Source: a virus
DNA: 47,593 nt
Reading direction: 5' to 3' (one strand)
Virus record (IMG/VR): IMGVR_UViG_3300005253_000686
Coordinates: 1-47,593 of that record
Within the stretch, counting starts at the first letter, position 1; every line of letters starts with the position of its first letter. Shown here in pieces: positions 1 through 47,593 of this stretch. Position numbers and translations under genes: made by a program. Under the pieces are notes generated by a model. It searched no databases, was not told the origin of the DNA, and worked only from the letters and a program-made list of their open reading frames with translations.

Positions 1-114
1 CTCTCGAAGCCTTACCTCTCTCAGGTTTTTTACCGCCAATATCAAATATTCCGTGTAATGCTACTAATAAAGCACCATTGATTATAGCATCTTCATTTGA
101 ACTATCCCCCATTT
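1..114. repeat. Terminal redundancy, copy 1 (circular closure)
   Basis: Bases 1-114 match 47480-47593 in direct orientation with one difference (C at 15, A at 47494). This is what an assembler leaves at the ends of a circular or circularly permuted genome. The repeat lies inside one open reading frame that is continuous across the join. The mismatch changes a Gly codon (this copy) to Val (other copy), so two variants of the phage were probably sampled. Confidence 0.9.
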
Positions 115-850
115 TACTCATTCCAAAACCAATACCAAACATAGCCGGATAAGACGCAACCTTTCCTTTGAATCCTTTCAGATAGTCTTTTCCAAGACCT
201 CCTGCCAGTCCGAAAACAAGTCCTGTTGCTAAATCTCCTCCTGCTGATTTAAGTCTTTCTACATAATCTGTACTTTTAGAGGTTAATTGTCCGTGTGCAA
301 CGAAAGTTTCTGCCGAACCAACCAATCTGCCAATCAATCCGTGTTTACGAGCAATCCGAGAACCAATACCAATCGCTTTACTTGCTTTAGCAATCGGAGC
401 AAATCCTATTACTGTTCCTGTTAATCTTGCTGCACCACGAGCAACTTTTTTTCCTATAGTTTTAGCTTCTGGCAATTCCTGTCCAATTTGTGCGTGTTCT
501 CCAAGTAATCCTGTTAAAAATTCACTTGCGAGAGGTTTTTCCTCTAATTCTTTTACTAAGGCATCGGTAAAAATGTCAAGTTCCCCCGATTTTTTCATCT
601 TAAATAATCTTTTAAATGATTCTATAGTTGCACCAAGAGGTGAAGGTCTAACTGTTTTTTGTTTTTCTTTAGGACCTTCTTCAATAACTTTTTCTTCAAT
701 AGGTTTTCCAAAATCAGATATTTGATCTTTATAAACAGGAAATTTCTCTACAATCGAGGACACTAATGTACTATCGTCAATATCTTCATATTGTGGATAT
801 TTCTCTCTAATTGAGGTTATAAATTCAGTTTGTGTGAATTGTTCCGGCAT
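1..850 (-). CDS. Giant internal virion / DNA-ejection protein, N-terminal part (continues at 47479)
   Basis: The frame opens at ATG 850, which overlaps the stop of the preceding gene (TAATG), and stays open to base 1. Joined through the terminal repeat to the frame ending at 43965 it gives about 1,454 residues. The N-terminus (MPEQFTQTEFITSIREKYPQ) has two copies of a short 'I..KYP.Y.D' motif often seen at the start of large podovirus internal proteins. A Gly/Ala-rich stretch at about residues 145-240 could be membrane-active. It is the last and largest of a run of probable ejection proteins. Assignment to ejection rests on size, motif and position; no enzymatic motif was recognised. Confidence 0.8.
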   Translation of the reverse strand, partial: MPEQFTQTEFITSIREKYPQYEDIDDSTLVSSIVEKFPVYKDQISDFGKPIEEKVIEEGPKEKQKTVRPSPLGATIESFKRLFKMKKSGELDIFTDALVKELEEKPLASEFLTGLLGEHAQIGQELPEAKTIGKKVARGAARLTGTVIGFAPIAKASKAIGIGSRIARKHGLIGRLVGSAETFVAHGQLTSKSTDYVERLKSAGGDLATGLVFGLAGGLGKDYLKGFKGKVASYPAMFGIGFGMSKMGDSSNEDAIINGALLVALHGIFDIGGKKPERGKASR

Positions 851-1629
851 TATTTCCTTATCCCTAACGGATCATCGTTTACAGTCGCTTTAAAACCACG
901 ACCAAGTAATTTTTCTTTTTGCAATTCTCTTTTCGCTATAATCGCTTCACGATCACTAATTATTGCCTCTCTGTTTTCTTGAGCCTTTTTAAGAGTAAGG
1001 TATTCTTGTTTCGTTATCTCTACTTCTTCAACATCCCCACTTAAAGTGTCCGTTTGCATTTTAATATATCTTGCTGGTTTAGCGGGAATATCTGATGCTA
1101 AAAAGTCAAGTCCAAACATTTTCTTGGTTTGTCCCGGAACAGCCTCCTCCATACGAACTTCCGGATTCTTTTTTAAATCTTCAATTTTTTCACGATGTTC
1201 AAGAATAATATTGTCTATTTTATCAATAGGAGACTCTAATTCCTTTTCCGTTGGTTTTTCAAAATCAATAGTTTTTTTCAATCCACCAATTATCGGTTCT
1301 ATTGTTTCAGCATCAAGATTAATACCACTACCTAATAATTGCCTATTAACGTCAATATACTGTTGTTCTGCCGGAGTAGGATTTGAATTCTCTGCAATAT
1401 CCAACCAATTTGCTAAAGACGCACTATAATCAACTTTCTTTTTTCCCGGATCAACTTCTAATCCTGGTTCATCCAGAACTCTCGTTTTTCTGCCAAGTTC
1501 ATCCGTAACAGTAATTAAATCCTCATCTTCGGACTTAAATGTGTCTTGTCTTTTTAAGGCAACATCAATGAATTCACCAAACATCCCCGCGACTGATGTT
1601 AATTGTTGGTTTCCAAATTTATCAAGCAT
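850..1629 (-). CDS. Putative internal virion protein, 259 aa
   Basis: Acidic, helix-rich protein with no recognised family. The C-terminal half (about residues 190-245) is a charged Glu/Lys/Arg coiled-coil-like region, and the protein ends in a basic tail. It lies between a 219-aa protein with a hydrophobic N-terminus and the giant ejection-type protein, and its stop overlaps the giant gene's start (TAATG), so the two are translationally coupled. In podoviruses this position usually holds proteins ejected with the DNA; that role is inferred. Confidence 0.75.
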   Translation of the reverse strand: MLDKFGNQQLTSVAGMFGEFIDVALKRQDTFKSEDEDLITVTDELGRKTRVLDEPGLEVDPGKKKVDYSASLANWLDIAENSNPTPAEQQYIDVNRQLLGSGINLDAETIEPIIGGLKKTIDFEKPTEKELESPIDKIDNIILEHREKIEDLKKNPEVRMEEAVPGQTKKMFGLDFLASDIPAKPARYIKMQTDTLSGDVEEVEITKQEYLTLKKAQENREAIISDREAIIAKRELQKEKLLGRGFKATVNDDPLGIRK

Positions 1630-1630
1630 T

Positions 1631-2290
1631 TTAGCCTCCTCCGAAAAAGGAAGAACTACTAAAGATATTGTTTGGTGCAGACGCAGGTTTCAACGCACCA
1701 AGTTCTGAAGGAGACAAACTACCAATGGTATCAAGAAGTTTTAATGCTTCTTCGGAAGAAAGTCCTCCTGCAAACATTTTTTGTGCTTCTTCAAAAGTAA
1801 TAACACTTCCACCCTTCCCAAGTATTTCACTCTCTAATTGGAAAAGTATATCTTCAATCCCTTGAAGTTCCGTTTCTCTTTCCTTTCCTATTCCTAAAAG
1901 TTGTCCTTGTCTATTTTGTTCTAATAAATCTAAAACATTGGAAAATTTCCTTGAACCAAGTTCTCTCTCTACCTCTAAATCTTGTGTCGAAGTTTTAACC
2001 ATTCCTGAACGTCTAATTCCCTCTCTTTCTTCCTGTCCCAACCTAAGTGCTTGAGAAACAAAATCCTGAGATGCTCCTTTCCTCTGTAATTCAGTTCCTT
2101 GAGTCGTAAATTCAGTTAAACTATCAAAGAACGCATTTATTTCTTCGGGACGTTCACTAATGTTCGCAAATTGTTCTTGCAATAATCCAATCTGCCCTCT
2201 TTCTCGTTTCTTTCTTTGTCCAGTAACCGATAGAGAACTGCCAATACTAAATAATGTTGTTAAAACTGTTAATAATGTTAGAGGGTCCAT
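1631..2290 (-). CDS. Putative ejection-type protein with hydrophobic N-terminus, 219 aa
   Basis: Residues 1-22 (MDPLTLLTVLTTLFSIGSSL) form a hydrophobic helix followed by a basic QRKKRERG stretch, as in a membrane anchor. The rest is Gln/Glu-rich and helical, and the C-terminus is Ser/Gly-rich (SSSSFFGGG). It starts exactly where the 125-aa gene upstream stops (shared base 2290). Small proteins with this layout are common beside ejection proteins of short-tailed phages, but no family was recognised. Confidence 0.75.
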   Translation of the reverse strand: MDPLTLLTVLTTLFSIGSSLSVTGQRKKRERGQIGLLQEQFANISERPEEINAFFDSLTEFTTQGTELQRKGASQDFVSQALRLGQEEREGIRRSGMVKTSTQDLEVERELGSRKFSNVLDLLEQNRQGQLLGIGKERETELQGIEDILFQLESEILGKGGSVITFEEAQKMFAGGLSSEEALKLLDTIGSLSPSELGALKPASAPNNIFSSSSFFGGG

Positions 2291-2667
2291 TATAATACCT
2301 CCTCTTTTGAACCAAATAAATTTCTAAATGCTTGACCTATTTTATCAAAAAAATTATCCCCTAAAATTGATGGATCAGCTTTTACTTTATCTAATCCTAA
2401 CTCATAACTTACTTGAGCTTCTTCTGGTTTAGTTAAAAACGCAAGAAGTCCACCATCAAAACCACCCGCTTTGGCAATTTTATGTTTTCTTGCTGCCTCC
2501 GAACCGCTAAGAGATACTTTTCTAAAAGTATCAATTAATAATAATTTAGATTCTTCTTCTTCACGTTTTCTTTCCTCGACTTTCCTTATCCTATCAATAA
2601 CCAAATCAGTACGAGGAACTTTACTAAAATTCTTTAATATATCTGATGCTCTAATTGTTTTTGGCAT
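2290..2667 (-). CDS. Small virion-module protein, 125 aa
   Basis: Unrecognised. The N-terminal 50 residues are a charged helix (RIRKVEERKREEEES), and the C-terminus has a Gly-rich turn (KAGGFDGG) and an amphipathic stretch (FFDKIGQAFRNLF). It lies between a C-terminal-module surface protein and the ejection genes, with head-to-tail spacing typical of the late operon. Possibly a minor internal or tail protein. Confidence 0.7.
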   Translation of the reverse strand: MPKTIRASDILKNFSKVPRTDLVIDRIRKVEERKREEEESKLLLIDTFRKVSLSGSEAARKHKIAKAGGFDGGLLAFLTKPEEAQVSYELGLDKVKADPSILGDNFFDKIGQAFRNLFGSKEEVL

Positions 2668-2676
2668 AATTGTTTC

Positions 2677-3252
2677 CTATCTATCTGTAATGAATATAAT
2701 TTTTAACCATACTGCATCTCCGGCATTTGATAACACAGTACCCCAATTTACTGCTGCAATATTATTACCGCTTTTATATGGAGCAATAACCATATTGCCA
2801 CCACTTATAAAACATCTATAATAATAAATAGCACCTGCGGTTGAATTTTCTACATCTGACGCAGTAGGAACACAAGCTCCAGTGTGAATAATTGTTTCTG
2901 TTATATCCATTGTGATAAGTTCTGCCGCCCAAGCAAAAGAACCATCTGATCCACCGCTTGCCATATTTACTGCATCTGTAATTGTCGGGAGATTAAAACT
3001 TTCTCCCTCTCCCACAACCGGGTCTGCATCAATACTTATTAATACCGGACCAGTACCAGAATTATAAATTCTTACATACATAGTTCTATATACACATCTT
3101 CCAAGAGTATAACCTTCTAATGCAAAATTATCAGCAACGAGAACTCCTTTTCTTGCTCTAACATAATCAGAGTATAAATTATTTGCTTTAAAGATATTAT
3201 ATATCTTTTTAAACGAATCGTCTATATATTGTTTAGTCTCACGGTCGAGCAT
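2677..3252 (-). CDS. Structural protein with C-terminal beta module shared with the 9206-10879 fibre
   Basis: 191 aa. The first 35 residues are an amphipathic helix (RETKQYIDDSFKKIYNIFKA); the rest is beta-rich. From about residue 85 it follows the C-terminus of the signal-peptide fibre at 9206-10879: F.LPTITDAVN against F.QPTMTDATN, GSDGSF against GSSGSF, then MDITE.II against LDISENII, ISGGN against ISGAN, PY.SGN against PYITGN, and AGDA against AGDT. The start overlaps the nozzle gene's stop by 14 bases. Probably a tail-surface or receptor-recognition component; the module is otherwise unrecognised. Confidence 0.75.
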   Translation of the reverse strand: MLDRETKQYIDDSFKKIYNIFKANNLYSDYVRARKGVLVADNFALEGYTLGRCVYRTMYVRIYNSGTGPVLISIDADPVVGEGESFNLPTITDAVNMASGGSDGSFAWAAELITMDITETIIHTGACVPTASDVENSTAGAIYYYRCFISGGNMVIAPYKSGNNIAAVNWGTVLSNAGDAVWLKIIFITDR

Positions 3253-6200
3253 TATATAAAATCCTTTTGTTTATTTTTATATGGTTTATCCTAAGTTTTG
3301 TACTAATTCCACCTCCAATTCCTACTGCTTGAAACCAAGTATATACACGATTGCCTTCAACGGGGACTTCTGCTGTGGTAAGTGTATTTTTGGTAACACC
3401 TGTCCATTGATTTATATAAAGTTCAAAATAATCTCCAGTTCCATTAGCATCAACGATAACTGACAACATTGGTCCTTCAAAATTTAAAACAGCACCCGTT
3501 CCTGCATATCTAATTTCAGCTTGTTTATATTGCTCTCCATTTTTAAAGACTTGTATAGACAATAATTCTCCTGCATCAATACTTCCGACTTTTAGCCAAA
3601 CTCTACCTATTAATAAATATTTCCCCGCTACTGTAGGTGTAAATGTACTACCAGCAAAATCGCTAAGCACATTCCATTCTGTATTTGCAAATAAAAGTTT
3701 GGTATATGTACTATCAAGTATTCCAGCCTGTCCAGCATCTACTTGATATGCAGAAAACGTAGGCATTGGAGAATCTGCCGGTGAAATTAAATGTCCTTGA
3801 AAATATGTATAATTTGATAATGGCGGTTGTACTTCAGATACCGGTAATGTACTTTTACTCCCTCCGGTAAGTTGATATAAATGACATTCAAAATAATCAC
3901 CGGAACCATTAGCATAAGCTGTACACGATAACATTGGACCTCGAAAATTACCAGTACCGGGAAACATAAATTCAGCTTGTTTATAAATATCGCCATTCTT
4001 AAACAAACCCAATGCAAACAAATCTCCAGCAGTTATACTTCCGGTTTGTAACCAAGCGTGCGCATCAAAATAATAATAACCTTCAACAGTTGGAGTGAAT
4101 CTACTATTGGATGCACCTGCTCCTAAAGCAAATTCACTATTTATATCCCATTCCTCAAAATCCCATTGCGTTTTTACATAAGCACCACTTGTAAAACCAC
4201 TTTGCCCGGCATCATCTTGATAAACAGAAAAAGAAGACCTTGCAACATCATTAGTAGAAAGACCTATTCCTTGCCACCAAGTATAATATTTTACCGCAGA
4301 AACTTCAGAGGCAGGTACGGTAGATTTAGTAACTCCAGTAACTTGATGAATATAAAGCTCAAAATAATCAGTAGTTCCATTAGCATCGGCAGTAACCGAA
4401 AGCATTGGTCCTTGAAAGTTACTTGTCCCGTTCATCTTATATGTAGCTTCTTTGTATTTTGAACCATTTTTATATAATAATAATACTAAAAAGTTTGTAG
4501 TAGCTATATTACCTGATTCTAACCAAACATGCCCTGTAAAAAGATATTTGCCCGCTACACTTGGAGTGAAAGTATTACCAGCGAAATTACCATGTGTGTC
4601 CCATTCTTCAACATCCCATGTTAATTTAGTGTTTGTTTGATTTAATATACCTGTTTGTTTATCAGTTTGATAAACTGAAAATGATGGCATCTGTAACGAT
4701 GAGCTTATTCTAACTTGTGCGCTTTCACATTCTTTAAATATTTCGGAAAATGTATAAGAAGCGTCTACAAAGGTATTCTGACCTGCTAACATTGTTCCAT
4801 TTAATACATTGCTGACCCCATCAAGATATAATTCTACGTTATCGTTCAAAAGACTTCCTGAATTTCGATAACCAACAACAACATCATAGATGTATTTTTT
4901 TACACCCGGTGCGCCAAAATCTTTTCTTTTACCCCAATATTTAGGGTCAGTATAATTTTGTTCATCAAAATCAAACTTTTGTAGAACAACATCATTAGTA
5001 GAATCAGCCAAAAAGAGAGAGTTCCCTTTTATGTCTTGTATAAAATTGCTTGATAATGTACCAATTCTACCAATTCCATAGGAAACAGAACCACTTGCCA
5101 AGTCATAAATAATTAATTTACCATTGGTATATCCACTAATAATTAATTGCTGTTCGTATTTATTGTAAGCCAATCCGCAACTTCCGCTTGCATATATATT
5201 AGTATTAAACCAATCATTATCAATAAACGGTTCTAATTTACCTTCAATTCTTTTCTTAAATAGTTCTATGTACTGTTTCCCATTATGTAAAAAGAGTCCA
5301 TTCGGATTAACCCAAACGACTCCATAATCCGTTAGAATATATTTATCAACATCATCAACACCTTCTTGTACTGTCTCATCTTCTATAAATGCACTTTGCG
5401 CGATATTAAGTACTTTCATTGATTTTCTTTTAAACGAAAACAACCTATCTGCCATAGCCAACCCCCCGACTATATGGTCTCCGTCTCCAGTAACAGATAT
5501 TAAAGCATTTCCTCTCAAAAATTTATCAGGCTGATTTGGTTCTGAAACCAATATCATATCACCGTTCTCTATTTGTTTACCATCTTCATCAGTTGCTTTA
5601 ACTCCAAATAAATAAACTTGTCTATTTAAAACAGCAGAGGCTTTCCAACCATCTCCGGAATTCCCAATATCAATAGCCTTTTCTGATGGTAAATGTCCAG
5701 TTTCCGTAAGATAAGTATGCTCCATTAAAGGCTCTGCCATAAAATTCTCAGTAGCATTTGTTAAAGTATTCGCAGCCCAATATAAACCATTAACAGCAGC
5801 AGCATACGCCCAATCTTCTTTTGTTTCTGAATACGGAAGTCCTCCTCCTGCATCCAAATCATAAACGCCTTGTAAAAACCAATCTTCCGTACCCTGCTCT
5901 CTTAAATAAAATTTAACGTGCGTAATTCTTTTATCAAAATTAGATGAATTATAATCTGCTGTATGTCCTGTCATATAGAGGGCAAAAGTTCCCCTTGAAA
6001 GAACAGGATCTCCTGCTAAACCTGTATTATCGAGATTATTACTACTTACGGTTAGTAAAGATTCTTGATTGCCGTCATACACATAAGACACAGCACCTTC
6101 AAAAACTTTTTTCCATAAATAATTATCTTCTCCCGCTGCGTGTTCCATCGTATTAGCAATTTGTAAAGTAAAGTTAGCTAAGTTACTGACAGCAGCGTTA

Positions 6201-6778
6201 TCATCATCAACCATCGCCAAAGACAAAGGTGGAGCTAAAGTAGGGGGAGTAACCCACCATTCATCGTCTGTATAAACAGCACCCGAACCAGTAAATTTGG
6301 TTCTTTTAATATATCCATTCCATTTAGGAGTACCATTAGCAAAATTTCCATTACACCCACGAACCACGCCATCAAACGTATGGAATACTCCCTTAACGCT
6401 TGTAGTGCCTAAATCCATAGTAGGAGACAATGCGCCATTCCAAGTTCCGGCAGCAGGCTCTCCCCCAATAGAAGCGTATTCAAGAACTCCAACTATCCCA
6501 GTATCTTTATCAACGCTTAAAAGCCACTCGGTTTCTTGTTCTGTTCCTGCCCTGTTTCTATCAACTAAAGTATGAAATAATCCTGCTGCATCGTGGCTCT
6601 GAAAACCAGTAAGAGTTTGAGATTGAGAGGCTTCTTTTCCCATAGTTCTAAGTTGTCCGGGTATATCAGAAACGAAACCTTCAAGAAGCTCAGCTTCATT
6701 CTCTGCTATATCGCGATGATCGGAGACATTATTTTGACCTCCGTCGAATCTATCAATTATATCATATTTTTTAGGCAT
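3239..6778 (-). CDS. Tail nozzle-like protein with three tandem C1q-like domains, 1,179 aa
   Basis: The N-terminus (IIDRFDGGQNNVSDHRDIAE...) has the 'F.GG.N....d..i...E' pattern typical of the short-tail nozzle / gp12-like tubular proteins, and residues 1-690 look like a beta-propeller-rich structural protein. The C-terminal third holds three repeats spaced about 155 residues (starts near 695, 848 and 1003). Each begins FS[VA]YQ.D and contains EEW or TEW, FTP.V.G.Y, KNG..YK.A and FRGPMLS or F.GPMLS. The FTP-V-G-Y core and jelly-roll-like spacing are those of C1q/TNF-like trimeric domains in phage fibres. The gene probably supplies both the tail tip and an attached receptor-binding head. The family call is by motif. 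Confidence 0.75.
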   Translation of the reverse strand: MPKKYDIIDRFDGGQNNVSDHRDIAENEAELLEGFVSDIPGQLRTMGKEASQSQTLTGFQSHDAAGLFHTLVDRNRAGTEQETEWLLSVDKDTGIVGVLEYASIGGEPAAGTWNGALSPTMDLGTTSVKGVFHTFDGVVRGCNGNFANGTPKWNGYIKRTKFTGSGAVYTDDEWWVTPPTLAPPLSLAMVDDDNAAVSNLANFTLQIANTMEHAAGEDNYLWKKVFEGAVSYVYDGNQESLLTVSSNNLDNTGLAGDPVLSRGTFALYMTGHTADYNSSNFDKRITHVKFYLREQGTEDWFLQGVYDLDAGGGLPYSETKEDWAYAAAVNGLYWAANTLTNATENFMAEPLMEHTYLTETGHLPSEKAIDIGNSGDGWKASAVLNRQVYLFGVKATDEDGKQIENGDMILVSEPNQPDKFLRGNALISVTGDGDHIVGGLAMADRLFSFKRKSMKVLNIAQSAFIEDETVQEGVDDVDKYILTDYGVVWVNPNGLFLHNGKQYIELFKKRIEGKLEPFIDNDWFNTNIYASGSCGLAYNKYEQQLIISGYTNGKLIIYDLASGSVSYGIGRIGTLSSNFIQDIKGNSLFLADSTNDVVLQKFDFDEQNYTDPKYWGKRKDFGAPGVKKYIYDVVVGYRNSGSLLNDNVELYLDGVSNVLNGTMLAGQNTFVDASYTFSEIFKECESAQVRISSSLQMPSFSVYQTDKQTGILNQTNTKLTWDVEEWDTHGNFAGNTFTPSVAGKYLFTGHVWLESGNIATTNFLVLLLYKNGSKYKEATYKMNGTSNFQGPMLSVTADANGTTDYFELYIHQVTGVTKSTVPASEVSAVKYYTWWQGIGLSTNDVARSSFSVYQDDAGQSGFTSGAYVKTQWDFEEWDINSEFALGAGASNSRFTPTVEGYYYFDAHAWLQTGSITAGDLFALGLFKNGDIYKQAEFMFPGTGNFRGPMLSCTAYANGSGDYFECHLYQLTGGSKSTLPVSEVQPPLSNYTYFQGHLISPADSPMPTFSAYQVDAGQAGILDSTYTKLLFANTEWNVLSDFAGSTFTPTVAGKYLLIGRVWLKVGSIDAGELLSIQVFKNGEQYKQAEIRYAGTGAVLNFEGPMLSVIVDANGTGDYFELYINQWTGVTKNTLTTAEVPVEGNRVYTWFQAVGIGGGISTKLRINHIKINKRILYNARP

Positions 6779-7185
6779 TATTTATTGTTAATTTCTATTA
6801 AAAGCTTAATCATTTCTTTATTATCTTTTTTTATTTCTGCAACATCTTTTTCAATGACTTCTGTGGATTTTTCAAGTTTGGCAATTTGTGCAACTTGTTC
6901 AATTCTAACTTCTGCATCATTTTTATTAGCTTCAATTAACTGTAGAATAACAGCTGAGTTGGTAGCTACTTTTTCTTCTTGTTTCCCTTGAGCTCTTGCT
7001 TGCGTTTGAGTATATATAAAAAAACTCAAACCTAAACCAATCAAGCCAACCCATTTCAAATTACTTCCAGTTGCTACTTTTCCAACCGCTGTGTTTTTAA
7101 AACTCATCATTATCTTCCTTATTTGATTTAATTCTGCATCGGCAATAACTTCATCATAATCAGTATTATTTTCCCTCAGTTTCAT
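6778..7185 (-). CDS. Membrane-anchored coiled-coil protein, spanin candidate, 135 aa
   Basis: One transmembrane segment at about residues 43-62 (WVGLIGLGLSFFIYTQTQA) is followed by a long Glu/Lys/Val/Ile coiled coil to the end (EKSTEVIEKDVAEIKKDNKE). A second start, ATG ATG 26 codons in, has a better Shine-Dalgarno (AAGGAAG). It directly follows the endolysin and holin candidate, which is where an inner-membrane spanin would sit, but the topology alone is not specific. Confidence 0.65.
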   Translation of the reverse strand: MKLRENNTDYDEVIADAELNQIRKIMMSFKNTAVGKVATGSNLKWVGLIGLGLSFFIYTQTQARAQGKQEEKVATNSAVILQLIEANKNDAEVRIEQVAQIAKLEKSTEVIEKDVAEIKKDNKEMIKLLIEINNK

Positions 7186-7205
7186 TAATCATATTTCCTA
7201 CCAAT

Positions 7206-7601
7206 TTAATTAATCTCCTCAAAATGTGCTAAATCCATAAATGTTTGGTCGTGTAAATCATTATCAGAATCCCAATCTCCGCCCCAACGAACAGGAATCC
7301 CAAGAACCGCAGCAATGCCTAATACTATACCAGCCATATAAACAAATTCTTCTCTTGTCGCTTTCCATCCTTTCGGATAAGGTATAAAATGAACTGCTTC
7401 AGATGGTTTTTTATTATGTTTACCATCAGGATATTTTTTATCTGAAAGTTTCATTTCATAAGCTCTATTTTGATCTTGCTTATTTCTGTGTCCTTCAACA
7501 CAAGAGACATCCATTACTTTTATCAGCACGTAACCTACCCTCTGTAAATTTTCAGTACATTCAGACAGGTTACGCTTTGAATTTTTACTAAACCGAAACA
7601 T
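7206..7601 (-). CDS. Endolysin, peptidase M15-like (VanY / L-Ala-D-Glu peptidase type), 131 aa
   Basis: Short single-domain peptidoglycan peptidase. Visible family features: EGHRNKQDQNRAY near residue 37 (usual SG.Rs..eQ), KHN.KPSEAVHF.PYP at 61-75, a hydrophobic helix at about 88-101, RWGGDWDSDNDLHDQ.F at 105-121, and the terminal HFE. Members normally have Asp in AVD; here it is His71, a possible exchange of one zinc ligand. No signal peptide, so it needs the adjacent holin. Membrane and lysis genes on both sides support lysis. Confidence 0.85.
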   Translation of the reverse strand: MFRFSKNSKRNLSECTENLQRVGYVLIKVMDVSCVEGHRNKQDQNRAYEMKLSDKKYPDGKHNKKPSEAVHFIPYPKGWKATREEFVYMAGIVLGIAAVLGIPVRWGGDWDSDNDLHDQTFMDLAHFEEIN

Positions 7602-7603
7602 TA

Positions 7604-7828
7604 TTATCCAGTTTTATCTTTAATTGCTTGAAGGTACTTGTCAATCTTATGGTTTACCCCAACTACGGTTAAGAAAGCACCAGCAGCAGTAAGTAAATCT
7701 ACGCCACTATTAAGTATTCCAGTTAAAGCTTCGGAATCTAAACCAGTAAACTGTGTAAGCAGTATTAATAATACACCCCAAACAGTTTTACCTTTAAGCT
7801 GTGCGAGCATTGTCTTTAAAAAGTCCAT
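7604..7828 (-). CDS. Holin candidate, 74 aa
   Basis: Small protein with a hydrophobic helix at about residues 15-31 (VWGVLLILLTQFTGL), a second at about 40-58 (GVDLLTAAGAFLTVVGV) and a charged C-terminus (HKIDKYLQAIKDKTG). Size, two predicted membrane segments and position two bases upstream of the endolysin fit a class II-like holin. The Shine-Dalgarno AAGAGGTC lies before the ATG. Confidence 0.7.
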   Translation of the reverse strand: MDFLKTMLAQLKGKTVWGVLLILLTQFTGLDSEALTGILNSGVDLLTAAGAFLTVVGVNHKIDKYLQAIKDKTG

Positions 7829-7858
7829 TCTGACCTCTTTTGTTGGTTATTAAAAAAA

Positions 7859-7963
7859 CTACAATCCTTTCAAATAATCATTTACAGTAAAACTCCATTG
7901 AGAATATATAAATAACAATGCAGTTACTATCATTACAATTATGCCTATTAATATTTTCTTCAT
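7859..7963 (-). CDS. 34-residue membrane peptide in the lysis group
   Basis: ATG at 7963 overlaps the stop of the beta-propeller gene (ATGA). The product is one transmembrane helix (MKKILIGIIVMIVTALLFIY) plus a short polar tail, ending with TAG at 7859. Overlapping coupling and its place just before the holin candidate suggest a real gene, perhaps a lysis accessory or second holin component. No family recognised. Confidence 0.55.
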   Translation of the reverse strand: MKKILIGIIVMIVTALLFIYSQWSFTVNDYLKGL

Positions 7964-9183
7964 TTTTCCCTCTTGTCAAATGGTTCATAATGTCCTACCT
8001 CATCAAGCAAATTAATGGTTCTCCCCCTGTCCGCTTCTTCTTCAGGTGGTAAAGTAAAACCTAAAACTAAAGGTCGTAACTCACGCATTAAGACTGTGTT
8101 GTATGAAACACCCGGAACATCATCAGGAAGAAAAAATGGATTGTCAGGGTCAGGTTCAGGGTCGGGAACGCTCCCCGTTACTATCTCTGCTAAATATATT
8201 TTATTTGACTTCCCCACCAACGCCTTCCAAGCGTTATTATAAAAAAGACTGAACGCAGTATTTTCACCATTTTGGTCTTTTATCTCTGAATCAAGTTCCT
8301 GCCAGCCAGTCCTTAGTGAATTACTTACGGCAAGTCCTTGACACCAATAACCGTTATATCCTCCAGTTCCCGATAACCACTTATCATAATCCCAGTCTTT
8401 AAATGCGACAGTTTCCATAATGTATTTAATACTACCATCAGCTTTCTTAATTTCAAATGAAGTATCACCAATCCCAGTAGTTAAAACTTTCGAGTTGGGT
8501 CTGGTTTTAATTGGTAAACTAATATCATCAACTGAAAAAATCGGTTCAGGGTCAGGTATATATTCCGTGCCGTTCCAAACAGCATAAAATATATTTTCCT
8601 CATGTATGCCTGTTCTACCATCTAAATGTATGGGAGCAAAGGGATTGTACTTGTCCGTAAAATCAGGTGAATATACTGCATCTTTAGCTTTACCATTACC
8701 AAAGGGCGATACACCTGTTGAACCACCTTGAAAATAAAATGGGCTATCCCAATCGGCTGCTATATATTTAGCAATAGTAAAGAAATTATGTGATTTCTCG
8801 TAAGATTTATTCTCACAAAGCAAGTGAATTTCACCTGTAGAAGTAATAGCAAATGTTGGATCTTCGCCCTCTAATTCTACACCCCCCTGTCCCTTCAACG
8901 AGAGCTTACCCTTGTATGACCAATTTTTCTCATCATTAATAGAACACTCAAATCTATGCAGTGAGTGAACATTATCTTTTACGAAAGTTGTCACCCAAAT
9001 TAATTTACCATTATATTCAATGACAGGACTGGGTTCTCGCATTACTCCATAACCATCTGGAACAGTTATTATAGGATTACTATAATCTACATTGAAACTT
9101 TTAATGTTTAAAATTGAAACATCTGTTATCTGTGATACTATTGCTGTTACAAATAACAATAGTATTAATAGTGTTTTTTTCAT
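7960..9183 (-). CDS. Signal-peptide protein with glycosidase-like beta-propeller, 407 aa
   Basis: I take the ATG at 9183 (MKKTLLILLLFVTAIVSQ...), which has AGGA six bases upstream, rather than the in-frame codon 21 bases earlier. A clear signal peptide is followed by a repetitive beta body with REPSPVIEYNGKLIW, EGEDPTFAITSTGEIHLL and GNTAF-type blades, like GH43/GH117 or sialidase-like five-bladed propellers. After about residue 345 comes a Pro/Asp linker (PDPEPDPDNP) and an unrecognised tail. It could be an exported depolymerase or a virion enzyme. Catalytic residues could not be assigned. Confidence 0.7.
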   Translation of the reverse strand: MKKTLLILLLFVTAIVSQITDVSILNIKSFNVDYSNPIITVPDGYGVMREPSPVIEYNGKLIWVTTFVKDNVHSLHRFECSINDEKNWSYKGKLSLKGQGGVELEGEDPTFAITSTGEIHLLCENKSYEKSHNFFTIAKYIAADWDSPFYFQGGSTGVSPFGNGKAKDAVYSPDFTDKYNPFAPIHLDGRTGIHEENIFYAVWNGTEYIPDPEPIFSVDDISLPIKTRPNSKVLTTGIGDTSFEIKKADGSIKYIMETVAFKDWDYDKWLSGTGGYNGYWCQGLAVSNSLRTGWQELDSEIKDQNGENTAFSLFYNNAWKALVGKSNKIYLAEIVTGSVPDPEPDPDNPFFLPDDVPGVSYNTVLMRELRPLVLGFTLPPEEEADRGRTINLLDEVGHYEPFDKREK

Positions 9184-9205
9184 TTTATTTCCTATTGCTT
9201 CCATT

Positions 9206-10879
9206 TTATGTACTTGTTAAATAGAGTATAACAAACGCCGCAGTATCTCCTGCATCTATAATATCAAGCCAACTCTGTCCAGTACTATTTCCGGTAATAT
9301 AGGGAATAAGTATAATATTTGCTCCACTAATTTGAGCATCTACGTAATAAGTTATCGTTCCACTTGAGTTCATATCTTGCACATAAAAAAACCATCCAAG
9401 AACCGTTATAATATTTTCTGAAATATCCAGTGTTAATGTATTTCCTGCGTTTAAACTAAACGAACCACTTGAACCAGTTGCTATCAGATTAGTAGCATCT
9501 GTCATTGTTGGTTGGTTAAAATCTCTTGCAGCATTATTAACATTTACATTTATGTTTGTATTTGGAGTGTCGCCCGGAGATATTTCTATTTGAGATTTTC
9601 TTAATATAAGTCTACCTGAACCATACCCTTCTATAACATTAAGTGAATTTGATTCTACGTTACCTGTGAAATTTCCAAGAACCGCAGTTAAATCACCACC
9701 GTCCAAAGTAATATCTTTATTCGCATCAACAATTAAAGCAATTGAAGCAGTTGCAGTTCCGGGCGTTGCTCCTAAAAGAGAATGATCAGTACCACTTGAA
9801 CCTTTATGAACAGTATTGGCTACTATTTCATCCCATTTAGCCGCACCTAATAATCCCGATGTGGTGGTAGTTGCCTCTACTAAAGTAACATCATCAGCAC
9901 CGCCATCAGAAGTAATTGAATATGTTGTTGCATTGACCGTGCCTGTTGACAGCGTTGTTGAAACATTGGTGTTTTTTGCATTATTGGTTTCAATATTAGT
10001 AACTAAAGCGGCTGTCATATATCCGGTTTGTGCGTTTGTAGCAGCTCTATAAGTTATTTCTTGTGTTGATAATCCTAAACCACCAGTAGTGGCACTTGCA
10101 TTTAAAGTAACATCTGTAGAATTATCAGTACCCGCAACATCAACGCCAATAGCAGTCCTAAAATTTGTGGCACTTAACCAATCGAAAGTATTATCTGCAT
10201 TTGCTCTACCGAAGGTGATTGCACCCGGATTTGTCTTTATAAAGATGTTTTGTCCAATGGTCGTTCCACCTAAACTTGTTCTACCAGTAGAGGCAACCAA
10301 ATCAGTCGCACCACCATCCCATTTTAACCTATCTGTATAAGCAGTATTCCAATTTGCTGAATTATTTGTAATTGATGAACTCCAAGCAGAACCAGTACTT
10401 AAAGCTATTCCGGCTCCCGGATATGTCATTGTAACCTTAGAAGTATTCAAATCAATAGCAATCCGATTCTCTTGTAATGCTCCTTCAACTTCTGTAGCTG
10501 TGATTTTAGAACCACCATCAACTATGTTCATTTCCGATGCTAAAAATTCACTCCAAGCCAAATCAGTGCCATCGCTTTGAAGGACATATAAATTAGTGCC
10601 AATTCCTAATCTTGCTGTTACGTTAGAAGAATTACGATAAATAATATCTCCCCTTGTTGTCATTGGATCGGTCAAAAGAGAACCAAAAGTCAAATCAGCA
10701 TCAGGTAATGTCCAAGTCCTATCTGCTGTAACAGAAGGAAGGGTAAATGTACCCTCAAAAGCATCATCAGCGTTACCTTCCATAGAGATGTCGCCTTTTA
10801 CTAAAAGATGAGCATTTACAGTTCGCGTTTGAGCAAACAAAGAACCAATTAATAATAGTGCAAATATAAATTTTTTCAT
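9206..10879 (-). CDS. Tail-fibre-like protein with signal peptide, 557 aa
   Basis: Start taken at ATG 10879 (MKKFIFALLLIGSLFAQ), with AGGAATTAG before it; the 10894 codon gives five extra residues and no better site. After the signal-peptide-like segment comes a low-complexity Thr/Asn/Ala-rich fibre body with motifs typical of phage fibres (EGTFTLPSVTADRTWTLPDA; VLQSDGTDLAW). The last 110 residues are the beta module shared with the protein at 2677-3252. It lies between the repeat-rich structural protein and the beta-propeller gene. Probably a surface fibre; the Sec-type leader is unusual for one. Confidence 0.75.
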   Translation of the reverse strand: MKKFIFALLLIGSLFAQTRTVNAHLLVKGDISMEGNADDAFEGTFTLPSVTADRTWTLPDADLTFGSLLTDPMTTRGDIIYRNSSNVTARLGIGTNLYVLQSDGTDLAWSEFLASEMNIVDGGSKITATEVEGALQENRIAIDLNTSKVTMTYPGAGIALSTGSAWSSSITNNSANWNTAYTDRLKWDGGATDLVASTGRTSLGGTTIGQNIFIKTNPGAITFGRANADNTFDWLSATNFRTAIGVDVAGTDNSTDVTLNASATTGGLGLSTQEITYRAATNAQTGYMTAALVTNIETNNAKNTNVSTTLSTGTVNATTYSITSDGGADDVTLVEATTTTSGLLGAAKWDEIVANTVHKGSSGTDHSLLGATPGTATASIALIVDANKDITLDGGDLTAVLGNFTGNVESNSLNVIEGYGSGRLILRKSQIEISPGDTPNTNINVNVNNAARDFNQPTMTDATNLIATGSSGSFSLNAGNTLTLDISENIITVLGWFFYVQDMNSSGTITYYVDAQISGANIILIPYITGNSTGQSWLDIIDAGDTAAFVILYLTST

Positions 10880-10880
10880 T

Positions 10881-12776
10881 CTAATTCCTGACATATGATT
10901 CTACCCCTATATCAAATCGTTTTTGTAATTCTGTAATTTCATTTGGAATTAATCCGACACTCTGTAAATATCCTGTAACAATTCCAGACCTAACTTTTGC
11001 AGACTCAAGATGTGAACGAGATTTTTGTATTCCCAAAGCGAACCTTTGAGCTTCATTTTCAATATCAGCACGATAAGTAACTATTACTTCCGTTACTTCT
11101 TCTTTATAAATTGATATTTTTAAAGAATCTTCATCTACAAACGATTTCCATTGTGTCGCCCAAACATTCAAATCGGCAAGATATTTTTCAAGAGCTATTT
11201 TGTCCTCATCGTTATAAGCGTTCCATTCCATATCCCACGCTTTTAGATCAACACCATATTTACTAATTGCGACTGTATCTTCATCAACAAAAGACTTCCA
11301 ATGTTTAATCCACGAATCTAAATCACCTAAGAATTTCTTTATTTTTATATTATCTTCATCTGTATAAGTTTTCCATCTGCCTAACCAAGCATCTATTTGT
11401 TCAGCAAAATTCTGTACTTTAGATTTATATTCGCCTTCCCAATTTCTTAATTTCGCCAATTCTTTTGCAAGTTCAGCTTGTGCAGTATTAACCGCAGCAT
11501 TAGCTCCACTCGATGCCACATTCGCCATTTCAGAATCATTTGTACTTAAAAAATTCTCAACATCATTAGAGATATCGTCGGTTCCGTCTTGTTCTTTCCA
11601 AATCATATCGGCAGCAGTATTAAGCATACTTTCTATTCTTGTAACAACTATATCAGTAAGCGTATTTGTAGTACTTCCATCATAGGTTGGTATTGCACCA
11701 AGTAAGGCAACAATTTCACTTGCATCTGCTTCTATTGAAGGAGTAGTCGGCAAGGCGTTTGCAGCAATAAATGAACTTATATCAGAAACTATCGTAGGTG
11801 CGGTCGGCAAGGCGTTTGCAGCAATAAAGGCACTAATATCAGAAACTATTGTAGGCGGAGTAGGTAAAGCACTTGCCGGAGAACTCGCATCAGCCTCTAA
11901 GGTTGGGACAGTAGGCATTGTACCCATTGAAATATCGTTCCAAGTAGGCAAACTATTTATGAAACTAACTAAATCTCCGCCAGAAGATGAGCCTACCGAA
12001 GTAATAATAGTTCCGGTTTGAGAAAATAAAAATGTTACTGTAAAATCATTAACCGTATTATGCGTGACCGTTCCTTCGATCAAAACATCATTTGCATCAA
12101 GGATTTGTACTATAGGCTTAACTCCGGCATTATGTGTAACTGACACAGAAGTTTGAGAAGTAAAGGTAGTCGTACCAATCACAACCGAGCCTGTTATATT
12201 AGCAACTACATCATTAATTAATTTCCTGTAATATCCCAAAGACCTGATTTTCCCTTGAATAACCACATAAAGGTCTACAAAAGGTTCTAATTCTTCGGGG
12301 AATCCTGCTAATGTAACAGCAGAACTCGGATCAACTTCTATATATTTAACATAATTAGCAGTAGCAATGCTTGAACCAGAAACAGGATAAACTTTTATTT
12401 TCATTGTTCCGTCAGTTTGTGGTTCCATAACAAATTTAGGAATATTCTCAGATGGAGCATATTGAGAATTGACATCATTTACTTCTGCTGAGTTTTCGTA
12501 AGGAACTTCCATACATTCTCTTGGAATACTACCATCATCGTCCCTTAAAACACTAATTATTTTTTTTGTTTCTACAAGAAGTCCCGAAGTAGGAGCAAAT
12601 TTAGCAGGAGCAGTTCCGTAAAGATGTTTACATTTCTTTGTAGGAGTGCGATTAATTATAACTCTAATTCCTAAATTAACTTGGTCTTTTACCCATAATG
12701 CAGTAAAAGCCATAACTCCGCCAATAGTATCTCCTAATTGATCCATTACTCTTTGTTGGATTGTTTGTAAGGCCAT
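10881..12776 (-). CDS. Repeat-rich virion structural protein, 631 aa
   Basis: The first 190 residues resemble an adaptor or head-tail connection protein (VKDQVNLGIRVIINRT; WKEQDGTDDIS later). Residues about 195-262 form the beta domain common in phage tails (SVSVTHNAGVKPIVQILDAND.). Residues 301-357 are three copies of a 19-aa Pro/Ala repeat (ANALPTAPTIVSDISAFIA type). Residues 464-563 are four copies of a 25-aa repeat (W..xWKxF.DED...I.K...DL). The helical repeats look like a rod or fibre stalk. It follows the adaptor gene with a one-base overlap. Exact role unknown; probably collar, tail or fibre attachment. Confidence 0.75.
   Translation of the reverse strand: MALQTIQQRVMDQLGDTIGGVMAFTALWVKDQVNLGIRVIINRTPTKKCKHLYGTAPAKFAPTSGLLVETKKIISVLRDDDGSIPRECMEVPYENSAEVNDVNSQYAPSENIPKFVMEPQTDGTMKIKVYPVSGSSIATANYVKYIEVDPSSAVTLAGFPEELEPFVDLYVVIQGKIRSLGYYRKLINDVVANITGSVVIGTTTFTSQTSVSVTHNAGVKPIVQILDANDVLIEGTVTHNTVNDFTVTFLFSQTGTIITSVGSSSGGDLVSFINSLPTWNDISMGTMPTVPTLEADASSPASALPTPPTIVSDISAFIAANALPTAPTIVSDISSFIAANALPTTPSIEADASEIVALLGAIPTYDGSTTNTLTDIVVTRIESMLNTAADMIWKEQDGTDDISNDVENFLSTNDSEMANVASSGANAAVNTAQAELAKELAKLRNWEGEYKSKVQNFAEQIDAWLGRWKTYTDEDNIKIKKFLGDLDSWIKHWKSFVDEDTVAISKYGVDLKAWDMEWNAYNDEDKIALEKYLADLNVWATQWKSFVDEDSLKISIYKEEVTEVIVTYRADIENEAQRFALGIQKSRSHLESAKVRSGIVTGYLQSVGLIPNEITELQKRFDIGVESYVRN
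11088..11387 (-). repeat. Four coding repeats of 25 codons
   Basis: Encodes residues 464-563 of the structural protein at 10881-12776. Each unit starts with Trp, has a second Trp four residues later, then a D/N-E-D turn and an I/L-x-K/I helix. DNA identity is partial, so the repeats are old. A helical-bundle or coiled rod is likely. Confidence 0.75.
11706..11876 (-). repeat. Three tandem coding repeats of 19 codons (57 bp)
   Basis: Encodes residues 301-357 of the protein at 10881-12776 (units ASALPTPPTIVSDISAFIA, ANALPTAPTIVSDISSFIA, ANALPTTPSIEADASEIVA). Two units keep long identical DNA stretches, so the most recent duplication is young. Copy number may vary between relatives. Confidence 0.8.
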
Positions 12777-13660
12777 TATATCAACTCCTGCATAGCCGAT
12801 GAAAGTACATAAGGAGTAATTTCTCGTCTATATTTTTGTTGTAAATATTGATTTTCCCCTCTTACGGCGAGTGTCCTATGTTTATCTCCCGGTTTTAATG
12901 TTATAAATTTATCTCCCACAGGAACAGGAATATCTCCCTCAAGGTCATATAAATCGGCTATAACCGTATGTATGCAAGGGAGTAATAAAGAATCGGGTAA
13001 ATCTATCCTACTTGCCAATGAAGTCCTTAATTCCGGCTTTGCCACATAATCAACTTTTAAGGTTCCAGTATCGGGAGTAGCACCTAATTGTAATACATAA
13101 TTAACACATTCCCACTTTCCCCCAGAACTCCAAGCAACTGCATATCCAGAACCATCAATAGCTACTGAAAAATTATCATCATCAACTACTGTGATAGTGT
13201 GTTTTAAATCATTTAAAGCAGAAAGTTCTCCGGTAGCATTAAGAAGCCCTATAATTTCTGACAACATAACGTGATAGCTTGTTGTTAATCCGTGTCCAAC
13301 AGAAGTTAATTTTATCGGATCAGCAGAAGTCCCGGCAGTTATTAATCCTGTAGTAAAGTTTCTATCTAAATAATAACCCCTGCTATATGCCTCAATTTTT
13401 AATAAGGATTTTTCAACAGGCGGTAGTGGATCATCTGTGCCTCTTTGAACTCTAAATATTTGTCCATTAAAATTTTCTTTGGTAAATACATAACTATTGC
13501 CAGAAACGGCAAATTCTTCAAAATCTTCTTTTCTGACAAGACGCAACCCTAAATCTTTTACCGTATTGTCGAAAAAGGTATTAAGGAGTCTTTCCCCTAC
13601 GTTTATATTATGTTTTTTGACCTTGTTTTCAACAAAGTTATATGCCTCATTATATCTCAT
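12776..13660 (-). CDS. Head-tail adaptor-like protein, 294 aa
   Basis: The start is ATG 13660 (MRYNEAYNFVENKV), with a strong AGAAAGGAG upstream; the longer frame to 13714 would begin inside a perfect hairpin. Residues near 105-185 form the beta insertion common in phage proteins (ITLTSVGHGLTTSYHVMLSEI; TITVVDDDNFSVAIDGSGY; WSSGG). It follows the coat gene and precedes a repeat-rich structural protein, the position of the gatekeeper or adaptor ring in short-tailed phages. The adaptor role is inferred from order and size. Confidence 0.7.
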   Translation of the reverse strand: MRYNEAYNFVENKVKKHNINVGERLLNTFFDNTVKDLGLRLVRKEDFEEFAVSGNSYVFTKENFNGQIFRVQRGTDDPLPPVEKSLLKIEAYSRGYYLDRNFTTGLITAGTSADPIKLTSVGHGLTTSYHVMLSEIIGLLNATGELSALNDLKHTITVVDDDNFSVAIDGSGYAVAWSSGGKWECVNYVLQLGATPDTGTLKVDYVAKPELRTSLASRIDLPDSLLLPCIHTVIADLYDLEGDIPVPVGDKFITLKPGDKHRTLAVRGENQYLQQKYRREITPYVLSSAMQELI

Positions 13661-13674
13661 AGCATCTCCTTTCT

Positions 13675-13707
13675 GTAGGGGACGAGTATATGTTACTCGT
13701 CCCCTAC
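13675..13707 (-). promoter_or_regulatory. Perfect 14-bp hairpin between coat and adaptor genes
   Basis: Bases 13675-13688 and 13694-13707 are perfect inverted repeats around a 5-base loop. The hairpin starts 19 bases after the coat stop and ends just before the adaptor's Shine-Dalgarno. No T-run follows on either strand, so it is not a classic intrinsic terminator. An RNA-stabilising 3' end or a processing/attenuation site that keeps coat mRNA high is the likeliest role. Confidence 0.75.
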
Positions 13708-13725
13708 GTTTCAAACTAAACTAAT

Positions 13726-15150
13726 CTATACCATTTTGATAATTGAGTGTGAATTTTCGTGTCTAATCTCAACACCGCCTTCGTACCGCCATTCATCAAC
13801 TTGTCCATCTCGTCCATCTCTGACACAATCTATTTCTTTATATAGTTCGCGTCCTCGTTTTGGACGAACTTCATAGTTGCTCCAATCAATCGCAACACAA
13901 TATTTTGCTAATGAACCTCTCAACAATTTGTGAGGAATGAAATTCATATCTCCGATTGGCGCGTGGTAACCAGTAACTCTTAATCCAGCGCGTGAGTCCG
14001 TTCCGGGAGTGTAATCAAACCGTGCTTCCGTTTCTTGGCGAATTCTTGATGCCACAGCAGTTAAAAAGTCTACTCCACAGAATAAATCTCTTGTTTGAGA
14101 TCCATCTTCATCTTGGAATAAAATTTTGAATATAGTATCAAGATCATCCATATCGAAAGAAGCTTCCGTCAATTGTAAATCAGAATTAATATCAGCGTTA
14201 TTGGATTGAATTGCACCAGCAGAACCACCAACTCCTAATCCCATAAAAGTACGTTGTGGATTTTGAGCAGTAGCATCAAGACTTAATGCACCATTGGTTA
14301 TCATCGCCCATTCAATATCAGTTCTCAATTTCTTGAGTTTTCTTCCACTTCTGCGAGTTAGTTCCGGTCCACCATACATTTTTTCAACTATTTCCGAATT
14401 GGTTATTTCATATGATTCCTTAAAGATTTGTGTGCAGTTTTGAATTCTGCGAACTTTCTTCCTGGTTTCGTTTGATAAAGCTCCGCCTTCCGCGTGTCCC
14501 GTTAAGCCTCTAACTGGAAAGACATCGTTATCGGTAAGGTTTATTTGAGTGGCTTCTCTGCCTCGAATAGAACTCAATGAACCTAATCCGGCATTACCAA
14601 CGTAAGTTAAGGTTAATGTACCACTTGCGCCACTTGTTAGAATAGCAACGCCTGTGCTATGTTTGTCATAAGTATATGACGGTGCGCTTATTGTATCAAT
14701 ACCAACAAACTGTACCATTTTATCTGTTGGAGTGGCAAAACTTACTTCTTGTCCAATCGCAACAACCATATACGCTAACATACTTTCTAAGCCAGCAGAA
14801 CCAGTTTTAACAGCAGTATAAACACCACCTACTTCAAATAATTCTAATTGAGGTAATCGGTCTACTACTAAAATACAACCAGTATCATTAATACCACTAA
14901 CGTTTGAATCCTTCAAGTTAGCAGAACTTGCCATAGTGAAAGTCTCCGACTTCCTTACAAAGAATTCATCTTCCATATGGTAAAATTCAGCTACCGGAGT
15001 AGTTCGTTTATGTGCGCGTGAACCTATTGAAAGAATTGGAGCATCACTTGGGTTAAACATATGAATCATTGGTCCCATTTCAAGGAAATTACGTTTATCA
15101 CCAGAAGTGAATTGCGCAATCGTTCCAGATCCGTGTAGAATATCAGGCAT
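13726..15150 (-). CDS. Major capsid protein (HK97-fold, SU10-like), 474 aa
   Basis: The sequence style matches the SU10-type coat family: N-terminal MIHMFNPSDAPILSIGSRAHKRTTP, then EEFY-type E-loop region, and the central CTQIFKESYEITNSEIVEKMYGG... RSGRKLKKLRTDIEWAMI segment that is typical. It follows the scaffold candidate and portal, and GGAGG lies eight bases before the ATG. It lacks a recognisable prohead protease, so maturation may need none or use a host enzyme. A GroES-like gene elsewhere in the genome may aid its folding. Confidence 0.88.
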   Translation of the reverse strand: MPDILHGSGTIAQFTSGDKRNFLEMGPMIHMFNPSDAPILSIGSRAHKRTTPVAEFYHMEDEFFVRKSETFTMASSANLKDSNVSGINDTGCILVVDRLPQLELFEVGGVYTAVKTGSAGLESMLAYMVVAIGQEVSFATPTDKMVQFVGIDTISAPSYTYDKHSTGVAILTSGASGTLTLTYVGNAGLGSLSSIRGREATQINLTDNDVFPVRGLTGHAEGGALSNETRKKVRRIQNCTQIFKESYEITNSEIVEKMYGGPELTRRSGRKLKKLRTDIEWAMITNGALSLDATAQNPQRTFMGLGVGGSAGAIQSNNADINSDLQLTEASFDMDDLDTIFKILFQDEDGSQTRDLFCGVDFLTAVASRIRQETEARFDYTPGTDSRAGLRVTGYHAPIGDMNFIPHKLLRGSLAKYCVAIDWSNYEVRPKRGRELYKEIDCVRDGRDGQVDEWRYEGGVEIRHENSHSIIKMV

Positions 15151-15214
15151 TACAGCCTCCTATTTAATTATTAATCATATTTAATAGTAACAACTGATAT
15201 TCCATATTAAATCA

Positions 15215-15955
15215 TCAGCTATTACTAAGTTTCATAAGTTCATCCATCTCCTTCTTAGCTTCTGGATTAGGTTCTATAACTAAATCCTTTGCTCCGGGTA
15301 TAATACTCGAAAGCGGGAATCCCTTTTCCTGTAGCTTTTCTGGAGAGATAGCAACGTGCTTTCCGGTTAATAGTTTGAATATTTTAACAGTATTTTCAAC
15401 CGTTGCATTTTCCTTATCAGCAAAAAACGTTTCATACTCCACAATTCCCTTATCGTCCAAACCGAAATCCTTGAGCTGTGTGTGTAACTCAGCCTTAGAT
15501 TGCGTGGTTTTTTGATTGGTAGAAATTGTGTCAGTAATCTTTTGAATTTTTGCGTCAAATTCCTTTTCCAGCGTTTGTTTTAATACTGCGTTATCGTATT
15601 CCCTTACATCTTGCATATATTTTTCCGTTGATGTTCCAGGAGTTCCAATATCCAAAGAATCAAGGTCTTTAGGCGGTATCGGTTTAACCAATACTTCTCC
15701 ACCTCCACTTTTCTCCAACTTCAACTGCTGATCTCTCATTTTTAAGTATTCCAGCGTTTGTGGATCATTTTTTATGAATTTATTTAATTCTACCGCGCCT
15801 TCCGTTTTGGCAAGGTTTCCGATAGCCTCTTTCAATTCGTTACTTATTTCGTCCTTTTTGCCTTGCACTTCACTATAGGCTTTCGCCATAGCAACACGAC
15901 CTTCTTCATCATCTTTGAACTTGTCTTTTATTAACCACTTTACTTCGTCACTCAT
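15215..15955 (-). CDS. Scaffolding protein candidate, 246 aa
   Basis: Highly charged, nearly all-helical, Lys/Glu-rich, without hydrophobic core patterns, with a flexible Gly/Pro middle (SGGGEVLVKPIPPKDLD). Location between portal and coat genes is the standard place of a scaffold. No family-specific motif is visible, so the call rests on composition and order. Confidence 0.78.
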   Translation of the reverse strand: MSDEVKWLIKDKFKDDEEGRVAMAKAYSEVQGKKDEISNELKEAIGNLAKTEGAVELNKFIKNDPQTLEYLKMRDQQLKLEKSGGGEVLVKPIPPKDLDSLDIGTPGTSTEKYMQDVREYDNAVLKQTLEKEFDAKIQKITDTISTNQKTTQSKAELHTQLKDFGLDDKGIVEYETFFADKENATVENTVKIFKLLTGKHVAISPEKLQEKGFPLSSIIPGAKDLVIEPNPEAKKEMDELMKLSNS

Positions 15956-15984
15956 TTGGTGCTCCTTTTTTTGAGTTAATCAAC

Positions 15985-17940
15985 TTAGGCTGATGCTCTG
16001 TTTTTATCAGAGTTAACCGTTCTTCTTGCTACTTCGAGTTCAGTTTTTAAACTCTCGACAGCAGCAATTATTTTCTTACTTTCGTTAGAAACTTTTGCAT
16101 CCATTTTAGTATGGAATAATTCTTGTGTCCTTCTCTCTAAATTCCCAGTAAGTTGCTTAATTTGTTCTTCTTGCTGTTTTGCAAGATTTTTAAGCTGTAT
16201 GTTTTCGGACATTCTTGAGAGTAGCGACTCTTTATCAACAGGTTCTTCTAAATTCAAGATAACTTGAGTATTGTCATAGACTCCTGCATCTTTTAAAATT
16301 AAATCTTTTTTCAAACTTGCAAGTGGCGTTTTTGCTCTCGCGGAACCAACCTTAACCTTAATATCAACCTGTAAAGACTGCATATCATAAATCTTTTTTA
16401 CGACATCAGTTTTGTCGGTTACAAATTGGTTCAAAATAACATTCTTTTCACTACCATCCGGATTAACTAATCTTAGTGTTCTTTGTTCATCATAAACATA
16501 AGGCATCCATTCTACAGCAACTTTGCCAAGATTTGTTAGCATATCATATAAAGGTAACATTTTAAAATTTTGTTTACGAGCAGCAGCCTCGTCTAAAAGT
16601 GCCGCCTCTCCAACTGTTCCGGGCGCTCCTGCCGGATTACCTTGCTGTAATTTATAAGCTGCAAATATTTCTTGAATATCCTCTGTATAACGTCCTTTTT
16701 CGTGGTATAGTTCTGTATTTACAGGACTTACGCCAAATTCGTGTACTCTTTTCCCTGAAAGACCACCAGGATTAAATCTTATTGGAACTCTGCCAGGTAA
16801 ATTTAATTTAGATAATTGATCTTTTTCCATCGCACCTTCTTCATATCCAAATCTTGTTCCTGCTGTAGATGTCGCGTGTGCAATAAGTAAGGCTTCTGTA
16901 CGATTTAATTTTCTTTGTGGAGCCTTTGCAGTTCTAACATCTCCACTTGGATAAGGACTATCGGTAAATTCATTACAGGCTGGTTGAATCGGACAAATAC
17001 TGACTGGAAGAACTCCATCTTCTGCATTTTGATTCCCAAAGAATAACATTTGACGATAGTGTGTTTTATAAATAATCCTTTCTTGGATTTCTTCATTTTT
17101 GACTGCTTTTCTGTATTCCTTGTTATTTTCAACTACTTCATACTGTTTATCATCATATATTTTCCAAAATCCTGTGTCGAGCATCGTAACTTTTACATAA
17201 GGCACGGAAACAGGGGAGAATCTAAAATATTTGCGAAGTTTATCCGGTTCCCAATCTTCAATATCTCCTTTAACAGTTATATTGTCCCTTGAGTACATTG
17301 TGGCAAGTGTATTATCAGTAACTCCCGTGCTATTTTCTGCTTTTTCTATAAGATCCGCATATTGTGGATATTGTGCTTTTAAACTATCCTTAGTTTCAAT
17401 ATCTGAATAAATAATAGAGGTTGCATTACTAAAATCAGGTTCCGTAGTACTTGGATCAACATAAACGCATAGAGGATTTAATCTCATTAATCTTAATCCA
17501 CCCAATCCTCCATCTGCGTTCCAATCTGGATAAATATATCCGTATGTTAATCCTTTAACAATAAAATCTTTTGCCTCTCTCCTAAAATGAACATCTCCAC
17601 TTGATTTTCTCCATATTTCCTTCATTTGTTGATTTACAACAAAAGACATTTCATTATCAGTTTGTCCGGTAGGAGTAGTTTCCCATTCAGGACTTGACGA
17701 GGCTACATTGGCTAAAACTTGTTCTGCTGCGGGTTTAATTTTGTTGTTTGGTTGGTCTGACTGCCCTAATCGCTTTAAATATCGGACTTGTGCTTCGGTA
17801 AGTTGATTGCCTAAATAGAATTGCTCATCTTCCGCCATTTGATAACGGTGCATCTCTCCTATAGAGTGAAATCTCAAAAACTCTTCTTGAACATTATCAC
17901 CTGTAATATCTACAAGTTCTAATGTAGGAATTTTTATCAT
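15985..17940 (-). CDS. Portal protein, 651 aa
   Basis: Large portal of the type found in short-tailed phages. Visible features: an N-terminal helical region with RYLKRLGQSDQPNNKIKP..., DWNADGGLGGLRLMRLNPLCVYVDP (wing beta region), LNRTEALLIAHATSTAG, then PGAPGTVGEAALLDEAAARKQNF (crown/stem helix region). The C-terminal 80 residues are a coiled coil. First gene of the late unit; the ATG follows AGGGAATAA. Forms the dodecameric DNA channel at one capsid vertex and binds the terminase. Confidence 0.85.
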   Translation of the reverse strand: MIKIPTLELVDITGDNVQEEFLRFHSIGEMHRYQMAEDEQFYLGNQLTEAQVRYLKRLGQSDQPNNKIKPAAEQVLANVASSSPEWETTPTGQTDNEMSFVVNQQMKEIWRKSSGDVHFRREAKDFIVKGLTYGYIYPDWNADGGLGGLRLMRLNPLCVYVDPSTTEPDFSNATSIIYSDIETKDSLKAQYPQYADLIEKAENSTGVTDNTLATMYSRDNITVKGDIEDWEPDKLRKYFRFSPVSVPYVKVTMLDTGFWKIYDDKQYEVVENNKEYRKAVKNEEIQERIIYKTHYRQMLFFGNQNAEDGVLPVSICPIQPACNEFTDSPYPSGDVRTAKAPQRKLNRTEALLIAHATSTAGTRFGYEEGAMEKDQLSKLNLPGRVPIRFNPGGLSGKRVHEFGVSPVNTELYHEKGRYTEDIQEIFAAYKLQQGNPAGAPGTVGEAALLDEAAARKQNFKMLPLYDMLTNLGKVAVEWMPYVYDEQRTLRLVNPDGSEKNVILNQFVTDKTDVVKKIYDMQSLQVDIKVKVGSARAKTPLASLKKDLILKDAGVYDNTQVILNLEEPVDKESLLSRMSENIQLKNLAKQQEEQIKQLTGNLERRTQELFHTKMDAKVSNESKKIIAAVESLKTELEVARRTVNSDKNRASA

Positions 17941-17956
17941 TTATTCCCTACTAAAA

Positions 17957-17998
17957 GTGTATACAACGTATACAGTCTATTAAAAAGTGTATACAAAG
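17957..17998 (-). promoter_or_regulatory. Operator-like GTATAC cluster at the late promoter start
   Basis: GTATAC occurs at 17959, 17968 and 17989. The first two form a dyad TGTATAC-AAC-GTATACA, and the first and third sit in the same context (AAAAGTGTATACAA) exactly 30 bp apart, three helical turns. The third touches the expected transcription start, so a bound protein would block or recruit polymerase. The regulator is unknown; the two small HTH proteins of this phage are candidates. Confidence 0.6.
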
Positions 17999-18026
17999 TT
18001 TACAATTAAGTTTTAACGAATGTCAA
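17997..18026 (-). promoter_or_regulatory. Late-operon sigma70-like promoter
   Basis: Minus-strand TTGACA (18021-18026), 18-bp spacer and TAAACT (17997-18002). It lies between the terminator at 18036-18071 and the portal ATG at 17940. It would drive the whole structural and lysis unit leftwards. Confidence 0.65.
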
Positions 18027-18035
18027 GATATTTCT

Positions 18036-18071
18036 ACAAAAAACGGTCACTTAGCAGGTAAATGACCGTTT
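18036..18071 (-). terminator. Intrinsic terminator for the terL / methyltransferase unit
   Basis: A 12-bp stem (18041-18052 with 18060-18071, one G-U pair on the minus transcript) and 7-base loop, followed leftwards by a TTTTTTG run. It separates the terL/methyltransferase transcript from the late promoter that follows. Confidence 0.8.
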
Positions 18072-18097
18072 ATGGAGTATTACAATGGAAATATACT

Positions 18098-18112
18098 AAT
18101 TAATCACTAATT
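18098..18112. promoter_or_regulatory. 15-bp dyad shared with the plus-strand operon leader
   Basis: AATTAATCACTAATT here is identical to 25694-25708. Both copies are intergenic and have dyad symmetry (TAATTA-ATCAC-TAATTA here). The rest of 18072-18190 holds an out-of-frame Lys-rich stretch (about 18119-18183) after the methyltransferase stop, without a start codon, and nothing else I recognise. Confidence 0.45.
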
Positions 18113-18190
18113 AAAGTACAAAAACATTTTAGGTAATACAATAATTATTTTTTATCCTTCTTTTTGCCCTTAATCGCCTTCTTTACTATG

Positions 18191-18790
18191 TTAAATCTCT
18201 TTTCCTGTGCTTCCTAATAAATCAATGTCACTTTCTACCTCATTGCCCCAAACATCCCAACCCTCTGTTTTTTGTCTTGCAAACAATTCTATTCGTAGAA
18301 TATCACCACTAAACTCTACAATCTTTTTTCTAATTATATATGGTTTTTTACTATGATACTCTCTAATCGTTTCTACTATACTTCCTATTGAATTGCTTAT
18401 TTTTGGTGCTTTGCCTTTAACACCAATTAAACAAACCTCTGCATTAGACCTTGTGTACCAACCAACACCAAAAAAGTTTGTCCAATTCTTGTTTTTCTTA
18501 ACCCAAACAAATCCTACTGTTTTATATTCAAAACCCCACGCTTTAATTACATTTAGGGCTTCTTGTATTTTTGGAAATGTCGCCCACAAAAATAGAATAC
18601 AATTATCATTTACAATAGATTGTATCGGTAGCTTCTCTATGTCTTCTTGGCTCATTGTTTTGTAATGACTGTTGGCGGTCGCTTGTATATTTCCCATATT
18701 TCTATATGACCATGGGGGGTCAGCATAAATTATTTGATATTTCTTCCGCATAGCAGGAAGGCAATCTGCATTATAAACTACATTTTTCAT
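18191..18790 (-). CDS. MT-A70-type DNA N6-adenine methyltransferase, 199 aa
   Basis: Motif IV is intact: QIIYADPPWSYRNMG near residue 20, with the DPPW signature of the MT-A70 family. Later come LFLWATFPKIQEAL..I..WGFEYKTVGFVWVKKN (SAM-fold strands), GVGWYTRSNAEVCLIGVKG and HSKKPYIIRKKIVEF, all typical of phage and bacterial members. It should transfer a methyl group from SAM to adenine N6 in DNA. Its ATG overlaps the terL stop (ATGA). Likely protects packaged DNA from host restriction. No target-recognition domain is visible. Confidence 0.9.
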   Translation of the reverse strand: MKNVVYNADCLPAMRKKYQIIYADPPWSYRNMGNIQATANSHYKTMSQEDIEKLPIQSIVNDNCILFLWATFPKIQEALNVIKAWGFEYKTVGFVWVKKNKNWTNFFGVGWYTRSNAEVCLIGVKGKAPKISNSIGSIVETIREYHSKKPYIIRKKIVEFSGDILRIELFARQKTEGWDVWGNEVESDIDLLGSTGKEI

Positions 18791-20469
18791 TCTGGATAAA
18801 CATCTATCTCTCCCGACCTGTCTATCTCAAATTCATCTTCATCGGGATTTTGATATTTTTCTTTAACTTTCTCTAATTCAGGTTTATATGATTCTTTTAA
18901 AGCCCAGTAAAATGCCTCAAGGGTGTCTTTTTTTGTTTTTCCACCTTTTGTTAGTGCTAATATTTCAGATTCAAACTGACTCATGTCTTCTTTAAAAAAT
19001 ACTGCTCCCTGTGCGCAACGAGGTTGCAACTCCATAATTCTATAAACTTTATTCCCGATTGCATCACGTGGTTGAATATTAAAGAAGTGTCCCGCCTCCT
19101 TGCTTTTGACAAACATATACGGAGCAAGCATTTCGTGTCCGGTTTTCTCGATATTTACTATTTTAGGTTGATATTTTACCATTCTTTTCCAAAGTTCTGT
19201 TGCTCCATCCATCGGATTAACTTGACCTCTGAAATATTCTATAACAAACGCATTATTGCGATTATCTACTGCAACAACCATTACTACTGTATAATCAGCC
19301 CTAACATTTTCACTACTTGCCGGATCAACTCCAATAAATATATTAACAGGGAAAGCCTCATCTATATCAATATCTTCGTGAGTAAATCTTCCCTTAATTT
19401 CTTTGAGACTAAGGAACCACGTTTTTAACTCATCATCATAAGCAACATCTCCATCCCAATATTGAATATCAATCTTTTTGAATATCCTAAACGCATCAGT
19501 AATCGCAATTCCTTGATACTCTTGAAAGAAAACGTGAATTCTGCCTTGAGACTTTAATTCTTCTTTTCTGTTTTTAAGCCATTCATAAGATTTTCTCTCC
19601 GGCCATAATACTTTAGGAACTCCATTTTTATCTAATATTTCCTTGCCTTCTCCAATAAATTCTCCCGGTTCTGTGTCTTGTAGAATTGCTTGAAAAAATC
19701 TATGCTTCCATCCTTTGATTTTATACTTCCCTTTAAACCAAGCTGCTGATCCTGCAACTGTATTAAGATATGCTTCTTCATCAAGAATTGTACCTCCCAT
19801 AACTAATATACCATCAGCACAACCGGGAATAACTACAGCATCTAACCATCTGCAAAACTTCTCTCTTTGCCCTATTGTTAAAGTGTTTGCCTCTCCCTCT
19901 CCATCATCAATTATAACATCTGGTCGCCAAGCTCCAAACTTCAATCCTCTTACTTTTTGTCCTACCCCTCGAATAAGAATCCTCGCAATAGAATTTCTGC
20001 GGTCTTTATTGAATTTTGTAATAAACAATTTCGATTCTTTTCCCCACGTTGAACCCATCCTATCTCCAAAAAAGAATTTGTATTTAGGATTGAATTCAAC
20101 TTCATTTCCAAGCGTTTCAAGATTTAACATTGACTGCTGTTCAGATTCGGAGATCATCAAAAGAAATCGCATATTATCATAAGTAAGACTGTGTAAAGGA
20201 TATAAAAGTGTTAATATTGTTGTTTTCGCGTGTTCGCGGGGAGCTTGTAGTGCATATTTATCTCCCGGTTGGAGCAATTCTAAGTCAGAATTGATTATTT
20301 TATGGAATTCGGGAGAGGCATCTCTAAAATGATAGTGCATATCTCCCAGTTCTTTGTCTCCTAAAATAATTTTAGCAAACAAAAACCTATCCAACAACAT
20401 CATCGTTGTCAGTTCATATTTTTCGTTCTCGTTAAGACGATTTAGTTGGCTGTACTGCGTGTGGTCCAA
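18787..20469 (-). CDS. terL: Terminase large subunit, 560 aa
   Basis: ATPase: variant Walker A APREHAKTT at residues 76-84, and Walker B VIIDDGE at 185-191. RNase H-like nuclease: FIGVDPASSENVRADYT at 378-394 with the first metal-binding Asp at about 382. The length is normal. The start appears to be TTG at 20469, overlapping the upstream stop as TAATTG, because the first ATG in frame (about residue 23) would cut into the conserved N-terminus. It packages DNA through the portal. It lies far from the portal-proximal end, separated by a terminator and promoter. Confidence 0.92.
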   Translation of the reverse strand: MDHTQYSQLNRLNENEKYELTTMMLLDRFLFAKIILGDKELGDMHYHFRDASPEFHKIINSDLELLQPGDKYALQAPREHAKTTILTLLYPLHSLTYDNMRFLLMISESEQQSMLNLETLGNEVEFNPKYKFFFGDRMGSTWGKESKLFITKFNKDRRNSIARILIRGVGQKVRGLKFGAWRPDVIIDDGEGEANTLTIGQREKFCRWLDAVVIPGCADGILVMGGTILDEEAYLNTVAGSAAWFKGKYKIKGWKHRFFQAILQDTEPGEFIGEGKEILDKNGVPKVLWPERKSYEWLKNRKEELKSQGRIHVFFQEYQGIAITDAFRIFKKIDIQYWDGDVAYDDELKTWFLSLKEIKGRFTHEDIDIDEAFPVNIFIGVDPASSENVRADYTVVMVVAVDNRNNAFVIEYFRGQVNPMDGATELWKRMVKYQPKIVNIEKTGHEMLAPYMFVKSKEAGHFFNIQPRDAIGNKVYRIMELQPRCAQGAVFFKEDMSQFESEILALTKGGKTKKDTLEAFYWALKESYKPELEKVKEKYQNPDEDEFEIDRSGEIDVYPE

Positions 20470-20775
20470 TTATGCTTCCACTTTTGGTTTTTCTATTTTA
20501 ATCCGTGCAGTAACATATTCTTCTTTAAATATTTCGTACTCTTTGCCTTTAAAATTAAAGACTGTTGGAACGTGATGCTCGTAGACTACTAAGTCTCCCA
20601 CTTGTAAGAATTGACAGAGAGCTCCCTTCGCAACAACCCTTCTTGTGCGGTACGGTGATTCCTTTTCTTCTAACTGTTCCTTAACGTGATCGGGGAGTAT
20701 TATTCCTGAATGTTTCTTTTCATCTACTGTAGGTTTTTCTGCTATTATATATGTGCCAAGAGGTTCAAGATTCAT
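20470..20775 (-). CDS. GroES-like co-chaperonin, 101 aa
   Basis: The Cpn10 pattern is clear over nearly its whole length: PLGTYIIAEKP (strand 1), a mobile-loop region with SGIILPD at about 24-30, VVAKG at 47-51, VQVGD-like LQVGDLVVYE at 56-65, and GKEYEIFKEEYVTARI at the end. Host Cpn10 proteins are about 95-100 aa. No GroEL is present, so it should cap the host chaperonin, as T4 gp31 does for its coat protein. Gene position beside terL fits a capsid-assembly role. Confidence 0.85.
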   Translation of the reverse strand: MNLEPLGTYIIAEKPTVDEKKHSGIILPDHVKEQLEEKESPYRTRRVVAKGALCQFLQVGDLVVYEHHVPTVFNFKGKEYEIFKEEYVTARIKIEKPKVEA

Positions 20776-20990
20776 TATTGTTTTGTTTCCTTCTTTAATT
20801 CGTGTTTGACTTTTTCCTTGTTATGTTTAGTCATTTTTTTATATGGATCAATCGCCCACAAGAATTGCCACGCTATTCCAAATCGTTGTTTCCATCTCCA
20901 ATGTTTTGCTTCTAACAGAAAATTTATATGACTATAACTATATAATTTCTTATTTTTTCGTTTTAGTTTTTTTTCAGATTTTCCACTCAT
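20775..20990 (-). CDS. Small basic protein, 71 aa
   Basis: Very Lys/Arg-rich (KSEKKLKRKNKKL) with an aromatic middle (HWRWKQRFGIAWQFLWAIDPY). It shares its last base with the start of the GroES-like gene and overlaps the gene upstream by four bases. Unrecognised; nucleic-acid binding is possible from charge alone. Confidence 0.65.
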   Translation of the reverse strand: MSGKSEKKLKRKNKKLYSYSHINFLLEAKHWRWKQRFGIAWQFLWAIDPYKKMTKHNKEKVKHELKKETKQ

Positions 20991-21409
20991 CTAATTTTAT
21001 TCAGCATATCTTCCATTGTCATTTTTTCGTTAAGTTTGATTGAGGGGAAATATCGTTTGAACTTAGCAACAAGAACAGACTTTTTAAATGTTGTTCCGGA
21101 CGCAACTTGATTCATAAAATTATTAAAGACTGCCATCTCATCTTTAATAGACTTAATTTCTTTAAACCATCCGACAACAGGTTCCGGTAAATCCTTTTTC
21201 TTTAAGTGAGAATAAACGTATTTACGAGCCAAACGCGCATCCATTTTTTGACGTATGCCTAAATGTAATTCCTCTTTTGCATTTCTCATTCTCAATTCAT
21301 ATTCCCAAGTTTCTGGGACATTTTTCCCTAATCGTGCAACATTAACGCCAGGAATATTCCCAGCTACACATTGTATAGCCATTTCAACTGATTTTGTGTA
21401 ATAGTACAT
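20987..21409 (-). CDS. Unrecognised 140-aa protein upstream of terL
   Basis: Basic, helical protein. It has no recognised motif, but order (next to the terminase small-subunit candidate, three genes before terL) suggests DNA packaging or capsid assembly. A GGAG precedes the ATG, and its start touches the end of the 278-aa gene. Confidence 0.7.
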   Translation of the reverse strand: MYYYTKSVEMAIQCVAGNIPGVNVARLGKNVPETWEYELRMRNAKEELHLGIRQKMDARLARKYVYSHLKKKDLPEPVVGWFKEIKSIKDEMAVFNNFMNQVASGTTFKKSVLVAKFKRYFPSIKLNEKMTMEDMLNKIR

Positions 21410-22245
21410 TATTTCTCCTTTTTACCTTTTAATAATAATTGTGTAGACTCTTTATTCCACTCTGTTATATCTGTAAATTCTCCATCAACAATTTTGCCTT
21501 GTGCCTGATAACTCCTAAATAAAGCCATTAATTGACTTATCGGTTTAAGTGCTTTTATATCTTCCGTAGAGAGCAATCGTTTTAAAACCTCCTCATCATC
21601 ATCTTTGTCTTTGACATTAACAGCCTCCCTTGCAACTGCCAAGCATTTTTCTCTTACGGTTGCAGGAATTTTATCGCTTTCTATCCATTGAACGTATTGT
21701 TTCGCTATTTTTTCATTATCATAACCTTCATCTTCAAAGGCTTGTTTTAGTTGTTTCGACATATATTTCCTCGCCTTGCTTGATTTTAGAATTGAGCGAC
21801 CTCGCATTAATGCAGTAACATCGTTATTATCAGAGAACACAGATTTATAACTTTTTATTATGCTCTCCGGTTTAAATTTTCCATTTTCCCCAAGTTCTCC
21901 GGTACATTTTAAATCCTCAATAAAGACTTGCCTTAAATGACTGACACCAACCAACATATCACTATCCTCATTGAAAGGAACTCTTTTTGCATAAACACAA
22001 GAGATACTATTCGGGAATTTGCCTATTATAGTATTGAATTGGATGGTAGGTTTACGATCACGGTAACGATTAACTTCTATTCGATCAAGAATTTCTAACA
22101 CAACTCCATCAATAGTAAGTATAAAATCTCCTTTTTCAGCATTTCGCCAATCTTCACGGATCTTAATGCCTTTTTTCTTAGCATCTGCCTCATTCATTAA
22201 ATCAGGGAAGTTCTCTTGTAATTGAGGGAATTTACTTTCGTTCAT
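21409..22245 (-). CDS. Terminase small-subunit or DNA-binding candidate, 278 aa
   Basis: The N-terminal half is an OB/beta-like region (KGDFILTIDGVVLEILDRIEVNRYRD). The C-terminal half is helical, with an ARKYMSKQLKQAFEDEGYDNEKIAKQY segment that could be HTH-like and a closing LSTEDIKALKPISQLMALFRSYQ, a pattern seen in phage packaging regulators. Four genes upstream of terL. Role is inferred. Confidence 0.6.
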   Translation of the reverse strand: MNESKFPQLQENFPDLMNEADAKKKGIKIREDWRNAEKGDFILTIDGVVLEILDRIEVNRYRDRKPTIQFNTIIGKFPNSISCVYAKRVPFNEDSDMLVGVSHLRQVFIEDLKCTGELGENGKFKPESIIKSYKSVFSDNNDVTALMRGRSILKSSKARKYMSKQLKQAFEDEGYDNEKIAKQYVQWIESDKIPATVREKCLAVAREAVNVKDKDDDEEVLKRLLSTEDIKALKPISQLMALFRSYQAQGKIVDGEFTDITEWNKESTQLLLKGKKEK

Positions 22246-22246
22246 A

Positions 22247-22570
22247 TTAATTTACCAAAACGTGAGTTTTCCAAAATTCATCAGAACTCATTGTTTTTGT
22301 AGTCTTTTGTATTTCACTTTTATAATGAGGGAAGAACTTCTTGCACCCCATCAGAAAGTTGTGTATTTCGCTATTCATATTATTATTAACTATTAAATGT
22401 ATTGTTATGTCGTGATTCTTTCCATTAATTCTTATTCCACGAAGTCCATTTCGCCTTTCATAAAGTTCAAAATCACCACAACTCTTTACATAAACAACTT
22501 CATTATAAAACTTTTCCATATCCATACCAAACAACATTGATTCCTCAAAAATTCTTCTTTTACTTTTCAT
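22247..22570 (-). CDS. Unrecognised protein, 107 aa
   Basis: The start is ATG 22570, which overlaps the stop of the gene before (ATGA); the longer frame needs a TTG. Mixed alpha/beta with an ERRNGLRGIRINGKNHDITIHLIV beta region. Nothing in the sequence indicates a function. Confidence 0.65.
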   Translation of the reverse strand: MKSKRRIFEESMLFGMDMEKFYNEVVYVKSCGDFELYERRNGLRGIRINGKNHDITIHLIVNNNMNSEIHNFLMGCKKFFPHYKSEIQKTTKTMSSDEFWKTHVLVN

Positions 22571-22908
22571 CTTACCCACGCTAAAAATTTATATTTAAAC
22601 TTCTTCTCAGGATAAAGGTCAATCATTTCTATACCTCCTCCTCCAAAAGTAAATCCTTTTTCTAATCGTGCAGCATCCCACTTTCCGTTCATTCCACTTA
22701 AAACATCACTTCTTTTGTTGAATATCACCATATTGGCAATTCTCTCAAATAGTCGTTTTCTGAATGGCGCTGCAAGTTCGTGATTGGCAGCAACATCATC
22801 ATCACTTTCAAATTCGAGAGTTACTTCTTCAAAGTTTTCATAATCATCAACATTCGGACTATTCTCAAGAACTTTTACTATTTCTACTATTTGTTGATAT
22901 CTATTCAC
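22567..22908 (-). CDS. Unrecognised acidic protein, 113 aa
   Basis: Acidic N-terminal half (NVDDYENFEEVTLEFESDDDVA) followed by a helical region and a Gly-rich turn (FTFGGGGIEM). It overlaps both neighbours by a few bases, so it is translated as part of the same operon. No motif recognised. Confidence 0.65.
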   Translation of the reverse strand: MNRYQQIVEIVKVLENSPNVDDYENFEEVTLEFESDDDVAANHELAAPFRKRLFERIANMVIFNKRSDVLSGMNGKWDAARLEKGFTFGGGGIEMIDLYPEKKFKYKFLAWVR

Positions 22909-23113
22909 TATTTAACCCTGTAATTAAATCAATATAACTCTTTATTAACTGAGAATATATTTTTATTCCATGTTCTATGAGTTCTTTATCTGGTTTAATA
23001 TATTTCCCTTCTTCTGGGACTATCGTTGGTGTAAAAAGAGACTCAAAAGAATCATGGCATTTATTAATCAGTTGCTCTAAATTAAAAATAATAATATGTG
23101 AAGTATTCCTCAT
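22901..23113 (-). CDS. Unrecognised protein, 70 aa
   Basis: Short helical protein (HIIIFNLEQLINKCHDSFESL) overlapping the next gene by eight bases and the one before by four. Function unknown. Confidence 0.6.
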   Translation of the reverse strand: MRNTSHIIIFNLEQLINKCHDSFESLFTPTIVPEEGKYIKPDKELIEHGIKIYSQLIKSYIDLITGLNSE

Positions 23114-23319
23114 CTCAAAAACCCTCCATTTACAGTAGTGTTTACCCTATGTTCAATTATTTCTTCTTGAGTAGGTTTTGGTTGCTTTTTAGACTGCAAC
23201 CAGGCAGTTTTAATCATTGTGAGAAACCTTCTTTTAGTTGAATTAGGGAATCGTTTCAAAAAGTCCTTATCACGACTAAAATAGAGTAAAGATGTTTTAA
23301 TAAAGCGAATTAACCTCAT
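23110..23319 (-). CDS. Unrecognised basic protein, 69 aa
   Basis: Basic N-terminus (MRLIRFIKTSLLYF; FPNSTKRRFL) and a Lys/Gln-rich middle. Overlaps both neighbours by four bases. No family recognised. Confidence 0.6.
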   Translation of the reverse strand: MRLIRFIKTSLLYFSRDKDFLKRFPNSTKRRFLTMIKTAWLQSKKQPKPTQEEIIEHRVNTTVNGGFLR

Positions 23320-23615
23320 TGTATACCTAATCCTTCGTCTAATATTTTATCTTCATCTTTTGGCGGATAAATCTTTTCAAATTCTTCTATATACTTTTTA
23401 CAGGCTTCATTATATTCTTGATATTTGTCCCAATTTTTAGCTGAACCTTTATCTTTTAAATTCATCCATTCAATTTCTAAACTTTCTTTTCTATTCCTCG
23501 CTCTTTGAAAGTCTTTCTCTTTAGCTATACCGGATTGAGGATAGGGACTAATAATATTACCATCAACATCAAACTTTAAACCACCAAAAACCTTATTAAA
23601 TAATGTATTAATCAT
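23316..23615 (-). CDS. Unrecognised protein, 99 aa
   Basis: Mostly charged helix in the second half (YNEACKKYIEEFEKIYPPKDED). A Gly-rich N-terminus (NKVFGGLKFDVDGNII) precedes it. Overlaps the signal-peptide gene upstream by eight bases. Function unknown. Confidence 0.65.
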   Translation of the reverse strand: MINTLFNKVFGGLKFDVDGNIISPYPQSGIAKEKDFQRARNRKESLEIEWMNLKDKGSAKNWDKYQEYNEACKKYIEEFEKIYPPKDEDKILDEGLGIQ

Positions 23616-23871
23616 CTTCCTCGATAGGTTCTTCTTCTTTTAATAATTCTTCTAATGCTTCTATTTTACCTAAAAGTTTGTTTTGTTTTGCTATGTTTAC
23701 TTCGCGTTGTTCCATATTTACAGCCATAATTCGTTCATTATCGCTATAAATTACTTTTAATCCCGCAATTTTGTTTACTATAACTGAATCCGGTACTTGT
23801 GCAAATGCGTGTGTAATAGATGGAACTTGTGCGAAACTCAAACTGATTAAAAACAATATTATGTATTTCAT
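23608..23871 (-). CDS. Small secreted protein, 87 aa
   Basis: MKYIILFLISLSFAQV is a signal peptide almost identical to that of the 75-aa protein at 38425-38652. The mature part is mostly an acidic coiled coil (NKIAGLKVIYSDNERIMAVNMEQREVN... EALEELLKEEEP). The DNA around its start is near-identical to that at 38610-38655. A periplasmic or outer-surface role (for example superinfection exclusion) is possible but not shown. Confidence 0.65.
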   Translation of the reverse strand: MKYIILFLISLSFAQVPSITHAFAQVPDSVIVNKIAGLKVIYSDNERIMAVNMEQREVNIAKQNKLLGKIEALEELLKEEEPIEEDD

Positions 23872-23905
23872 TTTCTTCTCCTTTGTATTATTAAAATATC
23901 ATTCC

Positions 23906-24031
23906 TTATGGTTTAGCCATCATAAAAGTTGATATAATTAAAAATCCAAACCATATTATTATTACACCAAGAACTGTACCCGCAATTACATAAGCAACTA
24001 CCAATGGAATTTTTTTAAATATTTCTATCAT
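23906..24031 (-). CDS. Single-helix membrane protein, 41 aa
   Basis: ATG at 24031 overlaps the stop of the gene upstream (TAATG); GGAGGAAATTA precedes it. One long transmembrane helix (PLVVAYVIAGTVLGVIIIWF). Short but well coupled to its neighbours. Function unknown. Confidence 0.55.
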   Translation of the reverse strand: MIEIFKKIPLVVAYVIAGTVLGVIIIWFGFLIISTFMMAKP

Positions 24032-24207
24032 TAATTTCCTCCTAATCTCCCAAAGGGAGTTTCAATATGTTTATTAACAACAATGTATTCAACCGGATTC
24101 CAAAAATCTTTCCTAAATTGGCAAAAACCCCATAGATATTTTCCTGCATTTCTGTAATAATACCATCTACGGAGTTTCTTACTATGTTTGCCTATCCAAT
24201 ATATCAT
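24031..24207 (-). CDS. Unrecognised small aromatic protein, 58 aa
   Basis: Start taken as ATG 24207, overlapping the HNH stop (ATGA); a TTG start nine bases earlier is possible. Rich in Trp/Tyr/Arg (KKLRRWYYYRNAGKYLWGF). Unrecognised. Confidence 0.55.
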   Translation of the reverse strand: MIYWIGKHSKKLRRWYYYRNAGKYLWGFCQFRKDFWNPVEYIVVNKHIETPFGRLGGN

Positions 24208-24731
24208 CTCATCCAAGCCCCTCTATTGATAACATTATAAACTGTATAATAATTAAATCCCATTGATTTTGCTATTTCGCTAATTGTTATTCCGTGTTTT
24301 TCCATTACTCTCATTTGTTCGGCAATTTCATAGGACAATACGTTGGTTCTTCTGTTTCGACTATTTTCTTTTTGAGGAACCCATCTGCAATTATAGAGCT
24401 CATAGTTTCCATCATTCTTTATTCGATCAATTTGATAGCCTTTTGGTGCTTTTCCCATATCTTTTAAAAAATTATCAAAAGAATTAATCCACCTTTCACA
24501 AACCCTAATTCCTCTCTTATTATAATTATGGTAATCCTCTCCCTTAGAATTTATAGAACATCTAAACTTCATAGCAGACCAAGTTCTATATTCTTTTGTC
24601 TGTAGATTTTTGCTTGTTCTTTTAGGAAGATTAACGCTACCAATCCTCATAAGCCTTCTGTAGTGTTTACCACACAGTTCTTTGGCATCAACAATTCCAT
24701 TACAGTTATCTACTAAACATGTTTTTTCCAT
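24204..24731 (-). CDS. HNH homing endonuclease with C-terminal HTH, 175 aa
   Basis: N-terminal Cys/His zinc-binding pattern (CLVDNCNG...CGKHY), then KFRCSINSKGEDYHNYNKRGIRVCERW and PKGYQIDRIKNDGNYELYNCRWVPQKENSRNRR, the HNH core of the type found in free-standing phage enzymes. The last 40 residues form a short HTH (GITISEIAKSMGFNYYTVYNVI). A paralogue lies at 33689-34210. The start is weak; a GGAT with a small hairpin between it and the ATG may be the ribosome site. First gene of the leftward operon. Confidence 0.82.
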   Translation of the reverse strand: MEKTCLVDNCNGIVDAKELCGKHYRRLMRIGSVNLPKRTSKNLQTKEYRTWSAMKFRCSINSKGEDYHNYNKRGIRVCERWINSFDNFLKDMGKAPKGYQIDRIKNDGNYELYNCRWVPQKENSRNRRTNVLSYEIAEQMRVMEKHGITISEIAKSMGFNYYTVYNVINRGAWMR

Positions 24732-24866
24732 AAGCAATATTACAACAATAATATCCTGTACGCAAGTAATTTATATTACCATAAGCCATTACAACCTAAT
24801 ATATAGGTTAAATTATCACTTTACCTCAAATAAGAGGATGCACGACAAATATGCCTTTTCACACGC

Positions 24867-24968
24867 GGGGGAGACACAAATAGTACCACAAAACAAAGCG
24901 TCGGAAATTTTTCCAGTGATCACAATTTATCTTGTCGAGGAGAACATCCCAGCGTGATCATCTCCCCC
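24867..24968. ncRNA. Three-way-junction RNA candidate
   Basis: Perfect nested inverted repeats: P1 8 bp (24867-24874 with 24961-24968), P2 7 bp (TGATCAC at 24917-24923 with GTGATCA at 24954-24960), and P3 GGAAA/TTTCC (24903-24914). P2 abuts P1 directly. Both strands fold equally. On the minus strand it would be in the 5' leader of the leftward operon. No known family recognised; it could also be two DNA sites for a dimeric protein. Confidence 0.45.
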
Positions 24969-25336
24969 TAGCCTATCTTTACACTACTATAACCTCTCCA
25001 CTCGCGAATTTTTTTGCCAAAATAATATAACACAACTATCCCCCTCAAATACCCTCGACCACTTTAAACTGTTAAAAAAATCTGCGGACATCTAATGTAT
25101 AAAAACGCACCCCGCCTTTTTCGGTTTCGTATATAGTGGATTCCGTTGACCATTTTTTTGGTTGACAGTTTGATCTGATCCGGTCCCGCATACATTAATT
25201 ATATTGTTTTACTGCCACAATGACATAAAGACACAAAACACCACAATCCAACAACACTACATAAACTCAATGATAACAACATCATACAACGGTATTCATA
25301 ATCCTATTATACATAATGTATCTTATACGACATTGA

Positions 25337-25398
25337 CAATTTATCAATTTTGATCCAATTTGCCATTTAAGACATAAAGGTCAGAAAGGTCAGAAAGG
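25337..25398. repeat. Short direct repeats, possible origin
   Basis: CAATTT occurs at 25337, 25345 and 25356, with CATTT at 25364, and is followed by AAAGGTCAG at 25376 and 25385 and a partial AAAGG at 25394. A palindrome TACATAATGTA lies 20 bases upstream. The repeats are short, so iterons are only a possibility. Confidence 0.35.
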
Positions 25399-25646
25399 AA
25401 ATATTCAAATCCCCCGATACAATAATCTAAAACAGGACAAATCTATCCTTTGTAATAAGTAAAAGTCGCGGAGCTCATTCTATCGTTATAGTATTAAAGA
25501 GATACCGGGTAGAGTAGGAAAAGTAAAGATATACACTTAAACACCTACTTTGAATAGTCTTGTTGTAAATTTATCCTTTGAGTATTCTTTTTATAGGGAT
25601 TTTCCCCATTTTTGAGAGGACAAAGGCCATTAATTGAATATTTCTA

Positions 25647-25675
25647 TTGACAGTAGTTTTACGTTTCCGTAATAT
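25647..25675 (+). promoter_or_regulatory. Strong sigma70-like promoter of the plus-strand operon
   Basis: TTGACA (25647-25652), 17-bp spacer, TAATAT (25670-25675). This is the best promoter match in the window. It would fire rightwards into about ten small genes, so early expression by host polymerase is likely. Confidence 0.85.
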
Positions 25676-25693
25676 TGGATAGTTTCACAATAC

Positions 25694-25708
25694 AATTAAT
25701 CACTAATT
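25694..25708. promoter_or_regulatory. Operator-like dyad in the plus-operon leader
   Basis: AATTA-ATCAC-TAATT lies about 20-33 bases after the -10 and 11 bases before the first ATG. The same 15-mer is at 18098-18112. The HTH protein encoded at the end of this operon is the obvious candidate ligand. Confidence 0.5.
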
Positions 25709-25718
25709 CGAGGAAACA

Positions 25719-25841
25719 ATGAAATATAACACACTAAACAACACATTGATTTATAGCAAAAGACCAAAGATATACATACTTAAACTATACAGAAAAATTG
25801 AAATTTGTTATAAGTATAAATGTTATCAACTATCCTATTAA
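25719..25841 (+). CDS. 40-residue basic Tyr-rich peptide
   Basis: First ATG after the strong promoter, preceded by GAGGAAACA. Lys/Tyr-rich (KRPKIYILKLYRKIEICYKYK). It ends within the region before the next gene's Shine-Dalgarno. Too short to recognise; the ribosome site is the main support. Confidence 0.5.
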   Translation: MKYNTLNNTLIYSKRPKIYILKLYRKIEICYKYKCYQLSY

Positions 25842-25858
25842 CTAAGGAGATAATAACA

Positions 25859-26182
25859 ATGAATAAGCAATTAACAACATTACTAAAGAGTTATCAAGTC
25901 TCGGCAAAATGGTTAAATATGGGTACGTGGACAAAAGAAAAGTATAACAACCTATTAGAACTTGTTGAGAAAGAAGATATTAAAATTACAAAACGAACTC
26001 TAGAGGATATCCCCTCAACAACACTTTTGAAGATAAGTTGGAATTACGGACAAATGAGGACTATTCGTTTTTCTAGTTTTATGGATATTGAAAGGGACCT
26101 GGTTAATCTTCTTGCACAAAAATCAATCTATTTAGGCGACAAATTCAAAATTCAGCACCGCCTAAGAAACTATTCTAACTAA
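25859..26182 (+). CDS. Unrecognised protein, 107 aa
   Basis: Start taken as ATG 25859, with AAGGAG nine bases before; an upstream ATG at 25820 overlaps the small peptide gene. Mostly helical, basic C-terminus (KFKIQHRLRNYSN). Early-operon position; no family recognised. Confidence 0.65.
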   Translation: MNKQLTTLLKSYQVSAKWLNMGTWTKEKYNNLLELVEKEDIKITKRTLEDIPSTTLLKISWNYGQMRTIRFSSFMDIERDLVNLLAQKSIYLGDKFKIQHRLRNYSN

Positions 26183-26193
26183 AAGGTAAACTA

Positions 26194-26376
26194 ATGAAAA
26201 TAAAAGACGCACCAATCGGATCAACTGTAACACAAAATGGTAATAAAGCCATTGTTTTGAGTTCCGGTCCAATGGGTTGTCGTGTTTGCGTAAAAGAATC
26301 AAAAGATCCTGACTCAATAACGCTTGGCAATCAAATTTGGTCAAATAATACTCTTGTAACAGTAGTCAAAAAATAG
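26194..26376 (+). CDS. Small beta-rich protein, 60 aa
   Basis: Short, Ser/Thr/Val-rich, with a beta pattern (GSTVTQNGNKAIVLSSGPMGCRVCV). Directly follows the 107-aa gene. Function unknown; small orphan proteins at this position are often host-takeover or counter-defence factors. Confidence 0.6.
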   Translation: MKIKDAPIGSTVTQNGNKAIVLSSGPMGCRVCVKESKDPDSITLGNQIWSNNTLVTVVKK

Positions 26377-26418
26377 TATGTTCTTTTGTGAATAAGGTCA
26401 ATTATAATTTCAATAAAT

Positions 26419-26490
26419 ACCGAGATAACCAAATCCGTGAGGACTGGTGCGCTCCTATTGGCTGCGCTCACATATCTCGGTTGTTTTTTT
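26419..26490 (+). ncRNA. Structured leader RNA of the GIY-YIG homing endonuclease (element E1)
   Basis: A 9-bp closing helix (26419-26427 with 26473-26481) encloses about 45 bases that contain a second helix GTGAG/CTCAC. It is followed by TTG and seven T (26484-26490), then GAGG and the endonuclease ATG at 26501. The right arm, T-run and Shine-Dalgarno are identical over 22 bases to the leader of the HNH gene at 33689-34210 (opposite strand). Resembles a terminator or attenuator expression platform. No known RNA family recognised. Confidence 0.6.
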
Positions 26491-26500
26491 GAGGTCAATT

Positions 26501-26968
26501 ATGGTAGTATATAAAATAACCAATTTAATAAACGGAAAAGTCTATATTGGTGCGACTGTTCAAACATTGTTACATAGAAAGGCAGGTCATGTTTACGATA
26601 GCAAAAGACACAATGGTAATATTAATCAAGCAATTAGAAAATACGGTAAAGATAATTTCAAGTGGGAAATGCTTTGTGTTTGCTATAGTGTTAATGTCCT
26701 TAATGAAATGGAAAAACACTATATCTCTTTGTATGATTCAATGAATATTGGCTACAATATGACTACCGGAGGCAAACATTTTAGCGGATCTGCTGAATAT
26801 AGGCGCAACATAACAGGCGAAAACAATGGTATGTATGGCAAAAAGCACTCAAAAGAGACTCGTAAACAATATAGCAAGGTACGTACTGGCACAAAACGAT
26901 CAAAAGAGACTCGCAAAAGAATGAGTATTGCTCAAATAAAACGAAGAAAACAAGAAAAAGCTAAGTAA
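26501..26968 (+). CDS. GIY-YIG homing endonuclease, 155 aa
   Basis: GIY-YIG core at the N-terminus: VVYKITNLINGKVYIGAT, then a catalytic Arg region (LLHRKAGHVYD) and MEKHYISLYDSMNIGYNMTTGG with the family's Glu and Asn. The C-terminal half has NUMOD3-type repeats (NNGMYGKKHSKETRKQYSK; KRSKETRKRMS) for DNA binding. The start is ATG 26501 after GAGG; the longer frame reads through the leader structure. Paralogue at 32563-33312. Free-standing, inserted in the small-gene operon. Confidence 0.88.
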   Translation: MVVYKITNLINGKVYIGATVQTLLHRKAGHVYDSKRHNGNINQAIRKYGKDNFKWEMLCVCYSVNVLNEMEKHYISLYDSMNIGYNMTTGGKHFSGSAEYRRNITGENNGMYGKKHSKETRKQYSKVRTGTKRSKETRKRMSIAQIKRRKQEKAK

Positions 26969-26988
26969 TCTTAGCGAGGAGAAATAAA

Positions 26989-27165
26989 ATGAATACAAGC
27001 TATGGTTATTATCGAATGAATAAGACATATTTTGTTTATGATCGGGCGAATAAAACCGGCGGAAATACTCCGCAACCACTTAAAAAAGGTCATAAGCACT
27101 ATCTAGAAACCAATGTCGAATCAATTATGATTAAACATATTGAGAGAATCAATGGGGAGGCGTAA
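26989..27165 (+). CDS. Unrecognised protein, 58 aa
   Basis: ATG 26989 after GAGGAGAAATAAA. Tyr-rich N-terminus (SYGYYRMNKTYFVYDR), His/Lys-rich middle. The 3' end (27129-27159) is repeated almost exactly at 27787-27817. Function unknown. Confidence 0.6.
   Translation: MNTSYGYYRMNKTYFVYDRANKTGGNTPQPLKKGHKHYLETNVESIMIKHIERINGEA
27129..27159 (+). repeat. 31-bp near-direct repeat, copy 1
   Basis: 29 of 31 bases match 27787-27817. This copy codes for the end of the 58-aa protein and includes the Shine-Dalgarno of the next gene. Confidence 0.75.
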
Positions 27166-27167
27166 AA

Positions 27168-27380
27168 ATGTTTAATCCGCGTAACACGGCAAATGTACAA
27201 AGAATAGTTAACCAACATATAACTAATTTATTAAAAACACTCGAAATAGAAATTGATAATGAAATAAAAGCATCCTGTAATGTAATAAGTAAATCAAGCC
27301 TCTATGCTCAAATAACGTTATTTAGCATTAAGAAGGTTTTTAATAAAACAATTAAACAATTAAATAATGAGGCTAAATAA
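27168..27380 (+). CDS. Unrecognised helical protein, 70 aa
   Basis: GGGGAGG lies before the ATG. Predominantly amphipathic helix (NVQRIVNQHITNLLKTLEIEIDNEI). Its stop shares a base with the next ATG (TAATG). Function unknown. Confidence 0.6.
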   Translation: MFNPRNTANVQRIVNQHITNLLKTLEIEIDNEIKASCNVISKSSLYAQITLFSIKKVFNKTIKQLNNEAK

Positions 27381-27553
27381 TGCAAATATTAAAAACAGAA
27401 CTGGTTAAATCATATAGGTGTCATTTTTGGAAATATCAAAATGGTTATATTGAGTGTGTGTGTAATTCTCTTAATATTATTGTAGGAGCATTTAAAACTA
27501 AAAAGGAAACCCTAAGAGAAATTAAAAGAATGATTAACAAGGAGAATAAATAA
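27380..27553 (+). CDS. Unrecognised protein, 57 aa
   Basis: Coupled to both neighbours by TAATG overlaps. Short aromatic/Cys-containing N-terminal half (YRCHFWKYQNGYIECVC) and a basic helix at the end (TLREIKRMINKENK). Function unknown. Confidence 0.6.
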   Translation: MQILKTELVKSYRCHFWKYQNGYIECVCNSLNIIVGAFKTKKETLREIKRMINKENK

Positions 27554-27792
27554 TGAAGGAATTTATCAATTTGTTAAAAACTGAAAAATGTCGAAAGGGT
27601 CGTACTGAATGGAAGTACAAAGATGTTACAATTAAACAAAAAGCGATTTTATTAAGAAAAAAGATCAATGAGGATGATATTAACGAATTAGATAGAGGAA
27701 CAGCAAGGTTATTAATTGCTAAAATATTTGAAGAAGAATTACAAATAGCACCCTATAAATCTATAACTAATAGTTTAGAAAATTGTGATTAA
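27553..27792 (+). CDS. Unrecognised charged protein, 79 aa
   Basis: Basic N-terminal half (KTEKCRKGRTEWKYKDV), acidic C-terminal half (NEDDINELDRGTARLLIAKIFEEEL). Starts at the previous stop (TAATG). No motif recognised. Confidence 0.6.
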   Translation: MKEFINLLKTEKCRKGRTEWKYKDVTIKQKAILLRKKINEDDINELDRGTARLLIAKIFEEELQIAPYKSITNSLENCD

Positions 27793-27817
27793 ACATATTA
27801 AGAGAATCAATGAGGAG
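27787..27817 (+). repeat. 31-bp near-direct repeat, copy 2
   Basis: Partner of 27129-27159. This copy begins at the end of the 79-aa gene and carries the ribosome site of the 45-aa membrane protein. Confidence 0.75.
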
Positions 27818-27822
27818 AACCA

Positions 27823-27960
27823 ATGAAAAAAATATGGATCTTAGGTTGGATAATATCTGTTGTTTTAATGTTAATATCTATTAAAGAACAAGATACCTTT
27901 TCTTTTATATTTAGTCTTGTTTTTGTATGGGTGTTTTGGTATCTATTTATAAGGAGATAA
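27823..27960 (+). CDS. Two-helix membrane protein, 45 aa
   Basis: ATG 27823 after GAGGAGAACC. Two hydrophobic segments (WILGWIISVVLMLISI and FIFSLVFVWVFWYLFI) joined by a short charged loop. Ends one base before the next ATG. Possibly a membrane-acting early factor. Confidence 0.6.
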   Translation: MKKIWILGWIISVVLMLISIKEQDTFSFIFSLVFVWVFWYLFIRR

Positions 27961-27961
27961 A

Positions 27962-28267
27962 ATGAAAAAAACAATACAAGACAATTACAGAGTAGAGATT
28001 TATCCTGCACAACTAATTATTAGTAGTGTTAAGGATATAAATGAGTATGATAAAGATATTTGTCAAGGAATACTTGCCGACATTAATCGACACGTTGATA
28101 ATATTGGTGAAGCTGAAGTTGTTTGTGATACAAAGGATATTTGTACTCATTGTGAATCTATATGGGAAACAGAGGAAAGCGGAGAGCCTGTTTGTTGTAA
28201 TGAAGCAATACATGAGTGGATAAAAGAACAAAGAAAATCAGACGAAAAGGCATTATTAAATGAATAG
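27962..28267 (+). CDS. Zinc-ribbon-like protein, 101 aa
   Basis: Two Cys pairs: CTHCESIWETEESGEPVCCNEA (CxxC ... CC) in the C-terminal half, a common small phage zinc-ribbon layout. Acidic N-terminal half. AGGAGATAAA precedes the ATG. Function unknown. Confidence 0.65.
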   Translation: MKKTIQDNYRVEIYPAQLIISSVKDINEYDKDICQGILADINRHVDNIGEAEVVCDTKDICTHCESIWETEESGEPVCCNEAIHEWIKEQRKSDEKALLNE

Positions 28268-28523
28268 AAAAGACTTAGGTAAATACTTATCAAACTTCTT
28301 TAACTTTGGTGAATCAAAACCACTATCCTTTATAAAAACAGTGGTTAAACCTACTCCGTACAAAAGAAAGAAAAGAAGTTCTAAATTAAGTGGTATTCCC
28401 ACTAATCAGGGTATACGAATAGCACAAAACCGGAAGAATAATATTGCAGGGAAGAAACGTAAGGCAGCCAAACGAGTTTTATTAATGAAAAGGAAAATGA
28501 AAAATGACTCCCAAAGCATTTAA
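28260..28523 (+). CDS. Very basic small protein, 87 aa
   Basis: Lys/Arg-rich throughout the last 60 residues (YKRKKRSSKL; NRKNNIAGKKRKAAKRVLLMKRKMK). Overlaps the previous gene by eight bases and the HTH gene by 20. Probably binds nucleic acid, from charge only. Confidence 0.6.
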   Translation: MNRKDLGKYLSNFFNFGESKPLSFIKTVVKPTPYKRKKRSSKLSGIPTNQGIRIAQNRKNNIAGKKRKAAKRVLLMKRKMKNDSQSI

Positions 28524-28677
28524 AAAAATCCGGTTAAAAATGAAACTTTCACAAACAGAGTTTGCTAATAAGTTGTTTTATAGTCGCACGGCCACGATTA
28601 GCGATAAAGAACGCGGTAAAACAAGTATAACGAGGAGAGATTTAAGAATGATTGAGGAGCTACTCACGAATAGCTAG
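28504..28677 (+). CDS. HTH regulator (XRE/Cro-like), 57 aa
   Basis: ATG 28504 in a different frame from the preceding gene. A short Cro-like HTH: FKKIRLKMKLSQTEFANKL then YSRTATISDKERGKTSITRRDLRMIEEL. Last gene of the small-gene operon, a position shared with anti-CRISPR-associated (Aca) regulators. Probably represses the operon promoter, perhaps at 25694-25708. Its stop overlaps the stop of the convergent gene in a GCTAGC palindrome. Confidence 0.7.
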   Translation: MTPKAFKKIRLKMKLSQTEFANKLFYSRTATISDKERGKTSITRRDLRMIEELLTNS

Positions 28678-29015
28678 CGTTGCAATCGTTCATTTAATAT
28701 GTCTTCTTTTATTATTCCCAGCTCCAACTTTGATTGATAGATAGATTGTTGGACTGTATCGTATTTAACCTTTTCAATATCTCTTTGAAGTCTCTTAAAT
28801 GCTATGTCCTCCGTACCTTTGGCAATCTCTACTTTTACTGTCCCGGATCGCACGTCATTAAGTTTAAGTATCTTTTTCGCCAAAGCAACTCGGTAATCTT
28901 TTTCGGTATTAGCAAGATCAATTCCCTTTATTTCAAGTCGTTCAATTCTTTTATCTAATTCATCTAACCAATATTGTTTGCCTATTTCCAGGTCGGTTCC
29001 TGCGTATCTACTCAT
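28674..29015 (-). CDS. Coiled-coil phage protein, 113 aa
   Basis: Charged helical protein; the middle (YRVALAKKILKLNDVRSGTVKVEIAKGTEDIAFKR) resembles small phage proteins of unknown function found near replication genes. GGAGGAAAGAG precedes the ATG. Its TAG is interleaved with that of the plus-strand HTH gene, so the two operons converge with no gap. Confidence 0.7.
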   Translation of the reverse strand: MSRYAGTDLEIGKQYWLDELDKRIERLEIKGIDLANTEKDYRVALAKKILKLNDVRSGTVKVEIAKGTEDIAFKRLQRDIEKVKYDTVQQSIYQSKLELGIIKEDILNERLQR

Positions 29016-29033
29016 CTCTTTCCTCCTGATGTG

Positions 29034-29264
29034 TTATTTATAAGAATGGTGTTCATTCCAAACCTTTAAACACGCATCTTTGCCAATAAGATGTTCGATT
29101 TCAATTAACATTGAGGTTATGTTATCATTTTTAATTGTATTTAAAATACTCCAACATTCTCCCAATTTAGCATAATCCCTTTTTAATATAGGATTTACTA
29201 ACATTTGTTCTCGAATTTTCCTCTTTAACTCTTTATGTTTTTCGCTTATTCCTTTACTTTTCAT
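29034..29264 (-). CDS. Unrecognised basic protein, 76 aa
   Basis: Basic N-terminal helix (SEKHKELKRKIREQM) and helical rest. The 24 bases before its ATG, including the ribosome site, are nearly the same as those before the next gene (29012-29036 and 29261-29285). Confidence 0.6.
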   Translation of the reverse strand: MKSKGISEKHKELKRKIREQMLVNPILKRDYAKLGECWSILNTIKNDNITSMLIEIEHLIGKDACLKVWNEHHSYK

Positions 29265-29286
29265 CTCTTTCCTCCTGATGTGTTAA

Positions 29287-29478
29287 TTAAATATATGTTA
29301 ATTCTCCTAAATCAATAATTAAATACTTGTTTTTAGGGTGTGTTTTTCTGCATAGCTTACAATATGGTGCAGATATTCCAAATTCCCCTTTCACAAAATT
29401 AGAGAAATCGTGGTTTTGTTTACACTTAAATAAAAATTCTGTATCTGACCTTCTCATCTTCCTTGTAAACATTTTCAT
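29287..29478 (-). CDS. Small zinc-binding-like protein, 63 aa
   Basis: Contains CKQNH and YCKLCRKTH, which could form one zinc site. Basic N-terminus (MKMFTRKMRRS). Overlaps the upstream gene by four bases. Function unknown. Confidence 0.55.
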   Translation of the reverse strand: MKMFTRKMRRSDTEFLFKCKQNHDFSNFVKGEFGISAPYCKLCRKTHPKNKYLIIDLGELTYI

Positions 29479-29840
29479 TTCAAAACCTCATACCTTTCTC
29501 TTTTATATCTTAATAACTGTGCTTCACTCATTCTTTTTCGAGCCTTCTTTGATCTACGGACACCATAATTAGGACTATCCTTGCCTTTGCCTCGCTTCTG
29601 AGCCGCTTTACTCATGTTTTCTCTATGTTCTTTTGTAAATTTTCTTCCTTTTTGTGTTTGTCTGTTTTTTTCAATAGACTCTTTTTTGTGATGTTTTCCA
29701 TACCACCAACATTTATCTCCTCTGCTGCCTATTGTCATTCTGCCATATCCATTAGATTTTGTACCATTGTATAGCCAACAACCATCACTATGCACAGTAG
29801 TGTTCATAAGTAACCTATTTTTGTATTGTTCAGGAAACAT
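29475..29840 (-). CDS. Degenerate homing endonuclease (HNH start fused to NUMOD3 tail), 121 aa
   Basis: Residues 15-42 are the usual beginning of an HNH domain (DGCWLYNGTKSNGYGRMTIGS), but the His-Asn-His catalytic part that should follow is missing. The frame continues directly into NUMOD3-type DNA-binding repeats (FTKEHRENMSKAAQKRG; KDSPNYGVRRSKKARKRMSEAQ). It is probably the remnant of an internal deletion and inactive as a nuclease, though still an open frame with a GAGGATTAAT ribosome site. Confidence 0.65.
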   Translation of the reverse strand: MFPEQYKNRLLMNTTVHSDGCWLYNGTKSNGYGRMTIGSRGDKCWWYGKHHKKESIEKNRQTQKGRKFTKEHRENMSKAAQKRGKGKDSPNYGVRRSKKARKRMSEAQLLRYKRERYEVLK

Positions 29841-29841
29841 A

Positions 29842-30144
29842 TTAATCCTCTTTCGGTTTTTCTGGTAAAGGTTGCCAATGAGTAATAGAAGTATGTTTCA
29901 ATAATGGAATTAAGGATTTGGTTATTTCAGTTTCTTCTACTCTTGGAATTATGCCTTTTTTATGACAAACGATGTATTTCCCCGCTTTTTTCGGCAACTC
30001 ATCTTCTACACTAGTCCAATTTTCTTGGAGTAAAGAGGTCAAAGCTACCATTGCTTTTTCATACATTGGCGTTCCCTCAAGTATTCCCTTCGCCATCCAA
30101 TTAAATAAAAACTCTCTTTTCTTTTTTTCTATTTCTATATTCAT
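29842..30144 (-). CDS. DUF551-like protein, 100 aa
   Basis: The C-terminal half follows the DUF551 pattern: NWTSVEDELPKKAGKYIVCHKKG ... ITHWQPLPEKP. The N-terminus is a short helix. DUF551 proteins are common in phages and have no known function. It abuts the 90-aa gene upstream. Confidence 0.75.
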   Translation of the reverse strand: MNIEIEKKKREFLFNWMAKGILEGTPMYEKAMVALTSLLQENWTSVEDELPKKAGKYIVCHKKGIIPRVEETEITKSLIPLLKHTSITHWQPLPEKPKED

Positions 30145-30417
30145 CTAATCCTCTCTTATTGCTTTGACCGATAAATCAACGATTGCTTTAATCCATTCTA
30201 TTTGGACATCATCATCGGTATTTGCAAACGCTATTTCGCCCTCTCTAATTATTTTATTAACACACCTCTCTCGTTCTGCTTGGAGGAGGAGGTCTAACAA
30301 ACTTACAAAACTATTGATTATTAATTTTCTATCAGCTTTGTCATGAGGCGTTAAACCTACCAGTCTTGTAAATTCTTTTATAAAACTTCCTTTAGTTAAT
30401 TTTTCTTTTGTTTTCAT
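30145..30417 (-). CDS. Unrecognised helical protein, 90 aa
   Basis: Mainly helical with SLLDLLLQAERERCVNKII in the middle, a pattern common in small phage proteins next to DUF551. The ribosome site AGGAGTAACAG is one of several near-identical linkers in this stretch. Function unknown. Confidence 0.65.
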   Translation of the reverse strand: MKTKEKLTKGSFIKEFTRLVGLTPHDKADRKLIINSFVSLLDLLLQAERERCVNKIIREGEIAFANTDDDVQIEWIKAIVDLSVKAIRED

Positions 30418-30426
30418 CTGTTACTC

Positions 30427-30654
30427 CTAATTATATTTTAGTCTTATTTCTATTTTATTTAGTGTATGTTGTAATTTTAAACTTGCTAATTTTAATCCAA
30501 TATTTTTCCCTCTTTCTGTGTTTACCGTTGAAATACCATAATCGCCCTCGTATGTGATATAATGCCTGTCTAAATATTCATTCTCATTTAAATTAATCAA
30601 TTCTTTTCCATATCTGATATTTTCTTCTTTTAATGCCTGTTTTAATTCTATCAT
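30427..30654 (-). CDS. Unrecognised protein, 75 aa
   Basis: Charged helical ends with a Tyr/Gly beta segment between (DRHYITYEGDYGISTV). The AGGAGTAAAAG linker precedes the ATG. Function unknown. Confidence 0.6.
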   Translation of the reverse strand: MIELKQALKEENIRYGKELINLNENEYLDRHYITYEGDYGISTVNTERGKNIGLKLASLKLQHTLNKIEIRLKYN

Positions 30655-30663
30655 CTTTTACTC

Positions 30664-30897
30664 CTAAATAAAATATTCTTGCATACAAAACCATTTTAAC
30701 AATAGGAACCAACCAACTTGGTATATTAAAAAGAAAATACTCCAAAACATAGCAGAATCACTATAGTCCCACCATATCATTCTAATCAACTGAAAAGTAA
30801 ATATTTCTTCTAGCACCCACCATATCCCGATACAAGGAATCACCATTAACTTAAATATTCTTTTGCTTTCATTGTCCATTTTTGCCCATTCTTTCAT
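30664..30897 (-). CDS. Membrane protein with two or three helices, 77 aa
   Basis: Trp/Ile/Phe-rich hydrophobic segments at about residues 15-30, 33-45 and 50-70 (MFWSIFFLIYQVGWFLLLKW). Its ATG overlaps the stop of the small Cys-rich gene (ATGA). Function unknown. Confidence 0.6.
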   Translation of the reverse strand: MKEWAKMDNESKRIFKLMVIPCIGIWWVLEEIFTFQLIRMIWWDYSDSAMFWSIFFLIYQVGWFLLLKWFCMQEYFI

Positions 30898-31061
30898 CTG
30901 TTACTCCTCAATGGTTTAAAAGTCCTACGAACATTTCTTTTATAGTCGCAATTAATCATATCTTTAATCCAATTTTGAAATAGGACACAAAAATATCCTT
31001 TTGCATTTATTAAATGTGGACATTTATAATTATCATTAAAACAATTATTCTTGCATTTCAT
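30894..31061 (-). CDS. Cys-rich protein, 55 aa
   Basis: ATG 31061 after AAGGAGTAAAGA; the stop overlaps the next start (ATGA). Five Cys and a His in the first 40 residues (KCKNNCFNDNYKCPHLI ... YFC ... NC) suggest a zinc site. Basic C-terminus (KRNVRRTFKPLRSNR). Confidence 0.6.
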   Translation of the reverse strand: MKCKNNCFNDNYKCPHLINAKGYFCVLFQNWIKDMINCDYKRNVRRTFKPLRSNR

Positions 31062-31075
31062 TCTTTACTCCTTAA

Positions 31076-31765
31076 TTATCTTTCCAGTTTATTCTTTTCA
31101 CGATTCCACCAACCGCCCAAAGCAGATTTCCAATTCACCATAGGCTTTTTATCCTTTCCAATTGTCCAACCGATTTTATCATAGTAGTACCAACAGTCTC
31201 CGGCTATTGATCGAGGTATTTTCTTTTCATCAGCATAAGCAATAAATTCATCTTTTGTTGGAATTTTAAATTTTGATTTGGCAACTACTTTAGTTTTCTT
31301 TAGTTTAGTACTGTTTAGTTCAGTTTGTGGATTTCTGTCAACATCTATTCGTTTATTGGTGGATTTCTGCTTACATTTAATTAATAATTGTTTACATATA
31401 CCGTCTTTATTCATACATTTATTAGTACGTCTTGAATATACATCTTCTAAATTATCAACAAACTTTTGACTCCAGATTATTTTATGTTCCCATAAATCTT
31501 GGTCTATTGCTTTCAAATTTGCAAGTAAGTTGTATATCTGTTGTAATCTATCCGGTTCAATCTGCATTTTTGCTGACATAAATTCCCAATCAGTTGTATT
31601 TCTACAATCAATAAAATGATTATTGCTTGAACCTAAAAGTTCTAATGTCTTAAACCAAACTGCATATCCATTATTACCAAAACGACTTTCAAGAATAAAG
31701 ATTGTTTTACCGTTATTACAAGTGTGAGGAAAATAATCAACTGTAAATTTATCTTTTCTACCCAT
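31076..31765 (-). CDS. Replication-initiation protein, Lin1244/DnaD-like, 229 aa
   Basis: The N-terminus matches the Lin1244/Lin1753 winged-helix domain of phage DnaD-like proteins: KFTVDYFPHTCNNGKTIFILESRFGNNGYAVWFKTLELLGS and FMSAKMQIEPDRLQQIYNLL. After a Lys/Thr-rich linker the C-terminus is the usual DnaD-like tail (EFIAYADEKKIPRS...WTIGKDKKPMVNWKSALGGWW). It probably opens the origin and recruits the host helicase. No helicase or polymerase is encoded, so replication should be host-driven. Confidence 0.78.
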   Translation of the reverse strand: MGRKDKFTVDYFPHTCNNGKTIFILESRFGNNGYAVWFKTLELLGSSNNHFIDCRNTTDWEFMSAKMQIEPDRLQQIYNLLANLKAIDQDLWEHKIIWSQKFVDNLEDVYSRRTNKCMNKDGICKQLLIKCKQKSTNKRIDVDRNPQTELNSTKLKKTKVVAKSKFKIPTKDEFIAYADEKKIPRSIAGDCWYYYDKIGWTIGKDKKPMVNWKSALGGWWNREKNKLER

Positions 31766-31797
31766 TACCTATTAACCTTTTTGTTTATTTAATCCCA

Positions 31798-32004
31798 TTA
31801 TTCAACCAATATTCCTTTACTATGTAAATCTTTATGACAAATTGCAACATCTTTACGTCTTTTAACTACATAGGCAACAATACCAACTTTTTTCATTCGC
31901 TCTAATTCGCTTTTTATCCAATCTTTTTCTATACCGAAAGTCAACCATTTCGTAATTCTTTCTCTTTCGTGCCTTGATTTTATATATCTTATTGTTTTTA
32001 CCAT
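31798..32004 (-). CDS. Unrecognised basic protein, 68 aa
   Basis: Very basic N-terminal half (KSRHERERITKWL). Overlaps the NinG-like gene by seven bases. Possibly a small nucleic-acid-binding protein; no family recognised. Confidence 0.6.
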   Translation of the reverse strand: MVKTIRYIKSRHERERITKWLTFGIEKDWIKSELERMKKVGIVAYVVKRRKDVAICHKDLHSKGILVE

Positions 32005-32585
32005 ACCTTGATCCCTTTTTCTTTTTCTATGAATCGAACTGAAACCCTGTAAATCTTAACAATTTCTCTAATCTCTTTTTCTGAAAAATCTGAAATATTC
32101 TTACCTTTTTCCTTTAATTCATCAACCGCAACAGTTCCAATTTCCTTTAATAATCTTTGTTCAAATTCAAAATGTTTTCCCCCTTGATAACAATTACATT
32201 TAGTACATTGAGGTCTTGCATTATTAACTTCCCACCGGACTGAATGATGTCCTCTGCCAATAAAGTGTCCACAATCCATTTTTTTGATATTATTAAGAGT
32301 TCTGCAAGTATAACACTCAACATATACAATATCTCCGTACACAGTAGCCTTAATTAGCCTAATATACTTGCTAAACCAAAAATCAGCCCTGCCTACCGCC
32401 CTTTGCATTGGAGTACGAGATTTTGGCAATTTAAGCGTTTTTTTGTGCGCATTTTTAATGTTAGACTTCGCGTAATTCCTTTTATAGAGGCAATTAGGTG
32501 CATATTTGCTATATGAAATCCCAGTTTGGCGATTGATTACCACAGCCCTACCACAACCACATTTACAAAGTTTTTTTTGCTTCAT
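31998..32585 (-). CDS. NinG-like recombination protein, 195 aa
   Basis: Zinc motifs typical of NinG/Rap: CKCGCGRAVV at the N-terminus, then CYTCRTLNNIKKMDCGHFIGRG...VRWEVNNARPQCTKCNCYQGG, a His/Cys/Asn core like HNH-type Holliday-junction nucleases. The start is ATG 32585, with AAAGGA upstream; the longer frame begins at TTG within the GIY-YIG gene. It overlaps the GIY-YIG endonuclease's 3' end by 23 bases. Confidence 0.8.
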   Translation of the reverse strand: MKQKKLCKCGCGRAVVINRQTGISYSKYAPNCLYKRNYAKSNIKNAHKKTLKLPKSRTPMQRAVGRADFWFSKYIRLIKATVYGDIVYVECYTCRTLNNIKKMDCGHFIGRGHHSVRWEVNNARPQCTKCNCYQGGKHFEFEQRLLKEIGTVAVDELKEKGKNISDFSEKEIREIVKIYRVSVRFIEKEKGIKVW

Positions 32586-33312
32586 CTCTCCATTTCCTTT
32601 GTGCAATTTTCATCTTTTTTATTGTTTCTTCGGTATGTTTTTTACCATAAAATGCATTGTTTTTACCTTTTCTGTCGGGCAAGTTATTAATCATTTTAGT
32701 TTTCGTTTCTTCTGACATTTTTCTTCCCCACATAGGATTGTTTTTTCCTTTCAATATTTTATCGGGATTGTTTTTTAAATATAAAATCCTTGCGTCACTC
32801 ATTTTCTTTTTGGTCTCTACTGTATTTTTAATACCATAGTGTGGATGTTTTTCCCCTTTTAAATCTCTTTTTTTGCCATACATCGGGTTGTTTTTGCCTG
32901 CGTTTGCCTTTCTCATCTTCTCCCGCGTTTCTTCGGAGACTGTATAATTTTCTCCACCACTTGTCATATTATACCCATCATTCATTGAATTATATAAAGC
33001 AATATAATGTTGCTCCATCTCATTAAGAACATTAACACTATAACAAATACAGAGAACTTCCCAATTAAAGTTTTCTTTACCATGTTTAATCAACGCGCTG
33101 TGGAAATGATTATTAACACTACGTTGCGCACTTTTTAAATGTTCATTTTTACGCCAAGCTAAACCATTGATTGTTTGCCCTACATAAAATTTACCGTTGA
33201 TTTTATTGGTAACCTTATAGATTATCATATTAGAAATAGGTATGCCATTTCTATAGACAATTAACCTATCACAATTTGGAGTTTTGCAAACTTTTATTCT
33301 TTTTTCAATCAT
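32563..33312 (-). CDS. GIY-YIG homing endonuclease with four or more NUMOD3 repeats, 249 aa
   Basis: A short Cys-containing leader (KVCKTPNCDRLI) is followed by the GIY-YIG core MIIYKVTNKINGKFYVGQT, WRKNEHL and EMEQHYIALYNSMNDGYNMTSGG. The last 130 residues are repeated NUMOD3 units (NNPMYGKKR; HPHYGIK; NNPMWGRKMSEETK; NNAFYGKKHTEETIKKM). It is a close paralogue of the plus-strand enzyme (both share CYSVNVLNEME.HYI.LY.SMN). It lies between an HTH gene and NinG and overlaps NinG. Confidence 0.88.
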   Translation of the reverse strand: MIEKRIKVCKTPNCDRLIVYRNGIPISNMIIYKVTNKINGKFYVGQTINGLAWRKNEHLKSAQRSVNNHFHSALIKHGKENFNWEVLCICYSVNVLNEMEQHYIALYNSMNDGYNMTSGGENYTVSEETREKMRKANAGKNNPMYGKKRDLKGEKHPHYGIKNTVETKKKMSDARILYLKNNPDKILKGKNNPMWGRKMSEETKTKMINNLPDRKGKNNAFYGKKHTEETIKKMKIAQRKWRDEAKKTL

Positions 33313-33313
33313 G

Positions 33314-33502
33314 CTACCTCAAAGAATATATTGCATATTTTTTTGATCCGGAATTGATTTTAGTTATAATATTCATCCCTTCTTCTTTTAGGTCCCAAAT
33401 CCTTGCACCTAATCTAAAACAATCGTAAAGGTCTAAAGCGTCTAAGGGCGTGATTGAACCAATTTTCTTTAGATGTTGTTTGATTTTATTTTTTTGTGTC
33501 AT
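33314..33502 (-). CDS. Winged-helix-like HTH protein, 62 aa
   Basis: Fits the small phage HTH pattern 'LK..GSITPLDAL.L.....LGARIWDLKEEGMNI', followed by a short beta wing (SGSKKYAIYSL). Such proteins occur next to replication genes and may regulate them. Overlaps the 33486 gene by 17 bases. Confidence 0.7.
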   Translation of the reverse strand: MTQKNKIKQHLKKIGSITPLDALDLYDCFRLGARIWDLKEEGMNIITKINSGSKKYAIYSLR

Positions 33503-33692
33503 TTAGTAACTCCTGTATGTCTCTCAATGCTATCAAATATTTATCGCCATTCTTTTTGGGATAATTCTCTCCTATATAAGATAATCTTAGTTTGTTAATC
33601 CTATCTGATATAAAATTCATTATCTCTATTCTTGCTTTAATGCTTCTTGTATATGGTTTTAATTGCTGATAAAAAGAAACGTTTTTATTCAT
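33486..33692 (-). CDS. Unrecognised protein, 68 aa
   Basis: Start taken as ATG 33692 (GGAGGAAAA before it), overlapping the HNH stop by ATGA; the frame can be extended four codons to TTG. Basic helical protein. Function unknown. Confidence 0.6.
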   Translation of the reverse strand: MNKNVSFYQQLKPYTRSIKARIEIMNFISDRINKLRLSYIGENYPKKNGDKYLIALRDIQELLNDTKK

Positions 33693-34210
33693 TTTTCCTC
33701 CCAAGCGTTGTGATATATAACGCTTTCTATGGTAGGGTGTTTTATTTCCATTATTTTTGATATTTCTTTAGGATACATGCCTTTTTTATATAAGAGTCTA
33801 ATCTTATTTGCTTTCTTTATACTAAGAACATTATTGCGTTTGTTTCTGTTATTCTCTGCGGAAGTAGTCCATCTGCAATTTTCGGGAGTATAATCTCCAT
33901 TATTATCAATTCTGTCAATTTGCATACCATCAGGCTTTTCCCCCATATCTTTATAAAAAGACAAAAAAGCTTTTCGCCATTCATAACAAACTTTTATCCC
34001 GCGCTCACCGTAAATTTTATATTTTGCATTGTTTGGATTTGTACAACGTTGAATCATTGTACACCAAGTGTCATAAATTGGGTTTGTGGACATTCCGTGT
34101 CCTTTGGTTATATAAGGAGAGCCGTGCCTACGATAACGAGCCCTGTGCATCTCACAATAACCATTAGCACAGTATTTTTTATCACAACCACTAATTGTAC
34201 ATATTCTCAT
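33689..34210 (-). CDS. HNH homing endonuclease with C-terminal HTH, 173 aa
   Basis: Same architecture as the HNH gene at 24204-24731: N-terminal Cys/His knuckle (CTISGCDKKYCANGYCEMH), KYKIYGERGIKVCYEWRKAF, then QIDRIDNNGDYTPENCRWTTSAENNRNKRNN (HNH core) and a C-terminal HTH (YPKEISKIMEIKHPTIESVI). ATG 34210 follows GAGGTTAAT and the structured leader at 34215-34290. Free-standing, inserted among the replication genes. Confidence 0.85.
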   Translation of the reverse strand: MRICTISGCDKKYCANGYCEMHRARYRRHGSPYITKGHGMSTNPIYDTWCTMIQRCTNPNNAKYKIYGERGIKVCYEWRKAFLSFYKDMGEKPDGMQIDRIDNNGDYTPENCRWTTSAENNRNKRNNVLSIKKANKIRLLYKKGMYPKEISKIMEIKHPTIESVIYHNAWEEK

Positions 34211-34214
34211 ATTA

Positions 34215-34290
34215 ACCTCAAAAAAACAACCGAGATGATGTTACGCGCCAAAGGGAACGCCCCGCACTTCACAGATACAGGCATCTCGGT
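34215..34290 (-). ncRNA. Structured leader RNA of the HNH homing endonuclease (element E2)
   Basis: On the minus strand, a 9-bp closing helix (34282-34290 with 34229-34237) encloses about 44 bases with GCG.../CGC pairing, then TTG, seven T and GAGG. The helix and the following 22 bases equal those of E1. Its ninth pair is G-C where E1 has A-U, a compensatory change. The remaining gap to 34335 (about 45 bases) holds nothing recognised. Confidence 0.6.
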
Positions 34291-34334
34291 AATTGTAGGA
34301 TTAATATAATTGGACTTTAACATAAAAGAATATA

Positions 34335-34517
34335 CTACTTTTTAATGGTATCTGCAATTTTGTCCTTAGAATTCAAATGTATAACCTTACAAGGGACATA
34401 AACCGGACTACATAAAGCACCAATTTGAGAGAGAACCCTCTCACAATCTTCTTCTTTTAACATCAAATCTTTGAGAACCTCTAAAAATGAATCAATTATC
34501 ATTTCTCTAGTTTGCAT
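34335..34517 (-). CDS. Unrecognised protein, 60 aa
   Basis: Helical N-terminal half (IIDSFLEVLKDLMLKEEDCERVL). Starts at the stop of the small membrane protein upstream (TAATG). Last gene before the HNH cassette. Function unknown. Confidence 0.6.
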   Translation of the reverse strand: MQTREMIIDSFLEVLKDLMLKEEDCERVLSQIGALCSPVYVPCKVIHLNSKDKIADTIKK

Positions 34518-34666
34518 TAATTTTTATCTCCGGCAGCTTCTTCTCTATAAGCATCTTTTAATTCTTCTAATTCTCTATTTTCTTCCCATTGAAGAATATT
34601 TGCCAACAAACTAAAACCCAATAATAGTATAATTATTATTTCAAATATTTTATCTTTAGTCTTCAT
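34517..34666 (-). CDS. Membrane-anchored small protein, 49 aa
   Basis: ATG at 34666 overlaps the stop of the AUA-start candidate (ATGA). One transmembrane helix (IFEIIIILLLGFSLLANIL) and an acidic tail (ENRELEELKDAYREEAAG). Ends in TAATG with the next gene. Confidence 0.6.
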   Translation of the reverse strand: MKTKDKIFEIIIILLLGFSLLANILQWEENRELEELKDAYREEAAGDKN

Positions 34667-34854
34667 TTTCTACACTCCGTTATGATTTCATCTAAAATAT
34701 GAGGCGCGACGTGCCAGAGATAACTTGTTTTCCTAATCCGATTGCGTATAAGAACACGATCTCTCCTTGCCAAACAACGCCACGCCTCTTTTTCAATTTG
34801 CAACAAAGCGAATTCAGGAACAAATTTATCGTAATAAAAATCATCGTTGACTAT
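34663..34854 (-). CDS. Small basic protein with apparent AUA start, 63 aa
   Basis: An open frame of exactly 63 codons fills the gap between YopX and the membrane protein. It has no ATG, GTG or TTG before a TAA just upstream. The candidate start ATA overlaps the YopX stop (ATAG), with AAGGA six bases before, and the end overlaps the next ATG (ATGA). The product reads like a protein (FALLQIEKEAWRCLARRDRV). A rare-start gene is the best explanation, but a missed upstream frameshift is possible. Confidence 0.5.
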   Translation of the reverse strand: MVNDDFYYDKFVPEFALLQIEKEAWRCLARRDRVLIRNRIRKTSYLWHVAPHILDEIITECRK

Positions 34855-35177
34855 AACAATTCCTTATTCTCATATATATTGCCGATTACTTCACAATCTT
34901 CCCAATATCCTCTTGTAGTTTCGGTTGGTTCAATGGTTATAACTTCGTTTTTATAATATTCTTTTGATTCTATATATCTTGCCCTTACTATATCTCCTTC
35001 ATAAATCTCTTTTCCATTCTTATCCTTTAATCCTGTGTATTGCATAAGAATAAAATCATCTGCAAATGGTAAAAACAAGCCATCGAAATCCATGTTTATT
35101 GCTAAGGGTGTTATCTTTTTTAAATCAATAATAGTTTTTGTTTCTGTATTCCATGCTCTAAACTTTATTTCTCTCAC
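34851..35177 (-). CDS. YopX family protein, 108 aa
   Basis: Matches the YopX pattern: MREIKFRAWNTETKTI at the start, LMQYTGLKDKNGKEIYEGDIVRA in the middle and a closing CEVIGNIYENKELL. YopX proteins are widespread in phages of many hosts and their role is not established. It overlaps the ATPase gene by four bases. Confidence 0.85.
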   Translation of the reverse strand: MREIKFRAWNTETKTIIDLKKITPLAINMDFDGLFLPFADDFILMQYTGLKDKNGKEIYEGDIVRARYIESKEYYKNEVITIEPTETTRGYWEDCEVIGNIYENKELL

Positions 35178-36442
35178 AATAATTCCTCTTTATTATCATC
35201 ATAATCATCAACTGCCTTACATTCCCTAAGTAGAATAGAATTTTTCTTATCTTTTGCCACTTTGCCAACTTCCGCAGTAATAACTTGAAAACCCTTCTTT
35301 AATAAAGTGTCGAGTATTTTCTTTTGATTATCTTCATCCAACAGTTCAAAATCATCAATGAAACGGGTCTTAAATATCGGATTTAGTGAAGTATACAACT
35401 TAGCAACGATCAATTCCAACTCACCTTTAGAGAAATACGGTTCCTTAATTGGTTTTTCATTAAGGATTAAACCACCTTTATCATCAACTCCCAACCCTTT
35501 AAAACCGAACTTAAAGGACTTTATGAAGTCAATTCTCTCGTTAATGATTTTAGATTGTTTGTCTTTATTCTTTTTTGCCTCAATTTCTTTTCCAACCTTC
35601 TCTTTATGTTTAATGCAATAGTTCTCATAGTCAAGAACTTGACGATTAATATCTGCTGCATTTTTGAGTTTTTCGCGTATTTCTTCAATGTCTTTTAGTT
35701 CTTCGATTGGCGCAAACTTTTTTGATTTACATTCTTTTAATTTGTCCTGTAAAAGAGAAATGTCCGATTCTATATTCTTAATAGCAATAACATTTTGCTC
35801 TTTTTCGGCTCTTGTTTTCCCTTGTTGTAAATTGAACTCCTCCGCTATTTCTTTTTCTTGCATCAGATCAATAACCGAAACCGATTCAACCTTTTCAACC
35901 TCCACTAAGTCGCCATAACCTCGCAAGGCAGAATTAATAATTGTAAAGTCCTGTTTCAACTCCGCAAGTTTAACATCAAACTTATCAACATCAATTCCTA
36001 ATAATAGTGCCTGTTCCTTGCCACTTAATTGCGTAAAATTTTTAGCGGATAGAAATGCTATGTTTAGGAAATCGTGTACCCAATCATCAGGTAACGCACC
36101 CTTTATACAGTCAAATTCGATTTGGTTGGACTGTTTAGATAGATGATTCTTAATAACTATCTCTAATCCATTCTTTTCATCAACAAGGTTTATCTCAAGA
36201 TCAGAAGTTGCCCTATTCCTACCGATAAATCTAAACCGTTCTCCGACTAATTGACCTGTACTTGCCCTTTCAGCAATTCCTTTTATGGTAGCCCAAACTC
36301 CGGTTAATCCTACAGTTGTTTTGCCACTTCCGTTAATTCCAACCAACCGGGTAACTTCTTTACCAAATACACACTCAAAATGGTCGAACTTTCCAAAGTT
36401 CTCTAACTTTAGAGATTTAATTTTTAGTTCTATTTTGTTCAT
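35174..36442 (-). CDS. SbcC/RecF-like ATPase, 422 aa
   Basis: Walker A GINGSGKTT at residues 35-43 after the usual KLENFGKF...F.. start; a coiled coil at about 190-300; then FSKGELELIVAKLYTS (weak ABC signature) and RFIDDFELLD (Walker B) near 360-385. Length is much shorter than bacterial SbcC, as in phage versions. Probably works with the nuclease and annealing protein in recombination or DNA-end processing. Confidence 0.78.
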   Translation of the reverse strand: MNKIELKIKSLKLENFGKFDHFECVFGKEVTRLVGINGSGKTTVGLTGVWATIKGIAERASTGQLVGERFRFIGRNRATSDLEINLVDEKNGLEIVIKNHLSKQSNQIEFDCIKGALPDDWVHDFLNIAFLSAKNFTQLSGKEQALLLGIDVDKFDVKLAELKQDFTIINSALRGYGDLVEVEKVESVSVIDLMQEKEIAEEFNLQQGKTRAEKEQNVIAIKNIESDISLLQDKLKECKSKKFAPIEELKDIEEIREKLKNAADINRQVLDYENYCIKHKEKVGKEIEAKKNKDKQSKIINERIDFIKSFKFGFKGLGVDDKGGLILNEKPIKEPYFSKGELELIVAKLYTSLNPIFKTRFIDDFELLDEDNQKKILDTLLKKGFQVITAEVGKVAKDKKNSILLRECKAVDDYDDNKEELL

Positions 36443-36624
36443 TTTTCCTCCACTTTGCCACCAAAGATTAATTCATCTTTTTTATATTCAGTTTTCATAT
36501 CAGCATAATCACAATAAAACGGATAAAAATTATCACCAATTTTTTCACCACGCCCTAATTGATAAACTTGAATATCTTTTGATGTTTTTTTGACAGTTGC
36601 TTTTATTAGTGGATTACTTCCCAT
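36439..36624 (-). CDS. Unrecognised protein between the exonuclease and ATPase, 61 aa
   Basis: Small, mixed composition with YQLGRGEKIGDNFYPFYCDYADM. Overlaps the ATPase gene by four bases and the exonuclease gene by 11. Conserved position in the recombination block suggests a linked role, but no motif is visible. Confidence 0.65.
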   Translation of the reverse strand: MGSNPLIKATVKKTSKDIQVYQLGRGEKIGDNFYPFYCDYADMKTEYKKDELIFGGKVEEK

Positions 36625-37258
36625 TATTCCCTCCTATCATTTTTTCATAATCAGCAATCAATTCCTTGAAATGCTCTAATCTTTTTGTAATTTGGTCAGA
36701 ATTGACGTTGTTTTTTTCAACACGGTAAATATACAATTCAGTTTCTTTTGGATGTTCTGGACAATAACTAACGAAATCCACAAATTTCAAATTAGCAACT
36801 AACATCTGTCCTTGCATCTGCCACTTATATTTAGTGTCGTAAAATTCTGCCTCCATAACCGCAAACTGTGTATTATATTTAACACATTTAATTTCAATTC
36901 CACCCTTCTCGATTAAACCGTCTGGACTTGTTGCTAAATCTCCATTAATAAACAATCCACCATTCTCTACAAGTTGAAAGGTTTTGCACTCATATTTTTG
37001 ACGTGCCTCCGGTTCCAATCTATTACCCCTCTGCATCCAATCATTTTGAAAACTATCAAGTCTTTTTTTAGTTTTCCTTTCAAGAGCCAACCGTGCAGCA
37101 TAATCTTTAGCACCCACTCCCCACTTAGCCTGAGAATCAAATTCGCCACCTCTGTTAATAGTATTAACCATTATTTCTGAAAAATGCGAAGAAGATATTT
37201 TCCCTAATTTAAGTTCGCAATATTCATCAGACCCTTGTTCTATGTCGTGATATATCAT
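36614..37258 (-). CDS. YqaJ/lambda-type exonuclease, 214 aa
   Basis: PD-(D/E)XK recombinase nuclease: GSDEYCELKLGKISSSHFSEIM at the N-terminus (usual 'G..W...R.G..TGS'), MQRGNRLEPEARQKYE, SPDGLIEKGGIEIKCVKY with the catalytic Asp/Glu-x-Lys, and YKWQMQGQMLVANL (usual Q.Q). Degrades one strand from ends to give substrate for the annealing protein encoded just upstream, with which it overlaps by four bases. Confidence 0.85.
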   Translation of the reverse strand: MIYHDIEQGSDEYCELKLGKISSSHFSEIMVNTINRGGEFDSQAKWGVGAKDYAARLALERKTKKRLDSFQNDWMQRGNRLEPEARQKYECKTFQLVENGGLFINGDLATSPDGLIEKGGIEIKCVKYNTQFAVMEAEFYDTKYKWQMQGQMLVANLKFVDFVSYCPEHPKETELYIYRVEKNNVNSDQITKRLEHFKELIADYEKMIGGNNGK

Positions 37259-37983
37259 TTTAAATCACTATTGATTGAATCTTTCAACGTAGTTAAATAG
37301 TCTACAGATAGATGTCCCTCTTTTTCTGCTACTTGCATTTCTTGTAAATACGGAACCCTTCTTGCCTCTGGAAGTTTTCTTAAAAGGTCGTTTACTTCGC
37401 CCTGCATAGAAATAATTAATTCATCTCCTGTCATTTCTTTAGGTGCATTACCATCTAAATCCTCTCCACCAATCGTAAGATTAAATACCATAACCGTTAA
37501 ATATCTCCGAGCATAAGAATTAGACGAGCCTGTTGCGTGTACCGGAGTTTTATTAACAGAACCCTTGATGCCAGTATCATCTAAAGGCAAATCAATAAAT
37601 TCTTTTACGGAGTGTCCTAATTTATGTCTAATTGTGCAAGTTGTCCTAAACCAATTCTCTATAGGACATTCAGCCATTCCAAACGAGAGAGAGAATCCGT
37701 GCTTAGTATAAATAGGTGTTATAACGCTGTTTATGTGATCGAGCTTTGCATATTTACTCTTAGTTTGCGGATTTATGCTCAAAGCCTTTATTGCGGGAAT
37801 CTCTTGCTGTAACTCTTGCATAGCATTACTGTAGGCAATTTCAGCCTGTTTATCGTAAATATGCTCCTGTAATTCAACTAATTTCGCCATTTTCTCGACA
37901 TCCACATCGGGATTTTCAGCCATCTTCCCGATTAAAGCTATTACATTTTTACCATCTTCTATTACTGCTATTTCGTTACTCAT
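37255..37983 (-). CDS. ERF family single-strand annealing protein, 242 aa
   Basis: The ERF core is visible: YSNAMQELQQEIPAIKALSINPQTKSKYAKLDHINSVITPIYTKHGFSLSF ... GSSNSYARRYLTVMVFNLTIGGEDLDGN (the usual 'G....YarRY.l...l.i..ded.DgN'). Start is ATG 37983 after GGAGATAATA. It pairs with the YqaJ-type exonuclease to form a two-gene recombination system. Confidence 0.88.
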   Translation of the reverse strand: MSNEIAVIEDGKNVIALIGKMAENPDVDVEKMAKLVELQEHIYDKQAEIAYSNAMQELQQEIPAIKALSINPQTKSKYAKLDHINSVITPIYTKHGFSLSFGMAECPIENWFRTTCTIRHKLGHSVKEFIDLPLDDTGIKGSVNKTPVHATGSSNSYARRYLTVMVFNLTIGGEDLDGNAPKEMTGDELIISMQGEVNDLLRKLPEARRVPYLQEMQVAEKEGHLSVDYLTTLKDSINSDLK

Positions 37984-38215
37984 TATTATCTCCAACTTGT
38001 TTAAGTAAATTATCTAGACCTCTACCATCTATTATCCCTTTCCCTGTATGCCAACCGGAATATGCCCAAAATGTTATCCTGTTACCATTAAATTGAAAAA
38101 CTAATCCTTTCTCAATTAATTCAACGCTATATCCCAACGCCTCAATTTTCTCTTTGGCATACTCAATTCTTTTCGGCTCTAACTTATTCTGTCTCTCCTC
38201 ATTTAGTCTCGACAT
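37976..38215 (-). CDS. Small conserved phage protein, 79 aa
   Basis: Start is ATG 38215 (MSRLNEERQNKLEPKRIE) with AGAGGA before it; the longer frame is unlikely. The C-terminus (FWAYSGWHTGKGIIDGRGLDNLLKQV) is a pattern I associate with small proteins beside phage recombinases ('F.PYtGW.tGk.i.DGRG...LL'). Function unknown. Confidence 0.75.
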   Translation of the reverse strand: MSRLNEERQNKLEPKRIEYAKEKIEALGYSVELIEKGLVFQFNGNRITFWAYSGWHTGKGIIDGRGLDNLLKQVGDNNE

Positions 38216-38413
38216 CTGTTTCCTCTGGTAAATATTTTTCACATAAATCATCAATGTTATCTTCAACACTATTACCAATTATTTCACAATATTTAGTAAT
38301 ATTTGCTAATCGAGAAGTTTTATTTTTAACATAACTTCTATAAAATAAACAATGTCATTTTTCATCTTTTTTATTTCTTTTTCTAACTCAGGGCAGAATT
38401 TTATTTCTCTCAT
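38199..38413 (-). pseudogene. Small gene broken by a one-base frameshift, about 71 codons
   Basis: ATG 38413 after GGAGGATTTATA reads MREIKFCPELEKEIKKMKND... and then stops at 38306, but from about 38345 the other frame continues coherently (KNKTSRLANITKYCEI ... EETDVETK) to TGA at 38199. One extra T in the TTTT run at 38342-38345 (minus strand) would restore a single frame. Either a real mutation, a sequencing error or, less likely, ribosomal slippage. Confidence 0.55.
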
Positions 38414-38424
38414 TATAAATCCTC

Positions 38425-38652
38425 CTATAAATCCGGATGTTCAGAATATAATCCACTATCTATCATAGATGTATCATTATAACATTCTTCTGCATATTTA
38501 AAAAAGTCATTCTTCGTTATTACCCTACTTGTTATTCCATTGTCGTTTATATACCACAAAGGTATTTCTTTTTCTGCCATTTTTTCTCCCATTCCTATTG
38601 GAGCAATTACTTGTGCAAAACTTAAACTGATTAATAGTATTATGTATTTCAT
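38425..38652 (-). CDS. Small secreted protein, 75 aa
   Basis: MKYIILLISLSFAQV signal peptide, nearly identical in protein and DNA to that at 23608-23871, followed by an unrelated mature part (KEIPLWYINDNGITSRVITKNDFF). Ends SEHPDL with a stop-plus-ribosome-site linker repeated after the 75-aa zinc protein at 39161. No function recognised. Confidence 0.6.
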   Translation of the reverse strand: MKYIILLISLSFAQVIAPIGMGEKMAEKEIPLWYINDNGITSRVITKNDFFKYAEECYNDTSMIDSGLYSEHPDL

Positions 38653-38655
38653 TTT

Positions 38656-38949
38656 TTATTCCTTATTAACAATATCTGCGTACCAATTCCACATTTCTTT
38701 ATATGCTTTTTGATAGCTTACAATATAATCTACGTTACGTGTTTTATACTCAAATTGCTTTCTTCCGTAAATTTTACTATCGCCTATCTTTATAACCCTA
38801 GCACTAATGGTGTGAGTAGAATCTGACGTTTTAGTTGTATTGCACTGCAACCACAATCTTTCTTCTTCTTTCTTTGGCAGTCTATCAATAAAAAATGCAG
38901 TTACCAAAAAAGCTATACCAATTATAACTAATAATACTTTCATTTTCAT
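38656..38949 (-). CDS. Membrane-anchored protein, 97 aa
   Basis: One N-terminal hydrophobic helix (VLLVIIGIAFLVTAFFI) followed by an extracytoplasmic-looking, Lys/Glu-rich domain. Overlaps the gene upstream by four bases. No lipobox is visible. Function unknown. Confidence 0.6.
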   Translation of the reverse strand: MKMKVLLVIIGIAFLVTAFFIDRLPKKEEERLWLQCNTTKTSDSTHTISARVIKIGDSKIYGRKQFEYKTRNVDYIVSYQKAYKEMWNWYADIVNKE

Positions 38950-39152
38950 TTCCCCTCCTTTGTGACAGGGTCTACTCCAATATGATAATTTAACTTACCT
39001 TCTTTTGTAACGAAAACTTTTCCAAATGCTTTTGTAATTTCAGTATAATTATTACCATCTATTGCTCGATATTTAGGAAACGCCCACAAAAAAAGATAAT
39101 GATACCATTTTATATAATTAGGTTTAAAATCTTTAAATAATTTTTCGCTCAT
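38946..39152 (-). CDS. Unrecognised protein, 68 aa
   Basis: Tyr/Trp-rich N-terminal half (YIKWYHYLFLWAFPKYRAID), then GKVFVTKEGKLNYHI repeats of VTKEGK at the end. GGAGGATTT precedes the ATG. Function unknown. Confidence 0.6.
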   Translation of the reverse strand: MSEKLFKDFKPNYIKWYHYLFLWAFPKYRAIDGNNYTEITKAFGKVFVTKEGKLNYHIGVDPVTKEGK

Positions 39153-39160
39153 AAATCCTC

Positions 39161-39388
39161 CTATAAGTCTGGATGAGCAACTATTCTGCCACAGTCATAA
39201 CAAATGTTTTCCATTCCCTCAGTTTCAGCAGTATGATGTTCACATTCATTTTGAAATTGCGTCTCACATACATCATTACAAAAGTCTATGCGGTAATCTT
39301 CCATTCCAAAATGTATTATATGATCATCAGAAGGATTTTCCTCTAAATCGTTTTCACAGAAATTGCAGAGATAAGTTGTTTTTATCAT
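39161..39388 (-). CDS. Zinc-binding small protein, first early gene, 75 aa
   Basis: CNFCENDLEE ... DFCNDVCETQFQNECEHH ... NICYDCGRI gives three Cys pairs, likely two zinc sites. First gene after the HTH regulator; GAGAGGAAAGG lies before the ATG, just downstream of the hairpin leader. Ends VAHPDL. Function unknown; a transcription-factor-like or early regulatory role is possible. Confidence 0.65.
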   Translation of the reverse strand: MIKTTYLCNFCENDLEENPSDDHIIHFGMEDYRIDFCNDVCETQFQNECEHHTAETEGMENICYDCGRIVAHPDL

Positions 39389-39404
39389 TCCTTTCCTCTC
39401 TAAA

Positions 39405-39479
39405 GGAAACTTGCCCTATTCCAGTCTTGATAAACTAACAGGAGACTTATGAAGATGTGTGAGGGGTAGAGCAAGTTCC
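39405..39479 (-). ncRNA. Structured leader RNA of the early/recombination operon
   Basis: On the minus strand, a 16-bp stem (39463-39479 with 39405-39422) contains one bulge and one mismatch. Inside, AGTCT/AGACT (39423-39427 with 39443-39447) forms a second hairpin stacked on it. It lies between the HTH stop (39483) and the first early gene's ribosome site (39388). No T-run, so not a simple terminator. No known family recognised. Confidence 0.55.
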
Positions 39480-39482
39480 ATA

Positions 39483-39662
39483 TTAAAATAATATATCTAT
39501 TGGAATATCTAGCGCATTTGCTATTTTCTTTTTGATTTCAGAAGTTAATGGATTTTTACCGTTAAGTATTTTGCTAAGAGTTACTTCGTGCATACCTATT
39601 TTATCGGCAAGCCAGCGTCTTGAACGACCCTGTTTTGCTAATATCTTGATTAATTTGTCCAT
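39483..39662 (-). CDS. HTH regulator (XRE type), 59 aa
   Basis: Complete small XRE domain: LIKILAKQGRSRRWLADKIGMHEVTLSKILNGKNPLTSEIKKKIANALDI (A..IG....TLSK..NG pattern). ATG 39662 follows its own promoter and stops at 39483. Likely autoregulatory and controller of the early leftward operon. Confidence 0.78.
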   Translation of the reverse strand: MDKLIKILAKQGRSRRWLADKIGMHEVTLSKILNGKNPLTSEIKKKIANALDIPIDILF

Positions 39663-39676
39663 GAATTTCTCATACG

Positions 39677-39705
39677 AAACTAAACAATCTTAGCGCACCT
39701 GTCAA
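39677..39705 (-). promoter_or_regulatory. Promoter of the HTH gene and early operon, with operator-like dyad
   Basis: Minus-strand TTGACA (39700-39705), 17-bp spacer and TAGTTT (39677-39682). A CTAA-6-TTAG dyad (39680-39693) overlaps the -10 and spacer, as expected for a repressor site. It sits immediately after the late terminator. Confidence 0.65.
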
Positions 39706-39737
39706 GTAAAAAAGGCTATAACCGAAGCTATAGCCTT
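39706..39737 (-). terminator. Late-operon intrinsic terminator with UUCG tetraloop
   Basis: On the minus strand GGCTATAGC, a TTCG loop and GTTATAGCC form a 9-bp stem (one G-U), followed by six T (39706-39711). It begins 13 bases after the tail-fibre stop. A C(UUCG)G loop makes this an unusually stable terminator. Confidence 0.88.
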
Positions 39738-39749
39738 AATTATTACTTC

Positions 39750-42700
39750 TTAATCGTGAATTTTCTCTAAGATAATAGAACCATAAGAATGTGTTACAGC
39801 ATTAGTGCCTGTGCTTTGTGTAGTCATAAACATCCTATCAGTATCAGAAACAGTAATCAGACTATGTCCTCCAAAAGCACCAACATCATTATTAGCAAAT
39901 TTCCTTTGGATAATTGTGTTATTAAGCGGAGTTGCTCCATTAAAGAGAGAATATGTGAAAGTAGAACCAGCACCACCACCTTCCGATGCTGAAAATTCCC
40001 AATCAATTAAATAAACCCCACCAGCACCAGTTCCGGCCGTTAAATAATCACCTTCATCCCAATCACTTGCTCCATTATCATTATTCCAAGTATCAGCTAT
40101 GTAGAAACTGTCAGCATCAACAACGGTTACAGAAAATACACCATTATAATCTGTTGTTCCTCTAATTGAGATAACATCGCCAGTTGATAGTCCATGAGTA
40201 TCATCGTGAACACCTACATTTGCACCTCTATCATAATAAGCAATAACAGCACCAGTACTTCCTTGTGTGTATGTCCAATCGCTTAAAAGTCCCGTAGTGA
40301 ATTCTCTCATTGCAATAGGAGTAGCTGCGGTTTCTATTGTTGTAGGATTACCATTGGCATTAAAATACATTTCTCCGTAGAAATTACCACCAATGGTTAG
40401 AGGATGTTCATTTCCATCTCCATCTTGGAAATATAATATGTTATCAGATTTATTATATATTTTCCCGTAATCTGCATCTGCTGTAGGGGTAGTTGTTTCT
40501 TTAATCGTGATTAATCCATCTTCAACAGAAAGTCCCAACATATTAGCAGTAGGCGTTAACCCTATTCCGATATTTCCTGTTACAATAATGTCATTATCAA
40601 AATCAAATCTGTCCTCATCTTCCATGTAAGTAATCGAACCTTGATTGGTAACAGCATCAAAAGCTAAAACAACATCTGCATCAGTTCCAACCGCACCAAA
40701 GGTAGCAGCAGCAGCATTGTTTAGAAAGTTTGCTTCTGAGGAAGTTGCTAAAGTAATATCATCTACAACGTCAGCATCAGCAACATCAGTTCCACTTACC
40801 CTATAAATATATCCAGAACCTATTGTTACTGCTGTTGGTATATCAGCACCCCAAGCAGGATTAACATTAGAACCACCACCAACTAAAATTTGAGTAGTTA
40901 AACCATCAGCTAAAACTTCAACTGCAGCAGTTCCAGCACCTACAAGTAAACCACCATCATTTAAAGTTCCTACTCCTATACCACCAGCAGGCACTCCAAT
41001 TTGTGTACTTGGTGAAGCATTTATTATTGCTATAATTTTATCATCAGTATCTACTAAAGCAGCATTATTAGTTATTTGTGTTTGTGCATTACTTGAAAGT
41101 GTATTTATATAAAGCAATTCTGCATCTAATACTGAAGAATTAGAACCATAAGTAGCACCTGCTACATTACCAACTACAGCAAGTGCATTATCTGAAAATG
41201 TACTATTTAAAACATAAGCACCGTTTGTAACTGTATATAGTTTTAATCCTGCATCATTATCAGCTTGCCCGCCTGCTGTCCAAAAATCGCCTATCTTATA
41301 TGCAGAAATCTTGGCAGCTTCTTCTTCTGTATAATTACTTCCCGAATCAACAGTTCCTTTAAACTCAAATAAAACATCCACAGTTTGACTTGTTTCGCCT
41401 GTTGCTTGTTCATCATCATTTAGGAGTGTAATAAATGGATGTGCTGCATTGGCTGTATTATCAGATAATTCAAGTGTTGTACCCGGAGTTGCAGTACCTA
41501 TACCTACGTTGCCACCCGAATCAAGAACAAGTTGAGTATTTGCACCGCCTCCACTTCTTAAAAAGAAATCTCCATCAGCATCAAAACTCATAAATCCTAT
41601 AGCAGAACCCGCAACTTGAGCATTAAACAATACATCAATGTCCTCAGTTCCGTCGCCTATATCAGTAGCATCAGCTTGTATTGAGAAATTAACATCTCCC
41701 GCAGAGGCATCAGTATCTTTATAGTTAAGAACAGGAGTAACATCTGAAATCGTTATGTCGCCAGTTCCTAGACTTCCTATTGTTAAAGCACCCGCAACAT
41801 CAACATCATTATCAAAATCAAAACGATCTTCATCCTCCATATAAGTAATTATACCATCATTATCTTCGCCATTGAAATTTAGAAAATAATCAACACCCGC
41901 AGCACCATTAAACAAGGTTATGCTTTCATCGTGCAATTCTAAAACTGGAGTTTCCGTACCCGAATCATTGGGCGCACTTAATCTAAAATACGGGTTAGCA
42001 CCAAAAATAGTTTGAACACTTGATGTTTGTTGTGTTCCTGAATTATCAGCAACCCACTGAGCTATAAAGGAATTTGCAGAAGTTCCCGGATCATTAAACA
42101 ACAGCCAACCGTCAAGAGTAGTATTGGCTGCTCCGAAAGTACCAGTTGTTGCTAAATTCGCACCATACCAATTCGACAAAGCATAAGGCACTAACGAGGA
42201 ATGAGCATTGTTATAGTTGGTCGTATTTTCAAGAAGCCTATTATCTACAATGGCAAAAGTATTTGCCAAAACCGTAGCATCGTCCGCTATATAAATACCA
42301 ATATTATTTTCATATATGGTATTATTAAAGACAAATACTGAATCCATATTAACCGTTTGTGAGGCGTGTCCTAATCTAATTGCCTTTGCGGTATGTTTAA
42401 TTGAGTTTCCTTCAATAACGATATTATAACTTCCACCCGATCCGGCTGTTACAGTATGTGGAAATATACCGGAAGCGTAGCCTTCAATAACATTATTAGA
42501 GAATCTTGCTACATTTATTCCTGCTGTTTGAATTGCATAACCGCTTGTAGAATCCGCACCAAAGAAATAGTTATTATCAACTATTGTATTTGTGTTTGTC
42601 TTTTGAAGCCAAATTGCACCATCGCCTGAATTAGTTTTAAAGGTATTTCCTTGAACCAATAAACTATCGGAACCCGCTGCTCCAACAGAAATTCCAAAAG

Positions 42701-43274
42701 TAGCAGAGCCAGTAGTATTTATTACATTATCAAGTATTTGAACACTATTTTCTCCTGCATTTAATTCAATTATTGCTCCGGCAGCATCGCTTGTTAATGT
42801 AAATCCCTTAATTAAAGTATAATCAGTAAGAGCAATTCCTGTACCTCCAGAACTAAGAGCCTCTAAGAAGGTAACTTCTGGACCGCCTATAGCAACAATG
42901 GAGATACTATCTTGGGTTATTGCTAAATGTTCTGAATAAACACCCGGCACAACTAATATCAAATCACCCGATGCAGAGGCAGTTATAGCATCTGAAATTG
43001 TTGAATACGGTCTATTGATCGAACCTGTTGAAGTAACAGCAGAAAAATTAATGTCTACCCACAAGATATTGTCTAAACTTGCGAGAGCAACACTATTGAT
43101 CTCATATCCTGTTTCTGCATTAATCGTACTTGCAACAATGTCTCCACTTGGATCTCTACGAACAATAGTATTATATATATTAGTAACAGAACCTTGACCT
43201 TGAACACTTGATTGTGCAACCAAATCTCCGGCAAAGATTAAAGCTAATATTAGTATTAAAATTAATTTTCTCAT
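39750..43274 (-). CDS. Tail fibre/spike with signal peptide and beta-helix, 1,174 aa
   Basis: Start taken at ATG 43274 (MRKLILILILALIFAGDLVAQ), six bases after GGAG; the ATG six bases earlier directly abuts it. Signal-peptide-like N-terminus, then a pectin-lyase-like right-handed beta-helix at about residues 85-355 (many N..I..N.F.... rungs: VQILDNVINTTG, VVQGNTFKT, VDNNYFFG, VFNNTIYENNIGIYI). The middle has fibre repeats (two copies of YMEDEDRFDFDND). The end carries an HGLSTGDVISIRGTTDYNGVFSVTVVDADSFYI domain common in phage tails. Probably a receptor-binding or polysaccharide-degrading fibre. Last gene of the late unit. Confidence 0.82.
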   Translation of the reverse strand: MRKLILILILALIFAGDLVAQSSVQGQGSVTNIYNTIVRRDPSGDIVASTINAETGYEINSVALASLDNILWVDINFSAVTSTGSINRPYSTISDAITASASGDLILVVPGVYSEHLAITQDSISIVAIGGPEVTFLEALSSGGTGIALTDYTLIKGFTLTSDAAGAIIELNAGENSVQILDNVINTTGSATFGISVGAAGSDSLLVQGNTFKTNSGDGAIWLQKTNTNTIVDNNYFFGADSTSGYAIQTAGINVARFSNNVIEGYASGIFPHTVTAGSGGSYNIVIEGNSIKHTAKAIRLGHASQTVNMDSVFVFNNTIYENNIGIYIADDATVLANTFAIVDNRLLENTTNYNNAHSSLVPYALSNWYGANLATTGTFGAANTTLDGWLLFNDPGTSANSFIAQWVADNSGTQQTSSVQTIFGANPYFRLSAPNDSGTETPVLELHDESITLFNGAAGVDYFLNFNGEDNDGIITYMEDEDRFDFDNDVDVAGALTIGSLGTGDITISDVTPVLNYKDTDASAGDVNFSIQADATDIGDGTEDIDVLFNAQVAGSAIGFMSFDADGDFFLRSGGGANTQLVLDSGGNVGIGTATPGTTLELSDNTANAAHPFITLLNDDEQATGETSQTVDVLFEFKGTVDSGSNYTEEEAAKISAYKIGDFWTAGGQADNDAGLKLYTVTNGAYVLNSTFSDNALAVVGNVAGATYGSNSSVLDAELLYINTLSSNAQTQITNNAALVDTDDKIIAIINASPSTQIGVPAGGIGVGTLNDGGLLVGAGTAAVEVLADGLTTQILVGGGSNVNPAWGADIPTAVTIGSGYIYRVSGTDVADADVVDDITLATSSEANFLNNAAAATFGAVGTDADVVLAFDAVTNQGSITYMEDEDRFDFDNDIIVTGNIGIGLTPTANMLGLSVEDGLITIKETTTPTADADYGKIYNKSDNILYFQDGDGNEHPLTIGGNFYGEMYFNANGNPTTIETAATPIAMREFTTGLLSDWTYTQGSTGAVIAYYDRGANVGVHDDTHGLSTGDVISIRGTTDYNGVFSVTVVDADSFYIADTWNNDNGASDWDEGDYLTAGTGAGGVYLIDWEFSASEGGGAGSTFTYSLFNGATPLNNTIIQRKFANNDVGAFGGHSLITVSDTDRMFMTTQSTGTNAVTHSYGSIILEKIHD

Positions 43275-43283
43275 AATCATCTC

Positions 43284-43934
43284 CTATTCGTAATATACAA
43301 AGGTACAGCCTTCGCCACTAACAACTGCATCTATATTTACATCAGCCAAATCTTCAATCATCAATGTATAAGTACTAAATGCAAGTAACGGTATTCCACG
43401 CCTTCCTACTAAAGCAGCAACACAAGTATTTGCTCCAATAACAATAACATCCGTATTATCTCCGTTAGCTTGTATGTCTACTTTTTTACAGGGAGTAGCA
43501 GAACCTACTAATGGTTCTCTTGTTCCCGCAACAGTAACATCTTTATTCCCATCGGCAATCGTATCATATCCATCAGGCGGGGGCATACTTGCGCCCGGAA
43601 CAGGCGGTCCACCAATCGCAACATTAAGCACTCTTTCTCCAATTACATATAGATCATTAAGATCCCAATCATCTCCAGTTCCACCAGCTAAAGTCGCAGT
43701 TACAGTATTGTTTGTAATACCGGTTATAACACCGCTTGAACCATCGGTAAGGTTATAAATTGTTTTACCAACAATCTCGTCCAAGAAGGGGTATAATTTT
43801 CTTCTATTACCCATATCTGTTAAAACAGAAGCATTGTCGACAGCATTTTCTCCTTTGTGTGTTCCTGTATAGAAAACACCAAACACATCTGACAAGACCT
43901 TACTCTTATCACTTATTCTTATTTTCTCTCTCAT
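43284..43934 (-). CDS. Virion surface protein, 216 aa
   Basis: Beta-rich and Gly/Thr/Val-rich, with GERVLNVAIGGPPVPGASMPPP in the middle. The last 75 residues (CKKVDIQANGDNTDVIVIGANTCVAALVGRRGIPLLAFSTYTLMIEDLADVNIDAVVSGEGCTF) have the form of a small structural-surface domain widespread in phages. Sits between the ejection protein and the tail fibre. Probably a fibre-attachment or head-decoration protein. Confidence 0.7.
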   Translation of the reverse strand: MREKIRISDKSKVLSDVFGVFYTGTHKGENAVDNASVLTDMGNRRKLYPFLDEIVGKTIYNLTDGSSGVITGITNNTVTATLAGGTGDDWDLNDLYVIGERVLNVAIGGPPVPGASMPPPDGYDTIADGNKDVTVAGTREPLVGSATPCKKVDIQANGDNTDVIVIGANTCVAALVGRRGIPLLAFSTYTLMIEDLADVNIDAVVSGEGCTFVYYE

Positions 43935-43964
43935 CTTTTCGTTCCTTTTCTTTGTTTATGCAAA

Positions 43965-46900
43965 TTATTTGCCTAAAAGTTCCTTCCTCATAGCCAAATA
44001 CTGATTTTTCACCTTCTTTTTGTAACGCATAGGAATAGAAGGATCACTTTTAATTCTATTATATTCCTTAGATAACTCCGTTAATTTTGCCTTCCTAATA
44101 GCCTTAGACTGAGACTTGCTTATCGTAATGACATTCCAACCAAACCATCTTCCAATAGCCTGTAACGGAGTTATTGTTCTTCCCCACTTATCCTCGTTAC
44201 CAATTCTTACTGTATATCCCAAAGCTCCATATCTTGAGAGAGCAGAGGGAGCAAACTTAAAGAACATATATTCAAAGGCACTTAACCATTGTTTGGAAGG
44301 AGTATCAACAGGATTAATAATCTGCCTTTTTGTAAAAGTATCTTTATTTGTTTTTAATGCTACAAATAAGTCTAAAAATGGATTGCCTACTCCCGAATCT
44401 TTTGCGAGTTCCGCCCAATCTCCTTTCGACAAATCTTTAAATATTGCGAACCAGTTACCCCACGGAAAGTAGTATTCAAGATTTATAAACTGCCATTGTC
44501 CTTGTTCGTTTTTATGAGGTATTACCATATATGAACGATTATTTTTAACATAATCCGGTAATTGTGCCTTTAATTTTTTCCAATCCTCTTGACTAATATC
44601 ATTTAATGACTGTGCTGCTTCTTTTGCAAGAAATGGAATCGTTAAATATTTTCCTATAACCCAGGGACGCTTCATAAGAGATTCATAAATCAAAGGAGCA
44701 ATTTTATATTGATATGTTCCAAAAGGAATAATATGCCTTCTTAATTCTTTTATTGATCGTGAACCCAAACTATAATCCATTCCCCACTTTTGAGCCTCTA
44801 CAACAGCCTCTCCAATAGGAACTCCCTTACCTCTAAGTTGAACATAAATAGTATGTTTAGCAATATCATCAATTCTTCCGTAATATTTAGCAACATTACT
44901 AACTGCGGTATAAAACTTACCCCACTTACCAAGAGTAATCCCTGAAAACTCATTTATAACATCTTTGATTTCAGTAACACTCCAATTAGTCCTAAATAAA
45001 CCTAATTTTTTAGCCTCTACAAAATGTTTATCTTTATTCAACATTGATTTTGCACCTTTAACAATGTCTCCGGGAATCTTACCTAATGCTCTACCGCGCA
45101 TATTGTTTTGGAATATATTTGAAACAATATTTCTTACTACTGTAGGAACATTTAACGCAACCTTACCCATTTTATGCAAGGCAACTCCCTGCTGTTCTAT
45201 TTTAGCCAACGCACCAAATAAATCTCCACGACCACCGACAACAGAACTTGTTAATGGCAATAAATCATCAGCAATAGATTTTCTTACATAGGCTCCCGCT
45301 AAATCTCCATATCCTTTTGTGGTTGGCAGTTGAACAAAATCTGCGGGAGCATTTTTAGTATCAACGCGTGCCTTATCTAAAGCACTTTTTAGTTCAGCGT
45401 GTCTATTTTTCATCGCCTCATTCTCAGGGAATTTCTTTACCATCTTAGAAAAAGTTTTAACTTCTTCAACTAATTTGCCAATTCCCATCTTTTTGCCACC
45501 TTTGAACGTAGAAGGTTCTCCTACTGTGCCTAATTGTTCTACACCACCCACTCTAACTAACGATGGTTCCCACACCCACTTAGGATTTTCAGCAATAGCC
45601 TTCATATAATCAAATTTTCCAATATCTACAAGAGCCTTTCCCATCCCTGCCGGAACTGCGATTGAAGCATCCTCAATTAATCCTAAAGCCTCTCTTTGTT
45701 CTGGAGTCATATCAGGATTTCTTTCTTTTGTATAACTTAAATCCAATCTTCCACTTGGGCGAATACCAACAATAGCCTTTTCTCCCAAAATATGTTTTGC
45801 ATACATATAATGAATATATTTACCTTCAAGTTTATCAACTGTTTCTTGTGATAAAATCCCTCTTTTTACAAGCATTTTACCGATAGTAATAGTCCTTTGC
45901 TGTATGCTTTTTGCCGGACGTTGTGCTCCTTTAGGCAAATCAGATAAATCAAGTTGTCCATCGAGGTATCTAAAAATATCTTTTTTAGTATCGGCATCAA
46001 ATTTGTCTAACTTTTTATTTATTTTACCAATAAAACCTTCTGAACGATCAACAAAACCAAACATCCTTCCTCTTTTTTCTAAGAGTTCTTTTGATTCGGG
46101 AGTTCTTGAAAACGGTGCAAAAAATGTTTCTATCTTTGTGCGTAGTTTTCTCGGAATTAACTTATGAATAGGAAGTCCACCGTGTAATTCGGGAGTTTTT
46201 TGTGGTAACGGTTGATAATTGTCCCACGCCTCGTTCCATTGGTTCCATTCAAAAGTTCCAGCCTCATAAGGATTTTCTTTATAATTTTCGTGCTTAAACT
46301 TATTTCCAACCTCTTTTATTCCATCATTTACAGGCTTAGACTTGCCTTCCTGTATGGTTTTTGGATCTACACTTGCTTCTTTTGTGGGGGAGAGTCCTTG
46401 TTTGGCTTCAAATTCCCGCGTACTTTCCTTTTCAAATACTCCAGATAACCTAACCTTTTCTCCTGTGGCATCTGCTTCAACTGGTTCCTTAATATCTCTT
46501 TTACTTTGCTCAACTTGTTCCTCCTTTGCTAAATTATCAATATCTTTAAATAATTCTTCTTCAACATCTTTTTCTTTTAATAACTTAATTTCTTCTTGTA
46601 ATTCCTTGTTCTCATTGAAAAGTCTATCATTAAATTCTTCTTCCTCTCTTAATCTTGCCTGTACCTCCCTCATCTCAGGAGTACCTTCAAACTTTCCTTC
46701 TGTTACAGACTGAACTTCTCTTTGTGCCTCATTTAAAAGTTTGTCAAAATCTACTTCACCTGTTTCTGTACGAACCTTAGATGCAAGTACCGGATCAATT
46801 TCTTCAATTCGAGAGAGAGGAATAGTGTCATAATTCTCAGGAGCTTTTCTATCAAATATATCTTTAGCTCCAATAGGAGACTTTCCTATCTTAACCCCCT

Positions 46901-47593
46901 CTAATTCTGTTTGATATGCTCCAAATTCTCCTTTAACCGGAGTTCCTACAGCAGTTCCTCGTAAAGCCCTAAGTGCAGGAAGTTCATCTAATAATTTCTC
47001 AGGAATGAAAGTTTCAGCTTCTTGACGAGTTTGAAATGCCTTTTGTCCCGCCTGTTTAGCCTTTACCACCCTTTCAAATTCTTGAGTAGATATTTCAACC
47101 TTACCAGTTTTAGTAGTTTTCTCTATTTTGCCATCAGAAAACACTTGATAACGCGCCTTGCGAGTTTTGAACTCTTGCGTTACCGTAGGTTTCGCATCCG
47201 ATTGGACTAATTTAACCTCTGTGGGCGTTTCTTTCACTTTTGGGGTATCTACCCCTAATCCTGCTTTTTCGAGTCCTTCGTTGATTTTTTGGACGAATTT
47301 AGATTCTTGGAATTCTGCTGATTCTTGTATCTTTTCTCTGCCTTCTATTGGTTTTATAAACAATTCTTCATATTCTTTAGGATGAGTCTTTTTAAATTCT
47401 ACTGCCTGTTTAAATGTCTCATTGACTATACTTTCAGGATTTTTAATACCTTCTGACTCTAATTTTTTGATTAAGAATTCTCTCGAAGCCTTAACTCTCT
47501 CAGGTTTTTTACCGCCAATATCAAATATTCCGTGTAATGCTACTAATAAAGCACCATTGATTATAGCATCTTCATTTGAACTATCCCCCATTT
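43965..47593 (-). CDS. Giant internal virion / DNA-ejection protein, main part (starts at 850 across the join)
   Basis: Open to the window end and continuous with the 1-850 frame; the ATG at 47591 is internal (codon 247 of about 1,454). After a Glu/Lys-rich segment (ATPase motifs absent) comes a helical region with PLPQKTPELHGGLPIHKLIPRKLR, then NVPTVVRNIVSNIFQNNMRGRALGK and HIIPFGTYQYKIAPLIYESLMKRPW near the C-terminus. The latter resembles the large-polyvalent-protein-associated domain LPD38 found in giant ejection proteins. No lysozyme motif is visible. Probably ejected with DNA to form the envelope channel. Stop at 43965. Confidence 0.82.
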   Translation of the reverse strand, partial: MGDSSNEDAIINGALLVALHGIFDIGGKKPERVKASREFLIKKLESEGIKNPESIVNETFKQAVEFKKTHPKEYEELFIKPIEGREKIQESAEFQESKFVQKINEGLEKAGLGVDTPKVKETPTEVKLVQSDAKPTVTQEFKTRKARYQVFSDGKIEKTTKTGKVEISTQEFERVVKAKQAGQKAFQTRQEAETFIPEKLLDELPALRALRGTAVGTPVKGEFGAYQTELEGVKIGKSPIGAKDIFDRKAPENYDTIPLSRIEEIDPVLASKVRTETGEVDFDKLLNEAQREVQSVTEGKFEGTPEMREVQARLREEEEFNDRLFNENKELQEEIKLLKEKDVEEELFKDIDNLAKEEQVEQSKRDIKEPVEADATGEKVRLSGVFEKESTREFEAKQGLSPTKEASVDPKTIQEGKSKPVNDGIKEVGNKFKHENYKENPYEAGTFEWNQWNEAWDNYQPLPQKTPELHGGLPIHKLIPRKLRTKIETFFAPFSRTPESKELLEKRGRMFGFVDRSEGFIGKINKKLDKFDADTKKDIFRYLDGQLDLSDLPKGAQRPAKSIQQRTITIGKMLVKRGILSQETVDKLEGKYIHYMYAKHILGEKAIVGIRPSGRLDLSYTKERNPDMTPEQREALGLIEDASIAVPAGMGKALVDIGKFDYMKAIAENPKWVWEPSLVRVGGVEQLGTVGEPSTFKGGKKMGIGKLVEEVKTFSKMVKKFPENEAMKNRHAELKSALDKARVDTKNAPADFVQLPTTKGYGDLAGAYVRKSIADDLLPLTSSVVGGRGDLFGALAKIEQQGVALHKMGKVALNVPTVVRNIVSNIFQNNMRGRALGKIPGDIVKGAKSMLNKDKHFVEAKKLGLFRTNWSVTEIKDVINEFSGITLGKWGKFYTAVSNVAKYYGRIDDIAKHTIYVQLRGKGVPIGEAVVEAQKWGMDYSLGSRSIKELRRHIIPFGTYQYKIAPLIYESLMKRPWVIGKYLTIPFLAKEAAQSLNDISQEDWKKLKAQLPDYVKNNRSYMVIPHKNEQGQWQFINLEYYFPWGNWFAIFKDLSKGDWAELAKDSGVGNPFLDLFVALKTNKDTFTKRQIINPVDTPSKQWLSAFEYMFFKFAPSALSRYGALGYTVRIGNEDKWGRTITPLQAIGRWFGWNVITISKSQSKAIRKAKLTELSKEYNRIKSDPSIPMRYKKKVKNQYLAMRKELLGK
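47480..47593. repeat. Terminal redundancy, copy 2
   Basis: Same 114 bases as 1-114, with A at 47494 where the other copy has C. It gives Val in the ejection protein instead of Gly. Confidence 0.9.

Follow-up and report, generated by a model that had tools for sequence, protein, structure and literature searches.

A structured leader with a possible terminator/attenuator role precedes two unrelated homing endonuclease genes of one phage

In T4-like phages, expression of I-TevI, I-TevII, I-TevIII, segB and Aeh1 mobE is limited by leader hairpins, which sequester the ribosome site; transcription from a late promoter bypasses them (PMC2988022). Structured or terminator elements have been reported to lower the expression of T4 mobE, I-TevI and segB, and in T4 mobE and segF terminators lie inside the 5' end of the coding region, with about 30% termination at mobE (PMC2988022). 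In seg43 of Aeromonas phage 25, a stable hairpin is located directly upstream of a free ribosome site (PMC2988022, Figure 5). The T4-type phage review treats such endonuclease hairpins gene by gene only (PMC2988022). Here we report support for the original prediction that a structured leader is common to two unrelated endonuclease genes. The DNA analysed was the virus record IMGVR_UViG_3300005253_000686 at its full length of 47,593 bases (hereafter, the window). A cassette of about 125 bp is present as two diverged copies in this one phage, E1 on the plus strand and E2 on the minus strand, and runs from the stop codon of the upstream gene through an AT-rich promoter-like stretch, a hairpin, U7 and GAGG to the ATG. 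The features are as follows.

26368-26418, plus strand: upstream part of the E1 cassette; AAAAAATAG is the end of the preceding ORF; 38/51 identical to E2
26377-26390, plus strand: E1 box TATGTTCTTTTGTG
26403-26408, plus strand: E1 -10-like TATAAT
26419-26481, plus strand: E1 structured RNA (predicted); P1 26419-26427/26473-26481, P2 with GUGA loop 26428-26448, P3 26449-26467
26482-26500, plus strand: E1 tail, read from the sequence as TG, seven T, GAGG Shine-Dalgarno and spacer
26501-26968, plus strand: GIY-YIG + NUMOD3 homing endonuclease (Pfam PF01541, 1.1e-7, and PF07460, 3.4e-7; PHROG 314, 4e-35)
34291-34343, minus strand: upstream part of the E2 cassette; AAAAAGTAG is the end of the preceding ORF
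34334-34321, minus strand: E2 box TATATTCTTTTATG
34308-34303, minus strand: E2 -10-like TATATT
34229-34290, minus strand: E2 structured RNA (predicted), three-way junction as in E1; P1 34290-34282/34237-34229
34211-34228, minus strand: E2 tail, read likewise as TG, seven T, GAGG Shine-Dalgarno and spacer
33689-34210, minus strand: HNH homing endonuclease (PHROG 3377, 2.4e-42; no Pfam match)
32563-33312, minus strand: second GIY-YIG endonuclease; GIY part from 33228, 50% identical to the enzyme of E1

The closest described leader is that of seg43 of phage 25, which like E1 and E2 has a stable hairpin just 5' of an uncovered ribosome site of a phage GIY-YIG-type (segD-like) gene. However, it is a simple 9-bp hairpin with a 6-nt loop which abuts GAGG, without U-run or branching, and our covariance model of the leader (R1) did not match it. 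The leaders of I-TevI-III, segB and Aeh1 mobE share with E1 and E2 the presence of RNA structure before a phage endonuclease gene, but their hairpins cover the ribosome site, whereas in E1 and E2 the Shine-Dalgarno lies outside the fold and the promoter-like stretch precedes the entire fold. The terminators of T4 mobE and segF likewise combine a hairpin and a U-run able to cut endonuclease transcripts, but are situated within the coding 5' end and are not described as common to several genes. Outside the endonuclease genes, paired copies of a leader RNA, putL and putR, occur in phage HK022. Put RNA, too, is a compact leader RNA of a phage and lies close to the transcript start, but it suppresses pausing and termination of early genes, whereas the RNA of E1 and E2 itself ends in a U-run (PMC9378689). 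By analogy, the cassette is predicted to act like the T4-like endonuclease leaders, to which no homology was found. What sets it apart from that group is a three-way junction, a U-run and a promoter-like box upstream, together with its sharing by enzymes of two families.

Local alignment of E1 and E2 within the window gave 74% identity over 153 columns (E = 3e-17), a likeness which is not due to chance. The alignment starts at AAAAARTAG, comprising the last codons and stop of two small upstream ORFs that show no significant similarity to each other, and fades at the endonuclease start. The homology reaches about 50 bp 5' of the helix, farther than the original prediction had it, up to the point where the preceding, unrelated gene ends with its stop codon. 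Since it extends past both sides of P1, the possibility that the P1 arms are terminal inverted repeats of a mobile element was ruled out. In E1 the arms are ACCGAGAT (26419-26426) and ATCTCGGT (26474-26481), followed by TGTTTTTTTGAGG and the ATG at 26501 (plus strand). In E2 (minus strand) the same arms lie at 34290-34283 and 34236-34229, with the tail as in E1 and the ATG at 34210, the distance from U-run to ATG being 10 or 9 bases in the two copies. The closing helix and the 22 bases identical in both copies, ATCTCGGTTGTTTTTTTGAGGT, had been given correctly in the original prediction, as had the motifs GTGA, TTGGC and GCG common to both interiors. A 21-base core, ATCTCGGTTGTTTTTTTGAGG, occurred just twice in the record even when 3 mismatches were allowed, with 0 occurrences of the reversed control. 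Identity was 38/51 in the upstream part, 8/8 in the P1 5' arm, 25/46 in the interior, 22/23 in the P1 3' arm plus tail and 14/19 in the rest. Thus, P1, U-run and Shine-Dalgarno are unchanged while 46% of the interior positions differ, which places the constraint on helix and U-run, the needs of a terminator. A leader peptide was also considered and rejected: a short ORF of E2 overlaps the HNH start codon (ATGA), but the ATG of this ORF is ATA in E1, where the frame also shifts.

When folded separately, E1 and E2 gave the same three-way junction, a predicted RNA of about 64 nt consisting of the 9-bp P1, P2 with a GUGA tetraloop, P3 ending CC....GG, a five-base joint and P1 again. The MFE was -26.1 kcal/mol (z -4.05) for E1 and -24.9 kcal/mol (z -2.98) for E2. 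The interiors had been described as different, which holds for their sequence but not for their fold, since the changes are compensatory. Among the 22 pairs, 21 were kept in both copies, the one lost being U18-A27 of E1. Four pairs changed on both sides (A-U to G-C at 11/57, A-U to C-G at 12/32, A-U to G-C at 15/29 and C-G to U-A at 20/25) and three on one side to the G-U type (14/30, 33/51 and 36/48), a pattern of compensatory change expected of a conserved structured RNA, here seen in two sequences. On the opposite strand the three G-U pairs would be A.C mismatches; therefore, it is the endonuclease-coding strand that is predicted to fold. Covariation had been among the checks proposed for the leader, and it was present on the mRNA strand of these two sequences; no relative was found in which to follow it further. 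Pairing dropped to 35-42% in a control with slid partners, and a shuffle control gave 30/500, being weak for a two-row alignment. The probability of keeping 13 of the 14 inner pairs by chance was p = 0.0067 with the same positions mutated at random, p = 0.0002 with random positions and p = 0.025 with E2's own letters permuted, values which are supportive and not decisive because the structure was derived from these same two sequences. We conclude that the leader is real and, in its predicted fold, structurally conserved; a conserved junction motif cannot be defined from two sequences. GAGG lay outside P1 in both folds, which differs from the I-TevI type of Shine-Dalgarno sequestration; in an extended fold of E1 alone, the bases just 5' of GAGG and at its edge paired weakly.

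Upstream of the hairpin, the box TATRTTCTTTTRTG was found without mismatch at E1 and E2 only. The two upstream parts are free of indels from AAAAARTAG through CAATTATA, including the spacing from stop codon to -10, and the sole upstream length change falls between the -10 and P1. If used, TATAAT and TATATT would place the transcript start about 3-6 nt 5' of P1 in both copies, and we infer a promoter function for this stretch. The -35 hexamer of the cassette is poor, and promoter-like sites in the region showed no excess over shuffles.

E1 and E2 are the two most stable hairpin-plus-T-run sites of the window. A clean helix followed by a T-run whose end lies no more than 25 nt from the ATG was found only at E1 and E2 among 39 ORFs (those of the window that start with ATG, encode 90 aa or more and carry a Shine-Dalgarno-like motif). 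Elsewhere, at relatives of the enzymes, this layout preceded 0/27 endonuclease genes and 2/201 other ORFs, and therefore these enzyme families do not use it as a rule. As in intrinsic terminators, a stable G+C-containing hairpin is followed by a U-rich tract within about 2 nt, the 9-bp P1 closing a fold of -25 to -26 kcal/mol before UGUUUUUUU. The loop of 3-8 and the strong tail score of such terminators were not found: the interior is branched and 44-45 nt long, and the tail score was 3.5 as against 5.4 and 6.1 at two ordinary terminator-like sites of this phage. A terminator scan restricted to loops of 3-8 did not call E1 or E2. With the branched interior of its 63-nt hairpin and the interrupted U-run (UGU7), the leader is an untypical terminator, and it counts against the terminator reading that a terminator alone needs no preserved interior fold. 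The hairpin and U-run directly before the Shine-Dalgarno are consistent with the suggested terminator/attenuator, but its being switchable is not supported, no alternative pairing of the leader having been found.

The two enzymes proved unrelated, as had been claimed, one being GIY-YIG + NUMOD3 by Pfam and the other HNH by PHROGs (E 2e-42) without a Pfam match. Both are free-standing, lying between phage genes outside any intron or intein, and Rfam matched no intron family. An HNH gene at 24204-24737, related to the enzyme of E2 (40% aa), is leaderless; the region upstream of it (24738-25100, minus strand) is a long non-coding stretch with several G-rich runs. The second GIY-YIG gene (32563-33312, minus strand), also without the leader, follows the HNH gene of E2 after 461 bp in the same gene run, and the leader may therefore have moved with a GIY-YIG gene. 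The two GIY-YIG genes share a 125-bp stretch of 81% DNA identity (26639-26763, plus strand, against part of 32563-33312, minus strand). At their identical residues, 29/54 third positions match, which is close to the 25/46 of the RNA interior; therefore, either the duplication happened long ago or different phages contributed the copies. Leader and GIY-YIG gene may have been duplicated as one, the HNH gene arriving later between them, or the leader may have joined each enzyme separately. Of the proposal that the leader is a separate travelling module, the sharing stands; its independent movement does not follow, as the co-duplication fits too. Recent duplication does not explain the two leaders, given the 46% of differing interior positions, and recent recombination appears unlikely for the same divergence, while descent from one ancestral insertion may still account for them.

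Two further observations concern the GIY-YIG proteins. The stretch of 81% DNA identity surrounds the segment LCxCYSVNVLNEMExHYI in proteins that are 50% identical overall, suggesting strong constraint or gene conversion. The enzyme encoded at 33312-32563 (minus strand) combines four NUMOD3 motifs with CKTPNCDR, a cysteine motif at the N terminus which resembles the start of the HNH enzyme of E2, and is possibly a chimera.

Relatives of the leader were searched for in several collections. Rfam 15 held no family above gathering score, nor any at E<=5 when the leader alone was run with permissive filters. Five exact or gapped patterns (P1 3' arm plus tail; both P1 strands plus tail; interior motif; variable-gap tail; box plus -10) found no leader relative in IMG/VR, though such patterns require exact identity and may overlook copies that have diverged. 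The interior motif gave 26 matches, none with a matching fold; the variable-gap tail gave 57, of which the best reached a model score of 21 bits, from tail letters with the interior mostly missing; and the 14 matches of box plus -10 were chance. Similarly, blastn against annotated phages and plasmids yielded chance-level matches or none, model R1 had no match in the loci or complete records that carry relatives of the enzymes, and genome contigs searched with the GIY-YIG pair contained two Clostridia relatives, both without the leader. Similarity of L038/L023 to the upstream box, in an intron-like locus, was dismissed as AT-rich chance. Relatives of the large terminase were not found in IMG/VR, and therefore neither a closely related phage nor an empty site was available for comparison. 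The terminase itself (18787-20469, minus strand) matched nothing in IMG/VR when six 8-residue patterns were used and is only about 25% identical to those of known phages, a distance that makes this phage isolated within current collections. Its gene is adjoined by that of a Cpn10 (GroES-like) co-chaperonin (20470-20775, minus strand; Pfam PF00166, 1.7e-8). As these viral, phage and plasmid searches found the leader in no second genome, and just two copies are known, both in one phage, the term 'new RNA family' used in the original prediction is premature.

The best explanation, in which we place about even confidence, is that of a cis-acting 5' cassette with a terminator/attenuator hairpin that keeps expression of free-standing phage homing endonucleases low. 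The promoter-like stretch would end just 5' of the three-way-junction RNA, whose P1 abuts UGU7 and the Shine-Dalgarno, and helix and U-run would serve as intrinsic terminator or attenuator. Transcripts begun just upstream, or entering from the upstream gene, would mostly stop in the U-run without reaching the ribosome site, and the fraction that reads through would yield a little endonuclease. What the sequences show are the homology, the predicted fold kept in both copies, its strand and its position; termination and low expression are inferred. P1, U-run and Shine-Dalgarno would be under sequence constraint, while P2 and P3 would need just their fold. Since the leader is common to two unrelated enzymes, the RNA is expected to be read by something shared and not by the enzyme itself, candidates being RNA polymerase, the ribosome, RNases or a host/phage factor.

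The leader could instead provide insulation only, which we regard as unlikely, being a terminator of the upstream genes that came with the endonuclease when it inserted, with no promoter 5' of the hairpin. This would agree with the start of both cassettes at the upstream stop codon, with the position of both loci between co-directional genes, with the terminators flanking T4 segD (PMC2988022) and with the ordinary terminators found shortly upstream of some related viral GIY-YIG genes (L031, L036 and L045), but not with the -10-like TATAAT/TATATT and the rigidly spaced box conserved 5' of the hairpin. There is, moreover, no promoter room between hairpin and ribosome site, so that under insulation the endonuclease would depend on readthrough, which counts against it. 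In L031, L036 and L045 (upstream of 3001, 1940 and 3001, respectively), the start region after the ordinary terminator is conserved and resembles CATATTTATAATAAAGAATTYTATG.

It is rather doubtful that the leader represents a new class of three-way-junction RNA, namely a plug-in cassette of promoter, structured attenuator and ribosome site for selfish endonucleases of different families, recognised by a host or phage factor common to them. Improbable, too, is a stand-alone phage small RNA gene in two copies (promoter, structured RNA of about 75 nt and U-run terminator) beside which the endonucleases landed: promoter-like element, compact fold and U-run complete its outline, and T4 segB is located in a tRNA region (PMC2988022), but both copies sit exactly at a start codon, Shine-Dalgarno and ATG spacing are conserved alongside the RNA though the genes differ, and Rfam gave no match. 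We give an equally low probability to an mRNA stabiliser and translation enhancer, in which a 5'-terminal fold protects the mRNA and the U-run by the Shine-Dalgarno aids ribosome loading (S1). The hairpin would begin only a few nt from the predicted transcript start, the Shine-Dalgarno is free with the U-run directly before it, and seg43 of Aeromonas phage 25 has a like layout (PMC2988022). However, free-standing endonucleases are usually held at a low level, and any stable hairpin would do for stabilising, so the conserved three-way junction would be left unexplained. Finally, a regulated riboswitch-like or putRNA-like element, whose junction is read by a ligand, a phage factor or RNA polymerase, is very improbable, for although the compact branched fold is retained despite the interior divergence and HK022 putRNA is an example of a nascent phage leader RNA acting on RNA polymerase (PMC9378689), two sequences define no junction motif, neither alternative pairing nor relatives were found, and E1 and E2 precede single inserted genes and not whole early operons.

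Selfish endonuclease genes persist only if they are harmless to the phage, and therefore how they are kept in check matters. A shared, structurally conserved leader before two unrelated endonucleases would mean that the control cassette is an independent unit, usable by different enzymes.
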